Positions 1 through 64,000 of a DNA stretch of 64,000 nt are shown one piece after another (the stretch's first letter is position 1; the number at the start of each line of letters is the position of its first letter). The notes below the pieces were generated by a model. It was not told the origin of the DNA. It saw only the letters and a list, made by a program, of their open reading frames with translations, and searched no databases. A program made the position numbers and the translations under genes. The DNA is from Streptomyces humicola. GTDB taxonomy: Bacteria > Actinomycetota > Actinomycetes > Streptomycetales > Streptomycetaceae. The DNA lies in NCBI RefSeq assembly GCF_024436035.1, contig NZ_JANFNG010000030.1, positions 1-64,000 of the forward strand. The letters run 5' to 3'.

Positions 1-128
1 TGCTTGGGCATTGCGACCTTCCGTATGGGAGGTGAAAGCGAAGTTCCGTATCGCGTCGTGCTTGTGCGGAGCGGTGACGAGGGACGCCCCGCTGCCGTCG
101 GCACGCGATGAGCCGACGGTGGGGCATG

Positions 129-187
129 CTTCGCCCGGTGGCGCGCCATGGGCGCGACAGGACAGGTCAACGCGCCACCGGGCGAAG
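129..187 (-). terminator. Inverted repeat, probable terminator of glxR
   Basis: Two perfect 17-base arms (129-145 and 171-187, CTTCGCCCGGTGGCGCG and its complement) flank a 25-base loop, starting 22 bases past the glxR stop on the leftward strand. Position and stem strength fit a transcription terminator. There is no T-run, which is common in high-GC actinobacteria. The rest of bases 1-208 holds no gene I can support. It does contain TTCCGTATCGCG at 44-55, identical to half of the operator-like palindrome upstream of hyi. Confidence 0.6.
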
Positions 188-208
188 GATCTGGGGGAGC
201 GTTACGCG

Positions 209-1108
209 TTACGCCTGAACGCTCTGGCCCGACAGGCGCTCGACGGCGCGCAGCAGCGCGGAGTGGTCGAGGCCGCCGTCGCCCTGGGCGCGCAGGGAGG
301 CGACGAGCTGGGCGACGACGGCGCCGACGGGCAGGGCCGCACCGACGGTGCGGGCGGCGTCGGTGACAATGCCCATGTCCTTGTGGTGCAGGTCGATGCG
401 GAAGCCGGGCCTGAAGTCGCGGTTCAGGAAGTTGTCCTTCTTGCGGGTCAGGACAGTGGATCCGGCGAGTCCGCCGTTGAGGACCTCGAGCGCGGCCTTG
501 AGGTCGACGCCGGACTTCTCCAGGAAGACCACGGCCTCGGCGCACGCCTGGATGTTGACGGCGACGATGAGCTGGTTGGCGGCCTTGACGGTCTGGCCGG
601 ATCCGTGCGGGCCGCACAGGATGATGGTCTTGCCGAGAGCCTCGAGGATCGGCTTGGCCTCGTCGAAGTCCGCCTGCTCGCCGCCGACCATGATGGACAG
701 CACAGCCTCAATGGCGCCGGCCTCGCCGCCGGAGACCGGGGCGTCCAGGACGCGGATGCCCTTCTCCTTGGCGTTCTTGGCCAGGTCTATGGAGGTCTGC
801 GGGGTGATCGAGGACATGTCGATCAGCAGGGCGCCAGACTTGGCGTTGGCGAGGATGCCGGCCTCACCGTAGGCGACGGCCTCGACCTGCGGGGAGGCCG
901 GGACCATGGTGATGATCACCTCGGCGCCCTTGACCGCCTCGGCGATCGACGACGCGGCGGTGCCGCCGTTCTTGGCGAGCCGGTCGAGCTTGTCCTGCTC
1001 AAGGGTGTAGCCGGTGACCTGGTAGCCGGCCTTGATCAGGTTCTCGGCCATGGGGGAGCCCATGATGCCGAGGCCGATCCATGCGATCTTCGGAAGTGCG
1101 GTGCTCAT
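209..1108 (-). CDS. glxR: 2-hydroxy-3-oxopropionate (tartronate semialdehyde) reductase
   Basis: This is an NAD(P)H-dependent beta-hydroxyacid dehydrogenase that reduces tartronate semialdehyde to D-glycerate in the cytoplasm, the last step of the glyoxylate/glycerate route. The product is 299 residues, normal for the family. The N-terminus carries the Rossmann motif IGLGIMGSPMAENL, the substrate loop DAPVSGG is present, and the catalytic lysine lies in GSGQTVKAANQ. I chose the ATG at 1108 because GAGGG lies just upstream and homologues begin at the Rossmann strand; the longer open frame runs back into hyi. It follows hyi by 38 bases on the same strand, so the two form an operon opposite gcl. 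Confidence 0.93.
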   Translation of the reverse strand: MSTALPKIAWIGLGIMGSPMAENLIKAGYQVTGYTLEQDKLDRLAKNGGTAASSIAEAVKGAEVIITMVPASPQVEAVAYGEAGILANAKSGALLIDMSSITPQTSIDLAKNAKEKGIRVLDAPVSGGEAGAIEAVLSIMVGGEQADFDEAKPILEALGKTIILCGPHGSGQTVKAANQLIVAVNIQACAEAVVFLEKSGVDLKAALEVLNGGLAGSTVLTRKKDNFLNRDFRPGFRIDLHHKDMGIVTDAARTVGAALPVGAVVAQLVASLRAQGDGGLDHSALLRAVERLSGQSVQA

Positions 1109-1146
1109 ATGCGTGTCCCTCGGTAACTCGGAAGAAGAAGTCGTCG

Positions 1147-1986
1147 TCAGTGCTTGGCGGCGCGCAGCGGGGCCGGGAGCCACTCGAAGCTGCTCGCGCT
1201 CGGGCCGGTGGGCTTGTACTCCAGGCCGATCCAGCCGTCGTAACCGGCCTTGCCCAGGCGGTCCAGCAGGTCGGTGAAGTCCAGCTCACCGGTGCCGGGG
1301 TAGCTGCGGCCGGGGTTGTCGGCGATCTGCACGTGACCGGTCTTGGCGGTGTAGCGGTCGATGGCCTCGTGCAGGTCCTCGCCGTTCATCGACAGGTGGT
1401 ACAGGTCCATCAGGAACTTGGCGTTGCCGAGACCGGTCGACTCGTTGACCTTGTCCACGATCTCGATCGCCTTCGGGGCGCTGACGATCGGGCACTTCGG
1501 CGACTCGGGCGCGTTGAGCGCCTCGATCAGCAGGGTGGCGCCGACGCGGTGCGCCGCGCGGGCGGCCAGCTGGAGGTTCTCCAGGGCCAGCGCGTCCTGC
1601 TCCTCGGGCGAGACGCCGTCGACGCGGTTGCCGTAGAGGGCGTTGAGCGCTGTGCATCCCAGGGACTGGGCGAAGTCGGCGGCCACATCGATGTTGGCGC
1701 GGAACTTCTCCGACTCCTCGCCGGGGATCGACAGCGCGCCGCGGTCCGGGCCGGGCAGCTGTCCGGCGTAGAAGTTCAGGCCCACCAGCTGGGTGCCCGC
1801 CTCGTTCAGGGCCGTGCGCAGGGCATCGAGTTCGGCCTGCTCGGGGACGGGGGCGTCGACCCAGGGCCACCACAGCTCAACGGCGGTGAAGCCCGCGGCG
1901 GCGGCAGCGGCGGGCCGCTCGAGCAGGGGCAGCTCGGTGAACAGGATCGAGAGGTTGACGTCGTAGCGCGCGTCGGAGAATCCCAC
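1147..1986 (-). CDS. hyi: Hydroxypyruvate isomerase
   Basis: This TIM-barrel isomerase (xylose isomerase-like/AP endonuclease-2 fold) interconverts hydroxypyruvate and tartronate semialdehyde. The 279-residue product has the family features YDVNLSILFTELP at the start, AVELWWPW, and the conserved sequence LMDLYHLSMNGEDL followed by GHVQIADNPGR, which supplies metal and substrate ligands. The start is GTG at 1986, preceded by GGAAGGGAG at good spacing. Upstream in-frame codons lie inside the operator region and lack a binding site. It is transcribed divergently from gcl and followed by glxR, so the three enzymes of the glyoxylate carboligase route share one control region. Confidence 0.92.
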   Translation of the reverse strand: MGFSDARYDVNLSILFTELPLLERPAAAAAAGFTAVELWWPWVDAPVPEQAELDALRTALNEAGTQLVGLNFYAGQLPGPDRGALSIPGEESEKFRANIDVAADFAQSLGCTALNALYGNRVDGVSPEEQDALALENLQLAARAAHRVGATLLIEALNAPESPKCPIVSAPKAIEIVDKVNESTGLGNAKFLMDLYHLSMNGEDLHEAIDRYTAKTGHVQIADNPGRSYPGTGELDFTDLLDRLGKAGYDGWIGLEYKPTGPSASSFEWLPAPLRAAKH

Positions 1987-2006
1987 CGGGATGATCTCCC
2001 TTCCGT

Positions 2007-2042
2007 TTCCGTATCGCGGAAGATATTTTCTGCTTACTGGAA
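2007..2042. promoter_or_regulatory. Paired 15-bp palindromes upstream of hyi
   Basis: TTCCGTATCGCGGAA (2007-2021) and TTCTGCTTACTGGAA (2028-2042) share the geometry TTCnG-N5-nGGAA. Their starts are 21 bases apart, so they sit on the same face of the helix. They lie immediately before the hyi ribosome binding site. The form resembles operators of IclR-family repressors that control allantoin/glyoxylate genes in Streptomyces (AllR type). That link is from general knowledge and no regulator gene is in the window. Confidence 0.6.
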
Positions 2043-2161
2043 GCCTGTAGGAGGCTGGCCGCTCTGTCAAGTCCATCGCCGGTCATGGGGGCGGTCGGCC
2101 GGCGGCATGATCCATCGCCCGCCTCCTCGCTTGACGCTTGCGTCGTGCGACCTTACATTCA

Positions 2162-2197
2162 TTCCGCAAGATAGAAGTCATTTTCCGCGATGTGAAA
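2162..2197. promoter_or_regulatory. Paired weaker palindromes upstream of gcl
   Basis: TTCCGCAAGATAGAA (2162-2176) and TTCCGCGATGTGAAA (2183-2197) keep the TTCCG-N5 half and a degenerate right half. They again start exactly 21 bases apart and end about 35 bases before the gcl start. They mirror the pair in front of hyi, suggesting that one repressor controls both arms of the divergent promoter. Confidence 0.5.
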
Positions 2198-2231
2198 TTG
2201 CAGGGCAACGGCTGCAACCCGGGAGGACTGA

Positions 2232-4019
<1,788 letters not shown>

Positions 4020-4037
4020 CAGGCTGCGGCTCTTGGG

Positions 4038-4076
4038 CGCCGCCCGCCCAGCGAACCATCGCTGCGGCGGGCGGCG
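4038..4076. terminator. Terminator between gcl and the marR-type gene
   Basis: A nearly perfect 17-bp stem (CGCCGCCCGCCCAGCGA against its complement, one bulged C) closes on the four-base loop ACCA. It lies 18 bases after the gcl stop and between convergent genes, so it can act in both directions. Confidence 0.75.
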
Positions 4077-4079
4077 TCG

Positions 4080-4119
4080 TTCATTCGTTCACTCGCTCAA
4101 TTGCTCATTCGCTCATTCG
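4080..4119. repeat. Five tandem 8-bp units (YTCAYTCG)
   Basis: The units are TTCATTCG, TTCACTCG, CTCAATTG, CTCATTCG and CTCATTCG, back to back. The array starts just after the gcl terminator and runs into the last codons and stop of the MarR gene. The period is not a multiple of three, so copy-number change would alter the MarR C-terminus or its stop position. Confidence 0.75.
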
Positions 4120-4619
4120 GCGAGGAGCAGTTCGAGCACCGGGACGGCCGCTTCGAGGGTCTCTCGCTGCTCAGGGGTGAGCCGGCTGATGCGTCGGGCG
4201 AGCAGTTCGGAGCGTTCACGCCGTGTCCGGCCCAGCAGTTCGCGCCCGTCAGGCGTAATGGTGACCAGGAATGAGCGCCCGTCGTTCGGGTCCGGCTCCT
4301 TGCCGATCAGCCCCTCGGAGACCAGCGGTGCGATGGTGCGGGTCATCGACGGCGCCGCCACCCGCTCCCGCGCGGCCAGTTCACCGAGCCGCAGCGGACC
4401 GTGCTCCTCGACCCGTGCGATCGCCGACAGTTGAGCGAAGGTGAAGTTCCGATCGCTGGCGGCCTGTGCCATCTGCCGGTACAGCCGCGCGATCACCAGC
4501 CGGAGCCGGGCGACGACCGACGGGTCGAGCGTGTCGTCGGCCGCCGTCCGCGCGGCGGCTGCACGGTGGTGCTCCGCGGAGTCGGTCATCGCCGGAACAT
4601 CTCCATTCACGGATCTCAC
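4113..4619 (-). CDS. MarR-family transcriptional regulator
   Basis: This is a winged-helix regulator of about 168 residues. The DNA-binding core reads FTFAQLSAIARVEEHGPLRL, then ELAARERVAAPSMTRTI, and the wing is DPNDGRSFLVTITPDGREL, a typical MarR DxRxxxxxLT wing. The GTG at 4619 has GAGG seven bases upstream and overlaps the stop of the MFS gene in a GTGA arrangement, so the two are translationally coupled. An ATG at 4589 is an alternative start. It probably represses the exporter through the AT-rich inverted repeat at 6882-6910. The effector is unknown. Confidence 0.9.
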   Translation of the reverse strand: MRSVNGDVPAMTDSAEHHRAAAARTAADDTLDPSVVARLRLVIARLYRQMAQAASDRNFTFAQLSAIARVEEHGPLRLGELAARERVAAPSMTRTIAPLVSEGLIGKEPDPNDGRSFLVTITPDGRELLGRTRRERSELLARRISRLTPEQRETLEAAVPVLELLLAE

Positions 4620-6838
4620 GTATCGGCCTCATCGGCGCGACCGAGCAGCAGGTCGAACCCCGACTCTCCCATGCCGTCGAGGGTCACGGCCGTGCTGACG
4701 GGCGAATACCCCCTCGCGATCACGGTGTACTCGCCAGCGGCCAGACCTGTGAAGCCGTACGAGCCGTCCGGGCCCGTCGTCCTGGTGGCGACGGCTTCGC
4801 CCTCCGCGTCGACCAGGGTCACCCGCGCGTCGGCGAGCGGACGCCCACTGGAGGCGGCCCGGACGGTGCCGCGTATCCGGGCGCCGGGCCGCAGCGCCGC
4901 GAGTGTCAGATCGCGGGAGAGCGTGTGGCCGTCCACGGCGACCGGCACCGCCTGCGGCTGGTGTCCGTCGGCGGCCGCGATCAGGACGTACGAGCCGGGA
5001 GCGGGCACGGTCAGTTCGTACGATCCGTCACCGCGCGCCGTTCCACGCGCGATCTGCCGCCCGTTCGGGTCGACAAGGGTGAGGGCGGCGCGGGGAAGGG
5101 CCGCGGACGCGCCGTCGCGCAGGACACCGCTGATCCGCGTTCCGGGAATGGACTGGACGGGCAGGTCCGGCGTCGCGGGTGCCGTACGGCCGCGTATCAG
5201 TGACGCAGCCGCGGCCACCAGCGCCATGGCGATGGCCAGCGAGAACACCACGACGAGGCCGTTGTGGAACGGGCCGGAGATCAGGTGCGGGAAGAACTCC
5301 CGTCCGGTCAGTGTGCGGGCGTTGGACGCGGGCAGCGCCCCGAGCACGTGCGGGCCGAGCAACTGCTGGATGGGGTTGTAGCCGAGGAAGGCGGCGAACA
5401 GGACGCCCACCGGCGGAACGCCCGCGAGGGCGTGCGCCGCATGGGCTGGTACGCCCTGGGCGGTCAGCCCGGCGGTGAGCGTGCCCGGCAGCGACCCGGC
5501 GAGCCCGGCCACCATGAGGGAGAAGAAGACCCCGATGGAGAGCACCATGCCGGCGTTCTGGAAGGTGGCGCGCATTCCGGAGGCCGCGCCCCGTGCGTCG
5601 GCCGGCACGCTCGACATGATGACCGAGGTGTTGGGGGCCGCATACAGTCCGCCGCCGATTCCGTTGAGGAAGACCAGGAAGGCGAAGAGCGGGTAGCCGA
5701 AGTCCGTGGGCAGCAGGAGCAGCCCGGCGAACGAGGCCGCCATCGCCACGAATCCGGCGGCCGCGAAGAGCCGTGCGCCGAGCCGGTCCGACAGATGCCC
5801 GGCGACGGGACCGGCCGCCAGGAAGCCGACGGTCAGCGGGACGAGATAGATTCCCGCCCACAGCGGGGTGTCGGCATAGTCGTAGCCGTGCAGCGGAAGC
5901 CAGATGCCTTGCAGCCAGATGATGAGCATGAACTGCAGCCCGCCGCGGGCGATCGAGCCGAGCAGGGTCGCCGTGTTGCCGCCCGCGAACATCGCGTTGC
6001 GGAAGAGCCCCAGCGGGAACATCGGTTCCGTGACCCGGCTTTCGACCAGGCAGAAGACGGCGAGCACCACGGCGCCGCCGATGAGCCCGGCGAGCACCCA
6101 GGGGTTGGTCCATCCCATGGTGTGCCCGCGGTACGGCTGGATGCCGTAGGTGATCCCCGCCAGCAGCGCGGTCAGGCCGACGGCGAAGGTGATGTTGCCC
6201 CACCAGTCCATCCGCGCGGGCTTGCGCACCCCGGCCTCGTGCAGTGATCGGTAGGCCCACAGGGTGCCCAGCACGCCGATCGGCACGTTCACCCAGAAGA
6301 TGGACCGCCAGTTCCACTCGGCGAGCAGACCGCCGAGGACGAGGCCGATGAACGAACCGGCGATGCCCGCCACCATGTTGACGCCGAGAGCCATTCCGCG
6401 CTGACGGGACGGGAAGGCGTCGGTGATGATCGCGGCCGAGTTGGCCATGAGCATCGAGCCGCCGATCGCCTGCGCGACCCGCCAGCCGATCAGCCACAGC
6501 GCGCCGGTGCCGCCGTGGTAGGGGTCGAGGGAGAGCACTACCGAGGTGACGGTGAAGATGAGGAAGCCGGCGTTGTAGATCCGCACCCGGCCCCAGATGT
6601 CCCCGAGTCTGCCGAGGGTCACCACCAGCACCGCGGTGATCAGCATGTAGCCCATCAGCATCCACAGCAGATAGCTGACGTTGTCCGGCTGCAGTGGATC
6701 GAGGCGGAGCCCGTTGAAGATGGCGGGTAGCGAGATCAGCACGATGGAGGTGTTGATCGTCGCGATCAGCGTCCCCAGCGTGGTGTTCGACAGCGCCACC
6801 CACTTGTACCGCGGATGATCCACCCCGACCCAGGCCAT
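4616..6838 (-). CDS. MFS exporter (EmrB/QacA type) with C-terminal carboxypeptidase-regulatory-like domains
   Basis: This is a proton-driven drug exporter of the DHA2 type with about 14 membrane segments in residues 1-555. The motif region LGRLGDIWGRVRIYNAG is motif A and the segment starting AQAIGGSMLM corresponds to the family core. Unusually, residues about 565-735 are two tandem beta-sandwich domains of the carboxypeptidase-regulatory/transthyretin-like kind, each with a GDGSYEL or GPDGSYGF turn and a final GxYxVIA strand. The protein is 740 residues against about 500 for the bare transporter. The ATG at 6838 follows GGGAGG. With an even number of helices the extra domains should face the cytoplasm. 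It is coupled to the MarR regulator and is probably induced by its own substrate. Confidence 0.88.
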   Translation of the reverse strand: MAWVGVDHPRYKWVALSNTTLGTLIATINTSIVLISLPAIFNGLRLDPLQPDNVSYLLWMLMGYMLITAVLVVTLGRLGDIWGRVRIYNAGFLIFTVTSVVLSLDPYHGGTGALWLIGWRVAQAIGGSMLMANSAAIITDAFPSRQRGMALGVNMVAGIAGSFIGLVLGGLLAEWNWRSIFWVNVPIGVLGTLWAYRSLHEAGVRKPARMDWWGNITFAVGLTALLAGITYGIQPYRGHTMGWTNPWVLAGLIGGAVVLAVFCLVESRVTEPMFPLGLFRNAMFAGGNTATLLGSIARGGLQFMLIIWLQGIWLPLHGYDYADTPLWAGIYLVPLTVGFLAAGPVAGHLSDRLGARLFAAAGFVAMAASFAGLLLLPTDFGYPLFAFLVFLNGIGGGLYAAPNTSVIMSSVPADARGAASGMRATFQNAGMVLSIGVFFSLMVAGLAGSLPGTLTAGLTAQGVPAHAAHALAGVPPVGVLFAAFLGYNPIQQLLGPHVLGALPASNARTLTGREFFPHLISGPFHNGLVVVFSLAIAMALVAAAASLIRGRTAPATPDLPVQSIPGTRISGVLRDGASAALPRAALTLVDPNGRQIARGTARGDGSYELTVPAPGSYVLIAAADGHQPQAVPVAVDGHTLSRDLTLAALRPGARIRGTVRAASSGRPLADARVTLVDAEGEAVATRTTGPDGSYGFTGLAAGEYTVIARGYSPVSTAVTLDGMGESGFDLLLGRADEADT

Positions 6839-6881
6839 CGGCGTCCGCCTCCCGTATTCCGCCTCGCTCGCACGACAGGAA

Positions 6882-6910
6882 ACTATTTAGCACACGTAAA
6901 CTAAATTAGT
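6882..6910 (-). promoter_or_regulatory. AT-rich inverted repeats, probable MarR operator and promoter
   Basis: An AT-rich island in GC-rich surroundings contains TTTAG (6886-6890) and CTAAA (6901-6905) ten bases apart, nested in ACTATTTAG and CTAAATTAGT. It also holds the tighter TTTA-N7-TAAA at 6886-6900. It lies about 45-70 bases before the MFS start codon, where a MarR repressor would be expected to bind. Confidence 0.55.
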
Positions 6911-6996
6911 GCGCAATCCAGCGGGCGTCCACGGGGGGTGCGGGTGAGTGGCGCGGAGGCGGCGAGGCGCGGAGCGGTTGGCGGCGGGCATACGGC

Positions 6997-7075
6997 GGCC
7001 CTCGGTGCTTCGCCTCGATGCCGTGAGTCTCAGTCGTCGCTGACGACTCCGGCCCGATACGCGCTACCGAGGGCC
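6997..7075. other. Structured intergenic segment between MMPL and MFS genes
   Basis: Outer arms GGCCCTCGGT (6997-7006) and ACCGAGGGCC (7066-7075) enclose a second hairpin at 7025-7049 built from GAGTC-TCAG and CTGA-C-GACTC around TCGTCG. The gap between the MFS start (6838) and the MMPL stop (7172) contains no gene; this element and the AT-rich operator are all I see in it. It could be a terminator for the MMPL transcript or a structured leader upstream of the MFS promoter. Confidence 0.4.
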
Positions 7076-7171
7076 TAGCCAGAGCCTTGATGGGGGTCAC
7101 TCGTGCCGACAGACGTCTCCGTCGACGGTGCGGCTCTCTCCGGTGTTCTGGTGTATTAGACAGTTTGCTCC

Positions 7172-9463
7172 CTATTTACCCAGAGTCAAGCCCTTTCCGG
7201 CTTTCCAGCGGATCCCCGCCGGTGCCCACCACGCCGCGGGACCGGCCAGCCGGAAGAACGCCGGAACCAGCACCCCGCGGATCAGTACGGCGTCCAGGAC
7301 GATGGCGATGCCGGTGCCCAGCCCGAAGAACTTGGCCAGCGAGACGCCGGACAGGCCGATCGCGAAGAAGGAGACGGCGAGCAGCCCGGCGGCGGCGCTG
7401 ATGACGGGACCGCTCTCGCCCAGACCGGCCCGCACCGACAGCTCCGTGTCGTCACCCGCGTCGTGCCGTTCCTTGATCCGGGAGAGCAGGAAGACCTCGT
7501 AGTCCATGGAGAGCGCATAGGCGACGCAGACCAGCAGCACCGGCATCGTCAGCGCCAGCGGTGACGGGGTGAAACCGAGCGGACCGGACAGGTGGCCGTC
7601 GTTGAACACCCACACCATCGCGCCCATCACACCGGTCAGCCCGAGCGCGTTGAAGAGCACGGCCTTGACCGGCAGCAGCACGCTCCCAGTGGCGAGGAAG
7701 AGCAGCACGAGCGTGATCACGACCGTCAGGCCGAGCGCCAACGGCAGCCCGCCGGCGAGGGACGACGTGGTGTCCGCCAACTGTGCCGCCAGGCCGCCGA
7801 CGTACACTCTCCGGCCGCCGGGGACCGGGACGCCGCGCACCCGTCCGGCCAGGCGGCTGCCCTGGGCGGAGAACGGCACCACCCGCGAGTGCAGAGCGAG
7901 CCGGAGTGCCGCACCCGCCCGCAGGCCCGGCGACGGCGGGCCGACCACCCGGCCGCCGGCGAAGTCACCGACCGGACTGTCCACCCGATCGACCCCGGGC
8001 ACGCCGGACAGGGCCCGGGCGTATGTGCTCAGCCCGGCGCCCGAGGGATCCGATGTCCAGGCGGGGGCGACGACGGTGACCGTGCCCCCGTCCTGGCTGC
8101 CCGGGAAGGCACTGCGCAGCAGGTCGGCCGCCTGACGGCTCTCGGCATCCTTCGGCAGTGCCCGCTCGTCGGGGATGCCGAACTGGGCGTGGCCCAGCGG
8201 CAGGCCCAGCACCACCAGACCGGCGGCGACCGCGAGCCCGCACAGGGCCGGACGCCGCATCGAGCCGCCCGCGATCCGTCCCCACAGCCTCTCCTCGGGC
8301 GGCGTGCGGCGCGCCCGGTCCCTGCCCACCCGCCAGGCGTCCACACGGTCCCCGAGCAGGAGCAGCAGGGCAGGCAGCGGCCCGAGCGCGCCCAGCACCG
8401 TGATCGCCACGGTGGCCACGCCCGCGTAGGCGAACGAGCGGAGGAAGTACAGGTGGAAGGCGACCAGGGTCAGCAGCACGGTGGCCACGATGGTGGCGCT
8501 GAACAGCACCGTCCGCCCGGCGGTGCGCAACGTGCGCTGCAACGCCGCGAGATCACCTCCGCCGCGGGCGCGCTCCTCGCGGTAACGGGCGACGATGAGC
8601 AGGCTGTAGTCCACGGCAAGACCGAGACCGAGTGCGGTGATCAGTGTCGTGGAGAAGACCGACACCGAGGTGAGCGCCGCAACGCAGCGCAGCACGGCCA
8701 GGGCACCGGCGATCGCCACCACGCCGATGGCCGTCGGCGCAAGCGCCGCCACGACCCCCCGGAAGACCAGCACCAGCAGGAGCAGGGTGAGCGGGAGGGC
8801 GACGGACTCGGCGACTTCGAGGTCCTGCGCAGTGCGGTTGTTGAGGTCGTTGTTGATCTGGGTGTTGCCGCCGAAGCGCACCCGGACCCCGTCCCGGTCG
8901 CCCGCGAGTTTCGCGTGCAGGCCGGCGACCATGCGTCCGGCGGCGTCCTGATCGCCCGTCACATTGACAGCTGTCAGGCCCACCGAGCCGTCCGCCGAGC
9001 GCAGGGCGGCGGCCGGGGTGAGGTAGTACGAGGCCACGAGGTGGACTCCGTGCTGCCGCGACAACTGCTCGACCGCCGACCGGCCGACGCGAGTGGCGGC
9101 CGGGCTCCCGGCGTTGCCGCCCTGATCGTGCACCAGCACGAAGAGGTTGGGCTGCGCGGTGGGGAACTTCTCGCGCAGCAACTGTGCCGCGGCGGCGGAA
9201 TCGGAGGAGGGATCGTCGAAGCCGCCCGACTTCAGCGCCTTGAGCGTGCCACCGGCAACGACCGCGGCGACCAGCAGGAAGAGCAGCGAGGCCGCGAGAA
9301 CGGCGCGGGGATGGCGCAGTGGGAGCGGCCGGCGGCCCGGGGTGCCCGGACGGTCCGGCCGCCCCGCGTCGGGGCCGCCGCGGGCGCCGGCCCGGATATC
9401 CGCTACCGGCTCGGCGGAGGAGATGGAGGATGCGGATACGGAGGATGCGGCGGGGTGGTTCAC
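7172..9463 (-). CDS. MMPL-family (RND superfamily) transporter, ActII-3 type
   Basis: This is a 763-residue membrane exporter with two repeats, each one helix, a large extracytoplasmic loop and a five-helix bundle. After a basic Pro/Arg-rich leader, the first helix starts near AVLAASLLFLLVAAVVAG. The MMPL helix IVARYREERARGG follows the conserved GLAVDYSLL. The second repeat carries ALSMDYEVFLLSRIKE, with the Asp-Tyr pair thought to carry protons. The GTG at 9463 has GGAGG five bases upstream; the longer open frame merely reads through the preceding gene. It is 32 bases downstream of the oxoamine synthase gene, so it probably exports that pathway's lipid or polyketide product. Confidence 0.88.
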   Translation of the reverse strand: MNHPAASSVSASSISSAEPVADIRAGARGGPDAGRPDRPGTPGRRPLPLRHPRAVLAASLLFLLVAAVVAGGTLKALKSGGFDDPSSDSAAAAQLLREKFPTAQPNLFVLVHDQGGNAGSPAATRVGRSAVEQLSRQHGVHLVASYYLTPAAALRSADGSVGLTAVNVTGDQDAAGRMVAGLHAKLAGDRDGVRVRFGGNTQINNDLNNRTAQDLEVAESVALPLTLLLLVLVFRGVVAALAPTAIGVVAIAGALAVLRCVAALTSVSVFSTTLITALGLGLAVDYSLLIVARYREERARGGGDLAALQRTLRTAGRTVLFSATIVATVLLTLVAFHLYFLRSFAYAGVATVAITVLGALGPLPALLLLLGDRVDAWRVGRDRARRTPPEERLWGRIAGGSMRRPALCGLAVAAGLVVLGLPLGHAQFGIPDERALPKDAESRQAADLLRSAFPGSQDGGTVTVVAPAWTSDPSGAGLSTYARALSGVPGVDRVDSPVGDFAGGRVVGPPSPGLRAGAALRLALHSRVVPFSAQGSRLAGRVRGVPVPGGRRVYVGGLAAQLADTTSSLAGGLPLALGLTVVITLVLLFLATGSVLLPVKAVLFNALGLTGVMGAMVWVFNDGHLSGPLGFTPSPLALTMPVLLVCVAYALSMDYEVFLLSRIKERHDAGDDTELSVRAGLGESGPVISAAAGLLAVSFFAIGLSGVSLAKFFGLGTGIAIVLDAVLIRGVLVPAFFRLAGPAAWWAPAGIRWKAGKGLTLGK

Positions 9464-9495
9464 TGGCCCTCCGATCGAGTCGGCCGCAACAGATG

Positions 9496-11682
9496 CTACT
9501 GCTCGGCGACGGCCGCGACGCTGTACTTGATGTGTTCGGCGGTGTGTTCGCTGGTCACGAAGAAGCGCAGCCGGACCAGATCCTCCGCCACCGCCGGGTG
9601 CAGGATCGGGTTGACGCTCACCCCGTTGTCGAACAGCGCCGAGGCCAGCCGGACCGCCTTCTGCGAGTCCTTGACAATGGCCGGGATCACCGGTGTCCCG
9701 TCGCTGCCGCCGGTGTCGATCCCGGCGTCGCGCGCCGTGGAGAGGAAGAGCTCCGCGTTCTCGCGCAGCCGCTTGAGCCGTTCGGGCTCGTCCCGCATGA
9801 CCCGGATCGCCGCCAGGGACGCGGCGGCGTTGGCCGGGGTCATGCCGACGCTGTAGACGAACCCGGGCGCCGAGTACTTGAGGTAGTCGACCACCCGCTG
9901 CGTTCCTGCGACGAAGCCGCCGCATCCCGCCAGCGACTTCGGCAGCGTCCCCGACCACAGGTCGACCGCCTGCCGCTCCACGCTGAAGTGCTCGCCGACG
10001 CCACCGCCGTTGCTCCCGAGTACGCCGATGCTGTGCGCCTCGTCGATCATCACGATGGCTCCGTGCCGCTCCTTTACCTCGATCAGCGCGGGCAGGTCGA
10101 CGATGTCGCCGTCCATGCTGTACACGCCCTCGACCACGATCAGCACCCGTCGGAACTGGCCGCGGACGCTGTGCAGCAGGGAGTCGAGCGCCGCCATGTC
10201 GTTGTGCGGGAACGACCGGTGGCGCGCCCCGGAGAGCGTGCACCCCTGCAGGATGCTGTCGTGCGCGAGGGCGTCGTGCAGGATCAGATCGCCGGGGCCC
10301 ACCAGGTGCCCGATCACCGTGACGTTGGTGGCATGGCCGCTCACCAGGGCGATCGCCGCCTGTGAACCGGTGAGCGCGGCCAGCTCCGCCTCCAGCTCGC
10401 GGTGGAGCGGCCGCTCACCGGAGAGGAACCGGCTGGCCGAGACCGAGGTGCCGTACCGGTCGACGGCGTCCTTCACCGCCGCGATCACCGTCGGGTGGCC
10501 CGACAGGCCGAGGTAGTTGTATCCGGAGAAGGAGATCAGCTGTTGGCCGTCGATGACGGTGGTGTCCCGCAGCGTGCCCTCGTGCAGCAGGAAGTACGGG
10601 TTGTGACGGCTGGACGCGATGCGCCGCTCCAGTGCGATGAGCTCGGGGAAGTCCTCGATACGGCGTTCCGCGGGCGCGGCCGCGGGCACGGTCGCGGGCC
10701 CGGCCGGGGGAGCGATGGCGGGAACGGCGTCGCCCGTGCCGGCGCCCAGCAGCCCGGCGGTGAGTTCGACGGCATCGGCGACGGTGGGCCGCGGCGGCAG
10801 GAAGCCCTCGGTGATGCGCGCCGCAGCCTGGGGGAAGGCTCGCCGCAGACGCTCCGTCAACTCCGCCACCGTCAACGAGTCGAGACCGAGCTGCTGGACG
10901 ATGAGCAGGTCGTCGGAGAGCTGATCCGCCCTGAAGGCGCTGACCGCCGAGATCTCGGCGTAGACCCGGGCACGCACCTGGTGGTAACTGTCGCCGCGAC
11001 CGGACTGCGGCAGGCTCGACGCGGTGGCGTCCGTTCCGGGAGCCGCGACGCCGAGGCTCTGCAGCAGATTCAGTTGCTGCCTGAGCAGCGTGACCACGTC
11101 GTCCAACGAGTGTTCCTGTCTGCGGGGGCCGGGCGCGTCCGGGAGTGCGGCGACGCCGGGGGAGCCGGGTGTCCTCGGCTGCTCGGCCGCCCCGAGGCCG
11201 GGGACGGTGGGCCGCGGCGGCACACGCGAGGCGACCCTCGGGTACCAGTGGGAGTCCGGCGTGAGCGGCGACGGCTCCAAGGTGACCAGCGGCGTGCCCT
11301 CGGGCACGAGCTTCGTTGCGTCCAGGTCCACTCCGGCCACCGCCAGTTCGCCGAGCGCGGCGAGACAGGTCCGCGCATCGTCCGGGCCGTCGCCCGTCAG
11401 CGCCACGTACGTCGCCGCGCCGGGGTCCGTCAGGCTCTGCCGGACCGCGCCCATCAGATTGCGCCCGCCGCAGGCCTGGACGAACAGCCGCGCGCCCGCG
11501 TCGTACGCGGCCTGTACGGCGTCGGTGAACCGCACCGGTGCGCAGTGATGCGTCGAGCAGCAGTCGGTGCTGCGGGTCCATCGCCTGGACGCGGCGCGGC
11601 GACATGCGGTAGTGGCGTGCGTCGAACCGATCGACGCCGTCGATCGTCGCGAGCCGGTCGGTGTACGTCCCGGCACGTGCAC
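9496..11682 (-). CDS. Acyl-carrier-protein/alpha-oxoamine synthase fusion (C-terminal part of a disrupted PKS)
   Basis: The frame encodes, in order, a remnant of an acyltransferase C-terminus (PVRFTDAVQAAYDAGARLFV), a phosphopantetheine carrier domain (LGLDSLT supplies the serine) and a full PLP-dependent alpha-oxoamine synthase. The synthase part has SFSGYNYLGLSGHP, the cofactor-binding IDEAHSIGVLG and a lysine in SGTLPKSLAG. Oxoamine synthases condense an amino acid with an acyl thioester and release CO2, so this would offload an ACP-bound chain as an aminoketone. The first roughly 45 residues of the open frame are the ketosynthase DNA read out of frame and are not native. The true start of a surviving protein is unclear. 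MMPL genes lie on both sides. Confidence 0.7.
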   Translation of the reverse strand: MHVPGRTPTGSRRSTASIGSTHATTACRRAASRRWTRSTDCCSTHHCAPVRFTDAVQAAYDAGARLFVQACGGRNLMGAVRQSLTDPGAATYVALTGDGPDDARTCLAALGELAVAGVDLDATKLVPEGTPLVTLEPSPLTPDSHWYPRVASRVPPRPTVPGLGAAEQPRTPGSPGVAALPDAPGPRRQEHSLDDVVTLLRQQLNLLQSLGVAAPGTDATASSLPQSGRGDSYHQVRARVYAEISAVSAFRADQLSDDLLIVQQLGLDSLTVAELTERLRRAFPQAAARITEGFLPPRPTVADAVELTAGLLGAGTGDAVPAIAPPAGPATVPAAAPAERRIEDFPELIALERRIASSRHNPYFLLHEGTLRDTTVIDGQQLISFSGYNYLGLSGHPTVIAAVKDAVDRYGTSVSASRFLSGERPLHRELEAELAALTGSQAAIALVSGHATNVTVIGHLVGPGDLILHDALAHDSILQGCTLSGARHRSFPHNDMAALDSLLHSVRGQFRRVLIVVEGVYSMDGDIVDLPALIEVKERHGAIVMIDEAHSIGVLGSNGGGVGEHFSVERQAVDLWSGTLPKSLAGCGGFVAGTQRVVDYLKYSAPGFVYSVGMTPANAAASLAAIRVMRDEPERLKRLRENAELFLSTARDAGIDTGGSDGTPVIPAIVKDSQKAVRLASALFDNGVSVNPILHPAVAEDLVRLRFFVTSEHTAEHIKYSVAAVAEQ

Positions 11683-11839
11683 GCCGGTCCTGCGGGGTGT
11701 GGATCAGCGAGTGGTCCCAGCGCTCGGGCGGGAGGACCCGGAACTGGGATTCGGCCTCGCGCAGGATCCGCCAGTACGCCGGCAGGCTCCTCGCCCCGGG
11801 AAATCTGCATCCCATGCCGACGATCGCGATATTGCGCAA
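11545..11839 (-). pseudogene. Truncated polyketide ketosynthase N-terminus
   Basis: Read from a TTG at 11839 with GGGGAG five bases upstream, the frame gives a standard type I ketosynthase start: IAIVGMGCRFPGARSLPAYW, then GVDRFDARHYRMSPR and MDPQHRLLLDAS. Homology stops at about 11546. The next recognisable sequence, in another frame, is the end of an acyltransferase domain. Roughly 550-650 residues (most of KS and AT) are missing and the reading frame is broken, so the original PKS cannot be made from this copy. Confidence 0.75.
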
Positions 11840-11968
11840 CGTAGCTCCCCGTGAAATCAGACCGCCCAGCAGCAGACACGTGGATACCACGGCATCCGAT
11901 CCAGAACACGGCATGATGCATCAGATCACCCGCATGCATGGCATATCGGGTGTATCGCATCCGCACAC

Positions 11969-12032
11969 GTGCCGAGGTGCCGAGGTGCCGAGGTGCCGAC
12001 GTGGCGACGTGGCGACGTGCCGACGTGGCGAC
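11969..12032. repeat. Eight tandem 8-bp units (GTGSCGAS)
   Basis: Eight contiguous units occur: GTGCCGAG three times, then GTGCCGAC, GTGGCGAC, GTGGCGAC, GTGCCGAC, GTGGCGAC. A decayed ninth, GTGGCAGT, follows. The array fills part of the 256-base gap between the PKS start and the end of the second MMPL gene. The rest of the gap is rich in GCAT/ATGC words (11911-11960) and holds no gene that I can support. Confidence 0.85.
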
Positions 12033-12095
12033 GTGGCAGTGCGCAGGGCAGCGGACGGGGAGTGCCACTGCCCTGCGCAGGGGATCAGGCGATCG

Positions 12096-15000
12096 TCACC
12101 TGGAGCGCGGCTCCTGGCCCACCGCAAAGTGCAGCCGCTCGAGGAGGATCTCGTGCCGGTCTGCGGCGTCCTGCACGACCTCGACCGGCAGTGCGGCCGG
12201 GCGGTGCCGGGCCGCACTCACCGCGAGGGTGTACACGCCCGGGAGGAGCTCGACCAGTTCGAACTCGCCCTCGCCGTCAGCGGTGGAGGAGGCGACGACC
12301 TCGCCGTGCTCGTTCGTGGCGACCACGAGCGCGCCCGGCAGCGGGCCGCCGTCGTCCGCCTCGCGCACCGAGCCCGTCAGGCCCGTGGCACCACTGAGTA
12401 CCAGGTCGAGCTCGACGGGGGCGTGATCCACGGACACCTCGGTCGCCTGCGGGCGGCGCGAGGCTGCGGAGCCGATCAGGACGTACATCCCGGCTCCGGG
12501 GGCGTCGATGCGGTAGCGGCCGTCGCCGTCGGAGGCGGTACGGCCGTGCTGCCTGCCCTGGGCGTCGATCAGGGTCACCGCGGCGGACGCGACGGGCGAG
12601 CCCGCGCCGTCGAGCACCCGACCGCGGATGCCGCCCGTGTCGCTGCCGGTGTCGCCGCCCGTCCCGGTGCCCGCCATGGCCGTGACGGCCTCCGGCGAGG
12701 TGGTGCGGGACGCGCTGAAGTCGTTCTGGTGGCGGAGTGTGGAGGGCCACCAGTTCCAGCGTCCGAGGAGGACGACGGTGGAGGGGACCAGCAGGGTGCG
12801 GACCAGGAAGGTGTCCATCAGGATGCCCAGGGCCAGTCCTGCTCCGATGTCGCGCATCTGGCTGCCGTTGGGGCTGCTGCCGCCGACGATCGCGAAGACC
12901 GCGAAGGTGCCGGCCAGCACCAGGCCGGCGGAGGTCACCGTGGTGCCGGTGGCGTTGAGCGCCCGCTTGACCGCCTCGCGCAGCGGCAGGTCGTGGGCCT
13001 CCTCCCGGATGCGGGTCATCACCAGGATGTTGTAGTCCTCCCCCAGCGCGAGCAGGAAGATGAACATCAGGAACGGCAGGATGAAGACGAGTCCGCCGGA
13101 GTGGCCGAGCTTGATGAACAGCAGCACCGACAGACCGAGCGCGGCCAGGTAGGACAGCCCGACCGAGACGATCAGGTAGAGCGGCGCCACCAGGCTGCGC
13201 ATCACCAGCGCCAGCAGCACACCGATCACCGCGATCGCGATCGGGATCACGCTCTTCATGTCGTTGTTGGAGGTGTTGCTGACGTCGTACAGGCCGGGAG
13301 CCTGGCCGACCACACCGTTGTCGGTGGCGCCGATGGTCTTGGCGACATCGGCGACCTGGGCGCGGATGGAGGGCACGGCGTTCATCGCGGCCGTCGACGA
13401 GGCGTCTCCCGCGGTCAGCGCCGTGGAGTACTGCACCGTGCGGCCGTCCGCGCTGACGTACGACGCCGTCGCCCGGTACGCCTCGTACTCGCTCACCGTG
13501 AACCTGCCATCGACCAGCGGCGCCCTCCGCGCCGTGGCGCCCTGACCGGCAGCGGCGGCCTTGGCGAGCGCGGTGCGCTCCTTGCCGACGGTGGCTGCGC
13601 CCGCGCCCTTGGGGGCGGTCAGACCGGGGGGTGCCGGAGGCAGATCCTGGGCGGGGCCGAGGGCGGTGTGCAGTTCGGTGTACTGGGACGGTGTCAGGGC
13701 CAGTCCGTTGGGGTCGAGCGGGCCGGTGACGTCCTTGAACTCAGAGGCGGACTGCAGCTTCTGCTGCGCGGTGGCCAGCACGCCGGGGTCGTCCCAGGCC
13801 GCCTTGGGCAGCTGGAAGACCACCTGCGTCGGGTTGGCCGCGGTCCGCGGGAAGTGCTGGGCCAGCAGCGTCTGACCGGCCGCCGCATCGCTTCCCGAGG
13901 GTGCGGAGGTCGACCCGCCGAAGCCGCCCGAGCTGTATCCGGTCGCGAAGTAGGCGAGTCCGCCGAAGAGCAGCAGCCCGGCCGTCAACGTGGCCACCGG
14001 CCGCTGTACGACGGCGCCGGAGATACGGCCCCAAAGACCCACCTTCTGGACTCCGGGGCGGATCTTGCTGGGCCAGAAGACGGCGCGGCCGAGGATGGCC
14101 AGGAGGGCGGGGAGCAGGGTGAGTCCGGCCAGCAGCATCAGCCCGATGCCGATCGCCAGCGGGTAGCCGAGGTTGGAGTAGATCCCGAAGCTGGCCGCCA
14201 GCAGCGACAGCAGCGCGGCGATCACCGTGCCGGCGGAGAAGGTGATCGACTCACCGACCCGGGCCACCGCCTTGGCCACCGCCTCCTTCGGCGGCAGCCC
14301 GGCCCGCAGTTCCTCCCGCACCCGGAAGACCAGGAACAACCCGTAATCGGTGCCCGCACCCAGCACCAGGATGATCAGCATCTCCTGCGCCAGCGAGGAG
14401 ACGTTCAGCCCGTGCTTGGCCGCCTCGGCCACCAGCGGACCGGCCATCGTCACCACCAGCACCGCCGGCAGCAAGGTGACCAGCGGGGCGAGCAACGCGC
14501 GGAAGACCAACAGCAGCAGCACCACGATCAGCAGCATCGAGACCATCTGCATCTGGTTGCCGGTCTTGCCGCCCTGCTTGCTGTTGTCCACATTCGCCGC
14601 GATCTGACCGGCCAGGTGCGTCTGCAGATCACCGGGCATCGACGCCTTGGAGACAGCCGAGCGCAGGTTGTCGACCAGCGTCTCATCGGCCTGCTGCTGG
14701 TTGCTGCCGCCCTTCGCCGGCTGGCCCGCCACCACCTGCAGCTGCTCGGCCTGCCCGTCCTGTGCCCGGCCCACGTCCTTGACCTTGGACACGGTCGGTT
14801 CGGCGGCCAGCTCCTTCTGCAACCGGTTGATCGCATCGGTGTCCGCCGAGCTCAGCTGACCACTGGAACGCGCCACCACCACCGGGATGTTCACCGTGCC
14901 CGACGGCTCCAACGGCGTTGCAAGGCTCGCCGCATGCTGACTCGGCGCACTCGCCGGCAGAAAATTCGTGTTGTTGTTCTGCGTCACACTCGACAACGAC

Positions 15001-15104
15001 GGCAGAAAATGCGCAGCCGCGATCGTCGCAGCGATCCACAACACCACAACCGGCCATCGGAACCGGACCGAGAACCGGCCGATGGCGGCAAACACGGAAT
15101 GCAC
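12096..15104 (-). CDS. MMPL-family transporter with C-terminal carboxypeptidase-regulatory-like domains
   Basis: This is a 1002-residue RND-type exporter. Each repeat has a large loop and a helix bundle, with the conserved GAGTDYGLFLVFRVREEL in the first half and LALGEDYNILVMTRIREE in the second. MMPL proteins normally stop after the second bundle, at about residue 800 here. This one continues with a Gly/Thr-rich linker and two tandem beta-sandwich domains (IRGRVLDGAGSPVASAAV and GSVREADDGGPLPGALV), each ending in a GxYxL-type strand. The GTG at 15104 has AGGAG seven bases upstream; the upstream in-frame extension lacks coding character. Both ends of MMPL proteins face the cytoplasm, so the tail should be cytoplasmic. 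Confidence 0.87.
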   Translation of the reverse strand: MHSVFAAIGRFSVRFRWPVVVLWIAATIAAAHFLPSLSSVTQNNNTNFLPASAPSQHAASLATPLEPSGTVNIPVVVARSSGQLSSADTDAINRLQKELAAEPTVSKVKDVGRAQDGQAEQLQVVAGQPAKGGSNQQQADETLVDNLRSAVSKASMPGDLQTHLAGQIAANVDNSKQGGKTGNQMQMVSMLLIVVLLLLVFRALLAPLVTLLPAVLVVTMAGPLVAEAAKHGLNVSSLAQEMLIILVLGAGTDYGLFLVFRVREELRAGLPPKEAVAKAVARVGESITFSAGTVIAALLSLLAASFGIYSNLGYPLAIGIGLMLLAGLTLLPALLAILGRAVFWPSKIRPGVQKVGLWGRISGAVVQRPVATLTAGLLLFGGLAYFATGYSSGGFGGSTSAPSGSDAAAGQTLLAQHFPRTAANPTQVVFQLPKAAWDDPGVLATAQQKLQSASEFKDVTGPLDPNGLALTPSQYTELHTALGPAQDLPPAPPGLTAPKGAGAATVGKERTALAKAAAAGQGATARRAPLVDGRFTVSEYEAYRATASYVSADGRTVQYSTALTAGDASSTAAMNAVPSIRAQVADVAKTIGATDNGVVGQAPGLYDVSNTSNNDMKSVIPIAIAVIGVLLALVMRSLVAPLYLIVSVGLSYLAALGLSVLLFIKLGHSGGLVFILPFLMFIFLLALGEDYNILVMTRIREEAHDLPLREAVKRALNATGTTVTSAGLVLAGTFAVFAIVGGSSPNGSQMRDIGAGLALGILMDTFLVRTLLVPSTVVLLGRWNWWPSTLRHQNDFSASRTTSPEAVTAMAGTGTGGDTGSDTGGIRGRVLDGAGSPVASAAVTLIDAQGRQHGRTASDGDGRYRIDAPGAGMYVLIGSAASRRPQATEVSVDHAPVELDLVLSGATGLTGSVREADDGGPLPGALVVATNEHGEVVASSTADGEGEFELVELLPGVYTLAVSAARHRPAALPVEVVQDAADRHEILLERLHFAVGQEPRSR

Positions 15105-15254
15105 AGCAAATCTCCTCGTCGACGAGCTCGCCGCCCCCGGCGACGGGCCGCCCGCGAAGATACTGCAGTCGGTGGCTGAAAGCCGTCGCGGGCGTGGCAG
15201 TGTCCCACGATGCCCCACCCGTTCCGGAATTTTGTCCTCCGCAGGTCGGGTCCT

Positions 15255-15280
15255 CGGCATACCGCGTTCGCGGTATGCCG
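15255..15280. promoter_or_regulatory. Perfect 26-base palindromic element
   Basis: CGGCATACCGCG and its exact complement are separated only by TT. It lies 22-47 bases after the stop of the SGNH hydrolase gene and about 150 bases before the MMPL start, on a strand where both genes run leftward. A two-base spacer and no T-run favour a TetR-type operator. The distance to the upstream stop equally fits a terminator. Confidence 0.55.
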
Positions 15281-15301
15281 GGGACTCCGGTCAGGGGCCG
15301 G

Positions 15302-16717
15302 TCATGGGCTCCCGCTCGGCGACGGCGAGGCAGGTGAGGACGTGGCAGTGGCATGGGGGAGAGCCTGCTGGTCGGCGAGTGCGATGGCGAGCTCGCCTGC
15401 GACGGTCGGATGCAAGGGCGCGTTGTCGGACGGCCCCTGGACGAAGGGCTGGCTCGTACAGAGTTCATGCCCGCCAAAGTGCTGCGGGACTGCCGTGAAA
15501 CCGAAGGCCTGAGCTCCCTGGCCGAGCACCGTGTTCAGCTGGTCCAGGCGCGAGGTGAGGGCCTGTGTCTTCGCCGTGGTCAGCCCGTCCGCCTTCAGGC
15601 AGTCGACATTGCGGCCGAAGGGGTCGTAATACTCGTTGATCAGTACGGTCGGGTGCTGCGGGAGGCCGGCGAGGCGGCCGAGGAGCTGGTAGTAGTCGCG
15701 GGTGAAACCGTTCAGCTGGTCCTGGAAGTATGCGGTCGAGGCCTTGTCGTTGCAGTCGTGAGCGGCGGCGCACAACTGGGTGAGCACGGACCAGTGGACG
15801 TCGTTGGCGCCGATGCTCACGATGATCACGGAGGCGTCGGTGGCCCGTTCGGCGAGTGCGAGTTGGGGCGGGGCCACCTGGTTGCCGAGGATCTGCACCC
15901 CGAGGACGCCATTGCGGACGCTGGCGCCACTGCACGCCACGTTGAGGACGTTCCAGCCGTTCACCGCCGCAAGATCCGCCGCGTAGGAGTCCTTGCTGCG
16001 CTCGCACGCCCGGTCCAGGGCACTGGGATCGTCCACGAGCGGGTTGCCCATCGCCGCGGCGGTCGAGTCGCCGATCACCACGGCGTGCACCCCGTGCAGT
16101 GCAGGTCCCTGGACGACGGGGATGGGCTGCAACGGGCTGCCGCCCACCAGGTCGTCCAGCGTGTGCACTTGGCGGAGGATGCCCGGCGCGCTGGAGGCCA
16201 TGAGAACGATGCCGGTGGTGTTGACCAGGCAGACGGCGGCGAGGCCGGTGACGAGCATGGTGATCGTCGTGCGGCGCGAGGCCCGGCGGATACCGGCGGC
16301 GGTGACCAGGATGAGGGCCGCGAATCCCGCGGCGATGAGCGTCTCCCACAGGTAGTAGCGCTTCCACCCGGCCAGCAGGTCGCTGGTGACGGGCAGTTCG
16401 AGTGCGCCGTGGTCGCCGTGCTGCATCAGCTGGGCGACCTGAGGGTCGATGGCGATGCGGTCGAGTTCGAGGCGCGGGCGGATCGGGCCGGGGAACTGCG
16501 GTCTGGTCGGCATCACCTGCCCGAAGAGATCGAGCTCTCCCGGGCCGGAACCGCTCAGAACGGGTGAGGTCGCTCCCACGCTCACGGTTTGACCCGCGAC
16601 GGACACCGACTGCAGTGGCGTGACGCGTACGGCGAGCCAGATCGAGGCCGCAGTCAGGGCGAGCAACGCCACCGCGTACAGGAGCACCGCTCGCCCTCGA
16701 CGCAGCCACGGGCGCAC
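15302..16717 (-). CDS. Membrane-anchored SGNH/GDSL-family esterase
   Basis: This is a 471-residue protein with an N-terminal membrane segment (AVLLYAVALLALTAASIWLA), two more hydrophobic segments around residues 130-190 and a C-terminal SGNH hydrolase domain. The catalytic blocks are visible: VVIGDSTAAAMG (Ser), VACSGASVRNG (Gly), SIGANDVHW (Asn) and DNAPLHPTVAG (Asp and His). The family cleaves acyl esters on lipids, sugars or polyketides, here probably outside the membrane. I chose the GTG at 16717 because GGAGG lies upstream. It is the first large gene of the leftward block with MMPL exporters, so it may act on an exported product. Confidence 0.82.
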   Translation of the reverse strand: MRPWLRRGRAVLLYAVALLALTAASIWLAVRVTPLQSVSVAGQTVSVGATSPVLSGSGPGELDLFGQVMPTRPQFPGPIRPRLELDRIAIDPQVAQLMQHGDHGALELPVTSDLLAGWKRYYLWETLIAAGFAALILVTAAGIRRASRRTTITMLVTGLAAVCLVNTTGIVLMASSAPGILRQVHTLDDLVGGSPLQPIPVVQGPALHGVHAVVIGDSTAAAMGNPLVDDPSALDRACERSKDSYAADLAAVNGWNVLNVACSGASVRNGVLGVQILGNQVAPPQLALAERATDASVIIVSIGANDVHWSVLTQLCAAAHDCNDKASTAYFQDQLNGFTRDYYQLLGRLAGLPQHPTVLINEYYDPFGRNVDCLKADGLTTAKTQALTSRLDQLNTVLGQGAQAFGFTAVPQHFGGHELCTSQPFVQGPSDNAPLHPTVAGELAIALADQQALPHATATSSPASPSPSGSP

Positions 16718-16799
16718 TGCAGATCCCTCCTGCCCTCCTGGTCGACGGTCCGCCGGATTTGCCGCCAATCCTCCCCTCGGGCGTCGCCGTCAAACCCGT

Positions 16800-16976
16800 T
16801 CAGTGCCGCCGGAGGCTCAGGTGGTGGTAGACGTGGTGCGTCACGATGTGCCGCACGATCGCGTGCCGCACCGGGTAGTGACGGTGATACAGGTAACGGC
16901 CGCCGCACGAGGCGGCCAGCGCCCCCAGGACCACTACCAGCACGACGACGGCGCACCCGATCTTCAACGGCTTCAT
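16800..16976 (-). CDS. Small His-rich membrane peptide (58 aa), hypothetical
   Basis: Translation from the ATG at 16976 gives MKPLKIGCAVVVLVVVLGAL, a clear signal or membrane segment, followed by a tail with about ten histidines in 30 residues (YLYHRHYPVRHAIVRH and THHVYHHL). Nearly all third codon positions are G or C, which supports coding. No strong ribosome binding site is visible and I recognise no family. A cysteine sits just after the hydrophobic stretch but the surrounding residues are a poor lipobox. The His tail suggests metal binding. It lies 82 bases upstream of the SGNH gene on the same strand. Confidence 0.45.
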   Translation of the reverse strand: MKPLKIGCAVVVLVVVLGALAASCGGRYLYHRHYPVRHAIVRHIVTHHVYHHLSLRRH

Positions 16977-17117
16977 GTGTGTGATGACGCCGACGGCGGC
17001 ATTGCTGGTTCACAGCTTGGGGCGTGGAGATAACCTCCGCCCAGAGTCGCCCGTTGCCGCCATTGAGGGATTTTAGCCGATTTGTTGTCATTGGTGTTCG
17101 GGTGATGCGGTGCGGCC

Positions 17118-17445
17118 GTGTGCCTGCGGCGCAGCGTGCTTGCCGCCCTCGTCGCGACCGCGCTTGCGGTTCCGGCGGCGGCAGCCGCCCACCCGGCCCC
17201 CGGCCCATGCCGCCCTCGCCTCGGCTCCTCTTCCCGCACCGGTCACCGCCGACGGGCTCGACGTCCAGTACCGGGCCACCGCGGCGCAAGCCGCCCAGGC
17301 CGCCCGGACTGCCGACGAGCACGGGGACACAGGCCGCACCGGCCATCTGTGGGCTCTCGCCCGGCTCGACTGGCCCGGAAAACCGTTGGCGCCGCTCTCC
17401 GGCCGGCCCGTAAGCTCCTGCGCTCGGCAACGGGCAAGGAGCTCC
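17118..17445 (+). pseudogene. Decayed secreted-protein remnant (DUF1023-like start)
   Basis: A GTG at 17118 opens a signal-peptide-like stretch (SVLAALVATALAVPAAAAAH) in one frame. A second frame then continues with ADGLDVQYRATAAQAAQAAR and TADEHGDTGRTG, which resembles the N-terminal helical part of secreted alpha/beta hydrolases of the DUF1023 kind. The frames differ by one base near 17199 and the rest of the hydrolase is absent. Alternatively this is only GC-rich leader sequence of the ABC permease gene. Confidence 0.35.
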
Positions 17446-17451
17446 AGGGAC

Positions 17452-18252
17452 ATGCGTGTGTACGGTGCCGTGGCGCTGCGCGGATTCCGGCGGTATGCGA
17501 CCTACCGGGTCGCGACGCTCGCAGGGGTTTTCACCAACAGCGTCTTCGGCTTCATCCTCGCCTACACCTTCATCGCCCTGTGGACGATGCGTCCGCACCT
17601 GGGCGGCTACGACCTGCCACACGCGGTGACGTACGTCTGGCTCGGCCAGGCGATGCTGGCGACGACGGCCATCATGGGCGGCGGCTTCGAGGCGGATCTG
17701 ATCGAGCGGATCAGGACCGGTGACGTGGCGATCGACCTCTACCGGCCCGCCGACCTCCAAATGTGGTGGCTTGCCGCCGATCTGGGACGGGCCGGGTTCC
17801 ACCTGCTCGGACGCGGCGTACTGCCGATGGCCGTGGGCGCGCTGGCATTTCCGCTCGCGTGGCCCGGGCGGCCGCTGACGTGGGGGTACTTCCTGGTCTC
17901 CGTCGCGCTGGGAGCGGTGGTCAGCTATGCCATCCGGTACCTGATCGCGCTCGCCGCGTTCTGGCTGCTCGACGGGTCCGGACTGACGGTCCTCGCCATG
18001 CTCAGCGGGACGTTCTTCTCCGGGATGCTGCTGCCGCTGTCGGTCTTCCCGGGCCGGCTGGGCACTGTGGCCCGCGCCCTGCCGTGGTCGTCGTTGCTGC
18101 AGGTGCCCGCCGACATCTTCCTCGGACGGCGCAGTGGTGGTGCGGTGGCGGCCGGCCTTGCCTTCCAGGCGGGGTGGGCGCTGGCGCTGCTGGGTGCCGG
18201 ACGGCTGGTGCAGGCGGCCGCGACGCGCAAGGTGGTGGTGCAGGGTGGCTGA
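17452..18252 (+). CDS. ABC-2 type transporter permease (COG4587-like)
   Basis: This is a 266-residue integral membrane protein with about six helices (for example LAGVFTNSVFGFILAYTFIA and LTVLAMLSGTFFSGMLLPLS). It is the first permease of a three-gene ABC-2 transporter whose substrate is not known. The ATG at 17452 follows AAGGAG at 17436. A longer frame extends to 17110 but that part is the decayed sequence described separately. Its stop overlaps the start of the next permease by eight bases, so the two are co-translated. Confidence 0.85.
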   Translation: MRVYGAVALRGFRRYATYRVATLAGVFTNSVFGFILAYTFIALWTMRPHLGGYDLPHAVTYVWLGQAMLATTAIMGGGFEADLIERIRTGDVAIDLYRPADLQMWWLAADLGRAGFHLLGRGVLPMAVGALAFPLAWPGRPLTWGYFLVSVALGAVVSYAIRYLIALAAFWLLDGSGLTVLAMLSGTFFSGMLLPLSVFPGRLGTVARALPWSSLLQVPADIFLGRRSGGAVAAGLAFQAGWALALLGAGRLVQAAATRKVVVQGG

Positions 18253-19048
18253 CGGGCTGCGCGCCTATGCCCTGATCGTCGGGATGTGGGTGCGCTCGAC
18301 GATGGCGTACCGGTTCTCCTTCGTGATGATGGCGGTCGGCAACTTCCTCGCCACCGCGCTCGACTTCGCGGCGATCGCCATCATCTTCGGGCACACGCGG
18401 GTGCTCGGCGGCTTCTCCCTCCCCGAGACAGCGTTTCTGTACGGGACGTCGGGCTGCGCCCTGGGACTGGCGGACCTGGTGCTGGGCAGCATGGACCAGC
18501 TGGGGCAGCGGGTGCGGGACGGGACGCTGGACACGCTGCTCGTGCGGCCGGTGCCGGTGTTCGCCCAGGCCGCCGCCGACCGGTTCGCGCTGCGCAGGCT
18601 GGGGAGGATCAGCCAGTCGGTGCTGGTGCTCGCATGGTCGCTGACAGCCCTCAAGGCGGCCTGGACGCCGGTCGACGTGCTGCTGGTGCCCGTGATGCTG
18701 GTGAGCGGTGCGGCGATCTTCAGCGCGGTGTTCGTCACCGGTGCCGCGTTCCAGTTCTGGGCCACCGACGCGGCGGAGGTGCAGAACTCGTTCACCTACG
18801 GCGGTAACGCGCTGACGCAGTACCCGCCGACGGTCTTCGCCAAGGACCTGCTGCGCGGCGCGACGTTCGTCGTGCCGCTCGCCTTCGTCAACTGGCTGCC
18901 GGCGCTGCACATCCTGCGGCGGGCCGACCCGCTGGGCCTGCCCGGCTGGCTGGATTTCTGCTCGCCGCTGGTGGCCGCGGCGGCGTGCGCGGCGGCCGGG
19001 CTCGCCTGGCGGGCGGGCCTGAGGGCGTACCGGAGCACAGGGAGTTGA
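18245..19048 (+). CDS. ABC-2 type transporter permease (COG3694-like)
   Basis: This second permease subunit has 267 residues and about six helices. FSFVMMAVGNFLATALDFAA forms the first, and the cytoplasmic loop contains QLGQRVRDGTLDTLLVRPVP, a feature typical of this subfamily. The start is the GTG at 18245, nested in the end of the preceding gene; the longer frame upstream is the shadow of that gene. The order permease, permease, ATPase matches the widespread trio of uncharacterised actinobacterial ABC-2 systems. Confidence 0.87.
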   Translation: MADGLRAYALIVGMWVRSTMAYRFSFVMMAVGNFLATALDFAAIAIIFGHTRVLGGFSLPETAFLYGTSGCALGLADLVLGSMDQLGQRVRDGTLDTLLVRPVPVFAQAAADRFALRRLGRISQSVLVLAWSLTALKAAWTPVDVLLVPVMLVSGAAIFSAVFVTGAAFQFWATDAAEVQNSFTYGGNALTQYPPTVFAKDLLRGATFVVPLAFVNWLPALHILRRADPLGLPGWLDFCSPLVAAAACAAAGLAWRAGLRAYRSTGS

Positions 19049-19064
19049 GAGGGAGGATGCGGAC

Positions 19065-20024
19065 GTGGACGCGCTGATCCGTCTCGAACGGGTCGAGAAG
19101 GTCTTCAAGGTGCGGCGCAGGGTCGGAAGGCTGCGGCGGGTGCGCACCGAGGTGCGGGCAGTGGACGGCATCTCGTTCGACATCGCGCGCGGTGAGATGG
19201 TCGGCTACATCGGGCCGAACGGTGCGGGCAAGTCGACGACCATCAAGATGCTGACCGGGATCCTGGTGCCGAGCGGCGGCCGGGTGCGCGTCGCCGGGAT
19301 CGATCCGGCGCGTGAGCGCACACGCGTGGCACGCCGGATCGGGGTGGTCTTCGGGCAGCGCACCACCCTGTGGTGGGATTTGCCGCTGCGCGATTCGTAC
19401 GAGCTGGTGCGCAGGTTGTACCGCGTCCCGGACGCCCGGTACGACCGGAACCTCGCGCGGTGCGTCGAACTCCTCGACCTCGGGCCGCTGTTGGACGTCC
19501 CGGTGCGCCAGCTCTCGCTCGGCCAGCGGATGCGCGGCGACATCGCGGCGGCGCTGCTGCACGATCCGGAGGTGCTGTATCTGGACGAGCCGACGATCGG
19601 CCTCGACGTGGTCAGCAAGGCGAAGGTGCGCGGCTTCCTGCGGGAGGTCAACGACGGTGGCACGACCGTTCTGCTGACCACCCATGACCTCACCGACATC
19701 GAGCAGCTGTGCACCCGGGTCATGGTGATCGACCACGGGCGGCTCGTCCACGACGGCGATCTCGCCGGCCTCCACGGCGCGGGCGACAGCGAACGCACCC
19801 TGGTGGTGGACTTCGAGCGGGAGCTGCCCCCGGTGCGGATCGCAGGCGCCCGGCCGGTCAAGGTCGAGGGCCCGCGGCAGTGGCTGGCCTTCCCGGCGTC
19901 GGCGAGCGCGGCGCCTCTCGTCGCCGAGCTCGCCGCCTGCTATCCGCTGGTCGACCTGTCCGTGCGGGAACCGGCGATCGAGGACGTGATCGCACGGATG
20001 TACGCCGGCCGGGCGGCGCTGTGA
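19065..20024 (+). CDS. ABC-2 transporter ATP-binding protein (COG4586-like)
   Basis: This cytoplasmic ATPase of 319 residues energises the two preceding permeases. The Walker A motif is GPNGAGKSTT, the signature is QLSLGQRMRGDIA, Walker B is VLYLDEPTIGLD and the switch histidine is in LLTTHDL. The Q-loop segment VVFGQRTTLWWDLP is characteristic of the COG4586 branch. A C-terminal domain of about 80 residues follows the ATPase core. The GTG at 19065 follows GAGGGAGGA. It converges on aspA with only 19 bases between. Confidence 0.92.
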   Translation: MDALIRLERVEKVFKVRRRVGRLRRVRTEVRAVDGISFDIARGEMVGYIGPNGAGKSTTIKMLTGILVPSGGRVRVAGIDPARERTRVARRIGVVFGQRTTLWWDLPLRDSYELVRRLYRVPDARYDRNLARCVELLDLGPLLDVPVRQLSLGQRMRGDIAAALLHDPEVLYLDEPTIGLDVVSKAKVRGFLREVNDGGTTVLLTTHDLTDIEQLCTRVMVIDHGRLVHDGDLAGLHGAGDSERTLVVDFERELPPVRIAGARPVKVEGPRQWLAFPASASAAPLVAELAACYPLVDLSVREPAIEDVIARMYAGRAAL

Positions 20025-20043
20025 GCGCGCAGGTCGGCCGGAA

Positions 20044-21447
<1,404 letters not shown>

Positions 21448-21459
21448 GTCGGTTCCTGT

Positions 21460-22455
21460 TCAGGACGGGATGGTGGAGGGGAGGTGGAGCAACCGGCGGA
21501 GCGTCGTGACGCGTGCGGACGGCGTGTCGGAGGCCAGCAGGGCGGCGAGCACTGCCGTCCGTGCCTGCCCCGCACGCAGGGTGCCCGTGAGGACCGCACC
21601 GGCCGCGGCGAGGTCGACGGCTCCGCCTCCGCCGTAGATCTCGGCGACGGGGCCCTCGGGAACACGGGTCGTCAGCGCCACGACCACCCCGGATGCGACC
21701 GCCTCCGCCACGGCCTCGGCGATGTCGGGGGTGGTGTTGCCCGCGCCGGTGCCGACCACCACGATGCCCTGCGCGCCTGCGGCCACCGCCGCCTTCAGCA
21801 ACAGCGGGTCGGCGTCGCAGTGGTGCATGATCATGTCGACGCGCGGCGCGGTCACGTCCGCCGGCGGCAGAGGCAGCGGCTCCGGCCGATCGGGCCGCCT
21901 GCGTATGCACACGCCGCCGAAGCCGACTTCTCCGACATGCGAACCCGACGGGTCGTCGAACGCCCTGGGGGCGAGCGTGTGCATCTTCACGGTGCCGCGG
22001 GCTGCGTGCACCACACCGTCGAACGCCACCAGCACGCCGAGGTCGCGAACGGAGGCCGCGGTGAGCAGGGCGTCGTGGAGGTTGCCCGCCGCGTCGCCGT
22101 CCGCGGCTTCGAGAGGCCGCTGTGCACCGGTGAAGACGACAGGTCGTGGATCGTCGTGGTGGAGGTCGAGCAGGAAGGCCGACTCCTCCAGGGTGTCGGT
22201 GCCGTGCGTGACGACGATGCCGTCCACATCGGGGTCGGCGAGCGCGGCGTGCACCGCGCGCATCAGGGTGAGCTGGTGCGCGGTGGTCAGCCGGGAGCTG
22301 TTCACGCTGAAAAGGTCGACGACCTCCGTCACGATCCCTTCCGGAACCGCCGCACGGGCGAGCACGTCGTGGCCGTTGGCCTCGGCGACGTACCCGGAGC
22401 CCTGCCAGCGGCTGGCGATCGTCCCGCCGGTGCTCATGACGACGACGCGTCCCAC
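21460..22455 (-). CDS. L-asparaginase (type I/II asparaginase family)
   Basis: This enzyme hydrolyses asparagine to aspartate and ammonia. Both catalytic threonine motifs are present: STGGTIASRW near the N-terminus and IVVTHGTDTLEES about 70 residues later. The binding segment FTGAQRP also fits. The product is 331 residues with no signal peptide, so it is cytoplasmic. I chose the GTG at 22455, which begins VGRVVVMSTGG; the open frame continues upstream into the regulatory region but family members start here. It is the first gene of the operon with aspA. Confidence 0.9.
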   Translation of the reverse strand: MGRVVVMSTGGTIASRWQGSGYVAEANGHDVLARAAVPEGIVTEVVDLFSVNSSRLTTAHQLTLMRAVHAALADPDVDGIVVTHGTDTLEESAFLLDLHHDDPRPVVFTGAQRPLEAADGDAAGNLHDALLTAASVRDLGVLVAFDGVVHAARGTVKMHTLAPRAFDDPSGSHVGEVGFGGVCIRRRPDRPEPLPLPPADVTAPRVDMIMHHCDADPLLLKAAVAAGAQGIVVVGTGAGNTTPDIAEAVAEAVASGVVVALTTRVPEGPVAEIYGGGGAVDLAAAGAVLTGTLRAGQARTAVLAALLASDTPSARVTTLRRLLHLPSTIPS

Positions 22456-22524
22456 GTTCCCCTGCCCCTCATACGGATCATACGGATGGTGCCGGATGTG
22501 CGCCGCAACAATAGGGCAAACCGC

Positions 22525-22582
22525 GCGCAATGTGATCGCTGGTTTTCGCGCAATGGCGCCAGAGCGGGGCTGATAATTGCGC
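22525..22582. promoter_or_regulatory. GCGCAAT motif cluster between asparaginase and Lrp/AsnC genes
   Basis: GCGCAAT occurs at 22525 and 22548 and inverted as ATTGCGC at 22576, ending one base before the regulator start codon. Partial copies (CGCAAT and TTGCGC) continue inside the first codons. Repeated, irregularly spaced short motifs suit an octameric Lrp/AsnC protein that wraps DNA. The pattern suggests autoregulation and control of the asparaginase-aspartase operon. Confidence 0.5.
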
Positions 22583-22583
22583 T

Positions 22584-23039
22584 ATGGATCAAATCGATCG
22601 CAATATCTTGCGCGAGCTCCAGAAGGACGGCCGGCTGACCAACCAGGAACTGGCGCAGCGCGTCGGGCTCACCGCCTCCCCCTGCATGCGCAGAGTCCGC
22701 CAGCTGGAACAGGACGGCGTCATCCAGGGCTACCGCGCCGTGATCGACCCCGAGGCCGTCGGCAGGGGGTTCGAGGTGCTCGTCTCGATCGAGGTCAAGC
22801 GAGACCGTGAGGCGGTCGAGGCGGTCGAGGCCGCCCTGCAGGACATCCCGGACGTCATCGAGGCGTACCGGCTCTTCGGCAGCCCCGGCTGCCTGCTGCG
22901 CATCGCCGTCGCCGACATCACCGCCTACGAGCAGTTGTGGATCGAACGGCTCACCACCCTGTCCGGCGTCACCGAGGTCAACTCGCAGATCGTGATGAAG
23001 CGCATCAAGGAACCGCACTTCCTGCCGGTGGACGGCTGA
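22584..23039 (+). CDS. Lrp/AsnC-family transcriptional regulator
   Basis: This 151-residue regulator has an N-terminal helix-turn-helix (IDRNILRELQKDGRLTNQEL, then AQRVGLTASPCMRRVRQLE) and a C-terminal RAM ligand-binding domain with the usual GSPGCLLRIAVADITAYE. Divergent transcription from asparaginase/aspartase suggests it senses asparagine or aspartate. The ATG at 22584 gives the normal family start but has no good ribosome binding site nearby, and an operator-like ATTGCGC abuts it, so the message may be leaderless or poorly translated. Confidence 0.92.
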   Translation: MDQIDRNILRELQKDGRLTNQELAQRVGLTASPCMRRVRQLEQDGVIQGYRAVIDPEAVGRGFEVLVSIEVKRDREAVEAVEAALQDIPDVIEAYRLFGSPGCLLRIAVADITAYEQLWIERLTTLSGVTEVNSQIVMKRIKEPHFLPVDG

Positions 23040-23095
23040 CGGGCGGCGCGGAACCGGCGGCGGGCGCGGTCAGTCGCTGGGCGCGCGGCAGCGCG

Positions 23096-23242
23096 TCAGT
23101 CCCGCTCCTCGTCGCCCAACGGCGCCCCGCAGTTCTGGCAGTGGTCCAGCGACAACTCCTCCCGGAAGCTGCCGCAGTCGGCACAGACCCGGGCCAGCCA
23201 GCACGCCGGATCGCCGCCTTCCGGTCCGTCCGTCTCATCCAT
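23096..23242 (-). CDS. Small zinc-ribbon protein (48 aa), hypothetical
   Basis: This is a short acidic protein with two CxxC pairs, VCADCGSF and HCQNCGAPL, spaced as in a rubredoxin-like zinc ribbon. The ATG at 23242 is preceded by GAGGATG; an in-frame ATG at 23278 would add a Cys/His-rich leader but lacks a site. It is convergent with the Lrp gene (56 bases apart) and divergent from the antiporter operon. Function is unknown; a metal-binding structural role is likely. Confidence 0.6.
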   Translation of the reverse strand: MDETDGPEGGDPACWLARVCADCGSFREELSLDHCQNCGAPLGDEERD

Positions 23243-23392
23243 GCATCCATCCTCGCAGCACCCATGGTGCTGCTCCATCACGGTGATGCTCCGCCCGCTC
23301 GGCCGCCCTCCCCGGCGTGCGCAAGGCATCGGAAACGCCGAGCGGGGTACACGTTGCTGGTCTGTTCCCGGGCGTACCGGTGAGGAGGGGCG

Positions 23393-23884
23393 ATGCGGCG
23401 TTCGTGGCTCGGAGCCTTGCGCGAGGCGCTGGTGTGGTGGGCCCTGCTGGTCGTTGTCGACCTGATGTTCATCAGCACGGTCTCGGTGCTCGAACTCGTC
23501 GTGGCCGCAGGGGGAGCGGCGATCGCCGCGGTCGCCGCCCGCGGCGTGCACACCGTATCGGGCGCCGGGCCGGGCGGTACCCGGCGGTGGGGCGCGGCGG
23601 CTCTCGCGTGGCCCGGCGCGGTGCTCACCGACACCGTGCGGCTGTTCGCCGTGACCGCACGCACCCTGTGCGGCCGCCCGGTCGAGGGCCGGTGGCAGAC
23701 CGTGACGCTTGTGTCCGGAACCGGCGCGGCATGGGCCTGCGGCCTGCTGTCGTCCACTCCCGGCGCGTACGTCGTCGACGTCCGCGGACAGCAGCCGGGA
23801 GCCGGGGAGGCGCTCGTCGTCCACGTCGTGATCGACGACCGGACGCGGCTGGAACGCGTGCTCACCGCTGGAGGGCGCCGGTGA
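23393..23884 (+). CDS. mnhE: Mrp-type Na+(K+)/H+ antiporter subunit E
   Basis: This is a small membrane subunit of the multi-subunit Mrp/Mnh cation/proton antiporter. The 163-residue product has N-terminal helices (ALVWWALLVVVDLMFISTVS) and the MnhE hallmark LLSSTPGAYVVDV followed by a hydrophilic tail with LVVHVVIDD. It starts the operon, and each of the next five junctions overlaps or nearly so, implying strictly co-translated subunits. The complex exports Na+ or K+ in exchange for protons at the cytoplasmic membrane and supports pH and salt tolerance. Confidence 0.82.
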   Translation: MRRSWLGALREALVWWALLVVVDLMFISTVSVLELVVAAGGAAIAAVAARGVHTVSGAGPGGTRRWGAAALAWPGAVLTDTVRLFAVTARTLCGRPVEGRWQTVTLVSGTGAAWACGLLSSTPGAYVVDVRGQQPGAGEALVVHVVIDDRTRLERVLTAGGRR

Positions 23885-24171
23885 ACGCGTGGCTGCTCGC
23901 GACCGCGGTCCTGCTGACCCTGGGGCTGCCGCCGTGCCTGTGGGCGGCGAGCCGCGGGCCCGCGCATGAACGCCTCGCTGGGCTCAACCTGGCGACCACC
24001 GTTGCCACCGTGCTCTTCCTGGTGACCGCGCAGGGCTTCGGCCGCAGCTCCTATGCCGACCTCGCCCTCGTCCTTGCCGTTCTGGGACCTGCCGGAACCC
24101 TGGTCTTCGCCCGCTTCCTCGGCGGACGCTCGATGGACGCCGCCGACACCGAGCCGCACACGGAGGCATGA
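23881..24171 (+). CDS. mnhF: Mrp-type antiporter subunit F
   Basis: The 96-residue protein has three membrane helices. The central RLAGLNLATTVATVLFLVTA and the segment ALVLAVLGPAGTLVFARFL match MnhF/MrpF. The start is a GTG in a GTGA overlap with the end of mnhE. It is followed two bases later by mnhG. Confidence 0.8.
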   Translation: MNAWLLATAVLLTLGLPPCLWAASRGPAHERLAGLNLATTVATVLFLVTAQGFGRSSYADLALVLAVLGPAGTLVFARFLGGRSMDAADTEPHTEA

Positions 24172-24172
24172 G

Positions 24173-24481
24173 ATGACGCTGCGTCATGTGTGCGCACTGG
24201 TCCTGCTCGTCGGCGGGATCGGCGTACTGCTGCTGTCGGCCGCATGCCTGGTGGCGCTCCCGCGGCCGTACCAGCGGCTGCACGCTCTCACCCCCGCCAC
24301 CTCCGTCGGCGCGCCGCTCGTCGCACTCGCCGCGGCCGTCGACACCGGGCCCGGGCGCGCCGCCGTCAAGCTGATCCTCATCGCCGCACTGATCGCCCTG
24401 GGCGGCCCGGTCACCACCATGGCAATCGGCAGGGCGACGGCCCAGCACGACCGCGTGCTGCCGAGGGACTCCCCGCAATGA
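24173..24481 (+). CDS. mnhG: Mrp-type antiporter subunit G
   Basis: The 102-residue protein has three helices. The MnhG pattern is clear: RPYQRLHALTPATSVGAPLV followed by LILIAALIALGGPVTTMAIG. The ATG follows GGAGG at 24162, inside the end of mnhF, and the stop overlaps the next start as ATGA. Confidence 0.83.
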   Translation: MTLRHVCALVLLVGGIGVLLLSAACLVALPRPYQRLHALTPATSVGAPLVALAAAVDTGPGRAAVKLILIAALIALGGPVTTMAIGRATAQHDRVLPRDSPQ

Positions 24482-24786
24482 ACGGCGCAGCGAACGGGGC
24501 CGTCGACGAGTATCTGATCGTCGTCGCACTGCTGCTGGTGACGGTGAGCGCGACCGCGGCGGCGCTCACCCGGGATCCGGTGCGTCAGGCCGTACTGCTC
24601 GCCATGCTCGGTCTGTCCCTCGCGGTGCTCTTCACGCTCCTGCAGGCGCCCGACGTGGCACTGTCCCAGTTGGCGGTGGGGACAGCGGTCACGCCGCTGT
24701 TGATCCTGCTGACGGTACGGAAGGTGCGTCGCGCCCCCGGTCCGCGCAACGGCCGGGACCGGCGCGGGGACGGAGCGCGCCGATGA
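24478..24786 (+). CDS. MbhD-like (DUF4040) antiporter subunit
   Basis: This is a 102-residue membrane protein with AVLLAMLGLSLAVLFTLLQA and PDVALSQLAVGTAVTPLLIL, the conserved core of MbhD, which in Bacillus-type Mrp is a C-terminal part of the large subunit MrpA. Here it is a free-standing gene with ATGA overlaps at both ends, as in archaeal Mbh/Mrp-like systems. The C-terminus is a short basic tail. Confidence 0.8.
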   Translation: MNGAANGAVDEYLIVVALLLVTVSATAAALTRDPVRQAVLLAMLGLSLAVLFTLLQAPDVALSQLAVGTAVTPLLILLTVRKVRRAPGPRNGRDRRGDGARR

Positions 24787-25538
24787 GCCGTACCGCGCGC
24801 ATCCGGCTCTTCTGGGCAGCGGCGGTGGTCTTCGCCGTCGCGTATGCGGCCGCCTGCACGGGACTGCCGCGCTTCGGGACCCTGGCGCATCCCTACGCCA
24901 CCCGCGCGGTGGCGGCGGCCCTCCACCAGCGCACCGCCAACGTCGTCTCCTCCGTCAATTTCGACCAGCGAGCCTTCGACACCCTCGGGGAGGAATCCAT
25001 CCTGTTCGCCGCGGTGCTGGGCACTATCGTGCTGCTGCGCCACGCACGCGACGAGCGCACCGGCCGGCCGAGGCCGGGACGGGTGCTGCCCAGCACCCGC
25101 CTGCTCGGCATGGTGCTGCTGCCGGTCACCCTGCTCACCGGTGTCTACATCGTCGCGCACGGCCAACTGTCGCCGGGAGGCGGCTTCCAGGGCGGCGTCA
25201 TTCTCGCCACCGGACTGCATCTGGCGTACGTGGCCGCGGACTACCGCGTCCTGAAGCGGATCCGGCCGCTGGCTTTTCTCGATGCGGCCGATGCCGCGGG
25301 CGCGGGCGCGTTCGCGGCGCTCGGCCTGGCCGGGCTGGTCGCGGGCGGCGCCTATCTGCAGAACGTGCTGCCGCTCGGCACCTTCGGGCAGCTCTCCTCC
25401 GGCGGACTGGTCCCCGTCGTCAATGCGGCGGTCGGCGTCGAGGTCGGTGCGGGGGTCATCGTGCTGCTCGCCTTCTTCCTCGACCAGGCCGTCGAGGTGA
25501 GGTCGCCGGAGGAGCACGGCACCGGAGGCGGCGGATGA
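24783..25538 (+). CDS. mnhB: MbhE-MnhB fusion subunit of the Mrp antiporter
   Basis: The 251-residue product joins two modules. Residues 1-90 resemble MbhE (TANVVSSVNFDQRAFDTLGE followed by a helix), another piece of MrpA in other bacteria. Residues about 100-240 are MnhB (GVYIVAHGQLSPGGGFQGGV, a family signature). It overlaps its neighbours by ATGA at both ends. Confidence 0.85.
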   Translation: MSRTARIRLFWAAAVVFAVAYAAACTGLPRFGTLAHPYATRAVAAALHQRTANVVSSVNFDQRAFDTLGEESILFAAVLGTIVLLRHARDERTGRPRPGRVLPSTRLLGMVLLPVTLLTGVYIVAHGQLSPGGGFQGGVILATGLHLAYVAADYRVLKRIRPLAFLDAADAAGAGAFAALGLAGLVAGGAYLQNVLPLGTFGQLSSGGLVPVVNAAVGVEVGAGVIVLLAFFLDQAVEVRSPEEHGTGGGG

Positions 25539-25879
25539 CGATCCTGCCCTTCCTGGCGGCCGGCTGGATCTTCCTCGCCGGGGTGCACGGGATGGTCACC
25601 AGCCGCAACGCCATCCATGCCGTCGGCTGCCTTGCCGTCGCCCAGTCGTCGACGTACGTGCTGCTGCTGGCCGTCGGATTCCGGCGCGGCGGCACGGCAC
25701 CGTACTTCTCCGACACCTCGCTGCGCACGCGCGTCGTCGATCCCGTCGTCCAGGCCCTCGCCCTCACCGACGTCGTGGTGGGCGCGACCGTCACCGCACT
25801 GCTGCTGGGACTCGCCATGCAGGTGCGCAAGCGGCACGGCACGGTCGACCCGGACGCCCTCACCGGGCTCAAGGGCTAG
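25535..25879 (+). CDS. mnhC: Mrp-type antiporter subunit C
   Basis: This 114-residue three-helix protein is related to complex I subunit NuoK. It contains NAIHAVGCLAVAQSSTYVLL and the loop DPVVQALALTDVVVGATVTA that defines MnhC. The start ATG overlaps the mnhB stop. Fourteen bases separate it from mnhD. Confidence 0.87.
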   Translation: MTILPFLAAGWIFLAGVHGMVTSRNAIHAVGCLAVAQSSTYVLLLAVGFRRGGTAPYFSDTSLRTRVVDPVVQALALTDVVVGATVTALLLGLAMQVRKRHGTVDPDALTGLKG

Positions 25880-25893
25880 GGCGGGCCGACGAG

Positions 25894-27741
25894 GTGCGCA
25901 CCGCGGATCTGCTGCCGCTCGCCGTCGCCGTCCCGCTGCTCGGCGCCGTCGCTCTCGTCATCGGCGGGCGGTGGCTGCCACGGGTGGCCACCGACGCCCT
26001 GGCCACCGTCTGGGCGGCGATGGACGTCGCCGATCTGGCCTGGCTCTGGGCGGGTACCGGCGACGGCCACAGCGTCTCCTGGCTCGGCGGCTGGTATCCG
26101 CGGCGCGGTGAGAGCGTCGGGATCGTGTTGGCCGGCGACCGGATCGGCATCGGCCTGGCGCTGCTGACCGCCACGCTCGTCCTCGCCGTCATCGTCTACT
26201 CCTGGCGCTACTTCGAGGAGCCGCCCGCGCAGCACGCGGGGACCTTCCCCGCCCTGATCCTCCTCTTCGAGGCCGGCATGTGCGGCTTCGCGCTCACCGG
26301 CGATCTGTTCGATGCGTTCGTCTTCTTCGAACTCATGGGCGCGGTGGCCTACGCGCTCACCGGGTACCGCATCGAGGACCCGCGTCCGGTGCAGGGCGCC
26401 TTGATCTTCGGCATCGTCAACTCAATCGGTGCCTACTGCTCGTTGCTGGGCATCGGCCTGCTCTACGCCCGCACCGGGGAACTCGGTCTCGCACAGATCG
26501 GGTCGGCACTGCAGACGCATCGGGCGGACGCCCTTGAGGTGGTCGCGTTCGTATTCGTCATGACGGGACTGCTGGTCAAGGCGGCGGTGGTGCCGTTCCA
26601 TTTCTGGCTGCCGGATGCCCACTCCGTCGCACCGACTCCCGTGTGCATGCTGCTCTCCGGCGTCATGGTCGAACTCGGCGTCTACGGCGCCGCGCGCGTC
26701 TACTGGACCGTCTTCTCCGGCCCGCACGGCATCCCGCACCCACATCTGCGGACCGCGTTCGTCGCCGCGGGTGTGCTGACCGCGCTGGTGGGAGCGGTGA
26801 TGTGCTGGCAACAGCGCCACCTCAAGCGCATGCTCGCCTTCTCCACCGTCGGCCATGTCGGACTCTTCCTCGCCGGGATGGCGCTGCTCACGCCCGCCGG
26901 GACGGCAGGGGTGGCCCTCTACGTCGCGGCTCACGCCGGCGTCAAGGCGGCCCTCTTCGGCACCACGGGCGTCCTCCTCGACCGGCACGGATCCGTCGAC
27001 GAACACGGACTGCACGGCCGCGGACGCGATCTGCCGCTCGCCGGTGCGATGTTCACCCTCGGCGGGCTCGCGCTCGCCGGGCTGCCGCCGTTCGGCACCG
27101 CACTGGGCAAGGCGGTCACCGAACACGCGGCTGAAGGCCGATTCCCCTGGCTTTCCGCCGTGTTCGTTGTCGTCTCGGCGGCGACGGGCGGGGCCGTACT
27201 GCGGGCGGCCGCCCGCATCTTCGGCGGCGCCGGGCCCCGGCCGCAAGAGCACTACGCCGGACCCGAGACCACCGGCAGCGGCGAGGAGCCCGAGATCCGC
27301 GATCCGCAGCGGCGTATCCCGGCCCCCATGCTCGCCGTTCCCGCCATCCTGCTGTGCACGTCGCTGGCCGTCGGGGTGCTGCCCGCGCTCGCCGGGTCAC
27401 TCGCTCGCGCTGCACGGCAGTTCACCGATCGCACCGCGTACGCCGCCGCCGTCCAGGGGCACGCCATCGCACCGGCCGCCGCGGTCCCGGACGTCGGCTG
27501 GAGCACCGAGGGTGTCGCCCTGGCGCTCGCCTCGACCGTCCTGGCCGCCCTCCTCGCCGCCGCGGCCATCTGGGGTCCCGCGCTTGCGTGGCGGGGCATG
27601 GGCACTGCCCGCGCGGCGCTCCGAGCCGCCGGGCGGAGTGTCGTGCTTCCGCTGCGCCGGTTGCACTCGGGCCACCTCGGCGACTACGTCAGCTGGCTGG
27701 TCGTCGGTGTGGCGCTGCTCCTGCTCGTCATGGCGGCGTAG
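25894..27741 (+). CDS. mnhD: Mrp-type antiporter subunit D (NuoL/M/N-like)
   Basis: This is the proton-pumping-like subunit with about 14 helices and 615 residues, longer than the roughly 500 of Bacillus MrpD because of a hydrophilic loop and extra C-terminal helices (EHYAGPETTGSGEEPEI separates them). The channel motif MTGLLVKAAVVPFHFWLPDA with its key lysine, and CWQQRHLKRMLAFSTVGHVG, are intact. The start is GTG at 25894. It ends the operon and converges on the DUF488 gene. It is the only antiporter-type module present, since the NuoL-like half of MrpA is missing. Confidence 0.9.
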   Translation: MRTADLLPLAVAVPLLGAVALVIGGRWLPRVATDALATVWAAMDVADLAWLWAGTGDGHSVSWLGGWYPRRGESVGIVLAGDRIGIGLALLTATLVLAVIVYSWRYFEEPPAQHAGTFPALILLFEAGMCGFALTGDLFDAFVFFELMGAVAYALTGYRIEDPRPVQGALIFGIVNSIGAYCSLLGIGLLYARTGELGLAQIGSALQTHRADALEVVAFVFVMTGLLVKAAVVPFHFWLPDAHSVAPTPVCMLLSGVMVELGVYGAARVYWTVFSGPHGIPHPHLRTAFVAAGVLTALVGAVMCWQQRHLKRMLAFSTVGHVGLFLAGMALLTPAGTAGVALYVAAHAGVKAALFGTTGVLLDRHGSVDEHGLHGRGRDLPLAGAMFTLGGLALAGLPPFGTALGKAVTEHAAEGRFPWLSAVFVVVSAATGGAVLRAAARIFGGAGPRPQEHYAGPETTGSGEEPEIRDPQRRIPAPMLAVPAILLCTSLAVGVLPALAGSLARAARQFTDRTAYAAAVQGHAIAPAAAVPDVGWSTEGVALALASTVLAALLAAAAIWGPALAWRGMGTARAALRAAGRSVVLPLRRLHSGHLGDYVSWLVVGVALLLLVMAA

Positions 27742-27745
27742 GGCG

Positions 27746-28126
27746 TCAGGTGGATCGTCCCGAACCTGTCAGCCACTCGGCGAGCACGGCCGCCTGGCTG
27801 TGGTCCACATCCTTGGTGGCCGTCAGCAGCGTGAGCTTGTCGTGGCCGGCGAGATCACGCAGATGTCCCGCCGCCTCCCGGTGCCCCGAGTCACGCAGTT
27901 CGTCGAGGTAGCGGCGGCGGAACTCCGGGAAACGGCTGGGCTCGTGGCCGTACCACTTGCGCAGTTCCGTCGAGGGGGCGACATCGCGCAGCCACTCGTC
28001 GAGGTGCGCCTCTTGCTTGCGCATCCCTCGCGGCCAGACGCGATCGACGAGCACCCGTTTGCCGTCCGTCGGCGAGGTCTCCTCGTAGACCCGGCGGTAG
28101 GTGATCTGCTTGCTCTGCCTGGCCAT
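27746..28126 (-). CDS. DUF488-family protein
   Basis: This 126-residue cytoplasmic protein has the DUF488 core: ITYRRVYEETSPTDGKRVLV, DRVWPRGMRK, the acidic DVAPSTELRKWYGHEP and LTLLTATKDVDHSQAAVLAE. The biochemical role of the family is not established. The ATG at 28126 has GGAGG upstream. It is convergent with mnhD, five bases apart, and has an AT-rich stretch at 28168-28204 where its promoter may lie. Confidence 0.85.
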   Translation of the reverse strand: MARQSKQITYRRVYEETSPTDGKRVLVDRVWPRGMRKQEAHLDEWLRDVAPSTELRKWYGHEPSRFPEFRRRYLDELRDSGHREAAGHLRDLAGHDKLTLLTATKDVDHSQAAVLAEWLTGSGRST

Positions 28127-28481
28127 GATCGCACCTCCTGAGCGGCCTGACCGCCCTTCCGGCACGTTCATTTTATCGGGATTGGTCTATAGGTATTGAT
28201 CGTTCGCACCCGGGTTGTGGACCACGCTGGATTCCATCGGCCGGCACCTGGGCCGCACCGGCTGGAATCCGGCTGGAATGCGATCCGGCCGGCCATCTCC
28301 ATCGACGCACTGTGGATCAAGATCCGCTCAGGATCACTGATCTCCACGCCCGTCCACCCGGCCGTCGGCGTGGACATGGACGGCTGCACGGCCCAGGAGC
28401 CGTCCGAGAGTCCGGGACGTCTCGACAATGCCGGTCCGCAATACCGGTGCGCGGTGACGTGCGCCGTCGTCCGGTGGCTGT
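28127..28481. other. Intergenic region without a recognisable gene
   Basis: Open frames on both strands here show no family resemblance or ribosome binding site. Two tandem copies of CCGGCTGGAAT (28258-28279) partly pair with GGATTCCA at 28229. The AT-rich left end is the probable promoter of the DUF488 gene. Confidence 0.6.
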
Positions 28482-29342
28482 TCACTCGGGTTCGACCGAG
28501 CCGGTGAGCCGCAGCTTGCGCTGGGCGCGCTGGTAGAAGGTGGTACGGCCGAGGCGGACGACGCGTGCCGCAGCGGGCAGCATGGTCACGTCGACGACTT
28601 CGCCGGGAGGGACGTGCCCGACGAGGCGCCCGTCGGCCTCGACGGCGAGATGGCCGCTGTTGGAAAGGACCTCCAGGGAGAGCTTCTCGCCGCTGGAGAG
28701 GAACACCGACCGGTTGAACGCCGAGTGCGGGGCCACCGGCGTGATCAGCAGTCCTTCGGAGCCGGGGGAGACGATGGGGCCGCCCGCGGAGAAGCTGTAG
28801 GCGGTGGAACCGGTGGGCGTGGCGACGACTACCGCATCGGCGGTGTACCTCACGAAGGGGTGGCCCTGCACCCGTACCGCGACCGCCGCCGACCTGTGCC
28901 CGGGGCTGCGGAGGAGGACGACGTCGTTGAGCGCCGTCTCCTGCCCGGACCCGAAGCGGGCCAGCACGCCGGACCGGGTCTCCACCGTGAACCGTTGCTC
29001 GTCGATGGCGCAGAGCGCGTCGGACAGCTCGGGAACGTCGATCTCCGCGAGGAAACCCAGGCGTCCGACGTTCACGCCCAGGACAGGCGCACGGCCCCCG
29101 ACCGACAGCCGCATCGCCCGCAGCATGGTGCCGTCCCCGCCCAGGCTGACCAGCAGGTCGGCAGCGGAGGCCAGCTCTTTGTCCCCGACCGGTACCGCTT
29201 CGCAGCCGATCCGCCCCACCTCGTCCGCGAGCCCGAGGACCTTCCCGCCGCGGGCGCGGGCCCAGCGAACGACGGCGTCCACGGTGGGGGCGCAGTTCCG
29301 CTCCGGGTGGAGCACCAGTCCGATGACGCTGATCAGTCCCAT
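28482..29342 (-). CDS. nadK: NAD(+) kinase
   Basis: This enzyme phosphorylates NAD to NADP in the cytoplasm. The 286-residue product carries the kinase motif LVSLGGDGTMLRA with catalytic Asp, the second motif VVATPTGSTAYSFSAGGPIV and the C-terminal ADGRLVGHVPPGE. I chose the ATG at 29342 (MGLISVIGL), where the family begins. No strong ribosome binding site is visible. Streptomyces genomes usually carry more than one NAD kinase and this could be the accessory copy. It is divergent from the GH15 gene. Confidence 0.9.
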   Translation of the reverse strand: MGLISVIGLVLHPERNCAPTVDAVVRWARARGGKVLGLADEVGRIGCEAVPVGDKELASAADLLVSLGGDGTMLRAMRLSVGGRAPVLGVNVGRLGFLAEIDVPELSDALCAIDEQRFTVETRSGVLARFGSGQETALNDVVLLRSPGHRSAAVAVRVQGHPFVRYTADAVVVATPTGSTAYSFSAGGPIVSPGSEGLLITPVAPHSAFNRSVFLSSGEKLSLEVLSNSGHLAVEADGRLVGHVPPGEVVDVTMLPAAARVVRLGRTTFYQRAQRKLRLTGSVEPE

Positions 29343-29517
29343 GGGCAGTCCGTCTGCAGTCCTCGGCGGGCGCCGGGTGCCCGCGTTCCGCTGCTCTTTC
29401 AGTGACGCACACCGAGGGCACCGCCGACAAGCGAACCCGAGCCCTTGGACAAGTCCGGATTTACGATGAAATGCGGATGCCGTTCCGTGACGGCTCCGTA
29501 CTGCCAAGGAGGCCGGC

Positions 29518-31356
29518 ATGACATTCGCAGATGCCGGATTCGGGCGGACGACGGATGGCTCACGCTATCTGCCGATCGCCGAACACGGACTGATCGGCGA
29601 TCTTCGCACGGCGGCGCTCGTGGGCACCGACGGCACCATCGACTGGTACTGCTGCCCGACGTTCGACTCGCCCAGCGTGTTCGCCTCGATCCTCGACGCC
29701 GATAGGGGCGGATCGTTCGAGCTGACGGCGGACGTACCGACGCGGACCCGCCAGTTCTACTTTCCCGACACCAATGTCCTGATCACACGTTTCTTCGCCG
29801 CTGACGGCGTGGCCGAGATCCAGGACTTCATGCCCATCGCCGGTGAGTCGCGCGAGGCCGGCCGGCACCGGATAATCCGCCGGGTGGCGTGCATGCGGGG
29901 GACGCTGCCGTTCCGGGTGCGAGTGGCCCCGCGCTTCGACTACGGCACAGAGCCGCACACGGTGCAGGTGCAGGCCAACGAGGCGCTGTTCCGGTCATCG
30001 GCGCTGTCGCTCGCTTTGACCTCCACTGTGACCGTCGAGCAGGACGGTGCGGATGTGGTAGCGCGGTTCAAGCTCGTCGAGGGCGAGACCGCCGTCTTCG
30101 CCCTCGATCAGGTCGGCGGAGAGGTCAGGACGCGGGCCTGCCCGCATGCCGAGGCCGAGGGCGAGTTCGAGAGCACTGTCGCGTTCTGGCGCCACTGGCT
30201 GGCGGGATCGAGCTACCGCGGACGCTGGCGTGAGATGGTCCACCGCTCGGCCTTGACGCTGAAGCTGCTCACGTACGCGCCAACCGGCGCCATCGTCGCC
30301 GCCCCCACCACCAGCCTGCCGGAGCAGATCGGAGGCGAACGCAACTGGGACTACCGCTATGTGTGGGTCCGTGACGCCGCGTTCTGCATTTACGCCATGC
30401 TCAGACTGGGGTTCACCGGTGAGGCCGAGGCGTTCATGGGTTTCCTCTCCGAACGCTGCATCATGTGCCATCAGGCTTCGTCAGGCCCGCTGCAGATCAT
30501 GTACGGGATCGACGGGCGCGCCGATCTCACCGAGCGCCGACTGCCGCATCTGGAGGGCTATCTGGAGTCCGCTCCGGTGCGGGTGGGCAACGCCGCGGCC
30601 GACCAGCTCCAGCTGGACATCTACGGGGCGCTCATCGACTCCATCTACCTGTACGACAAATGGGGACAGCCGATCAGCAGCGACCGCTGGGACGAGGTGG
30701 GCTACCTGGTCGACTGGGTGTGCGACCACTGGGATCAGCCCGACCAGGGCGTCTGGGAGACCCGCGGGGGGCGCAAGAACTTCCTCTACTCACGGCTCAT
30801 GTGCTGGGTGGCGATCGAACGGGCCATCCGGATGGCGAACCGGCGCGGGCTGCCCGCCGACCTCGTGCGCTGGCGCCAGTGCCGTGACGCGATCTACCGG
30901 CAGATCATGCAACGCGGCTGGTCGCAGGGTCGACAGGCATTCGTCCAGTGCCTCGACGACCAGATCCTCGACGCATCCGTGCTGATGATGCCGATGGCCA
31001 AGTTCATCTCGCCCGTCGACCCCAAATGGCTGGCGACGCTGGATGCGCTGAGCACGGACCTGGTCTCCGACTCACTGGTGTACCGCTACGACCCCGCGGC
31101 CAGCCCCGACGGCCTCCCGGGGCTGGAGGGCACCTTCTCGATCTGCTCCTTCTGGTACGTCGAGGCACTCACCCGGGCAGGACGCCTGGACGAGGCCCGG
31201 TTGGCCTTCGAGAAGATGCTCACCTACGCCAACCATCTCGGCCTGTACGCCGAGCAGATCGGACCGACGGGGGAACAACTCGGCAACTTCCCCCAGGCAT
31301 TCACTCATCTGTCGCTGGTCAGTGCCGCCTTCAACCTGGACCGTGCCCTGGGCTGA
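29518..31356 (+). CDS. Glycoside hydrolase family 15 protein (trehalase/glucoamylase)
   Basis: This cytoplasmic 612-residue enzyme has the trehalase-like N-terminal domain (YLPIAEHGLIGDLRTAALVG and GTIDWYCCPTFDSPSVF) followed by a GH15 barrel (WDYRYVWVRDAAFCIYAM and QIGPTGEQLGNFPQAFTHL, around the catalytic acids). Actinobacterial members of this architecture are mostly trehalases. There is no signal peptide, so an intracellular role in trehalose or glycogen turnover is likely. The ATG at 29518 follows AAGGAGG. Confidence 0.9.
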   Translation: MTFADAGFGRTTDGSRYLPIAEHGLIGDLRTAALVGTDGTIDWYCCPTFDSPSVFASILDADRGGSFELTADVPTRTRQFYFPDTNVLITRFFAADGVAEIQDFMPIAGESREAGRHRIIRRVACMRGTLPFRVRVAPRFDYGTEPHTVQVQANEALFRSSALSLALTSTVTVEQDGADVVARFKLVEGETAVFALDQVGGEVRTRACPHAEAEGEFESTVAFWRHWLAGSSYRGRWREMVHRSALTLKLLTYAPTGAIVAAPTTSLPEQIGGERNWDYRYVWVRDAAFCIYAMLRLGFTGEAEAFMGFLSERCIMCHQASSGPLQIMYGIDGRADLTERRLPHLEGYLESAPVRVGNAAADQLQLDIYGALIDSIYLYDKWGQPISSDRWDEVGYLVDWVCDHWDQPDQGVWETRGGRKNFLYSRLMCWVAIERAIRMANRRGLPADLVRWRQCRDAIYRQIMQRGWSQGRQAFVQCLDDQILDASVLMMPMAKFISPVDPKWLATLDALSTDLVSDSLVYRYDPAASPDGLPGLEGTFSICSFWYVEALTRAGRLDEARLAFEKMLTYANHLGLYAEQIGPTGEQLGNFPQAFTHLSLVSAAFNLDRALG

Positions 31357-31387
31357 CGGACGGCCGCGGCCGGCGACCCCGAAGAAC

Positions 31388-33511
31388 TCACGGAAGAGTG
31401 TGGCTGTTGTGTGCCGGTAGTGCTTGTTCGGCCCATACGGTTTTGCCCTGTCGGGTGTAGCGAACACCCCAATGCTGTGCCAGCTGGGCGACGAGGAAGA
31501 GCCCTCGGCCGCCCTCGTCGCTGGTTCGGGGGTGGCGCAGGTGGGGTGCGCTGCTGCTGCCGTCCGAGACCTCGCAGATCAGGGTTCGGTTGAGGATGAG
31601 CCGCAGTTGCACGGGGCCGGAGGCGTACCGGATGGCGTTCGTCACGAGCTCGCTGGCGATCAACTCGGTGGAGAACACAAGCGCTTCGAGTCCCCAGGCG
31701 TGGAGCTGCTGTCGGACCAGAGTGCGCGCGGTGGAGACGCTTGCTGCGTCCGCGGGCAGCGTTGAGGTCGCGACCCGGTCAGGGCCGAGCGCTCGGGTCC
31801 GGGCCGCGAGAATGACGGCGTCGTCCTTGGGCGGTGTCGGCAACAGCGCGTAGACGGCGGCATCGCACACGTCCTGAGCGGGACGTCCGGGTTCGGCCAG
31901 TACGCGGCAGAGCTGGTCGAGCGCTTCGTCGGCCTCGCCGGGGTGGGCGGACAACAGGCCGTTGGTGTAGAGGGCGAGGAGGCTTCCCTCACTCACACTG
32001 AGCTCCGTCATTTCGAAAGGCAGGCCGCCGACTCCGAGCGGGGGACCGGGAGCCGCGTCGAGAATATCGGGGGTGCCGTCGGGGCTGATGAGGACGGGCG
32101 GCGGGTGGCCCGCACGGGCCATGGTGCAACGCAGCGTGATCGGGTTGTACACCATGTAGACGCACGTGGCAGCCAGCGGTTGCTCGGCGGAGGCCCGCTC
32201 GTCGAACGGGTCCGGCGGCTCGTCCGCCAGCCGGATGACAAGCTCGTCGAGATGGGCGAGCAGTTCGTCGGGTGGCAGGTCGAGTGCCGCCATGGCGCGG
32301 ATCGCTGCCCGCAGCCTGCCCATGGAGGCCGCGGCATACAGGCCGCGGCCTACGACATCGCCGACGACCAGTGCCACCCGTGCACCGGAGAGCGGGATGA
32401 CGTCGAACCAGTCGCCGCCGGCACCGCTCACGCCGTTGACGGCGCCGGGCAGGTAGCAGTGGGCGGCTTCCACGGCGGGATGCTCGGGCAGCCGGGAAGG
32501 CAGCAGGCTGCGCTGGAGAACGGACGCCGTGCTGTGCTCACGCGTGTAGCGGCGTGCGTTGTCGATGCTCAGGGCGGCTCGACTGGCGATTTCCGCGGCA
32601 AGGGTGAGATCGTCCTCGTCGAAGGAGCTGGGACGCTGCGACCGGGAGAAGCACACCAGGCCGAGCGCGGCTCCGCGGGCGGAGAGCGGGATGAGCATCA
32701 GTGAGTGGGCGCCCGCCTCGATCAGCTGTGAGGTGCCGGTCTCGAGCCAGTCGCCGTCGCCCTTCGCCAGGTCGCGCACGAGGCGCGGCCGCAGATCGCT
32801 CAGGGTCTGGGTGTGGGGCGTGGGGAAGGGGTAGGTCACCGGTTCGCCCACTGCGGGGGACGCCTGCGCGGCCGTGTCGCGCACGGACTGGTATGCCACC
32901 CGCCGAAGGAGGGCTGTGCCGGCCCTCGGCCCGGGCGCAGGGAGCTCGCCGTGAATGACCGCGTCCAGCACGTCGACGACCACGGTGTCGGCCAGTGCGG
33001 GAACGGCGACCTCCGCAAGTTGTTCGGCAGTCCGAGTCACGTCGAGTACGGTGCCGATCCGAGCATCGGCCTGCCGGAGCAGATCCGAGCGTACGCGGGC
33101 GCGGGAGCTGTCGGTGACATCGCGCACCGAGGCCACAACGCCCAACGGGTGGCCCTCGTGGTCGTACATCGGATAGGCCGACACGGATATCACGTGTTCG
33201 CGTCCGGGGTCGCTGGGCGGAAAGCCCGGCTGTTCGACGTCCAGGCTCGGATCGCCGGAGTTCAGCACTTGCCGCAGCATCCGCTCCAGCCCTGCGCTGT
33301 CGATGCCATGGACCGCCTCGCCGAGACGCAAGCCAAGGCTTTCGTCGGATACGCCGAGCATGCGGTGTGCAGCGGCATTGATGCGCACCAGCCGCAGGTC
33401 CGGGTCGAACACGAACAGCCCGACGGTCCCCCTGGTGAACAGCGCCTCCACGATGGCCTCGTCCATGCAGTGGCTGCTGTGTCGCGTCCGGCGTGGCTCG
33501 TTCATATTCAT
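31388..33511 (-). CDS. PAS-GAF-PP2C (SpoIIE-type) phosphatase with C-terminal anti-sigma-type ATPase domain
   Basis: The 707-residue cytoplasmic signalling protein has four domains in order: PAS (GLFVFDPDLRLVRINAAAHR), GAF (about residues 155-325), a SpoIIE-type phosphatase (GGDWFDVIPLSGARVALVVG, then DVVGRGLYAAASMGRLRAAI) and a HATPase_c domain (ELIASELVTNAIRYA and EGGRGLFLVAQLA). Such proteins act on anti-anti-sigma factors or on themselves in stress and development switches. The start is uncertain: TTG 33514, ATG 33511 and ATG 33505 all lie behind GAG. A small gene upstream on the same strand may be co-transcribed. Confidence 0.88.
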   Translation of the reverse strand: MNMNEPRRTRHSSHCMDEAIVEALFTRGTVGLFVFDPDLRLVRINAAAHRMLGVSDESLGLRLGEAVHGIDSAGLERMLRQVLNSGDPSLDVEQPGFPPSDPGREHVISVSAYPMYDHEGHPLGVVASVRDVTDSSRARVRSDLLRQADARIGTVLDVTRTAEQLAEVAVPALADTVVVDVLDAVIHGELPAPGPRAGTALLRRVAYQSVRDTAAQASPAVGEPVTYPFPTPHTQTLSDLRPRLVRDLAKGDGDWLETGTSQLIEAGAHSLMLIPLSARGAALGLVCFSRSQRPSSFDEDDLTLAAEIASRAALSIDNARRYTREHSTASVLQRSLLPSRLPEHPAVEAAHCYLPGAVNGVSGAGGDWFDVIPLSGARVALVVGDVVGRGLYAAASMGRLRAAIRAMAALDLPPDELLAHLDELVIRLADEPPDPFDERASAEQPLAATCVYMVYNPITLRCTMARAGHPPPVLISPDGTPDILDAAPGPPLGVGGLPFEMTELSVSEGSLLALYTNGLLSAHPGEADEALDQLCRVLAEPGRPAQDVCDAAVYALLPTPPKDDAVILAARTRALGPDRVATSTLPADAASVSTARTLVRQQLHAWGLEALVFSTELIASELVTNAIRYASGPVQLRLILNRTLICEVSDGSSSAPHLRHPRTSDEGGRGLFLVAQLAQHWGVRYTRQGKTVWAEQALPAHNSHTLP

Positions 33512-33571
33512 CAATCTCGCCGTGCAGTGGCGCGCCGCGCCTGCATCCGTACCCGCGCTGGTCCCGCAGGT

Positions 33572-33799
33572 TCAGTAGCGCTGGGCCTTGACCACCTTGG
33601 GCGCCGCCGCCCGAGAGGCGGAGGCGGCCGTCGAGGCCGCCGAAGATTGCGCACCGCCGGGCCTGCTCGTCGAGCTGCTGGTGCATGCCGAGATGCCTGC
33701 CGCGATTCCGGTTGCGGCCACCACCCCGGCGCCGGAAGCCAGCGCTGCCGTCCGCAGCTCGTCGCGGCGGGCAGCGGTGCGCGTTTCGCCTCTGGTCAA
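33572..33799 (-). CDS. Small membrane-anchored hypothetical protein (75 aa)
   Basis: A TTG at 33799 with GGAG five bases upstream opens a short frame with a basic N-terminus (RTAARRDELRTAA), a hydrophobic stretch (ALASGAGVVAATGIAAGISA), a cysteine, then a Ser/Thr/Ala-rich tail. It looks like a membrane- or wall-exposed peptide, possibly a lipoprotein. No family is recognised. It precedes the SpoIIE-type phosphatase gene on the same strand. Confidence 0.5.
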   Translation of the reverse strand: MTRGETRTAARRDELRTAALASGAGVVAATGIAAGISACTSSSTSRPGGAQSSAASTAASASRAAAPKVVKAQRY

Positions 33800-34164
33800 G
33801 ATATCTCCTCGGATCCCGGGCGGGCGGCGGGCCGGTGAAGCCGTAGCCGCTCACCTCAGCCTGCGCCGCGAGGCCCAGGGCCGCGACTGGTGGCGACCCG
33901 CACGGGGGAACCGTTGCCGACGGGGGCCGGAGCACATGCCCGTACGGGTTGCGGCGCGGTGGACCGCGCCCCATGAGCCCGTCCGGGGCACCAGAAGGTG
34001 CAAGCCGCGTGGCTGCCGCCCTGCCCGTCTCGCCGTTTCCCTCGACCGGACTCCGGGATGTGGTGGCACCGGGAGGCGTTGTGGTCGTCGTCGGCCTGGC
34101 GAGACCCGACGGATGGCGAGCCGCCGCTGATCAGCGGGGGACGGGACGGGATGCGCGGGCCGGA
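33800..34164. other. Intergenic region without a recognisable gene
   Basis: Long open frames cross this segment on both strands only because of high GC. None has a start with a ribosome binding site or recognisable domains. No clear repeat or hairpin stands out. Confidence 0.6.
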
Positions 34165-34581
34165 TCAGGCACGGGCGCAGTCGGGGCACAGGCCCCGGTA
34201 GGTCACCTCGACCTCGGAGACGGTGAAGCCGAACCGCTCGGAGGCGGGCAGATCGGCCAGTGGGTCGCCGCCGGGGCGGACGTCCCGAATGGCGCCGCAG
34301 CCAGAGCACACCAGGTGCTGGTGGGGGCGGTGGGCGTTCGGGTCGTAGCGCTTGGCGCGGCCGTCAGTGGCCACCTCGATCACCTCGCCGAGCGCGACGA
34401 GCTCGCCGAGGGTGTTGTAGACGGTCGCGCGGGAGATCTCCGGCAGCCGGGCGGTGGCGCGCGCGAGCACCTCGTCGGCCGTGAGGTGAACGTGCTCGCC
34501 GTCGAGTACCTCGGCGACCACCCGGCGCTGGGCGGTCATCCGCCAGCCACGTCCGCGAAGCCGTTCCAGCAGGTCACTCAT
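34165..34581 (-). CDS. Fur-family peroxide/metal regulator (CatR-like)
   Basis: This 138-residue repressor has a winged-helix domain (GWRMTAQRRVVAEVL and EISRATVYNTLGELVALG) and a dimerisation domain with metal sites HRPHQHLVCSGCG and a C-terminal GLCPDCARA, giving two CxxC pairs. These features match the PerR/CatR branch that senses hydrogen peroxide. The ATG at 34581 gives the usual family start. It is divergent from a promoter that once drove a catalase gene; the Fur-like palindrome at 34644-34658 overlaps that promoter. It probably still controls this region and itself. Confidence 0.88.
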   Translation of the reverse strand: MSDLLERLRGRGWRMTAQRRVVAEVLDGEHVHLTADEVLARATARLPEISRATVYNTLGELVALGEVIEVATDGRAKRYDPNAHRPHQHLVCSGCGAIRDVRPGGDPLADLPASERFGFTVSEVEVTYRGLCPDCARA

Positions 34582-34641
34582 GCCCACCAACCTAACAGTG
34601 CAGCGTCTGATGAATGAATCCGTACGGGTCTGGTTGCCGTA

Positions 34642-34669
34642 TTGACTTGGATTGAGTCCATCGTAGGAT
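34642..34669 (+). promoter_or_regulatory. Sigma-70-type promoter overlapped by a Fur-like box
   Basis: TTGACT (34642-34647) and TAGGAT (34664-34669) are separated by 16 bases, close to the HrdB consensus. The inverted repeat GACT-N7-AGTC (34644-34658) covers the -35 element and spacer, so a bound Fur/CatR protein would block polymerase. The promoter points into the truncated catalase/fur chimera and then katG. Confidence 0.65.
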
Positions 34670-34715
34670 CGGGTCCGGCGGCAGCCAAGGGACAGGACAA
34701 CAGCAGGGAACGCAC

Positions 34716-35144
34716 GTGACGGTTCAGGAGACGGGTCCGCCCACCACCGAATCCGGTGCCCCGGGCGCGGACAACCAGAACAGCGAGCAGCGCGGCGCCG
34801 GCGCCTGGACGGTGCCCACCTCGACGTCTAGGCGATCGCACTCCGGGGGTGCGCGATCGCGTAGGCCGTATCTCCCTTCACCCCATGAGGCCCTCCATGC
34901 GCTCACCGGGTCGGGACTCGTACGCGGCATCGAGCCGGCCGGCAGCCCGGCCCGGTTCGAGGGATGCGTCGGCGACCACCACCACGTCGTGTGCCGGTCG
35001 TGCGGTGTCGTCGCTGCCGTCGACTGTCCGGTCGGCGAGGCCCCCTGCCTGACCGCGTCCGACGACCACGGCTTCTCGATCGACGAGGCCGAGGTCATCC
35101 ACTGGGGCCTGTGCCCCGGCTGTTCCACCGCCCGCAGTGCCTGA
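34716..35144 (+). pseudogene. Chimeric remnant: catalase N-terminus joined to the C-terminal half of a FurA-type regulator
   Basis: The GTG at 34716, with AGGGAA upstream, starts [15 protein letters not shown] followed by ADNQNSEQ, which matches the N-terminal arm of monofunctional heme catalases (KatA/CatA). Homology ends after about 25 codons. After a short GC-rich hairpin, the same frame resumes at [19 protein letters not shown] and continues through [11 protein letters not shown] to HWGLCPGC. That is the second half of a Fur-family regulator lacking its DNA-binding helices. A 142-residue chimera could still be made, with metal-binding cysteines but no DNA-binding domain. It precedes katG by 33 bases, the usual place of furA. 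Confidence 0.75.
34832..34860. repeat. Hairpin at the catalase/furA fusion junction
   Basis: GCGATCGCAC and GTGCGCGATCGC form an imperfect inverted repeat around TCCGGGG exactly where catalase similarity ends and Fur similarity begins. It may mark the deletion endpoint or be left over from an inserted element. Confidence 0.5.
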
Positions 35145-35162
35145 ACACCGTGATCCGTCTAG

Positions 35163-37409
<2,247 letters not shown>

Positions 37410-37413
37410 TCAC

Positions 37414-37451
37414 GACGTCCAGGCCGGCCCGCGCCGGCCGGCCTGGACGTC
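37414..37451 (+). terminator. katG terminator
   Basis: A perfect 16-bp stem (GACGTCCAGGCCGGCC with its complement at 37436-37451) closes on a six-base loop, five bases after the katG stop. There is no T-run. Confidence 0.8.
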
Positions 37452-37621
37452 CTCAATCCGAAGGCACTCGCGGATCCCACCTGGGTGAGCCCAGGGCGGG
37501 CCGCGGGCAGTCGCGCGTGGGCTGACCGTCGTTCGCCCGTACGGCCCCGCGCGGCGGCTTCCGCAGGTCCCGCGGTATCGCGATGATGGGCCGCCGTCAG
37601 GTGTCGTCGGAGGGACTGCTC

Positions 37622-39046
37622 ATGAACGCGCTCCGGGCCGGACATGGCGTGTTGCGCCGCAAACCGATCGAGCGGGACGAGACATCCGAGAGGTTCGAGG
37701 AGGAACGGGCGGGCGGGAAGCTGACCGCCTCCCTCGGGCTGTGGCAGCTCACCGCGATCGGCGTCGGCGGCATCATCGGCGCCGGGATCTTCGCCCTCAC
37801 CGGAGCGGTGGCGCACAGAACCGCTGGGCCCGCAGTCGTCATCTCGTTCCTCATCGCCGGGGTGGCGAGCGGGGCCGCCGCGCTCTCCTACGCGGAGTTC
37901 GCCGGGCTCATCCCCAAGGCCGGATCCGCCTACACCTACGGGTACGCAGTGCTCGGCGAGATCGTCGGCTGGTGCATCGGCTGGGACCTGCTGCTGGAGT
38001 ACACGGCAATCGTCGCCGTCGTCGCCATCGGCATCGCCGGGTACTTCGAGTTCCTCATCAGCCAGCTCGGCGTGCACCTGCCGCTGTGGATACAGGGCGC
38101 GCCCGGCACCGGACCAGGCCGCAGGATCGATCTGTTCGCGGCCGTGCTCTGCCTGCTCATCGCGTTTCTGCTGACGCGCGGCGTCAGGAACGCGGCCCGC
38201 TTCGAGACCTCCGTCGTCGCCCTGAAGGTGCTGGTGGTGCTGCTGGTGATCGCGGTCGGGTTCTTTCACATCACCACCGCCAATTACCACCCGTTCTTCC
38301 CCTTCGGCGTCGGCGGCGCGTTCACGGGCGCTGCCACCGTTTTCTTTGCGGTCTTCGGGTACGACGCGATGAGCACCGCCGCCGAGGAATCCAAGGACGC
38401 GCAACGCCACATGCCCAAGGCGATCGTCTACTCGCTCGCCATCTCGATGGTGCTGTACGTCCTCGCGTGCCTGGTGCTGACGGGCATGCAGAACTACCGG
38501 TTCATCAACCCGGTGAGTGGCTTCGCCAGCGCGTTCAAGTCTGTGGGCCTGAACGGGATCGCCAACGTGGTCGCGCTGGGCGCGATCATCGGCATCCTGA
38601 CCGTCATGTTCACCTTCATGTTCGGGGTGACGCGGGTGTGGTTCTCCATGAGCAGGGACGGGCTGATGCCCAGGTGGTTCGCCAAGACCGATCCGACGCA
38701 CCATGTGCCGACCCGTGTCACCTGGATCGTCGGTGTCGCCTCAGCCGTCCTCGCCGGGTTGCTGCCGATCACCGTGGCTGCCGAGCTGACGAACATCGGC
38801 ATCCTGCTCGCCTTCGTGGTGGTGAGCGTGTCTGTGATCGTCCTGCGTTACCGGCGGCCCGAGTTGCCCCGGTCGTTCCGCTGCCCGGGAGTGCCGGTGG
38901 TGCCCGGGATCGGCGCGGTGTTCTCCCTCTGGCTGATCACCTTTCTGCACTGGCAGACGTGGGCACGATTCGCGGTGTGGTTCCTGATCGGGCTCTTGGT
39001 GTACTTCGGCTACTCCTACCGCCACTCCGGGATGGAGAAGAGCTGA
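37622..39046 (+). CDS. Amino acid permease, APC superfamily (CAT-like)
   Basis: This inner-membrane transporter of 474 residues has about 12 helices. The first carries the substrate-binding glycine motif GVGGIIGAGIFALTGAVA, and FAVFGYDAMSTAAEESKDAQ is the conserved loop of the cationic amino acid transporter group. The ATG at 37622 has GGAGGGA upstream; a longer frame from 37583 has no such site. It stands alone between katG and the convergent ABM gene. Substrate is probably a basic or branched amino acid but cannot be set from sequence. Confidence 0.87.
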   Translation: MNALRAGHGVLRRKPIERDETSERFEEERAGGKLTASLGLWQLTAIGVGGIIGAGIFALTGAVAHRTAGPAVVISFLIAGVASGAAALSYAEFAGLIPKAGSAYTYGYAVLGEIVGWCIGWDLLLEYTAIVAVVAIGIAGYFEFLISQLGVHLPLWIQGAPGTGPGRRIDLFAAVLCLLIAFLLTRGVRNAARFETSVVALKVLVVLLVIAVGFFHITTANYHPFFPFGVGGAFTGAATVFFAVFGYDAMSTAAEESKDAQRHMPKAIVYSLAISMVLYVLACLVLTGMQNYRFINPVSGFASAFKSVGLNGIANVVALGAIIGILTVMFTFMFGVTRVWFSMSRDGLMPRWFAKTDPTHHVPTRVTWIVGVASAVLAGLLPITVAAELTNIGILLAFVVVSVSVIVLRYRRPELPRSFRCPGVPVVPGIGAVFSLWLITFLHWQTWARFAVWFLIGLLVYFGYSYRHSGMEKS

Positions 39047-39122
39047 CCTGGGAACCCTCTCCGTCGGCGGTGCGGGCTGTGGCGAGGCCGACGAGGAGAC
39101 GCTGTCCGTCAACATCATGCGG

Positions 39123-39413
39123 TCAGACGATCACCTCGAACCGGGTGACGCTGCGCTCCGCCAGCTCGGGCAGGGCCTCGCCGAGGACGTAGGACTTGAA
39201 GGCCTCGGTCTCCCGGTGCTCCTCGTAACCGGACGCGTCGGTGTACTTCTCGTACAGCACGAAGGTGTCCGGATCCTCGGCGCTCACGTGCGCCTCGAAC
39301 TGCAGCATCTTTTCCTCAGCGCGGTTGAGCGGCGCCACCGTCTCCAGGATCTTCCGGATGCGCGCGGCCCGGCCGGGCTTGGCCTTCCAGGTCGCGATGA
39401 CCACGTGGGGCAT
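39123..39413 (-). CDS. ABM-domain protein (putative quinol monooxygenase)
   Basis: This is a 96-residue dimeric ferredoxin-fold protein of the antibiotic-biosynthesis-monooxygenase family. The characteristic pieces are TWKAKPGRAARIRKILETVA, MLQFEAHVSAEDPDTFVLYE and the final aromatic EEHRETEAFKSYV. Members oxidise quinols or act on reactive aromatics without cofactor. The ATG at 39413 follows AGGA. It is the last gene of the monooxygenase operon, 17 bases after the L22/MIP18 fusion gene, so it may process a hydroxylated aromatic product. Confidence 0.8.
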   Translation of the reverse strand: MPHVVIATWKAKPGRAARIRKILETVAPLNRAEEKMLQFEAHVSAEDPDTFVLYEKYTDASGYEEHRETEAFKSYVLGEALPELAERSVTRFEVIV

Positions 39414-39430
39414 GACTGTGTCCTTTCTCG

Positions 39431-40177
39431 TCAGAAGTGGGTGAAACCGATGGCGCGGAGCTGATCGCGGCCGTCTTCGCTGATGTCGGCCGGCCGCCAG
39501 GCCGGCAGCCAGGACCACTCGATGTGGAAGTCCGTCACGAGACGGGACTCCTCCAGGAGCACCGTGCGGATCTGGTCGCGCATCACCTGGGTCAGCGGGC
39601 AGGCGGCCGAGGTCAGGGTCATCGTGATGATCGCGTCACCGCCGGCGGCCACCTGGATGTCGCGGACGAAGCCCAGATCCACGATGTTGACACCGAGGTC
39701 CGGGTCGATCACCTGGTACAGGGCGTCACGGACCGCGACGGCACGGATGTCGGGCGGACCGGCCGCCGGGGGGGCGGGTGGCGCTTCCTCCCGCGGGGCC
39801 GGCTCTGCAGCGACATCCCCGGGAAGACCGTGCAGGCCTGCCGGCCGCAGCTCGATCCGCACGTCGGAGGTGGGACTGCTGATCCAGTCGGCCTTGCCGT
39901 GTGCCTTGCGGCGGACCCGGACGATGTCCTCGGCCGTCTCCGCAGTGCCGCCGAGCACGACCAGCTGCTCGGCGCCGAGGCCGGCCCGTCCTGCCCGGGC
40001 GAGTGCCTTGTCGATCAGTCGTGCCACCGGTTCGCAGGTCCGGCCGGGGCCGAGCCTCAGCTTCGCCACGGCCTGGACGGCCGTCAGCCCGCTGACCGAT
40101 TCGAGCGCGGCGCTGGCGTCGGCCGCAGCGACCCGGGCCTGCCGCTCGTGGACTGTCAACACTCCGATACTGGTCAT
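39431..40177 (-). CDS. Fusion of a ribosomal protein L22-like domain with a MIP18/SufT-type (DUF59) Fe-S maturation domain
   Basis: Residues about 25-110 resemble ribosomal protein uL22. VAKLRLGPGRTCEPVARLID corresponds to the segment ending PVAKVI in L22; AGLGAEQLVVLGG follows as in L22, and VRRKAHGKADWISSPTSDVR corresponds to the arginine-rich beta-hairpin. After a Pro/Ala linker, residues about 145-248 form a MIP18/PaaD-type domain (VIDPDLGVNIVDLGFVRDIQ and TSAACPLTQVMRDQI with the conserved cysteine), a family that helps assemble or deliver Fe-S clusters. It lies between the reductase and ABM genes of the monooxygenase operon, which contains one Rieske cluster and one diiron site. Maturation of either is my inference. 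Confidence 0.72.
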   Translation of the reverse strand: MTSIGVLTVHERQARVAAADASAALESVSGLTAVQAVAKLRLGPGRTCEPVARLIDKALARAGRAGLGAEQLVVLGGTAETAEDIVRVRRKAHGKADWISSPTSDVRIELRPAGLHGLPGDVAAEPAPREEAPPAPPAAGPPDIRAVAVRDALYQVIDPDLGVNIVDLGFVRDIQVAAGGDAIITMTLTSAACPLTQVMRDQIRTVLLEESRLVTDFHIEWSWLPAWRPADISEDGRDQLRAIGFTHF

Positions 40178-40202
40178 GGTGGTTCCTTCTCCGGTCGTGG
40201 GA

Positions 40203-41444
40203 TCAGACTCGGGCGGCCGCCCCGCGGGTCCGCGGCACCAGCCGCTTGAGCGGGACCGACTCGTCCCGCAGCTGCTCGGCGTTCACCTGGTGCGGCTCGA
40301 ACAGCAGGCGCCGCACCGCCAGCACGTCGCCGGGTCGGTTCAGCGAGACCACGCCCCGGATCCGGTCGCCGGCCAGGGAGAAGGCGGAGAAGCTCCGCTC
40401 CGCCATCGAGCCGCGGATCACCAGGCCGTCCGGATCCCGCGGCCGGCCTGCCGCCTGCAGGCTGTGCTCGTACTGGTCGGACCAGAACCAGTAGGTGTCG
40501 GCGTGCCCCTCGCTCGCGCCGGTCAGCGTGGCGGCGACGTTCGCGCCCTGGCGCAGCGCGTTGTCGTGGTGCTCGACGCGGATCCGGCTGCGGTAGACCG
40601 GGTGGTACTGGGCAGCGACGTCCCCGACCGCGTACACCCCGGGCGCCGTGGTCCGTCCGTACTCGTCGACCACAATCCCGTTGCCGGTGGCGAGCCCGGC
40701 CCGCACGGCGAGCTCCACATTGGGCTCGGATCCCACGCTCACCAGCACCAGATCGCATTCCACCCGCTTGCCGAGGTTGGTGGTCAGCAAGAGCCCGTCC
40801 CGGGTGCGCATGAGCGAGGTGGCGTACTCGCCCGGGCGGACATCCACGCCATGCTCCCGGTGGACCTCCGTCACAACGGTCCCGATCGCCGAACCGAGAG
40901 CCCGCTCCAGCGGAGTGCCGGCCGGCTCGAGCACGATGACGTGCTTGCCGAGCCCGGCCGCGGTGGCGGCGACCTCGCAGCCCACGAAGCCCGCGCCGAG
41001 GACGACAAGGCGCTGCGACCGTGCGAGTTCGGCGTGCAGCCGCCTCGCGTCCGCGGCGGTGCGCAGATGGTGCACGCGTTCACCGTCGAATCCGGGCAGC
41101 TTCCGTGGCCGTAGGCCGGTGGCGAGCACCAACGCGTCGTAGCCCAGCCGCTCGCCGGAGGACAGCGTCACCGACCGCGCACTCGGGTCGAACGACGCGA
41201 CCCGGGTGCCCAACCGGAGCTCGACCTCCTGCTCGCCGTACCAGGCAGGTTCGCGGGCCTGCAGCTCGCCGAAGTCCGCGGTCCCTGCGAGGAACCCCTT
41301 CGACAGCAAAGGCCGCTCGTAGGGCAGATCCGGCTCTTCGCCGATCAGCGCGATCTGCCCGTCGAACCCGCGCCGGCGCAGATGGGAGGCGGCTGACGCG
41401 GCCGCGACGCCGCCTCCTACAAGCAGGTAGCGCCGCGTGCTCAT
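40203..41444 (-). CDS. FAD-dependent NAD(P)H:ferredoxin reductase of the monooxygenase
   Basis: This 413-residue flavoprotein belongs to the pyridine-nucleotide-disulfide/BphA4-like ferredoxin reductase family. The FAD motif is YLLVGGGVAAASAASHL, the NAD motif is LVVLGAGFVGCEVAATAAGL, and GVYAVGDVAAQYHP binds FAD. It should pass electrons from NAD(P)H to the Rieske ferredoxin encoded immediately upstream. This differs from toluene and isoprene monooxygenases, whose reductase is usually an FNR-type protein with its own plant-type [2Fe-2S] cluster. The ATG at 41444 overlaps the ferredoxin stop (ATGA). Confidence 0.88.
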   Translation of the reverse strand: MSTRRYLLVGGGVAAASAASHLRRRGFDGQIALIGEEPDLPYERPLLSKGFLAGTADFGELQAREPAWYGEQEVELRLGTRVASFDPSARSVTLSSGERLGYDALVLATGLRPRKLPGFDGERVHHLRTAADARRLHAELARSQRLVVLGAGFVGCEVAATAAGLGKHVIVLEPAGTPLERALGSAIGTVVTEVHREHGVDVRPGEYATSLMRTRDGLLLTTNLGKRVECDLVLVSVGSEPNVELAVRAGLATGNGIVVDEYGRTTAPGVYAVGDVAAQYHPVYRSRIRVEHHDNALRQGANVAATLTGASEGHADTYWFWSDQYEHSLQAAGRPRDPDGLVIRGSMAERSFSAFSLAGDRIRGVVSLNRPGDVLAVRRLLFEPHQVNAEQLRDESVPLKRLVPRTRGAAARV

Positions 41445-41767
41445 CCGACGTCCACCAGGATCATGCCGTCCTCGTTCACCCGGCACGGGAAAGCGGTCAG
41501 GTGGCAATTGTCCGGATTGACGCCCCGGCCGTCGCGGGCGTCGAAGACCCACATGTGGCGCATGCAGGTGATCTCCTGTCCGTCGAAGTCGGCCTCGTCG
41601 AGCGCCCACGCCTGGTGCGGACACTTGTTCTCGTAGGCGCGGATCTCACCGTCCACGTTGACCAACAGGATCTTCTTGCCACCGATCTCGACGGGCTCCT
41701 TCTCGCCTTCCCAGAGGTCCTCGAGCGCCATGGCTTCCTGCCACTGACCGGTCATCGCGCTGCTCAT
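41441..41767 (-). CDS. Rieske-type [2Fe-2S] ferredoxin of the monooxygenase
   Basis: This small electron carrier of 108 residues matches T4moC/TmoC in length and motif spacing. Cys49 and His51 are in NKCPHQAWAL and Cys68 and His71 in ITCMRHMWVFD, the CxH-N16-CxxH pattern. It connects the flavin reductase to the diiron hydroxylase. The ATG at 41767 overlaps the beta-subunit stop; the long upstream frame is a shadow. Confidence 0.92.
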   Translation of the reverse strand: MSSAMTGQWQEAMALEDLWEGEKEPVEIGGKKILLVNVDGEIRAYENKCPHQAWALDEADFDGQEITCMRHMWVFDARDGRGVNPDNCHLTAFPCRVNEDGMILVDVG

Positions 41768-42789
41768 CGCAATCCCTCGAACACCCTGGCGTGGAAGGCC
41801 TCGCGTGCGGCCCGGGCACCGGCGGCCACCTGGCTCGCGTCGTGACCGCGCTCCGGCCGTGTCTGCAGGAGCCCGCCCAGCCCCGCGGCGGCTTCGTCGG
41901 CGATCGGGGTCCAGCGCCGAATCCAGCGCCGCAGCGCTTCCTCGTTGCCGGGCTGTTGCTCCACGCAGAACGACACCAGTGCGGCGCTCCACCGGTTGCG
42001 CCGGTCACTGTCCGCCTGCAGGAACGAGGCCAGCAGCCACGACAGTTGGTCGCCGTTGTCACGGGAGACCTCCCGGAACTGGCGGATCAGCACGTCGTCC
42101 AGGGTGGGCGCGAGCACCAGGTTGAGCGCCGTGAACGCCTCGCCCCAGTCATAGGCGATCAGCGCCTTCTCGATCGCCCGGCGGGCTGGTTGCCAGCTCC
42201 CGTCGGTCTCCCAGATCCGCCGCTCACTCTCGCCGATCCCCGAGTCCGGGTGGGCGAGCTGCAACTCCCTGGTGCGGTACGCGGTGAGCGTGACCCGCCG
42301 CAGGAAGTCCGCGGCCGCGAACCCCGCGGCGTTCGTGATGTAGGACGTGGGCGCCATGTACCCGACGTAGGCCTCGATCTGCTGGCAACCGTGGACCAGG
42401 TACCGGGACGGGGTGTACAGACAACGCAGCAGGGCCAGTTGCCCGGGCAAGAGTGCGCGGTCCGCCTCCGCCTCGGCGTACTCCTCGAGCACGCCGCCGG
42501 TCTTCGCCTCGGCGTCGGCCTGCATCGAGACGTAGGCGCGGTAGGTCAGTGAGTCCGGGTCGCGGAACTGCTCCCAGTCCTCGGCCTGGAGTGGCGAGTT
42601 CTCCCGGTAGGTGAGGAACCACAGGTTCGCCGGCGACGACGGGTTCTGCTCGAACGCGGCAAGCCGGTTCGACCGGGTCGTCCAGTTCTGGGCGTGGGTC
42701 ATCACCTCGTACTCGCTCGGCATCCTCCGGACGTCGCCGAAGGCGCTGAACGTACGGCGGGGACGCGGCTTCTTCGCCGGAACGGTCAT
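41764..42789 (-). CDS. Diiron monooxygenase hydroxylase beta subunit (TmoE-like)
   Basis: This 341-residue protein has the ferritin-like helical fold of the hydroxylase beta subunit without iron ligands. The recognisable segments are YEVMTHAQNWTTRSNRLAAF, the N-terminal arm, and VHGCQQIEAYVGYMAPTSYI with AAADFLRRVTLTAYRTRELQ in the core. It pairs with the alpha and gamma subunits to form a (alpha-beta-gamma)2 hydroxylase. The start lies four bases after the coupling-protein stop and its own stop overlaps the Rieske gene. Confidence 0.92.
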   Translation of the reverse strand: MTVPAKKPRPRRTFSAFGDVRRMPSEYEVMTHAQNWTTRSNRLAAFEQNPSSPANLWFLTYRENSPLQAEDWEQFRDPDSLTYRAYVSMQADAEAKTGGVLEEYAEAEADRALLPGQLALLRCLYTPSRYLVHGCQQIEAYVGYMAPTSYITNAAGFAAADFLRRVTLTAYRTRELQLAHPDSGIGESERRIWETDGSWQPARRAIEKALIAYDWGEAFTALNLVLAPTLDDVLIRQFREVSRDNGDQLSWLLASFLQADSDRRNRWSAALVSFCVEQQPGNEEALRRWIRRWTPIADEAAAGLGGLLQTRPERGHDASQVAAGARAAREAFHARVFEGLR

Positions 42790-42793
42790 CGGG

Positions 42794-43102
42794 TCACTCC
42801 CTTCCCGCCAGGGCGTCGCGGCGGGCGGACACCTTCTCCCAGGTGATCGAGTCGCTCGTGGTGATGATCCGGCCGTTGAACGAGGACATGATCGCCTCGA
42901 GCGAGCGGATCGCGTAGTCGGCGCCCAGGTAGGCGCGCAGGGTCTGTTGGGTGAGGGTGATGCGGTCCTCTGCCTGCACCCGGACGTAGGAGCCGCGGTC
43001 GATGACCTCGATCTCCTTTCCGGGGTTGTCGTCTTCGATCGCCGCGACGACCTTGTCGATCTCGTCCCCCATGCGCAGGATGGGGCCGACAGGATTCTTC
43101 AC
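42794..43102 (-). CDS. Monooxygenase coupling/effector protein (TmoD/MmoB/DmpM family)
   Basis: This cofactor-free effector of 102 residues binds the hydroxylase and tunes oxygen activation. The family features NPVGPILRMGDEIDKVVAAI, DRGSYVRVQAEDRITLTQQT and LGADYAIRSLEAIMSSFNGR are all present. The start is GTG at 43102 with AAGGGAA upstream and overlaps the gamma-subunit stop as GTGA. Confidence 0.93.
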   Translation of the reverse strand: MKNPVGPILRMGDEIDKVVAAIEDDNPGKEIEVIDRGSYVRVQAEDRITLTQQTLRAYLGADYAIRSLEAIMSSFNGRIITTSDSITWEKVSARRDALAGRE

Positions 43103-43407
43103 TTCGTTCCCTTCGGCAGGTCGTACTCGACACGGACGTGGTCGTGCGGCTCGATTCCCGCCTCGGCCACCGTCATCTCCGGGGGCAGACGCCGGCCGCG
43201 GTGGAAGACCACCTTCTCGTGAGGCAGGGCCCGCACCCGCTTGCCTTCGACGTGGTGCGCGACCGCCGCGGCGACCTCGCGGACGGTGTTCGCGGTGGTG
43301 ACCGGCACCAGGATCTGGACGAAGTCGGTGGCGAAGATCGCGTTGAGCGGCACCAGCTGCGGTGGCTGGTCCTGCAGGTCGCGCTCGGCGGTGGAGTTGT
43401 CGGTCAT
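43099..43407 (-). CDS. Monooxygenase hydroxylase gamma subunit (TmoB-like)
   Basis: This 102-residue ubiquitin-fold subunit of toluene-type hydroxylases begins with PQLVPLNAIFATDFVQILVP, the TmoB start. It continues through VVFHRGRRLPPEMTVAEAGI to HDHVRVEYDLPKG. The N-terminus is about 20 residues longer than in toluene 4-monooxygenase. The ATG overlaps the alpha-subunit stop. A gamma subunit of this type places the system with group 2 (toluene/isoprene/alkene) enzymes. Confidence 0.9.
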   Translation of the reverse strand: MTDNSTAERDLQDQPPQLVPLNAIFATDFVQILVPVTTANTVREVAAAVAHHVEGKRVRALPHEKVVFHRGRRLPPEMTVAEAGIEPHDHVRVEYDLPKGTK

Positions 43408-44936
43408 GACTCCTCGCTCTCGGCCGGGGCCAGGGCCAGACCGGTCGCGGACCGGCCGACGTAGTCCTTCGTCCAGGCGGCGTAGTCCGGGTCGTCGCCC
43501 ATCACGTCCGGGGTCAGGCCCATGTAGCCGAGAATGCCGCTGACGTCCATGGGCTGGATCTGGCCGGCCAGGAACCGGTCGATCACCGTCTCGTGATTGA
43601 CGTTGTCGCGGTCCTTCCACCAGATCTGCCGACAGGCGTTGGTGCAGAAGTGGTGGGTCTTGCCGTCGTACTTCAGCGACCAGTCACGTACGCGCCAGCT
43701 GCCGTCGCGGGACTGTGTCGGGTTGCACGCCGGCAGGTGGCACATGTTGCACAGCCAGGGCAGGGTCTCCGGCAGCGTCGCCTCGACGTTGTTGGCGTTG
43801 ATGTTGTCGATGATGACGTCCCACTTGTCGCCGTAGACGCCCTCCCAGTTCGGGTACTTCTCGCGCAGCCACTCACGCTCGTCCTTGCTCACCCCGGCCT
43901 TCGGCCGCCACCAGATGGTCGGTCGCCAGAACCAGAGGCCCATGTGCAGCGCGTGGTGCCAGGTGTCGAGGCCGCGCATGAACTCGTCCCAGAACCAGGG
44001 CTTCTTGAGTCCGTAGTCCTGGATGGTCCGTATGTATTGGTCGATGATCCACTCTTCCATGAACTCCCGGTAGGACTGCTTACGGTGTTCCAGCGGGGTG
44101 TAGTAGTCCATGGCCGGGCCGGTGAGCGCGGCGAACGCGCGGGCGGAGCCCCAGAAGCTCTTCTCGATGACCCACTGGGCGCGCACCGGGTCGTGCTCGA
44201 CCAGGATCTCCAGCGTCGGGCCGCCCTGCTGGGAGTGGCGTGCCTCGTCGGTCTGGATCGAGGAGATCATGTTCGCGAAGTTGACGTCGCCGGACTGCAG
44301 CGCGTCCGCCGACAGAGCGACGAACTGGAGGTTGGTGAAGCCGGTCTCGAAGGTGAACGGCAGCTCGATCGCCAGGTCGACCACGTTCGGGGCGATCATC
44401 ATGCCGTCGAACAGGTTCCGCAGCGAGATCGGCACCCAGCAGTTGGTGTGGAACGTCTTCTGTGTCCAGTCATACTGCGGGTCCTTGCCGACGAACTCGT
44501 GCCCGAAGAAGGTGGTGATCTGCGAGTGCCGCAGCTCGTCCAGTTGACCGAAGGTGGCCATGTTCCGCCAGGCGCCGTTGAGCCCGAAGCGGGCCATCTT
44601 CAGCTCGCCCAGCATCGCGGCGTACTCGACGAGGGCAATACCGCCGAAGTGCATCTTGGTGGAGGACTTCCAGCCCTCGTCGAGGGTGTCGAACGAACTG
44701 GACCGCTGCAGCGCCGCCTTCACCGCGTAGGCCGCGGACTCCTTCTCGCGCTGGGTCGCTACGTATTCGGGGTAGGTGACCTTGTAGTCCTCCTCCCACT
44801 TCAGCCAGGCCTCCCGCGGCACCTTTCCGGTGCCGCTGTGCCATTCCGGATACACCGCCTCGTCGTCGACGTAGGAGAAAGCCCAGTCGACGTCGCGGAC
44901 GAAGTGCTGCCACTCTTCTCGCCTCAGCAGGCTCAT
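43404..44936 (-). CDS. Soluble diiron monooxygenase hydroxylase alpha subunit (TmoA-like)
   Basis: This is the catalytic subunit, 510 residues. All six diiron ligands are present and fall at the same numbers as in toluene 4-monooxygenase: Glu104 (GGIALVEYAAM), Glu134 and His137 (LDELRHSQ), Glu197 (PFTFETGFTN), Glu231 and His234 (TDEARHSQ). The active-site Thr201 is kept. Position 103 is Val where toluene 4-monooxygenase has Gly, so the pocket differs. The C-terminus has the family's YHS-like cysteine segment (LCNMCHLPAC and HHFCTNACRQIWW). It should insert oxygen into an aromatic ring or alkene. It is the first enzyme gene after the SnoaL-like pair. Confidence 0.95.
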   Translation of the reverse strand: MSLLRREEWQHFVRDVDWAFSYVDDEAVYPEWHSGTGKVPREAWLKWEEDYKVTYPEYVATQREKESAAYAVKAALQRSSSFDTLDEGWKSSTKMHFGGIALVEYAAMLGELKMARFGLNGAWRNMATFGQLDELRHSQITTFFGHEFVGKDPQYDWTQKTFHTNCWVPISLRNLFDGMMIAPNVVDLAIELPFTFETGFTNLQFVALSADALQSGDVNFANMISSIQTDEARHSQQGGPTLEILVEHDPVRAQWVIEKSFWGSARAFAALTGPAMDYYTPLEHRKQSYREFMEEWIIDQYIRTIQDYGLKKPWFWDEFMRGLDTWHHALHMGLWFWRPTIWWRPKAGVSKDEREWLREKYPNWEGVYGDKWDVIIDNINANNVEATLPETLPWLCNMCHLPACNPTQSRDGSWRVRDWSLKYDGKTHHFCTNACRQIWWKDRDNVNHETVIDRFLAGQIQPMDVSGILGYMGLTPDVMGDDPDYAAWTKDYVGRSATGLALAPAESEES

Positions 44937-44958
44937 CTGGTGTCCCTCGGTTTCTTTC

Positions 44959-45432
44959 TCAGTCGACTTCGAGATGCCCGAGCTGGGTGTTGATGCCGGC
45001 GTTGTTCCAGTAGGCCTTCACCTTGTCGATGAGTCCCGACTCGTCGACGTGGAAGAGGAACAGGTGGGGTTCGCGGAACTTCTTGCCCTGCGGGGCGGCC
45101 AGCGCCCACGCGATCTGCTGCGTGCCCCCGATGTCGCAGGTCACCACGACGTCGCCGTGCTCGTTCGCATCGACGCTGTGCACCTCGTTGAACAGGTTGG
45201 GGAAGGAGTTGATCAGCCCGGTCCAGATGACCTTGCCGATGGTCCGCACCTTCCCGTCCCCGCGCAGCACGCGCTGCTTTCCCCACAGTTCGAAGGGGAC
45301 GTAGGAGAAGTCGGCGTTGTCCGTGCACTTCTCGACCATCGCCTCGATGTCGTGGCGCCGGTAGGCGCCGAAGAAATCGGAGACGACCTGGGCGGCGATC
45401 CGGCTGCGACTCGTCATGTCCGTGGTTGTCAT
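44959..45432 (-). CDS. SnoaL/NTF2-like protein 1
   Basis: This 157-residue NTF2-fold protein carries SDFFGAYRRHDIEAMVEKCT at the start, WTGLINSFPNLFNEVHSVDA in the middle, and GLIDKVKAYWNNAGINTQLG at the end, the usual SnoaL layout. Such proteins are cyclases, isomerases or hydrolases, or bind small hydrophobic molecules. The ATG at 45432 follows GAGGA. It lies 22 bases before the hydroxylase alpha gene and eight after a second SnoaL-like gene. Confidence 0.82.
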   Translation of the reverse strand: MTTTDMTSRSRIAAQVVSDFFGAYRRHDIEAMVEKCTDNADFSYVPFELWGKQRVLRGDGKVRTIGKVIWTGLINSFPNLFNEVHSVDANEHGDVVVTCDIGGTQQIAWALAAPQGKKFREPHLFLFHVDESGLIDKVKAYWNNAGINTQLGHLEVD

Positions 45433-45440
45433 CTTCGTCC

Positions 45441-45866
45441 TCACACGATTGCGATCTGGTCGACCCGTTTGACGGCGAGGCGCCGGTAGAGCTGGCCCTG
45501 GCACCAGTACACGCCGACTGCTGTGATCCGCCCGGCGGCGACGGTGAACCGCCACGCCTCGTCGAGGTCGAGGTGCTTCTCCTGGTTGACCACCCCGAGG
45601 TAGTCGCGGGCCTGGGTCCCCTCGACCTTGAGCTCGACGGTGACCACGGAGCCCGTCGGGATGACGTTGAGCACGGTCACGCGCAGGTCGGGGAACGCGG
45701 CCACGATCTCGCCCAGGAGGCCGCGCAGGTCGTCGAACCCGCCCGCCCGCACGCCGAGCGGGAACACGTCGGCCTGTACTGAACCGCCCACTACGGACAT
45801 CGCGGTCTCCACGTCACCGAGCTGGAACGCGGTGAGGAAGGCCTGCACGGTCTGTTCCGGTGTCAT
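45441..45866 (-). CDS. SnoaL/NTF2-like protein 2
   Basis: This is a second NTF2-fold protein of 141 residues (TPEQTVQAFLTAFQLGDVET, then AFPDLRVTVLNVIPTGSVVT and FTVAAGRITAVGVYWCQGQL). It is related to its neighbour but clearly diverged, so it may be an old duplication or a heterodimer partner. The ATG at 45866 is used here. A GTG six bases upstream is better spaced from GGAG and may be the real start. Confidence 0.8.
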   Translation of the reverse strand: MTPEQTVQAFLTAFQLGDVETAMSVVGGSVQADVFPLGVRAGGFDDLRGLLGEIVAAFPDLRVTVLNVIPTGSVVTVELKVEGTQARDYLGVVNQEKHLDLDEAWRFTVAAGRITAVGVYWCQGQLYRRLAVKRVDQIAIV

Positions 45867-45922
45867 GTCCACTTTCTTCCACTCCTGGGTGTCGGTCGGC
45901 CGGGGGCGGCGCCTGAACAACG

Positions 45923-46942
45923 TCACCGGATGCCCAGGGCCTTCAGCACGGCATCGGCGGTCGCCTCGGTCGAGCCCGGGTTCTGGCCGGTGATCAGGTT
46001 GCGGTCGACCACGACGTGCGAGACCCACGCCGAAGGGGCGTCGTCGAACACGGCGCCTGCGTTCTTCAGCGCGGCGTCCAGGTACCACTGCATACCGATC
46101 CGGCCCGGCGCGGTCTGGTCCTCCTCCTCGTCGGTGAAGCAGGTCATCCGGTAGCCGTCGAACAGCCACTGACCGTCCTCGCGCTCCGGCGCGGACAGCA
46201 GCAGCGCCGGGCCGTGGCACAGCGTCGCGATCGGCGCGCCCTTGTCGTGCAGGATCTTCAAGAGCCGTCCGGCGTCCGGGTTGTCCGCGAGGTCGACCAT
46301 CGGCCCGTGCCCGCCCGGGGCGAACACCGCGTCGAACTCGCCGAGTCGGGAGTCGCTCAGGCTTGCCAGCGAGACCGGGGCGCGGAAGCCGGGGATCGCG
46401 TCGAGCTTGCCCTCGCGCTCGGCCGACAGCGCACGGGCGTCCTCCTCGAGTTCGTCCACGGCCGCCTGGATCTCCGCCCGGGACAGTCCTCCGTCGAGTG
46501 CCTCGGTGACCATCACCTCGGGCAGTTGGCGATCCTCCCGCCACGCGATCTTCGCTGCCCTGCTGACGAGCGCGTGCGCGTCGGCGAAGGTGGCACCGCG
46601 TTCCCTGAGCCTCTCGGTGATGCGGCGGCCGGCGACCAGGCCCAGCTCCGTCGTGTGGTGCAGCGTGATCCGGATGTCGTCCGGGTCGTGGTGGAACGTA
46701 CGGGTCACCGAGGCGAAGAAGTCCATGTCCTGCTCGGGAAAGTGGAAGAAGTACTCGAGCCCGTAGGGGTCGGCCGTCGGCGGCCGACCGTCCGGAGTCA
46801 GGACGACGACGTCGGCTCCGGCGGCGACGAACCTCTCGTAGGGCTTGATGGCCTCCTCGGCGAAGTAGCCGGTGGGATGGGTGGCGCCGTCGGCGAGAGC
46901 GATCTCGCTTGCACTCGAGACGAGATAAGCAATACGGGGCAT
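45923..46942 (-). CDS. DJ-1/PfpI-family protein, large form
   Basis: This 339-residue cytoplasmic protein of the DJ-1/PfpI superfamily has an extra segment of about 110 residues in the first half. The nucleophile elbow is APIATLCHGPALLL with Cys followed by His, and FDAVFAPGGHGPMVDLADNP supplies the glutamine/glycine loop. Family members include glyoxalase III-type and deglycase-like enzymes. The ATG at 46942 follows AGGAG. It is the first gene of the leftward monooxygenase operon, which suggests it handles an aldehyde or dicarbonyl product. Confidence 0.83.
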   Translation of the reverse strand: MPRIAYLVSSASEIALADGATHPTGYFAEEAIKPYERFVAAGADVVVLTPDGRPPTADPYGLEYFFHFPEQDMDFFASVTRTFHHDPDDIRITLHHTTELGLVAGRRITERLRERGATFADAHALVSRAAKIAWREDRQLPEVMVTEALDGGLSRAEIQAAVDELEEDARALSAEREGKLDAIPGFRAPVSLASLSDSRLGEFDAVFAPGGHGPMVDLADNPDAGRLLKILHDKGAPIATLCHGPALLLSAPEREDGQWLFDGYRMTCFTDEEEDQTAPGRIGMQWYLDAALKNAGAVFDDAPSAWVSHVVVDRNLITGQNPGSTEATADAVLKALGIR

Positions 46943-47196
46943 GACAACTCCTGTCCAGCGGGGAGCGGCGACCGTTGAGGAACGGTATCCGCGCTGTCGC
47001 GTTCGCCGAATCAAACATTCCTGCGGGAGTTGTGCGTATTCCGACACGGCGACGGCGAAGGGTGCGTGATCCGGCTGAGCTGTACCGGATTCCGGTTGAA
47101 GAAGCCTGTCCGGCGGCATTGCGCGGTTACCATCGGTCCCGGTTTCCCCATTCGGAACGAGAGACCTCCGAGCCATCCGAAGCAGAGAGGCTTTTC

Positions 47197-47919
47197 ATGA
47201 CACGCGTACTTTTCGCCGTGTCCGGCGTGGACTATTGGACGCTCGCAGACGGCACCCGGCACCCGTGCGGCTTCTGGCCCGAGGAACTGGCCGTCCCGCA
47301 CGAGATCTTCCGGGGGGCCGGCTTCGACCTCACGATCGCCACTCCCGGCGCGGCCGTGCCCACCGCGGACGAGGCCGGCTTCACAGCCGCGATGAACGGC
47401 GGTTCCGAGGAGCCGGGCCGGCGTTTCCGCGCCTACCTGGACAGCATCGCCGGCGAACTCCGCGCGCCGGCGGACCTGGACCGGGTGGACGCGGCTGCTT
47501 TCGACTTCGTCTTCGTGCCCGGCGGGCACGGCCCGATGGAGGATCTGGCCGTGTCCGAGGCGTTCGGCACACTGCTACGCGAGTTCACCGAGGCGGGCAA
47601 GTCCGTCGCGGCGGTGTGCCACGGCCCCGCCGCCTTGCTGCCCGCCCGGGACGCGAGCGGGAACTGGCTGTTCGCCGGCCGCCGGGTGACCGGTTTCAGC
47701 AATACGGAGGAGGCACAGGTGGGTTTGGCGGAGAAGGCCGCCTGGTGCCTGGAGGACCGGCTCCTGAGCTCCGGCGGCAGGTTCGAGCAGAGCGGTACCC
47801 CGTGGCAGCCGCACGTCGTGGTGGACGGGAACCTCTACACCGGACAGAACCCGGCGTCCTCCACTCCCCTCGCCGACCGGCTCGTCGCAGAGCACGCCAC
47901 GCTCGGCGCCGCTCGCTAG
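47197..47919 (+). CDS. DJ-1/PfpI-family protein, short form
   Basis: This 240-residue DJ-1/PfpI protein is divergent from the large form. The catalytic elbow KSVAAVCHGPAALLPA and the loop DFVFVPGGHGPMEDLAVSEA are very like those of its neighbour, but the long insertion is absent. Hsp31/glyoxalase III-type activity on methylglyoxal-like aldehydes is a reasonable guess. The ATG at 47197 has GAGAGG upstream. It ends at a hairpin shared with the convergent AraC gene. Confidence 0.83.
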   Translation: MTRVLFAVSGVDYWTLADGTRHPCGFWPEELAVPHEIFRGAGFDLTIATPGAAVPTADEAGFTAAMNGGSEEPGRRFRAYLDSIAGELRAPADLDRVDAAAFDFVFVPGGHGPMEDLAVSEAFGTLLREFTEAGKSVAAVCHGPAALLPARDASGNWLFAGRRVTGFSNTEEAQVGLAEKAAWCLEDRLLSSGGRFEQSGTPWQPHVVVDGNLYTGQNPASSTPLADRLVAEHATLGAAR

Positions 47920-48108
47920 CGCCGCGGCAGGCAACGTTTGCCCGTCAAGGAGCGTCGTCCGGTGCGTGCTCTCGGCGTGCCGGCCGGAAGTCCTCGTACT
48001 GGACGTACTTGGGCTTTCGGCGGGTGCGGCGAGTGCGGCCCCTGCTCGAAGCAGCTTGGGGCAGAGCTGGGCGGGGAGAACGCTGCCTGCCGGGGCACTG
48101 GCAGCGCC

Positions 48109-48133
48109 GGGGTGCCCTTTCTCCGGGCACCCC
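48109..48133. terminator. Bidirectional terminator between pfpI-type and araC-type genes
   Basis: GGGGTGCCC and GGGCACCCC form a nine-bp stem with the seven-base loop TTTCTCC in the convergent gap. No gene is supported in the rest of 47920-48144. Confidence 0.7.
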
Positions 48134-48144
48134 GCCCGGCGCGC

Positions 48145-49098
48145 TCACGCTTTCCGCACGCGCAGGTCCCTCCTGAGCGAATCGAAGTCGCAGTACGCAC
48201 GCGGGCTGGCGCCGAACCGGTCGCGGAACTCGTTGATGAAATGCGAAGTGCTCGAGTAGCCGACGGCGCGGGACACCTGCGTGACGCTCAGCTCGCCCTC
48301 GAGCAGCAGCTCTCGCGCACGGTTGAGCCGCATCTCCTTCACGAACCGGTACGGCGACTTCCCCGTCACGTCGCGGAACAGATGGGAGAACGCCGACGGA
48401 CTCAGCGCCACCCGCTCCGCGAGGTCACTGACCGTCAGCGGCTGTGACATATTCTCCTGCACGTAGGAGATGACCTCGCTGAGCGGATTGCTCGCCACCT
48501 CCGTGGCCGCCACTTCCAGGAGCCGGGAATACTGCTCGGCCTGCAGTACCCGGTACACCATCTCCTGGAGGTACACCGGGGCCAGCACGCGCCGGTCCGC
48601 TCCGGTGTCGGTGGCGCGGAGGAACCGGACCATCGCGCCCACGAGGCTGCGGTCGAGCGGGGTGACGAACGTGCTCTCGGGTTTTCCCTGCGGCGGCCGG
48701 CCGAAGGTCGTCGTACGCCGGTCGAAGATGTCGGCCGAGATGCGCCGTACCAGGTTGGGATCGATCTGCAGCACCAGCGACAGGAACGGCTTCGCCTGGG
48801 TGGCTTCGAGGATCTCGGCGGTGAAGTGACGGCTGTTGCTCAGCACGAGGTAGTTGAACGCGTCGTAGACATACTCCCGGTCGTCGACCACGACGCACTT
48901 CCGGCCCTGCGCGACGATGCACAACGACAACGACTTCACCTCGTCCCAGTGAGGCGCGGTCGGCTGTGTGAACCGGTAGAGGGTCAGCCCCGGCCATCCG
49001 CCCAGGTTGCCGCCGATCTCCGGGGTCCGGGTGCGGATCTCCGCGAGCAGGTCTCCGGATGTGTGGGTCTCGTCGAGCAGGTGAAGCGCATCAGTCAC
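48145..49098 (-). CDS. AraC-family transcriptional regulator (YqhC-type N-terminus)
   Basis: This 317-residue regulator has an AraC N-terminal sensor domain of the PF06719 kind (GWPGLTLYRFTQPTAPHWDE, then DAFNYLVLSNSRHFTAEI). A C-terminal double helix-turn-helix follows (MSQPLTVSDLAERVALSPSA and GYSSTSHFINEFRDRFG). Regulators with this sensor, such as YqhC, respond to aldehydes. The GTG at 49098 follows GGAGGA. Its position between the two arms of the monooxygenase region makes it the likely activator. Confidence 0.88.
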   Translation of the reverse strand: MTDALHLLDETHTSGDLLAEIRTRTPEIGGNLGGWPGLTLYRFTQPTAPHWDEVKSLSLCIVAQGRKCVVVDDREYVYDAFNYLVLSNSRHFTAEILEATQAKPFLSLVLQIDPNLVRRISADIFDRRTTTFGRPPQGKPESTFVTPLDRSLVGAMVRFLRATDTGADRRVLAPVYLQEMVYRVLQAEQYSRLLEVAATEVASNPLSEVISYVQENMSQPLTVSDLAERVALSPSAFSHLFRDVTGKSPYRFVKEMRLNRARELLLEGELSVTQVSRAVGYSSTSHFINEFRDRFGASPRAYCDFDSLRRDLRVRKA

Positions 49099-49622
49099 GG
49101 TCGCGTTCCTCCGACGTCATCGACGGGTACGACCCCGGCCTCGAGGAGGGCGTTCGCGCTACCCGTAACGGCAGATGACTCAGAAGCTACGACAACGCGG
49201 CGGCTGTGACGATGCCGGTTACCGCTGAAATACTGCGGGTTCCACCGGCGTTGCACGACGCAGCACCAACCGCTAGCGAACGCCCCGGTCGGACGTCCCG
49301 CCCCGAGCCGCCCCACCGGGGCCGTCCGTCGCGGGCCCGCGCCGAGTTGTTGTGCGAACACCGGGACCGACCGGGGGCGTAGTGATAACCACGGCCCCCA
49401 ACCCATTCGGATTTGTCGGGGCCGCCACGAGGTGCGCACCTGGCGATATCGGCGACCGGCTCTCCGCCCGGCCCGCGTTCTCGCATCGAATGGGCACATT
49501 CGCAGCAGGATTCCGCATAGCCGTGAAGCAGCCCGACGGCTAGTGTCCTTCCGCGGTAAGGGCCGCCACCGTCCTCGATCGAGGTTGACCCGTATGCGGC
49601 CCCGGGAGATGACGAGGTATCG
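49099..49622. other. Intergenic region without a recognisable gene
   Basis: This is the divergent gap between the AraC gene and the VOC gene. Open frames here show no domain or start site. A stable hairpin is formed by GGGGGC at 49373 and GCCCCC at 49394-49399 with partly paired inner bases. Promoters for both genes should lie here but no consensus is clear. Confidence 0.55.
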
Positions 49623-50054
49623 ATGAGCATCGAGAACCGCCCGAAGATCGAGGGCGTGCACCACTTTTCGCCGACCGTCACCGACATCGACCGCAGCATC
49701 GAGTGGTATCAGCGCGTCTTCGGCCTCGAACGTGTTCCGGTAAAATTCCCGCATTACGAGGACGAGAACGCGGGGTACGCCGTCTTGTTGACCGACCCGC
49801 ACTCCAAAATCGCCATCGGGTTGCACCATCACGACGAGAACGCCGGCGAACGCTTCGACGAGCGACGCACAGGGCTCGACCACATCGCGTTCTCCGTGGC
49901 CGGCCGGGACGAGCTGACCTCGTGGGTGAACTGGCTGGACGAGCTGGGCGTCGATCACTCGCCCATCACCGATATGACCGAGCCGTTCCGTTATTCGGTC
50001 CTGGTGTTCCGAGACCCCGACACCATCCAGCTGGAGCTGTTTGCACTGGGTTGA
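49623..50054 (+). CDS. VOC-superfamily (glyoxalase/dioxygenase-like) protein
   Basis: This 143-residue metalloprotein has paired beta-alpha-beta-beta-beta modules. GVHHFSPTVTDIDRSIEWYQ carries the first metal histidine, GLDHIAFSVAGRDEL the second repeat, and RDPDTIQLELFAL the final glutamate ligand. The family includes glyoxalases, epimerases and extradiol dioxygenases. The ATG follows CGAGG. It is 71 bases upstream of the acyl-CoA synthetase gene on the same strand, so it probably acts in the same pathway. Confidence 0.87.
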   Translation: MSIENRPKIEGVHHFSPTVTDIDRSIEWYQRVFGLERVPVKFPHYEDENAGYAVLLTDPHSKIAIGLHHHDENAGERFDERRTGLDHIAFSVAGRDELTSWVNWLDELGVDHSPITDMTEPFRYSVLVFRDPDTIQLELFALG

Positions 50055-50125
50055 CCACACCCACCCGGCAGCCGTCCGAGGCGCCGGGCGTCGTTCCGTC
50101 CGTCAACAGGTCAAGGAGGCCATCC

Positions 50126-51676
50126 ATGCGAGCCGATCTCGACGCCGGATTGGCTGCCCTGTCGTTCGAGCCACTGACCCCGACCGCATACCTCGAAAGG
50201 GCGGCAGCCGCGCATGGTGATCGGGTCGCGGTGATCGACGGCGACCAGCGCTGGACATACGCAGAGCTGCACCGCCGCTGCCGACAGCTGGCGGGTGCGC
50301 TCCACCCGCTCACCGGCGGCCGCCCGGTCGCCGTGCTCGCTCCCAACACACACGTACTGCTCGAGGCGCATTTCGGCGTGCCCTGGGCGGGGGTACCACT
50401 GGTCGCGATGAACACCCGCCTGTCCGCGGGCGAAATCGGTTACATCCTCGGCCATTCGGGGGCCGCCGTACTCGTCTACGACCCGGCGTTCGAGCCGCTG
50501 GTCGGCCCTGCGCTCGCACGGGCGAACACGGCGCCACTCACGATCAATGCGGGGGCGGAGTACGAGGAGCTGCTCGCCGGCGCCGCTCCTCGTCAGGCGA
50601 GGGCCGACGACGAGCGGTCCCTGCTGTCCATCAACTACACCTCGGGCACCACCGGCATGCCGAAGGGCGTGATGTATCACCACCGTGGTGCCTACCTCCA
50701 GGCGCTGGCGATGGTGGGGCACACCGGGTTGTCGCCGTCGGCGGTGCATCTGTGGACGCTGCCGATGTTCCACTGCAACGGCTGGTGTTTCCCGTGGGCG
50801 GTGACGGCGGCCGCCGCCACTCATGTGTGCCTGCCGAAACCGGAGCCCGCCGAGGTGTGGCGGCTGATCCACGAAGAGGGGGTCACCCACCTCAACGCCG
50901 CTCCGACCGTCCTTTCCATGCTGGCGTATGCGCCGGAGGCCGAACCCGTCGGGACGACCGTGCGGGTGGCGACGGGAGGTTCACCGCCCAGCCCGGCAAT
51001 ACTGCGCCGGATGCGGGAACTCGGCTTCGAGGTGACGCATCTGTATGGGCTGACCGAGACGTTCGGCCCCGCGATGATCTGTGACTGGCGTCCGGAGTGG
51101 AACAACCTCGACGCAAACACGCAGGCCCGGCTCAAGGCGAGGCAGGGGGTCGGGAACATGATCTCGTGCCAGGCCCGCGTGGTGGCCGAAGACGGCTCGG
51201 AGGTTCCCGCCGACGGGCGGACCCTCGGCGAGATCACGTTGCGAGGGAACAACGTCATGCTCGGCTACTTCAAGGACGAGATCGCCACCCGGCGTGCCGT
51301 GCTGGACGGCTGGTTCCGCACGGGTGATCTCGGGGTGGTCCATTCCGACGGTTACGTCGAGCTGCGGGACCGGAGCAAGGACGTGATCATCTCCGGTGGA
51401 GAGAACATCGCCTCCGTGGAGGTGGAGCAAGTGATCGCCGAACACCCTGCGGTGCTCGAGGTGGCGGTCGTCGCAAGGCCCGACGAACGCTGGGGCGAGG
51501 TACCCGCGGCCTATGTGACGCTGCACGACGGGGCCGTCGTGACCGAGGGCGAGCTGATCGCGTTCGTCCGGGAACGGCTTGCCCGGTTCAAGGCGCCGAA
51601 AACGGTCGTCTTCGGTCCCCTGCCCAAGACCTCCACCGGCAAGATCCAGAAGTACCTGCTTCGGCAGGAGTCCTGA
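50126..51676 (+). CDS. Acyl-CoA synthetase (AMP-forming)
   Basis: This enzyme of the adenylate-forming family has 516 residues and activates a carboxylic acid with ATP and coenzyme A. The phosphate loop is NYTSGTTGMPKGV, the core motif is HLYGLTETFGPA, the hinge is GYVELRDRSKDVIISGGENI and the catalytic lysine is in PKTSTGKIQKYLL. The substrate could be a medium-chain, aromatic or isoprenoid-derived acid. The ATG at 50126 follows AAGGAGG; the long upstream frame is a shadow of the VOC gene. Confidence 0.9.
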   Translation: MRADLDAGLAALSFEPLTPTAYLERAAAAHGDRVAVIDGDQRWTYAELHRRCRQLAGALHPLTGGRPVAVLAPNTHVLLEAHFGVPWAGVPLVAMNTRLSAGEIGYILGHSGAAVLVYDPAFEPLVGPALARANTAPLTINAGAEYEELLAGAAPRQARADDERSLLSINYTSGTTGMPKGVMYHHRGAYLQALAMVGHTGLSPSAVHLWTLPMFHCNGWCFPWAVTAAAATHVCLPKPEPAEVWRLIHEEGVTHLNAAPTVLSMLAYAPEAEPVGTTVRVATGGSPPSPAILRRMRELGFEVTHLYGLTETFGPAMICDWRPEWNNLDANTQARLKARQGVGNMISCQARVVAEDGSEVPADGRTLGEITLRGNNVMLGYFKDEIATRRAVLDGWFRTGDLGVVHSDGYVELRDRSKDVIISGGENIASVEVEQVIAEHPAVLEVAVVARPDERWGEVPAAYVTLHDGAVVTEGELIAFVRERLARFKAPKTVVFGPLPKTSTGKIQKYLLRQES

Positions 51677-52043
51677 GCGCGTTCGGCATGGCGGATCCCT
51701 TGAGCGACGGCTTGTGTGAGTCTCCCGGAGTTCTCTGCGGCAGCCGTCGGATGCCTCCCCGTCCGCCGCAGCTGGCCAGCCTCCTCCCGCATCACCTCGT
51801 GAAGGTCCGCAGCTTGCTTCCCGCTGTGTCGTGCGACGGTGGTACCAGAGACCAGCCACTGGCGTGGCGTGGTCCTCTCCTTCGCTGATCGGCAGGGAAG
51901 CGCGACACGGCTGCCACCCCGAGAAGCCCCCTGAGGGAACGCGGGCAGGAAGACCGCCGGCCCGTCGCAGCCGTACAACCGTGCGCAACGCAAAATGCGG
52001 GTCGAGATCGCTCCCGACCCGCATTCCGTTGGTGAAAGGTACG
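51677..52043. other. Intergenic region on the accessory side of tRNA-Leu
   Basis: No gene is supported. A leftward frame with ADLHEVMREEAGQLRR and RQWLVSGTTVARHSGKQ has some coding look and might be a decayed gene, but I recognise no family. The region lies directly past the 3' end of the tRNA, a common landing site for integrated elements. Confidence 0.45.
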
Positions 52044-52128
52044 TGTCCGAGGGGGGACTTGAACCCCCACGCCCGATAAAGGGCACTAGCACCTCAAGCT
52101 AGCGCGTCTGCCATTCCGCCACCCGGAC
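52044..52128 (-). tRNA. tRNA-Leu (anticodon GAG)
   Basis: The minus strand gives a class II tRNA. The acceptor arm GTCCGGG pairs with CTCGGAC and is followed by discriminator A at 52044. The anticodon arm is CTAGC-TTGAGGT-GCTAG, giving anticodon GAG for CUC/CUU. A variable arm of the leucine type (TGCCC..GGGCG) and the T arm GGGGGTTCAAGTCCCCC are present. CCA is not encoded. Confidence 0.96.
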
Positions 52129-52378
52129 CGGGTTGCCGCCTCGGATGTGCCTGCCCTGTTCGGGGCGGCTGCCGCGGCGACGGGGTAAACGATAGCAAAG
52201 ATCTGGACGTCCCCGATCACCCCGTCGGCGGCCCGGCGGGGCTCGTCCTGTGACGAGCGTGTGACGGCCGGGAGGGGCCTTGGGACTCCCGCGTCCCGCG
52301 GGGGAGGATGGCGGGACGAGTCCCGTTCGGCCGGGCGCGGCCGGGCGGGGATGAGTGCGGTACGAACGAGGAGGCAGC

Positions 52379-53704
52379 GTGAGCGAGTCGAATCCGGCAC
52401 GGACGGTCACTGGTGAGGACGAGGTCGTCGATCTGTGCCGTGAGCTGATCCGCATCGACACCAGCAACTACGGCGACCACTCCGGTCCGGGGGAGCGCGC
52501 GGCTGCCGAGTACGTTGCCGAGAAGCTCGCCGAGGCCGGCCTCGAACCGCAGATCTTCGAATCGCACACGGGACGGGCGTCGACCGTCGCCCGGATCGCG
52601 GGGGAGGACCCATCCCGGCCGGCGCTGCTGATCCACGGGCACACCGATGTCGTACCGGCCAACGCCGACGACTGGACGCACAACCCGTTCTCCGGCGAGA
52701 TCGCCGACGGATGCGTGTGGGGGCGCGGCGCGGTCGACATGAAGGACATGGACGCGATGACGCTCGCCGTCGTCCGGGACAGGCTGCGCAGCGGCCGCAA
52801 ACCTCCTCGCGACGTGGTTCTCGCCTTCCTGGCGGACGAGGAGGCGGGCGGCGTCTTCGGCGCCCGGCATCTGGTCGACAACCATCCCGACCTGTTCGAG
52901 GGCGTGACGGAGGCGATCGGCGAGGTCGGCGGGTTCTCGTTCACCGTCAACGAGAACCTGCGGCTCTACCTCGTCGAGACCGCCGAGAAGGGCATGCACT
53001 GGATGCGGCTCACCGTCGACGGCACGGCGGGGCACGGCTCCATGACCAATACCGACAATGCGATCACCGAGCTGTGCGAGGCCGTGGCCCGGCTCGGGCG
53101 CCACAAATTCCCGGTGCGGGTGACCAAGACCGTGCGGTCCTTCCTCGACGAGCTCTCCGACGCGCTCGGGGTGGAGCTCGACCCGGAGGACATGGACGCG
53201 ACCCTCGCCAAGCTGGGCGGCATCGCCCGGCTCATCGGCGCGACGCTGCGCAACACCGCGGCCCCCACGATGCTCGGCGCCGGCTACAAGGTGAACGTCA
53301 TCCCGGGTCAGGCCACCGCTCACGTGGACGGACGGTTCCTGCCGGGGCTGGAGGAGGAGTTCCTCGCCGAGCTCGACACAGTGCTCGGTCCGCGTGTGAA
53401 GCGCGAGGACGTCCACTCCGACAAGGCCTTGGAGACCAGCTTCGATGGTGCGCTGGTGGAGGCGATGCAGTCGGCGCTGCGCGCCGAGGACCCGATCGCG
53501 CGGGCGGTCCCGTACTGCCTGTCGGCCGGCACGGACGCCAAGTCGTTCTCGGATCTCGGCATCCGCTGCTTCGGCTTCGCGCCGCTGCAGCTGCCGCCGG
53601 AGCTCGACTTCGCCGGAATGTTCCACGGTCTGGACGAGCGGGTGCCGATTGACGGGCTGAAATTCGGCGTACGTGTGCTCGATCGTTTTCTCGACCAGTG
53701 CTGA
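52379..53704 (+). CDS. M20/M25/M40-family metallopeptidase
   Basis: This cytoplasmic 441-residue dipeptidase/deacylase-type enzyme has two zinc ions. LLIHGHTDVVPAN gives the first metal His and Asp, GRGAVDMKDMDAMTLAV the bridging Asp, and LAFLADEEAGGVFGA the catalytic and metal Glu. A dimerisation domain sits in the middle. The GTG at 52379 follows GAGGAGG. It is conserved next to the chaplin locus in streptomycetes and is probably housekeeping. Confidence 0.9.
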   Translation: MSESNPARTVTGEDEVVDLCRELIRIDTSNYGDHSGPGERAAAEYVAEKLAEAGLEPQIFESHTGRASTVARIAGEDPSRPALLIHGHTDVVPANADDWTHNPFSGEIADGCVWGRGAVDMKDMDAMTLAVVRDRLRSGRKPPRDVVLAFLADEEAGGVFGARHLVDNHPDLFEGVTEAIGEVGGFSFTVNENLRLYLVETAEKGMHWMRLTVDGTAGHGSMTNTDNAITELCEAVARLGRHKFPVRVTKTVRSFLDELSDALGVELDPEDMDATLAKLGGIARLIGATLRNTAAPTMLGAGYKVNVIPGQATAHVDGRFLPGLEEEFLAELDTVLGPRVKREDVHSDKALETSFDGALVEAMQSALRAEDPIARAVPYCLSAGTDAKSFSDLGIRCFGFAPLQLPPELDFAGMFHGLDERVPIDGLKFGVRVLDRFLDQC

Positions 53705-53911
53705 GTGATGAGCCGACCGAAGAACTGGCGGAAAAACAGCTGAACAGGTCGGTGAGGGCCCTGGATGGCGAAACGACACTGCTGGGCAGGGCGGGTGTCT
53801 TCGCCAAGCCGAAAGAGTGAATGAATCATCGGGGACGTAGCTTGCCCCTTCTCTCCTCGTTGGGTGGTGTGCGGTCCGCGGCTGGGACCGCACTGCCAAC
53901 AAGGAGGAATA

Positions 53912-54145
53912 ATGATCAAGAAGGTCGTCGCCGCCGCGGCTGCCACCAGCGGTCTGCTGCTCGCTGGTGCGGGCGTGGCCGCCGCCAACGCCGGTGCGCA
54001 GGGTGCCGCTCCCGGCTCCCCCGGCGCCCTGTCCGGCAACCTGGTCCAGGTCCCGGTTCACGTGCCGATCAACGTCTGTGGCAACACGGTGAACGTCATC
54101 GCGCTGCTCAACCCCGCCTTCGGCAACCCTTGCGTCGATAAGTGA
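53912..54145 (+). CDS. chpH: Short chaplin
   Basis: This secreted amyloid-forming surface protein coats aerial hyphae and spores. The 77-residue precursor has a signal peptide (MIKKVVAAAAATSGLLLAGA) and one chaplin domain with SGNLVQVPVHVPINVCGNTV, and ends at NPAFGNPCVDK. The two cysteines form the usual disulfide. The ATG follows AAGGAGG. Position next to a long chaplin and sequence favour ChpH rather than ChpE. Confidence 0.88.
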   Translation: MIKKVVAAAAATSGLLLAGAGVAAANAGAQGAAPGSPGALSGNLVQVPVHVPINVCGNTVNVIALLNPAFGNPCVDK

Positions 54146-54180
54146 CGTCGCGTCAGGCCCGCTGAGGTCTGACTCCGGTA

Positions 54181-54213
54181 GGCCCCGGAGTGAGCGCAAA
54201 GCGCTCCGGGGCC
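54181..54213 (+). terminator. Terminator of the short chaplin gene
   Basis: GGCCCCGGA pairs with TCCGGGGCC, with an inner GCGC-AAA-GCGC stem, 35 bases after the chaplin stop. Confidence 0.7.
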
Positions 54214-54335
54214 ACTGGCGATACTCGGGGAACCGCGCAGGAAATCGGAATTTCGTCTGTTCCTCATTGCGGCACACGTCCGCGTGCGGCAAATGTCCGC
54301 GAACAATCCCGCAGAACCAGAAGGCAGGGAAATTG

Positions 54336-55013
54336 ATGAGACAGGTCGCGAAGAAGGGCCTGATGACGATGGTCGCGACGAGCGGCGTGCTCGCCGTGAC
54401 CAGCGGACTGGCGTACGCCGACGCTGGTGCGCAGGGGGTAGCATCCGACTCGCCGGGCGTTTTGTCCGGGAATCAGGTGCAGATCCCGGTGCACGTGCCG
54501 GTGAACGCGTGCGGCAACACGGTGGATGTCATCGGGGCGCTCAACCCCACCTTCGGCAACCACTGTGTCAACTCCTCCAGCCACCGCAAGGGCAGCGCCC
54601 GGAGCGAGGCCGACGCCGAGGGCGTGGCGAAGGGATCGCCGGGCGTCGGGTCTGGCAACAACGTGCAGGTTCCGGTGCATGTGCCGGTGAACGCGTGCGG
54701 CAACTCGGTGGATGTGATCGGGGCGCTCAACCCCGCCTTCGGCGACGACTGCCAGAACGAGTCGTCCCCCGGGTACACGCCTCGCTCCCACACGCCGCTC
54801 CGCCACATCCCGCGTCGGCACCACCGGCCGTCGGAGACCGTGCCGTGGATCCCGCCGTACCACCATGACCACCATGTGTGGCACGGCGGCCCGGAGCTGG
54901 CGCACACCGGTACGGACATGCTCGGCCTGGCCGCCATCCCGGCCAGCGCGGGTCTGCTCATCGGCGGCGTCCTGCTCTACCGCCGGGGCCGTCGCAGCGC
55001 TGCTCGCGGCTGA
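54336..55013 (+). CDS. Long chaplin with sortase signal
   Basis: This 225-residue precursor of a wall-anchored chaplin (ChpA/B/C class) has a signal peptide, two chaplin domains (QVQIPVHVPVNACGNTVDVI and NVQVPVHVPVNACGNSVDVI), a linker, and a sorting signal LAHTG followed by a membrane segment and RRGRRS tail for class E sortase. By position beside chpH it corresponds to chpC of S. coelicolor. The linker holds an unusual His/Pro/Trp-rich stretch (RHIPRRHHRP and PPYHHDHHVWHGG). The ATG at 54336 follows AAGGCAGGGA. Confidence 0.88.
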   Translation: MRQVAKKGLMTMVATSGVLAVTSGLAYADAGAQGVASDSPGVLSGNQVQIPVHVPVNACGNTVDVIGALNPTFGNHCVNSSSHRKGSARSEADAEGVAKGSPGVGSGNNVQVPVHVPVNACGNSVDVIGALNPAFGDDCQNESSPGYTPRSHTPLRHIPRRHHRPSETVPWIPPYHHDHHVWHGGPELAHTGTDMLGLAAIPASAGLLIGGVLLYRRGRRSAARG

Positions 55014-55054
55014 GGTCGCAGAGCAGGAAAAGCTCGACGAGCACGGCATAACGG

Positions 55055-55086
55055 ATGTGGGGTCCTGCGGTCGCAGGGCCCCACAT
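55055..55086. terminator. Bidirectional terminator between long chaplin and DUF5703 genes
   Basis: ATGTGGGGTCCTGCG pairs with CGCAGGGCCCCACAT (one T-G) around the two-base loop GT in the convergent gap. Confidence 0.8.
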
Positions 55087-55090
55087 CTGC

Positions 55091-55279
55091 TTACCAGGTC
55101 GCCCTGACCTGGCGGATGATCCGTCTTCGCAACCGCACCTTGCGGCTGCCGTCCGGATACAGGCGCAGGCGGTCGAGCTCCCAGTGGCCGTACTCGGCAT
55201 GATCGGTCAGCATGCGCCGTGTCGCGTTGCGGGAGACCCCACGCGGCACATACACGTCTTGAAATTCGTATTCCGGCAT
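55091..55279 (-). CDS. DUF5703-family small protein
   Basis: This is a basic 62-residue protein (YEFQDVYVPRGVSRNATRRM, then YGHWELDRLRLYPDGSRKV, ending in RRRIIRQVRATW). It is conserved at this place in streptomycetes with no known function. The arginine-rich end suggests nucleic-acid or membrane contact. It is divergent from the acidic hypothetical gene. Confidence 0.8.
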   Translation of the reverse strand: MPEYEFQDVYVPRGVSRNATRRMLTDHAEYGHWELDRLRLYPDGSRKVRLRRRIIRQVRATW

Positions 55280-55326
55280 CGCATCTATTGTGCGGGAGAC
55301 GGGCCGGTACGGATAGCGTCTGCTCC

Positions 55327-55995
55327 ATGTCTGATGTCGTACAGCCCCCCGTGGCCGAGGTGCGAGCGGCCGCCGAGGCGGTCAAAGCAGCGATCGACCG
55401 CCACCTTGCTGCGATCGAGAACCGCACGGGCGAGGACGACCCCGCCGTCTACGCCGCTTTCGACGCCCTCGCCTCGGCGGCCGAGGCGTACGACGAGCTG
55501 CTCTACGACGCCTATGACGAGGTGACGCCCTTCGAGGTGCCCGCAGGCGACTCGCTTCCCGCCTACGGAGGCCCCGCGGAACCGGGTGCGATCAGCGTGC
55601 TGATCCGCCGCGACTACGCCGTCGCCGAGCCGCAGCGGCTGATCGCCCAGGCCGCGCGGGTCGCCGACGAGGTCACCGGAGCCGGTACGGGCGTCGGCGC
55701 CGCGATCGGAGCCCTGTTCGGCGAATACGAGCCGGACGAAATCGCCTCCCGTCACAAGGAGTTCGGTCTCGAGGAAGGCGACTCCACGTTGTGGGTGCAG
55801 GCTGCCGATCCCGCCGAGCCGGGCGAGTGGCTCGCCGCCCCCTTCGACCAGGCGGACCCCGAACTCACCGTCTGCCGCTTCGACATCAGCGCCGTCTACG
55901 ACGACGAGGACGAGGAAGGCGAAGCGGACGACGACGAGGGCGGTGGGGACAGCGATGCCGACGACGTGACCGGCCGGATCAGCCGGGAGAGCTGA
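55327..55995 (+). CDS. Acidic hypothetical protein
   Basis: This 222-residue cytoplasmic protein starts with a helical region (AEVRAAAEAVKAAIDRHLAA), has a globular middle (PGAISVLIRRDYAVAEPQR) and ends in a strongly acidic tail with about 20 Asp/Glu residues in 30 (YDDEDEEGEADDDEGG). It is a conserved streptomycete protein whose function I do not recognise. It converges on the RecD-like gene with 21 bases between. Confidence 0.75.
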   Translation: MSDVVQPPVAEVRAAAEAVKAAIDRHLAAIENRTGEDDPAVYAAFDALASAAEAYDELLYDAYDEVTPFEVPAGDSLPAYGGPAEPGAISVLIRRDYAVAEPQRLIAQAARVADEVTGAGTGVGAAIGALFGEYEPDEIASRHKEFGLEEGDSTLWVQAADPAEPGEWLAAPFDQADPELTVCRFDISAVYDDEDEEGEADDDEGGGDSDADDVTGRISRES

Positions 55996-56016
55996 GCGGC
56001 CCGGCGGCCACGCCGC

Positions 56017-57999
56017 TCATATCCCTTCGGCCTGATCCCGCAGGATCGTCCGCAGGCGGGTCGTGCGCTCCTTGGCCGGCACTTCGGCCACGACGCCAGG
56101 CAGCGCCTGCTCCACGCCGTGCACGACCGACAGATGACGCTCGCCGCGGCCGAATGCGGTGTAGACCCAACTGCGGGTCAGGCCAGCGGCGGCGTCCCCC
56201 GGCAGCACCACGACCACGGCGCGCCACCGCCTGCCGACGGCCTGCTGGGCCGTCACCGCCCACCCGTGCCGCACGGCCGTGGCCACTCGGTCACGGGGCA
56301 CCAGCACCGCGGCGCCCTCGCACTCCAGGCGCAGCCCCCCGGCCTCGGCGGAGACCACGACGCCGGGCACGGCCCGGCCGGCCGCCGCTTCGTACACCAC
56401 CCGGTCGCCGGGGTCGAAGCCCGCGAACCGGCCAGGGCCGGGATTGAGACGTTCCTTCAACACCGCGTTGAGCGACCGCGTACCGGCGGCGCCGCCGTGG
56501 CCCGCGGTGATCACCTGGGTCTGCGCGGCGGGCACGCCGATCGCCCTCGGGATCGAGTCCGCGACCAGCTGCACGGTGCGGTGCACCGCTTCGCCCGCAT
56601 CATGCACGGGCACGATCACCACTTCCCTGCCCGGCGCCTCCACCTGCGTCAACTCGCCGACGCCGATCCCGGAGACCAGCTCCCCGATGGGGCCGGGATC
56701 CGGCGTACGGGAGGCGACGTGCGGGCACACCTTCGCCGCGACGAGATCGGCGAAGGCCCGTCCCGGTCCGCTCGCCGACCACAGGACGCCCGGGTCACCG
56801 CTGAGGACCAGCCGTGCGCCGTCCGGTACCGATTCCACGAGCGTGGCCGCCGACTCCACGTCGAGCTGCGGTGCGTCCAGCACGGCGAGCACGTCGAGCG
56901 CCAGCGTCCCGTCCTCGCTGCGACCCGGCCCCTGGGCGCCCGACAGCAGCCCGTCGACGGTGACGGCCGACTCCGCCGCATCCTCCCCGAGGTGCTGACC
57001 AAGCCGTCGCCTGCCGTCCTCGGTATGTGCGGCCGCGACGGCCCGCAGCCCCGCCGCGCGGGCAGCGGCCACCAGCGCCGCCGGCTCGGCGCGTGCGGCC
57101 TCACCGCCGGAGTGGGTCACCAGAGCGCTTCCTGCGACAGCCCGGACGAGCTCGGCCGCGGACGGCGACGGCGCGGCGGAGGCGGCTGCCTCCCAAGCCT
57201 CCGCCTCCGCGCCCTCCGCGCCCTCCGCGGCCTCGAAGGTGTTGAGCAGGCGGCCGAGGCCGTCCGCGAGGCTCTCCTCGGCGAGGGAGTACCGGTCCAG
57301 ACCGAGCAGAAGCGTGACCGGCGCCTCGTCGTCCCCGGCGCCCGGTGCGGCCCCCGGCGTCTCCTGCGCGTCGTGAAAGACCATCACCTGGCCGTTCTCG
57401 ACGGCCGTTCGCAGCGCGGCGTCGGCATCGGACACCGACTGCTTCTCCAGAGCCGCCCGCAGCACCGGCCACTCCAGCGCCGTATGGCCCGCATCGGCGG
57501 CCCGCTCCAGCAGCCAGGTGACGAGCGCGCGCCCGCGCCGCTCGTCGTCCGGGCGGCAGGCGGCGCCGAGCAGCGCCCGCGCGAAACCGTCGGCCTGATC
57601 GACCCGGACCCCGGCAAGGGACAGCACCAGCCAGGGATCCTCATGCAGTCGCTCGCCGGCCCGTTCGCCCAGGGCGTCCACGGCAGCCTCGGCGAGCGCC
57701 GGCGGCGCACCGCCGGCGGCGAGTACCTGGCGGGCCGCCTCGACGGGCTCACCCGACAGCTCGGGACCGCGTGTCTGCGTCGGCGGCGGAGCCACCGGCT
57801 CGGCTGGTGCGGCGGCCGGCGTGGGAGCACTCCACTGCGCCGCCGTGCCCTGCGGCTGCTCGCCCGCAGCGCCGCGGCCGCCACCCCGCTCTATCTTCCG
57901 GACCGCCTCGGCGAGGCGGGACAGCTCAACGGACGGCTGCCCATTGGAGCCGGGCGCCTGGCGGGCGCCCCCCTCGTCGGCGGTGCGGTCGGTGCTCAC
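56017..57999 (-). CDS. RecD2-like helicase homologue lacking the Walker A motif
   Basis: The 660-residue protein has the layout of RecD2-type helicases: a helix-hairpin-helix region (about 75-160), a winged region with DADAALRTAVENGQVMVFHD, a first RecA-like domain and a C-terminal second RecA-like domain (WAVTAQQAVGRRWRAVVVVL and SWVYTAFGRGERHLSVVHG). Where the P-loop should be it reads SALVTHSGGEAARAEPAALV, with no GKT. The Walker B region is VLDAPQLDVESAAT rather than a DEAS type. It probably cannot hydrolyse ATP in the normal way and may be a regulatory or DNA-binding relic. The GTG start overlaps the aldo/keto reductase stop. Confidence 0.75.
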   Translation of the reverse strand: MSTDRTADEGGARQAPGSNGQPSVELSRLAEAVRKIERGGGRGAAGEQPQGTAAQWSAPTPAAAPAEPVAPPPTQTRGPELSGEPVEAARQVLAAGGAPPALAEAAVDALGERAGERLHEDPWLVLSLAGVRVDQADGFARALLGAACRPDDERRGRALVTWLLERAADAGHTALEWPVLRAALEKQSVSDADAALRTAVENGQVMVFHDAQETPGAAPGAGDDEAPVTLLLGLDRYSLAEESLADGLGRLLNTFEAAEGAEGAEAEAWEAAASAAPSPSAAELVRAVAGSALVTHSGGEAARAEPAALVAAARAAGLRAVAAAHTEDGRRRLGQHLGEDAAESAVTVDGLLSGAQGPGRSEDGTLALDVLAVLDAPQLDVESAATLVESVPDGARLVLSGDPGVLWSASGPGRAFADLVAAKVCPHVASRTPDPGPIGELVSGIGVGELTQVEAPGREVVIVPVHDAGEAVHRTVQLVADSIPRAIGVPAAQTQVITAGHGGAAGTRSLNAVLKERLNPGPGRFAGFDPGDRVVYEAAAGRAVPGVVVSAEAGGLRLECEGAAVLVPRDRVATAVRHGWAVTAQQAVGRRWRAVVVVLPGDAAAGLTRSWVYTAFGRGERHLSVVHGVEQALPGVVAEVPAKERTTRLRTILRDQAEGI

Positions 58000-58976
58000 A
58001 GCGTGCTCCAGTCGTGGTCGGGATAGCGATGCACCGGCGCCGACACGTCGTCGAGCGCCTGGCAGATCTCACCCGGAAGCGTAAGGGCCTCCACTGACAA
58101 TGCCTGGCTGAGCTGCTGCGCGTTGCGTGTACCGAGGATCGGCGCGGCCACCCCGGGCCGGTCCCGTACCCAGGCGAGAGCGACCTGCAGCGGGGTGACC
58201 GCGAGCCCGTCGGCGGCCGTCGCGACCGCGTCGACGATGAGCCGGGCCGTCTCGTCGAGGTACGGCGCCACAAACGGTGCGAGGTCGTCCGAGGCGCCGC
58301 GTGAGTCCGGAGGGGTGCCGTGCCGGTACTTGCCGGTGAGCACGCCTCGGCCGAGGGGCGACGACGGCAGCAGGCCGACGCCGAGGTCGAGCGCGGCGGG
58401 CAGCACCTCGCGCTCGACCCCGCGCTGCAGCAGCGAGTACTCCATCTGCGTACTGGCCAGCGCGGTGCGGCCGGCGCCCGCGCGCTGCCAGGTGGCGGCC
58501 TTGGCCAGCTGCCAGCCGCAGAAGTTGGAGACGCCGGCGTAGCGGGCGCGTCCCGAGGCGACGGCGATGTCGAGCGCCTGCAGTGTCTCGTCGAGCGGCG
58601 TCCGCGGATCGTAGGCGTGCACCTGCCACAGGTCGACGTGGTCGGTGCCGAGCCGCTGGAGCGAGGCGTCGAGCGCGGAGAGCAGGTGTCCGCGCGAGCC
58701 GTCGAAACGCCGGTCGGGGTCCGGCACGCTGCCGGCCTTGGTCGCGATCACCAGGTCCGAACGCGGCACCAGGCTGTCGAGCAGCCTGCCCAGCAGGTAC
58801 TCCGCCCCGCCGTCCGCGTACACGTCGGCGGTGTCCACCAGCGTTCCGCCGGCCTCCCAGAACGCCTTCAGCAGATCGGCGGCGTCCCGCTCGCCGGTGT
58901 CCCGCCCCCAGGTGAGCGTGCCAAGACCAAGCCGCGAGACGCGCAATCCCGTTCGGCCGACGTGCCGTTGCTCCAT
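57996..58976 (-). CDS. Aldo/keto reductase
   Basis: This NADPH-dependent (alpha/beta)8-barrel oxidoreductase has 326 residues. The catalytic tetrad is visible: Asp and Tyr in VDTADVYADGGAE, Lys in LVIATKAGSVP and His in VDLWQVHAYDPRTP. GLGTLTWGRDTG begins the barrel. The ATG at 58976 gives MEQRHVGRTGL. It is coupled by GTGA to the RecD-like gene and divergent from the LLM oxidoreductase. The substrate is unknown. Confidence 0.9.
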   Translation of the reverse strand: MEQRHVGRTGLRVSRLGLGTLTWGRDTGERDAADLLKAFWEAGGTLVDTADVYADGGAEYLLGRLLDSLVPRSDLVIATKAGSVPDPDRRFDGSRGHLLSALDASLQRLGTDHVDLWQVHAYDPRTPLDETLQALDIAVASGRARYAGVSNFCGWQLAKAATWQRAGAGRTALASTQMEYSLLQRGVEREVLPAALDLGVGLLPSSPLGRGVLTGKYRHGTPPDSRGASDDLAPFVAPYLDETARLIVDAVATAADGLAVTPLQVALAWVRDRPGVAAPILGTRNAQQLSQALSVEALTLPGEICQALDDVSAPVHRYPDHDWSTL

Positions 58977-59103
58977 GTGGGGTGACACTACTGGCCCACG
59001 CGCTGCAGTGCTGCAGTGTGGCGCACTCGACAGCCACGGTTGTGCGTGCGACGCGCTACAGTCCCCGGAGACGACGACGTTACCGATCGGTAAGGGGTGC
59101 GCT

Positions 59104-60159
59104 ATGCGGCTCGGGATCAACCTCGGCTATTGGGGCGCCGGGATGGATGCGGACAATCTCGCCGTCGCGCGCGAGGCCGACCGGCTCGGGTACTCGGTGT
59201 GCTGGGCCGCCGAGGCCTACGGCTCCGATGCCCCCACGGTGCTGGCGTGGGTCGCGGCGCAGACCGAGCGGATCGACGTCGGCTCGGCGATCCTGCAGAT
59301 CCCGGCGCGCACGCCCGCGATGACCGCCATGACCGCGGCCACCCTCGACTCGCTCTCCGGCGGACGTTTCCGGCTCGGTCTCGGCGTCTCCGGGCCCCAG
59401 GTCTCCGAAGGGTGGTACGGAGTCAGGTTCGACAAGCCGCTCTCCCGCACCCGGGAGTACGTGGAGATCGTCCGCAAGGCGATGTCGCGCGAGCGGCTCA
59501 CGCACGAGGGCGAGCACTGGACCCTGCCGCTGCCCGGCGGACCCGGCAAGCCGCTCAAGCTCACCGTCCACCCGGTGCGCGAGCACATCCCGCTCTACAT
59601 CGCCGCGATCGGCCCGAAGAACCTGGAGCAGACCGGTGAGATCGCCGATGGCGCGCTGCTGATCTTCGCCGCCCCCGAGCACCTGGAGGAGACCGCCCTC
59701 GCTCCGCTGCGTGCCGGGCGGGAGAAGGCGGGCAGGACCATGGAGGAATTCGACGTCTGCCCGACCGTCCCTCTGGCCCTCGGCAGCGACGACGACATCG
59801 ACGCCCTCGCCGACACCTTCCGCCCGTACACCGCGCTCTACGTCGGCGGCATGGGCAGCCGCAAGCAGAACTTCTACAACCGGCTCGCGCAGCGCATGGG
59901 CTACGAGAAGGCGGCGGCCGAGATCCAGGACAAATACCTGGCGGGTGACAAGGACGGCGCCGCGGCCGCTGTGCCGCGCGAGCTGATCGACTCCACGACG
60001 CTGCTCGGCTCCGTCGAGCGCATCGCGGACCGCATGCAGGCGTACGCCTCAGCCGGAGTCACCACGCTGAGCCTCGCCCCGGCAGGGTTCACCCTCGACG
60101 AGCGGATCGCGGCGCTGCGCGCGGGTGTCGACGCGCTGGAGCGTGCGGGGCTCGGGTAA
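59104..60159 (+). CDS. LLM-class F420-dependent oxidoreductase
   Basis: This TIM-barrel flavin/F420 enzyme of the luciferase-like family has 351 residues. LGINLGYWGAGMDADNLAVA opens it, the cofactor region is AILQIPARTPAMTAMTAATL and DSLSGGRFRLGLGVSGPQVS, and GVTTLSLAPAGFTLDERIAA closes it. The pattern fits the F420-dependent branch common in actinobacteria. The ATG follows AAGGGG. A T-tailed hairpin terminates it. Confidence 0.9.
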   Translation: MRLGINLGYWGAGMDADNLAVAREADRLGYSVCWAAEAYGSDAPTVLAWVAAQTERIDVGSAILQIPARTPAMTAMTAATLDSLSGGRFRLGLGVSGPQVSEGWYGVRFDKPLSRTREYVEIVRKAMSRERLTHEGEHWTLPLPGGPGKPLKLTVHPVREHIPLYIAAIGPKNLEQTGEIADGALLIFAAPEHLEETALAPLRAGREKAGRTMEEFDVCPTVPLALGSDDDIDALADTFRPYTALYVGGMGSRKQNFYNRLAQRMGYEKAAAEIQDKYLAGDKDGAAAAVPRELIDSTTLLGSVERIADRMQAYASAGVTTLSLAPAGFTLDERIAALRAGVDALERAGLG

Positions 60160-60259
60160 TCGCGCGCACTCCCGTCGAGGACGACGTCTGGTGCCGGCCG
60201 ACCGCCCGGCGCTCCGGGCCAGGGCCCGTTGCGGAAGTCCGTCGGATCGGCCCGCGCCC

Positions 60260-60278
60260 GCCGCGCCGGCGGCTTTTT
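60260..60278 (+). terminator. Rho-independent terminator after the LLM gene
   Basis: The stem GCCGC/GCGGC with a four-base loop is followed by five T residues, about 100 bases past the stop. The same GC word recurs without T residues at 60369-60384. Confidence 0.6.
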
Positions 60279-60438
60279 GTCGCCGACGGTGCGTGCGATC
60301 GCACGGCGGAGGGCCGCCCTCGTACCGGGTCGTACTTGGGCGAGCCCGACAACGCAGCGAGCGTGCCCCGCCGCGCCGGCGGCCGATGGTGCTGTGGGCG
60401 TCGCGGGCGCCCGGCGGGACTTCCGCGGCCGGCCCTAC

Positions 60439-61098
60439 CTAGCTCGGCACCAAACGTCCCAGCAGTCTGCCGAAGGCGATCAACCGTGCTATCTGGCCGG
60501 GCCCGCCGTCCTCGAGCGACTTGCTGAAACGGAACGCCTCCGGCCGGAAACGGGCCGCGGCGACCGGTGCATCGGGCTCGCTCTGCACGGCGCTGAGCTC
60601 GTGCGGCGTCGCCGTCGCGAGAACCAGGTAAACCCCGCGGTCCACCCGCTGCCCCCGCTCGTCCCGCCCCACGAGCGTGCGCATTCCGACGTGCCCGATC
60701 GCGTCGAGCGGAAGCACCTGGACCGAGGAGTCGAGCACCGTGCCCCCGGGGGCGGCGTCATCGGCCAACTCCTCGCTGTGCCACAGGATCAGACGCCGCC
60801 CGTCGCAGACCGCGGCCTCCTGCCATACGGAGGTGCCGGCCTCCGTGAGGTCGACGACGCGTTCGAGGGTGAACCCGCGCACCTTGCGGCGGCCGAGCAC
60901 TCCGGCGATCGCGTCCAAGGCCACGTCGGCATGGAGGAAGTAGGCGTGCACGGCATCGTCGAGGCGCGCATACGGAGACCAGTCCGAACCCGCCGGGCCC
61001 AGACGGCGCATCGCCGGGCGCCGTCGCGCGGCCCTGCTGAACATGTCCACTTGCTTCGCGATCCCGTCCCCTGGCGCCTGTAAGACCTTCTTCGGCAC
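60439..61098 (-). CDS. Conserved streptomycete hypothetical protein
   Basis: This 219-residue cytoplasmic protein has recognisable blocks but no known function (DWSPYARLDDAVHAYFLHAD, VVDLTEAGTSVWQEAAVCDG, DSSVQVLPLDAIGHVGMRTL). The GTG at 61098 is the longest start and has only a weak ribosome binding site. A start at the ATG at 61044 (MFSRAARRRPAMRRLG) is possible. The gap 60160-60438 holds only the LLM terminator and a repeated GC-rich word. Confidence 0.65.
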   Translation of the reverse strand: MPKKVLQAPGDGIAKQVDMFSRAARRRPAMRRLGPAGSDWSPYARLDDAVHAYFLHADVALDAIAGVLGRRKVRGFTLERVVDLTEAGTSVWQEAAVCDGRRLILWHSEELADDAAPGGTVLDSSVQVLPLDAIGHVGMRTLVGRDERGQRVDRGVYLVLATATPHELSAVQSEPDAPVAAARFRPEAFRFSKSLEDGGPGQIARLIAFGRLLGRLVPS

Positions 61099-61342
61099 CT
61101 TACCCAGCCGTACCCGTGGATACGGGACGGGAGGGGAGAGCCACGGGCAGATACGGGCGTGCAGGGGCGCGGAACGCGGCCGAGGCGCTGAGACGTGAGA
61201 CGTTTCTGCGGCCGTGGTGGGGGCTCGGGCGTCTTCCCCGCCACGGCCGTCACCATCACAACGCCCGGCGGCGCCAAAGGGTTACGGCACGGCGCGGCAT
61301 ACCGCACCGGGCCGTGTCCGTGGGGAGTCGTACCCTCGATCC

Positions 61343-62035
61343 ATGCCCACTGTGATCCTTGCCCGGCACGGACGGTCCACTGCGAACGCCGACGGCGTGC
61401 TCGCCGGCTGGAGCCCCGGCATCGCACTCGACGAGCACGGCAGGGGCCAGGCGGAGGTGCTGGCGGCGCGGCTCGCCGAGCTGCCGCTCGCCGCGGTCGT
61501 CACCAGCCCGCTGCAGCGCTGCCAGGAGACGGTCAGGCCGCTGCTCGAAGCCCGCCCCGAGCTGCCCGTCCACACCGACGAGCGCGTCGGTGAGTGCCGT
61601 TACGGTGACTGGACCGGCCGCAAGCTCACCGAACTCGCGGACGAGCCGCTGTGGCAGACCGTCCAGCAGCACCCGTCCGCCGCCGTCTTCCCCGGACCCG
61701 ACGGAGAGTCGGTGCGCGCCATGCAGGCGCGGGCGGTGGACGCGATCCGTGACTGGAACGCCCGGATCGAGCAGGAGCACGGCCCGGATGCGTTGTACCT
61801 GGTGTGCTCGCACGGCGACATCATCAAGTCGGTGGCGGCCGACGCACTGGGGCTCCATCTCGACCTCTTCCAGAGGCTCTCGGTGGAACCGTGTTCCGTC
61901 ACCGCCATCCGCTTCACCCCGCTGCGGCCCTTCCTAGTGCGGCTCGGAGACACCGGGGAGCTCGGCGGGCTGCGGCCGCGTCCGGCGGCGAGCGGCGGCG
62001 ATGCCGTGGTCGGAGGGGCTACGGGCGCACCGTGA
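61343..62035 (+). CDS. Histidine phosphatase superfamily protein (MSMEG_4193-type)
   Basis: This phosphoglycerate-mutase-like phosphatase has 230 residues. The catalytic histidine is in VILARHGRSTANADG, SPLQRCQETVRPLL supplies the second Arg, ECRYGDWTGRKLTEL the acid, and LVCSHGDIIKSVAADAL the second His. The ATG at 61343 starts the normal family frame; the longer upstream frame is not coding. It leads the conserved block phosphatase, DUF3090, SCO1664-type, mshC, and may be linked to mycothiol-related metabolism by context only. Confidence 0.88.
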   Translation: MPTVILARHGRSTANADGVLAGWSPGIALDEHGRGQAEVLAARLAELPLAAVVTSPLQRCQETVRPLLEARPELPVHTDERVGECRYGDWTGRKLTELADEPLWQTVQQHPSAAVFPGPDGESVRAMQARAVDAIRDWNARIEQEHGPDALYLVCSHGDIIKSVAADALGLHLDLFQRLSVEPCSVTAIRFTPLRPFLVRLGDTGELGGLRPRPAASGGDAVVGGATGAP

Positions 62036-62113
62036 TCGCCGAGCGCAGTAGGGTGGTGCAGCGGAATTCGCGCAGCGACATGTGAACGATCAGTCGAGCA
62101 AACGGAGCAGGAC

Positions 62114-62713
62114 GTGCCCCGTCAGGTGTTCTTCTACGAGCAGCCGGACCGGTTCGTGGCCGGCACGGTCGGGCAGCCGGGCCACCGCACCTTCTTTCTG
62201 CAGGCGACGGCGGCCGGCCGCACGACGAGCGTGGCGCTGGAGAAGACCCAGGTGGAGGCGCTCGCCGAGCGTATCGACGAGCTTCTCGACGAGGTCCTGC
62301 GCCGCTCGGGAGGCACCGCGTCGGTGCCCGCCGTCGCACCCGCGGAGCTGAACGACACGGCCCCTCTCGACACGCCCGTGGAGGAGGAGTTCCGCGTCGG
62401 CACCATGGCGCTCGCCTGGGACACCGCTGCCGAGCGCATGATCCTCGAAGCGCAGGCGCTGGTCGAGATCGACGCCGAGTCGGAGCTTTCGTCCGAGGAC
62501 CTGGAGGCGGCCGAGGAACTGCTACTGCAGGACGACGAGAACGGTCCGCCGATGCTGCGGGTCCGCCTCACCGGGGCGCAGGCCCGCTCGTTCGCCAAGC
62601 GAGCGCTCGAAGTGGTCTCGGCCGGCCGCCCGCCGTGCCCACTGTGCAGCCTGCCCCTCGACCCGGAAGGACATGTATGCCCGCGCCAGAACGGGTACCG
62701 CCGGGCGGGCTGA
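62114..62713 (+). CDS. DUF3090-family protein
   Basis: This 199-residue protein matches the actinobacterial DUF3090 family: RQVFFYEQPDRFVAGTVGQP, DTAAERMILEAQALVEI and LRVRLTGAQARSFAKRAL. The C-terminus is a Cys-containing end (PCPLCSLPLDPEGHVCPRQN) that probably binds zinc. The GTG at 62114 follows AGGA. Its end overlaps the next gene by 37 bases, which implies translational coupling. Function is not established. Confidence 0.88.
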   Translation: MPRQVFFYEQPDRFVAGTVGQPGHRTFFLQATAAGRTTSVALEKTQVEALAERIDELLDEVLRRSGGTASVPAVAPAELNDTAPLDTPVEEEFRVGTMALAWDTAAERMILEAQALVEIDAESELSSEDLEAAEELLLQDDENGPPMLRVRLTGAQARSFAKRALEVVSAGRPPCPLCSLPLDPEGHVCPRQNGYRRAG

Positions 62714-63507
62714 CGCCCGCGGAGCCGGCCGACGAGGTCGAGCTGCTGGCCAGGGGTGAGCTCACCGTCCGGGGGCGGTTGCACGAGGCGTCCAACGCGG
62801 CCCTGTTCTGCACCGTGGCGTACGACGGCCGCGAGGCCCACTGCATCTACAAGCCGGTCGCGGGCGAGCGCCCGCTGTGGGACTTCCCCGACGGCACCCT
62901 CGCCGGGCGGGAGGTCGCCGCGTACCTGGTCTCGGAAGCGACCGGGTGGGGCCTGGTGCCTCCGACCGTGCTGCGCGAAGGGCCGTTCGGCGAGGGCATG
63001 TGCCAGCTGTGGGTCGAGGCCGATCCCCAGGCCGAGCTGCTGGCGCTGGTCGAGGGCGAGGAGCCCGGGCCCGGCTGGAAGGCGATCGGGTTCGCCGAGG
63101 TGGGGGAGGGGCGCACGGCACTGCTGGTGCACGCCGACGACATACGGCTGCGCCGGCTCGCCGTACTCGACGCGGTGATAAACAACGCCGACCGCAAGGG
63201 CGGCCATCTGCTGCCCACCCCCGACGGCCGTCTCTACGCGATCGACCACGGCGTGGCCTTCCACGTCGACGACAAGCTCCGCACGCTGCTGTGGGGCTGG
63301 GCCGGGGAGCCGTTGACCGACGAGGCCCGTCACGTGCTGGGGCGGCTCGCCACCGCGCTCGCCAACAGCCTCGGCGACCGCCTCGCCGAGCTGCTCACCC
63401 CGGCCGAGGTCACCGCCGTACGGGACCGGGTGGCGGCGCTGCTGCGGACCGGGCGCCACCCCGAGCCGGGCGGCCGCTGGCCCGCCGTCCCCTGGCCGCC
63501 GGTCTGA
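62677..63507 (+). CDS. SCO1664-family protein (PI3/PI4-kinase-like fold)
   Basis: This 276-residue protein belongs to a family distantly like phosphatidylinositol kinases. CIYKPVAGERPLWDFPDGTL contains the likely nucleotide-binding lysine, VLDAVINNADRKGGHLL the catalytic-loop Asn-Asp, and LYAIDHGVAFHVDDKLR the Asp of the metal loop. The ATG at 62677 lies inside the DUF3090 gene and follows GGAAGGA. It is always found next to DUF3090 and mshC in actinobacteria. Its substrate is unknown. Confidence 0.88.
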   Translation: MPAPERVPPGGLTPAEPADEVELLARGELTVRGRLHEASNAALFCTVAYDGREAHCIYKPVAGERPLWDFPDGTLAGREVAAYLVSEATGWGLVPPTVLREGPFGEGMCQLWVEADPQAELLALVEGEEPGPGWKAIGFAEVGEGRTALLVHADDIRLRRLAVLDAVINNADRKGGHLLPTPDGRLYAIDHGVAFHVDDKLRTLLWGWAGEPLTDEARHVLGRLATALANSLGDRLAELLTPAEVTAVRDRVAALLRTGRHPEPGGRWPAVPWPPV

Positions 63508-63634
63508 CGGCCCGGCCTCCGGCGCCTCCCGGAAGGCTGACGCACAACCAACGCCGTGGCGCAAGACCGCCCATCCAGCCATACACCGCGGACTCGGTTC
63601 GTGTACGGAACAGGCGTCCGGTTAGGCTCGAGTC

Positions 63635-64000
63635 ATGTATGCCTGGCCCGCTTCGGAGGTTCCCGCCCTGCCCGGCAGGGGACGCGACCTCCGCCTCCAC
63701 GACACCGCGACAGGCGGTCCGGTCACCCTGGACCCCGGTCCCGTCGCCCGCATCTACGTGTGCGGCATCACCCCGTACGACGCCACCCACATCGGGCACG
63801 CGGCCACCTACAACGCGTTCGACCTCGTGCAGCGCGTGTGGCTCGACACCAAGCGGCAGGTGCACTACGTCCAGAACGTGACCGATGTCGACGATCCGCT
63901 GCTGGAGCGGGCGGTAGCCACCGGCGACGACTGGACGGCGCTCGCGGAGCGCGAGACCGCCTTGTTCCGTGAGGACATGACGGCCCTGCGCATCCTGCCT
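63635..64000 (+). CDS. mshC: Mycothiol ligase MshC (partial, runs off the window)
   Basis: This enzyme joins cysteine to glucosaminyl-inositol in mycothiol synthesis. Only the first 122 residues are present. The cysteinyl-tRNA-synthetase-like fold is clear: [20 protein letters not shown] contains the zinc-binding Cys and the HIGH nucleotide motif, and [17 protein letters not shown] follows. The ATG at 63635 starts [12 protein letters not shown], the usual streptomycete N-terminus. Confidence 0.95.

Follow-up and report, generated by a model that had tools for sequence, protein, structure and literature searches.

The window, a 64,000-nucleotide stretch of the Streptomyces humicola genome, carries a diiron-monooxygenase operon whose genes run along the minus strand in the order SnoaL-like, SnoaL-like, TmoA, TmoB, TmoD, TmoE, Rieske, reductase, uL22/SufT fusion and ABM. 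The original prediction had placed the fusion gene between the reductase gene and the last gene of a Rieske-plus-diiron operon, and this location held up, with Pfam assigning the small gene that follows to the ABM family. The operon and its nearest upstream neighbor comprise the following genes:

45923..46942, minus strand: DJ-1/PfpI-family gene, a conserved upstream neighbor (tblastn against the annotated R. koreensis cluster)
45441..45866, minus strand: SnoaL/NTF2-like protein 2 (Pfam SnoaL_2; conserved in the operon)
44959..45432, minus strand: SnoaL/NTF2-like protein 1 (Pfam, weak; conserved in the operon)
43404..44936, minus strand: diiron hydroxylase alpha subunit, TmoA-like (Pfam; phmmer to ToMO alpha, E 5e-172)
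43099..43407, minus strand: hydroxylase gamma subunit, TmoB-like (Pfam TmoB)
42794..43102, minus strand: effector protein, TmoD/MmoB-like (Pfam MmoB_DmpM)
41764..42789, minus strand: hydroxylase beta subunit, TmoE-like (Pfam Phenol_Hydrox)
41441..41767, minus strand: Rieske [2Fe-2S] ferredoxin with conserved ligands C49, H51, C68 and H71 (Pfam; column check)
40203..41444, minus strand: ferredoxin reductase, Pyr_redox_2 plus Reductase_C (Pfam)
39431..40177, minus strand: uL22-like/SufT-like fusion protein, 248 aa (ORF; Pfam PF00237 and PF01883; AlphaFold2 model and fold matches)
39123..39413, minus strand: ABM-domain protein, the last operon gene here (Pfam PF03992)

Using Pfam, we found the component set of a group 2 SDIMO of the ToMO/T4MO type: alpha, beta and gamma subunits, effector, Rieske protein and reductase. 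The alpha subunit is nearest to that of toluene/o-xylene monooxygenase (ToMO), and substrate oxidation by the enzyme of the window is predicted. The operon shares the three hydroxylase subunits, the effector and the Rieske ferredoxin with ToMO but differs from it in its A-B-D-E-Rieske-reductase order, its Pyr_redox_2/Reductase_C reductase, its upstream SnoaL pair and its uL22/SufT factor. Upstream, between 45923 and 49086, the DJ-1/PfpI gene, an opposite-strand glutamine-amidotransferase-like gene and an AraC-type regulator are conserved neighbors of the operon. Downstream of ABM, four related loci (L006, L010, L015 and L152, from Arthrobacter, Nocardia and two Rhodococcus) carry serine hydroxymethyltransferase and semialdehyde dehydrogenase genes, which hint at the product of the pathway.

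The fusion ORF starts with ATG 25 nt after the reductase stop, with GGAGAAGGA 5′ of the start and a good ribosome-binding site. Its residues 11-110 match PF00237 Ribosomal_L22 at 46.9 bits (E 3e-12; cut-off 28) and residues 148-207 match PF01883 FeS_assembly_P/DUF59 at 61.2 bits (cut-off 23.5). We modeled the protein with AlphaFold2 using only the fusion protein and 15 relatives as input, and the following features were delineated within it:

39836..40165, minus strand: uL22-like domain, residues 5-114 (Pfam; VIA match to M. tuberculosis uL22)
40034..40036, minus strand: Cys48, invariant among the uL22-like domains (33 distinct copies aligned against 30 ribosomal uL22)
39881..39919, minus strand: hairpin-tip signature R87-V-R-R-K-A-H-G-K-A-D-W-I99 (motif scan; hairpin strands of the model)
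39755..39835, minus strand: disordered linker, residues 115-141 (pLDDT 34-49)
39440..39754, minus strand: SufT-like DUF59/MIP18 domain, residues 142-246, with D158-P-D160 and T189-SAA-C193 (Pfam; SufT grouping; motif)

Both domains are under purifying selection: dN/dS is about 0.16-0.4 in most pairs for the uL22-like domain (maximum 0.59) and 0.2-0.3 in most pairs for the DUF59 domain (maximum 0.56), while the linker evolves near neutrality, with dN/dS of about 1 in most of the more diverged pairs. A chance or low-complexity match was ruled out by Pfam, phmmer, two structure models and this purifying selection.

The N-terminus had been predicted to follow ribosomal protein uL22, and the structural comparisons bear this out. 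The AlphaFold2 model reproduces the topology of uL22 together with its long hairpin (strands 72-90 and 96-112); its top Foldseek match is M. smegmatis uL22 (1.5e-9), and VIA-align gave a Z of 14.6 to M. tuberculosis uL22. With phmmer against PDB sequences, the single sequence matched M. smegmatis uL22 over residues 8-108 (E 1.2e-6). A stand-alone uL22-like protein from a split operon was modeled with a mean pLDDT of 87.6, above that of the fusion model, and again had uL22 as its top match; all seven stand-alone proteins examined exceed the Pfam cut-off.

To describe how far this domain has moved from its ribosomal counterpart, we compared 33 distinct uL22-like domains with 30 actinobacterial ribosomal uL22 sequences. 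Fold, length, long beta-hairpin and core-packing positions are retained, and the nearest uL22 proteins are actinobacterial by both phmmer and Foldseek. In contrast to rplV, the gene lies outside the ribosomal operon and scores 37.2 bits on the NCBIfam rplV_bact equivalog, far under the cut-off of 73.65; a normal rplV is present elsewhere in the S. humicola genome. The basic residues K20, R22, R29, K88, R100, K103, R104 and H107 (numbered on the fragment of this genome's own uL22), near-invariant rRNA-binding positions of ribosomal uL22, are mostly substituted, with R22 still Arg in 57% of the uL22-like domains. Lys and Arg together make up 13.4% of residues instead of 19.9%, and the mean net charge is +2.5 where ribosomal uL22 has +10.1; these means are slightly off because one or two of the 30 ribosomal sequences seem to be mis-framed. 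Cys48 is new and present in 33 of 33 uL22-like domains of these operons, where ribosomal uL22 has mostly Ala or Ser; Arg90, His93 and Trp98 are further gains, and a Lys has become Arg53. The tip motif R-[VI]-R-R-x-A-H-G-x-A-x-W-I occurs in 38 of 39 copies, the sole exception being the second copy of Amycolatopsis rubida, which adjoins an intact separate copy. These sequence comparisons identify the uL22 part as a divergent paralogue that is not ribosomal.

The C-terminus was correctly called a DUF59/MIP18 domain with the TSAACP cysteine, an assignment that we could refine. Its motif is DPD-X28-TSAAC, which agrees with the reactive-cysteine motif of SufT/DUF59 proteins, DPE-X26-31-T-X2/3-C (PMC9045647), except for the change of Glu to Asp. 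Among solved structures, the top-scoring relative is M. tuberculosis SufT (Rv1466, PDB 5IRD; phmmer against PDB sequences, E 8.5e-29), with which it shares the DUF59 domain and the T-x3-C motif, and the fusion model gave a Z of 14.3 to the DUF59 protein 3lno by VIA-align. The domain is much nearer to the SufT of its own genome than to that genome's PaaD or Mrp; on a model of the domain, the genome's PaaD scores 37 bits and its SufT 131 bits. PaaD identity was rejected on NCBIfam equivalog scores (45.3 versus 108 and 67 versus 180 bits) and on the weaker score of the genome's own PaaD. As far as sequence can tell, the DUF59 part is thus a SufT paralogue, not PaaD. It differs from SufT itself in having DPD, in falling below the NCBIfam SufT-type cut-offs, in being joined to or beside a uL22-like domain and in belonging to a monooxygenase operon rather than a suf operon; the separate SufT-like gene of S. 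humicola lies on another contig (C13). PaaD of phenylacetyl-CoA epoxidase, a DUF59 protein whose gene accompanies those of a multicomponent diiron oxygenase, is nonetheless the nearest functional parallel, although its sequence match is much weaker, it has a C-terminal zinc-ribbon-like part and it lacks uL22.

Next, we characterized the distribution of the fusion. When about 85,000 species genomes were scanned for its close relatives, 15 loci emerged. All share the same arrangement, although some are truncated by contig ends or have no ABM gene, and in one fragment (L011) the reductase is missing from its usual position. Hosts named for these loci are Streptomyces, Pseudonocardia, Amycolatopsis, Arthrobacter, Nocardia and Rhodococcus, along with uncultured actinobacteria. 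The operon is also present on an annotated R. koreensis plasmid, where the fusion is labeled only as "iron-sulfur cluster assembly protein." A second survey covered 390 genomes of the family of Pseudonocardia dioxanivorans, and there all full-length fusion matches lay inside such operons, one of them decayed. The proposed tie to TmoA-type genes therefore holds in every readable neighborhood, and the alternative of a fusion found mostly outside monooxygenase operons was not seen in the genomes surveyed. In the decayed copy (L081), the TmoE, reductase and DUF59 frames are fragmented; that genome also has an intact operon.

A TmoA search of the 390 genomes separated two groups, with 72-93% and 44-59% identity to the TmoA of the window. 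Across all loci read, the first clade spans 72-98% identity, and the uL22-like gene is present in 37 of the 37 first-clade operons with the downstream side in view, a count that does not represent independent trials because these operons share descent. The 37 comprise 27 in which the gene is fused to DUF59, 9 with separate genes and 1 with both forms; two more first-clade operons are cut by contig ends and were left out of this total. Neither domain was found in the 24 more distant, group-2-like operons of the second group, of which about 5-10 kb was read, with some loci truncated. Among relatives lacking both is L102 (59% identity), which is sister to the clade and points to acquisition of the pair at the clade base. 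One of the 24 operons belongs to S. humicola itself: it encodes a second TmoA-type monooxygenase (L043, contig C11, ~68062-69462; 46% identity) with a Rieske protein and a beta subunit, and no uL22-like or DUF59 gene was found near it.

The early-branching separate genes go beyond the original prediction, as do the loss of rRNA chemistry, the new cysteine and hairpin tip, and the relatives without both domains. The uL22-like gene is closed by a stop codon of its own in the second operons of P. dioxanivorans and A. rubida, and also in seven further genomes. Directly behind it comes the DUF59 gene in 9 of the 10 operons with a separate uL22-like gene, usually through an ATGA or TGATG overlap and otherwise after a gap of 4 or 30 bases. 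Among the 9 operons with separate genes only, DUF59 adjoins in 8 and lies about 10 kb away in 1 (L099). In the TmoA tree, a single nested clade (support 0.98) unites the fused operons, with the separate ones branching outside it. The uL22-like domains cluster together (support 1.0), and a long branch sets them apart from the 30 ribosomal uL22. Because of these two trees, we infer that separate genes were probably ancestral and that a single fusion followed.

Several individual loci are worth recording. The distant DUF59 gene (L099:14446-15363) is on the opposite strand, near AMP-ligase, aldehyde dehydrogenase and acyl-CoA dehydrogenase genes. Another genome, which has no TmoA match, carries the same type of DUF59 near a contig end and apart from a uL22-like gene (L154). 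In A. rubida (L013:7877-9750), a separate uL22-like and DUF59 pair is followed by an apparent reductase remnant and then by a fused copy, the one without the hairpin-tip motif; this is probably a merged or decaying duplicate operon.

What might this protein do? The original prediction proposed a dedicated cofactor-maturation or assembly factor. Its premises of architecture, fold and operon linkage stand, and we consider it somewhat probable that the protein acts as a maturation (targeting) factor dedicated to one clade of ToMO-like soluble diiron monooxygenases, which is the most likely reading of the role. The DUF59 identity behind the term "Fe-S carrier" was also sustained, but the term itself is less apt. 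M. tuberculosis SufT binds neither iron nor cluster and needs its cysteine for contacts with SufS, SufU and client proteins (PMC9045647), so a targeting role fits better than that of a carrier. The C-terminal domain would then be a duplicated SufT that presumably reaches the SUF machinery and a client through C193. The N-terminal uL22 paralogue, with most rRNA-binding residues gone, may serve as a client adaptor that offers the apo-client its conserved hairpin tip and its C48-E-P-x-x-R53 patch. The most likely candidate client is the Rieske ferredoxin, since no other Fe-S protein is evident in the operon; iron loading of the hydroxylase would be the second. A bolder and tentative form of this proposal is that a ribosomal protein underwent duplication, gave up its rRNA chemistry and now acts as the client-recognition subunit of an enzyme-specific Fe-S or iron maturation factor, with its tunnel hairpin docking on or inserting into a metalloenzyme.

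Rieske loading alone is an insufficient explanation, since other Rieske-using diiron monooxygenases, one of them in the same genome, lack the factor. A column check of TmoA and the Rieske protein found no metal site unique to the first TmoA clade. These two observations are why we hold the maturation reading with restrained confidence and keep an unlikely but serious rival in play, namely that the factor serves the hydroxylase. Here the uL22-like part would bind TmoA/B/E, either as a complex or as subunits, and the SufT-like part would supply or retain the diiron iron or chaperone assembly. The lineage-specific need does track the hydroxylase clade, and among the partners compared, the Rieske protein correlates least in distance with the uL22-like domain (0.60; the others reach 0.77-0.86), although these correlations single out no operon partner. 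However, DUF59 proteins are known for maturation of Fe-S rather than diiron sites, and the diiron ligands are identical in relatives without the factor.

Much less probable is a role at the ribosome, in which the domain would replace uL22 or bind near the tunnel while the SufT-like part acts on nascent operon products. The retained fold and part of the tunnel hairpin would allow this, but the substituted basic residues and lowered charge argue against it, and the normal rplV product would compete for the site. We regard as very improbable a regulator that binds the operon mRNA and reports Fe-S status through its SufT-like domain; uL22 is an RNA-binding fold and the tip retains three arginines, but basic charge is reduced and the conserved AraC-type regulator already sits beside the operon. 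Equally improbable is that the protein is a structural subunit residing permanently in the oxygenase or electron-transfer complex; although the factor occurs in the operon as consistently as the catalytic subunits do, ToMO/T4MO-type enzymes are complete without it and the DUF59 motif is retained.

The original prediction knew of no characterized protein with this architecture, and we likewise found no paper on a uL22-DUF59 protein or on the present operon in the open-access literature, to which the search was confined (subscription papers lay outside its scope). The component families are known; a non-ribosomal uL22 as the operon-bound partner of a SufT-like domain appears to be undescribed. 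It is a clear case of a universal ribosomal protein recruited outside the ribosome and, if the client-recognition reading is true, would assign a ribosomal fold to a new class of function. The system bears on the question of client choice by maturation factors and on the exact job of SufT: evolution has linked a SufT-like domain to a single client set, alongside a candidate adaptor and in both separate and fused form, which makes client choice testable with few genes. Heterologous expression of these monooxygenases would probably need the uL22/SufT gene to be included. Finally, close to the operon (34165-37409), a Fur-family regulator gene is divergent from a KatG-like catalase-peroxidase gene, both named from their translations only.

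Follow-up and report, generated by a model that had tools for sequence, protein, structure and literature searches.

A probable RecD2-derived pseudohelicase that has lost its Walker motifs in Streptomycetaceae and related actinomycetes

What keeps a helicase-type gene in place once its product has lost the ATP-binding loop, and is such a loss a local defect or an old, shared state? These questions are raised by a RecD2-type gene of Streptomyces humicola, located in a window of 64,000 nucleotides, which is the whole stretch of DNA that was analysed. The gene and its parts are as follows.

56017..57999, minus strand: gene for a RecD2-type pseudohelicase of 660 aa with a GTG start, open reading frame confirmed
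57751..57999, minus strand: N-terminal tail, residues 1–83, without Pfam match, with a short LxxAVRxIExG motif
57481..57735, minus strand: HHH_RecD2, residues 89–173, retained (Pfam, 3.4e-10)
57082..57117, minus strand: P-loop position, residues 295–306, where THSGGEAARAEP replaces GGPGTGKS
56860..56889, minus strand: Walker B position, residues 371–380, where LAVLDAPQLD replaces VVVDEASMLD
56761..56802, minus strand: motif III remnant SGDPGVLWSASGPG, residues 400–413, with GD and GxG kept and Q lost
56122..56268, minus strand: UvrD_C_2 (2A lobe, motifs V–VI), residues 578–626, weak Pfam match

The order of HHH_RecD2 followed by UvrD_C_2 is that of RecD2, in agreement with the preliminary description of the locus, and the NCBIfam RecD2 model TIGR01448 aligns to residues 92–652 of the window protein. 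The score of 92.4 bits does not reach the curated cut-off of that model (500 bits), UvrD_C_2 is matched with 22.5 bits on the protein (below the cut-off of 27.4) and with 27.6 bits with the neighbours in frame, AAA_19 gives a sub-threshold Pfam match, and neither the first HHH hairpin nor the OB domain of classical RecD2 was detected in the protein. A classical RecD2 is encoded in the same genome (L054; GGPGCGKS and VVDEASM, 845 bits to TIGR01448), and in the alignment of the two proteins the P-loop columns of the window protein read THSGGEAARAEP and its Walker B columns AVLDAPQLD. With HSGGEAARAE at the Walker A position, and LDAPQLD rather than DEASM at Walker B, the protein has neither GxxxxGK[ST] nor DE, and the missing ATP-binding loop and degenerate Walker B first reported for this gene are both borne out. 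We infer from these motifs that the window protein would be unable to bind or hydrolyse ATP. The earlier view that the gene is otherwise well kept was right about coupling, since the stop of the upstream aldo/keto reductase gene (AKR) and the start of the pseudohelicase gene overlap as GTGA at 57996–57999, but not about high codon bias: GC3 is 0.877 as against 0.861–0.927 in five neighbours, which is only the norm of the genome. The LxxAVRxIExG motif, a possible docking peptide, occurs in 15 of the 41 rows examined, all of them from Streptomycetaceae, where it sits in an otherwise variable, Ala/Pro-rich tail (57751–57999 and orthologues).

Matches to the window protein were found in seven named relatives and in 41/41 genomes searched. 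Class-wide searches gave matches in 45/79 genomes at 1e-10 and in 126/196 genomes at 1e-15, counts that include classical RecD2 and other RecD-type proteins. When 107 non-repeated loci of the subfamily were compared, 27 carried both Walker motifs, 78 carried neither, none carried just one of the two, and two were not judgeable (L094, masked, and L124, at a contig end; 80 motif-less loci if both are included). A double loss common to 78 loci goes far beyond what chance would give. This set leaves aside 31 loci, namely 26 repeats and five classical RecD2 genes from genomes that were not picked to represent all families, and L010–L015 may share species with other genomes in it. The gene is present in 25/25 Streptomycetaceae genomes, and all 47 Streptomycetaceae loci lack Walker A as well as Walker B; both motifs are likewise absent from every aligned row of this family (f1 in our numbering of families) and from the rows of families f2 and f3. 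The alignment of orthologues extends the missing P-loop to the relatives within the family. Orthologues with a normal loop, which had been named as the finding that would make the loss a local defect, do exist outside the Streptomycetaceae (27 loci), but the state proved to be clade-wide and the local defect falls away.

The intact members of the subfamily carry GGPGTGKS, DE(A/S/T)SM and TVHRAQGSEW, reach 406–422 bits to TIGR01448 (three tested), and belong to other actinomycete families (f9, f12, f14, f16, f18, f20 and f23). The lost forms differ among themselves at the P-loop: VATAPGIAKT is found in f3 and RHGPG in part of f19, and the shortened lost forms are missing much of the P-loop region. 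The arginine of motif VI is also gone in f3. Genus g19 of that family (L046–L052) lacks, besides this arginine, the 2B/SH3 region that separates motif IV from motif V, but a KT pair is still present in its P-loop remnant.

Phylogenies address how often and in which direction the site changed. In a gene tree of 59 rows from which the motif columns had been removed, all full-length lost rows fall into one clade (SH-aLRT 99), and in a tree of 67 rows that includes the shortened forms and is based on 354 columns outside the Walker A–B region, 42 lost rows form one clade (99/97; 100% of 200 bootstrap trees). In an rpoB tree of 27 genomes, built without the f10 genome G046, which gave no rpoB match, a single branch (97/92) divides genomes with the intact form from those with the lost form, so that one change is needed. 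The outgroup of the gene trees, classical RecD2, has the loop, and the direction is therefore loss; with the nearest relatives also carrying intact motor motifs, the protein descends from an active helicase. Since the gene trees and the rpoB tree need one change each, the ATPase site was lost once, in the ancestor of the Streptomycetaceae and their order, f19 (another large family) and several smaller families, and this placement at the base of a large clade is what makes the loss old and clade-wide. Repeated independent losses are unneeded, with the caution that the lost rows of f4, f8, f10 and f33 are on long branches. By locus, intact and lost forms are orthologues, and the RecD2-like paralogue as such is actinomycete-specific.

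Purifying selection persists on the inactivated gene: dN/dS over residues 84–655 is 0.13–0.23 in nine pairs, which upholds the proposal that the gene is selected without its ATP site. In the Streptomycetaceae the dead loop (residues 296–307) is not drifting, since its mean agreement is 0.92 as compared with 0.75 for the whole protein (30 rows), with H296, G298, A301 and E305 unvaried. The 20 intact rows share 195 invariant columns, of which f1 rows keep 57% on average. Absent from 16/16 f1 rows are the G, K and S of Walker A and the D and E of Walker B, which never vary in the 20 intact rows, and also the Q that precedes the P-loop, the arginine of GRAA, the HR pair that follows GRAA, and the R, Q and E of motif V; residues of motifs Ia and Ib that are invariant in intact forms are lost as well. 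The columns kept in f1 comprise G111, P122, D137, A140, R155 and G171 of the HHH domain, the motif III residues GD and, in the 2A lobe, R609, R618 and H622, R618 being the motif VI arginine (15/16 f1 rows). The names Q-motif, Ia, Ib, V and VI, and the functions that go with them, are those that we take these alignment columns to have.

A pseudohelicase with a selected role is, on these data, very probable. The actinomycete-specific RecD2 paralogue, located beside the AKR gene in most families, lost its ATPase site once, and we propose that the inactive form has since been kept for an ATP-free task for which parts of the HHH domain and of the 2A lobe are needed. The pseudohelicase may be seated on a DNA-repair protein or on DNA that is branched or single-stranded, and would, as a passive adaptor, recruit or position a partner, much like PriA of Deinococcus radiodurans and the vestigial TraI domain. 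The full proposal, a RecD2-derived pseudohelicase kept as an ATP-independent adaptor that is probably bound to nucleic acid, we judge to be evenly balanced, and the step that makes it a nucleic-acid adaptor would stand slightly below that.

An ATP-independent adaptor in repair or restart is favored because of these two precedents. According to PMC4504706, D. radiodurans PriA is likewise a replication and repair helicase whose Walker motifs were lost clade-wide and which was retained; ATPase activity and unwinding are lost, DNA binding is kept, and the protein contacts DnaB. It is a different protein, and one characterized biochemically. The TraI vestigial domain, as described in PMC5422253, has a RecD2-like fold, lacks Walker A and B, and binds single-stranded DNA; in TraI this domain shares its polypeptide with an active helicase, whereas the window protein is stand-alone and chromosomal. 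A survey from 2005 (PMC1193525) describes putative actinobacterial PriA as smaller and very divergent. The open-licence literature yielded no paper on this RecD2-like subfamily.

RecD2 (SF1B, TIGR01448; D. radiodurans structures 3gp8, 3gpl and 3e1s), with which the window protein shares the order HHH–1A–2A with an SH3-like insert, is its best match by both sequence and fold, from which it differs in the absent Walker motifs, the undetected OB (YrrC) domain and the low TIGR01448 score. A separate classical RecD2 is retained in the same genome. An AlphaFold2 model of the window protein, built from eight sequences, has a moderate pLDDT of 63.9, being good at approximately residues 10–130 and 190–330 and poor in the C-terminal third. 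The top Foldseek match is D. radiodurans RecD2 (2.9e-19, with a TM score of only 0.35), and VIA-align superimposes the model on RecD2 with Z 16.9 and an rmsd of 11.1 over 346 aligned residues, and on TraI with Z 13.2 and an rmsd of 6.8 over 234. The TraI residues concerned, 315–801, fall inside the vestigial helicase domain by the boundaries given in PMC5422253.

How the pseudohelicase might hold DNA is less simple in Streptomycetaceae. The net charge of the HHH domain is –4.4 in f1 rows as compared with +0.2 in intact forms, which weakens a simple DNA-clamp reading for this family; the values are +1.1 in f19 and +4.2 in shortened forms, and the net charge of the entire window protein is –27. 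With the motif Ia, Ib and V residues lost, the motor groove may no longer hold single-stranded DNA, and charge and groove residues together would count somewhat against groove binding in the Streptomycetaceae. The acidic charge and the lost groove residues would fit a protein–protein scaffold that works off DNA, together with the coupled AKR or with the convergent gene on its other side, a reading that we hold to be less probable than the adaptor. The two neighboring genes are:

57996..58982, minus strand: aldo/keto reductase (AKR), upstream overlapping gene, assigned by Pfam, start codon uncertain
55327..55995, plus strand: UNK, convergent acidic 222-aa gene without Pfam or NCBIfam match

The AKR gene is the most persistent neighbor, being directly upstream in 77/107 subfamily loci, further off in eight, and absent from the sequence examined in 22; nine of these 22 belong to f20, and there the upstream sequence covers 3.7 kb or more. 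This would speak for the scaffold, but AKR adjoins intact motors too: the gene order LLM–AKR–RecD-like–M20 is common to lost loci and to intact loci of f16, f14 and f9, and the AKR link is therefore older than the loss. In f20 (L089–L093, L114–L116), where AKR is not in the sequence examined at the intact paralogue, a histidine-phosphatase gene lies nearby instead.

A profile search found UNK in 11/34 genomes, all of the lost clade, with 4/4 genomes of f1, 3/3 of f3 and all four sampled genomes of f8, f22 and f30, and in 0/16 intact genomes; where a locus bears both UNK and the lost gene, the two are convergent (55/55 loci, repeats included). Against the scaffold, its presence fits one gain on the tree, it is missing from 6/6 genomes of f19 and from the sole lost genome of f4 searched, it lies 5–17 kb from the lost gene in G005, G020, G026 and G029 and on a different contig in G032, and gene order by itself indicates no contact. 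The link to UNK is only suggestive, because its presence can be one gain, and UNK was set aside as a proven partner, the co-occurrence amounting to one phylogenetic event and the gene not always being adjacent. In shortened lineages, only the N-terminal 70–90 residues of UNK are present. The UNK profile found no relative in the PDB, PADLOC gave no hit for it, and its structure model (pLDDT 42.8) is too poor to use. Beyond UNK, the pseudohelicase locus is bordered at 54336–55013 (plus strand) by a two-domain chaplin (ChpA-C, 3.7e-55) that ends in an LAHTG-type motif, a hydrophobic stretch and a basic tail.

The adaptor reading has also to be weighed against inhibition or regulation of classical RecD2, for example by occupying the DNA of RecD2, which had been put forward as inhibition of the real helicase. 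An intact classical RecD2 above the TIGR01448 cut-off does co-occur with the lost form in 13/13 genomes of the Streptomycetaceae, f2, f3 and f19 (it is also found in 4/4 f20 genomes and in 0/8 other intact genomes). However, none of the nine genomes with f10 or shortened lost forms has one above the cut-off, three of these nine being less than 90% complete and one 6% contaminated. With no detectable target in nine genomes, inhibition of RecD2 is not a role shared by the clade, and as a general role the proposal fails; it could still be a local one, and we consider the inhibitor improbable. The classical RecD2 match is split in two pieces in G009 (C1:3277071–3279258; the pieces are open frames of 501 aa and 488 aa) and in G153 (C3:19764–22415), perhaps by a frameshift or an assembly fault.

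Somewhat less probable again is that nucleotide binding or ATPase activity persists through a non-canonical site. In favor of it, Streptomycetaceae retain R618 and the motif III residues GD, and the sequence that took the place of the P-loop shows conservation of its own; yet the catalytic residues of Walker A and Walker B are gone from every f1 row, f3 is without the motif VI arginine, g19 is also without part of 2B, and the P-loop region is largely deleted in shortened forms. That the gene is a decaying pseudogene, or bears a local or sequencing defect, has in its favor the degenerate motifs and the long branches of distant lost rows, which diverge fast, but is highly improbable and was rejected on the 47 concordant Streptomycetaceae loci, on a loop of one kind throughout the family, and on dN/dS, the frame being open in the Streptomycetaceae loci read apart from one internal TAG (G014). 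A defence system was likewise discarded, as the PADLOC matches of the window protein are weak and of a generic helicase type.

Motor-less helicases that are kept in genomes reveal what cells require of a repair enzyme apart from its unwinding. With intact and dead orthologues, several at one locus, and a single switch placed on the tree, the ATP-free function of a RecD2-type protein could be probed by gene swaps and deletions in the genetically tractable Streptomyces. A further and rather unlikely extension is that the inactivation stands for a switch of machinery: in one large actinomycete clade, a motor of the RecD2 type would have turned into an adaptor for forks or gaps that needs no ATP, and the clade-specific UNK would have joined it later, giving a module for repair or restart that resembles neither RecD2 nor PriA. 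On this extended reading, the dead form would be all that is left of RecD2-type proteins where classical RecD2 is undetectable, and nature would offer a case in which the structural role of RecD2 can be separated from its motor.

A plain 'RecD2' annotation of either form would be misleading, because several families have no classical RecD2 above the cut-off and their best RecD2 match is the intact form. In f16 (L086, L109–L111, L117–L119), the five genomes checked have the intact paralogue as their top RecD2 match, and none of them has a classical RecD2 that reaches the cut-off.
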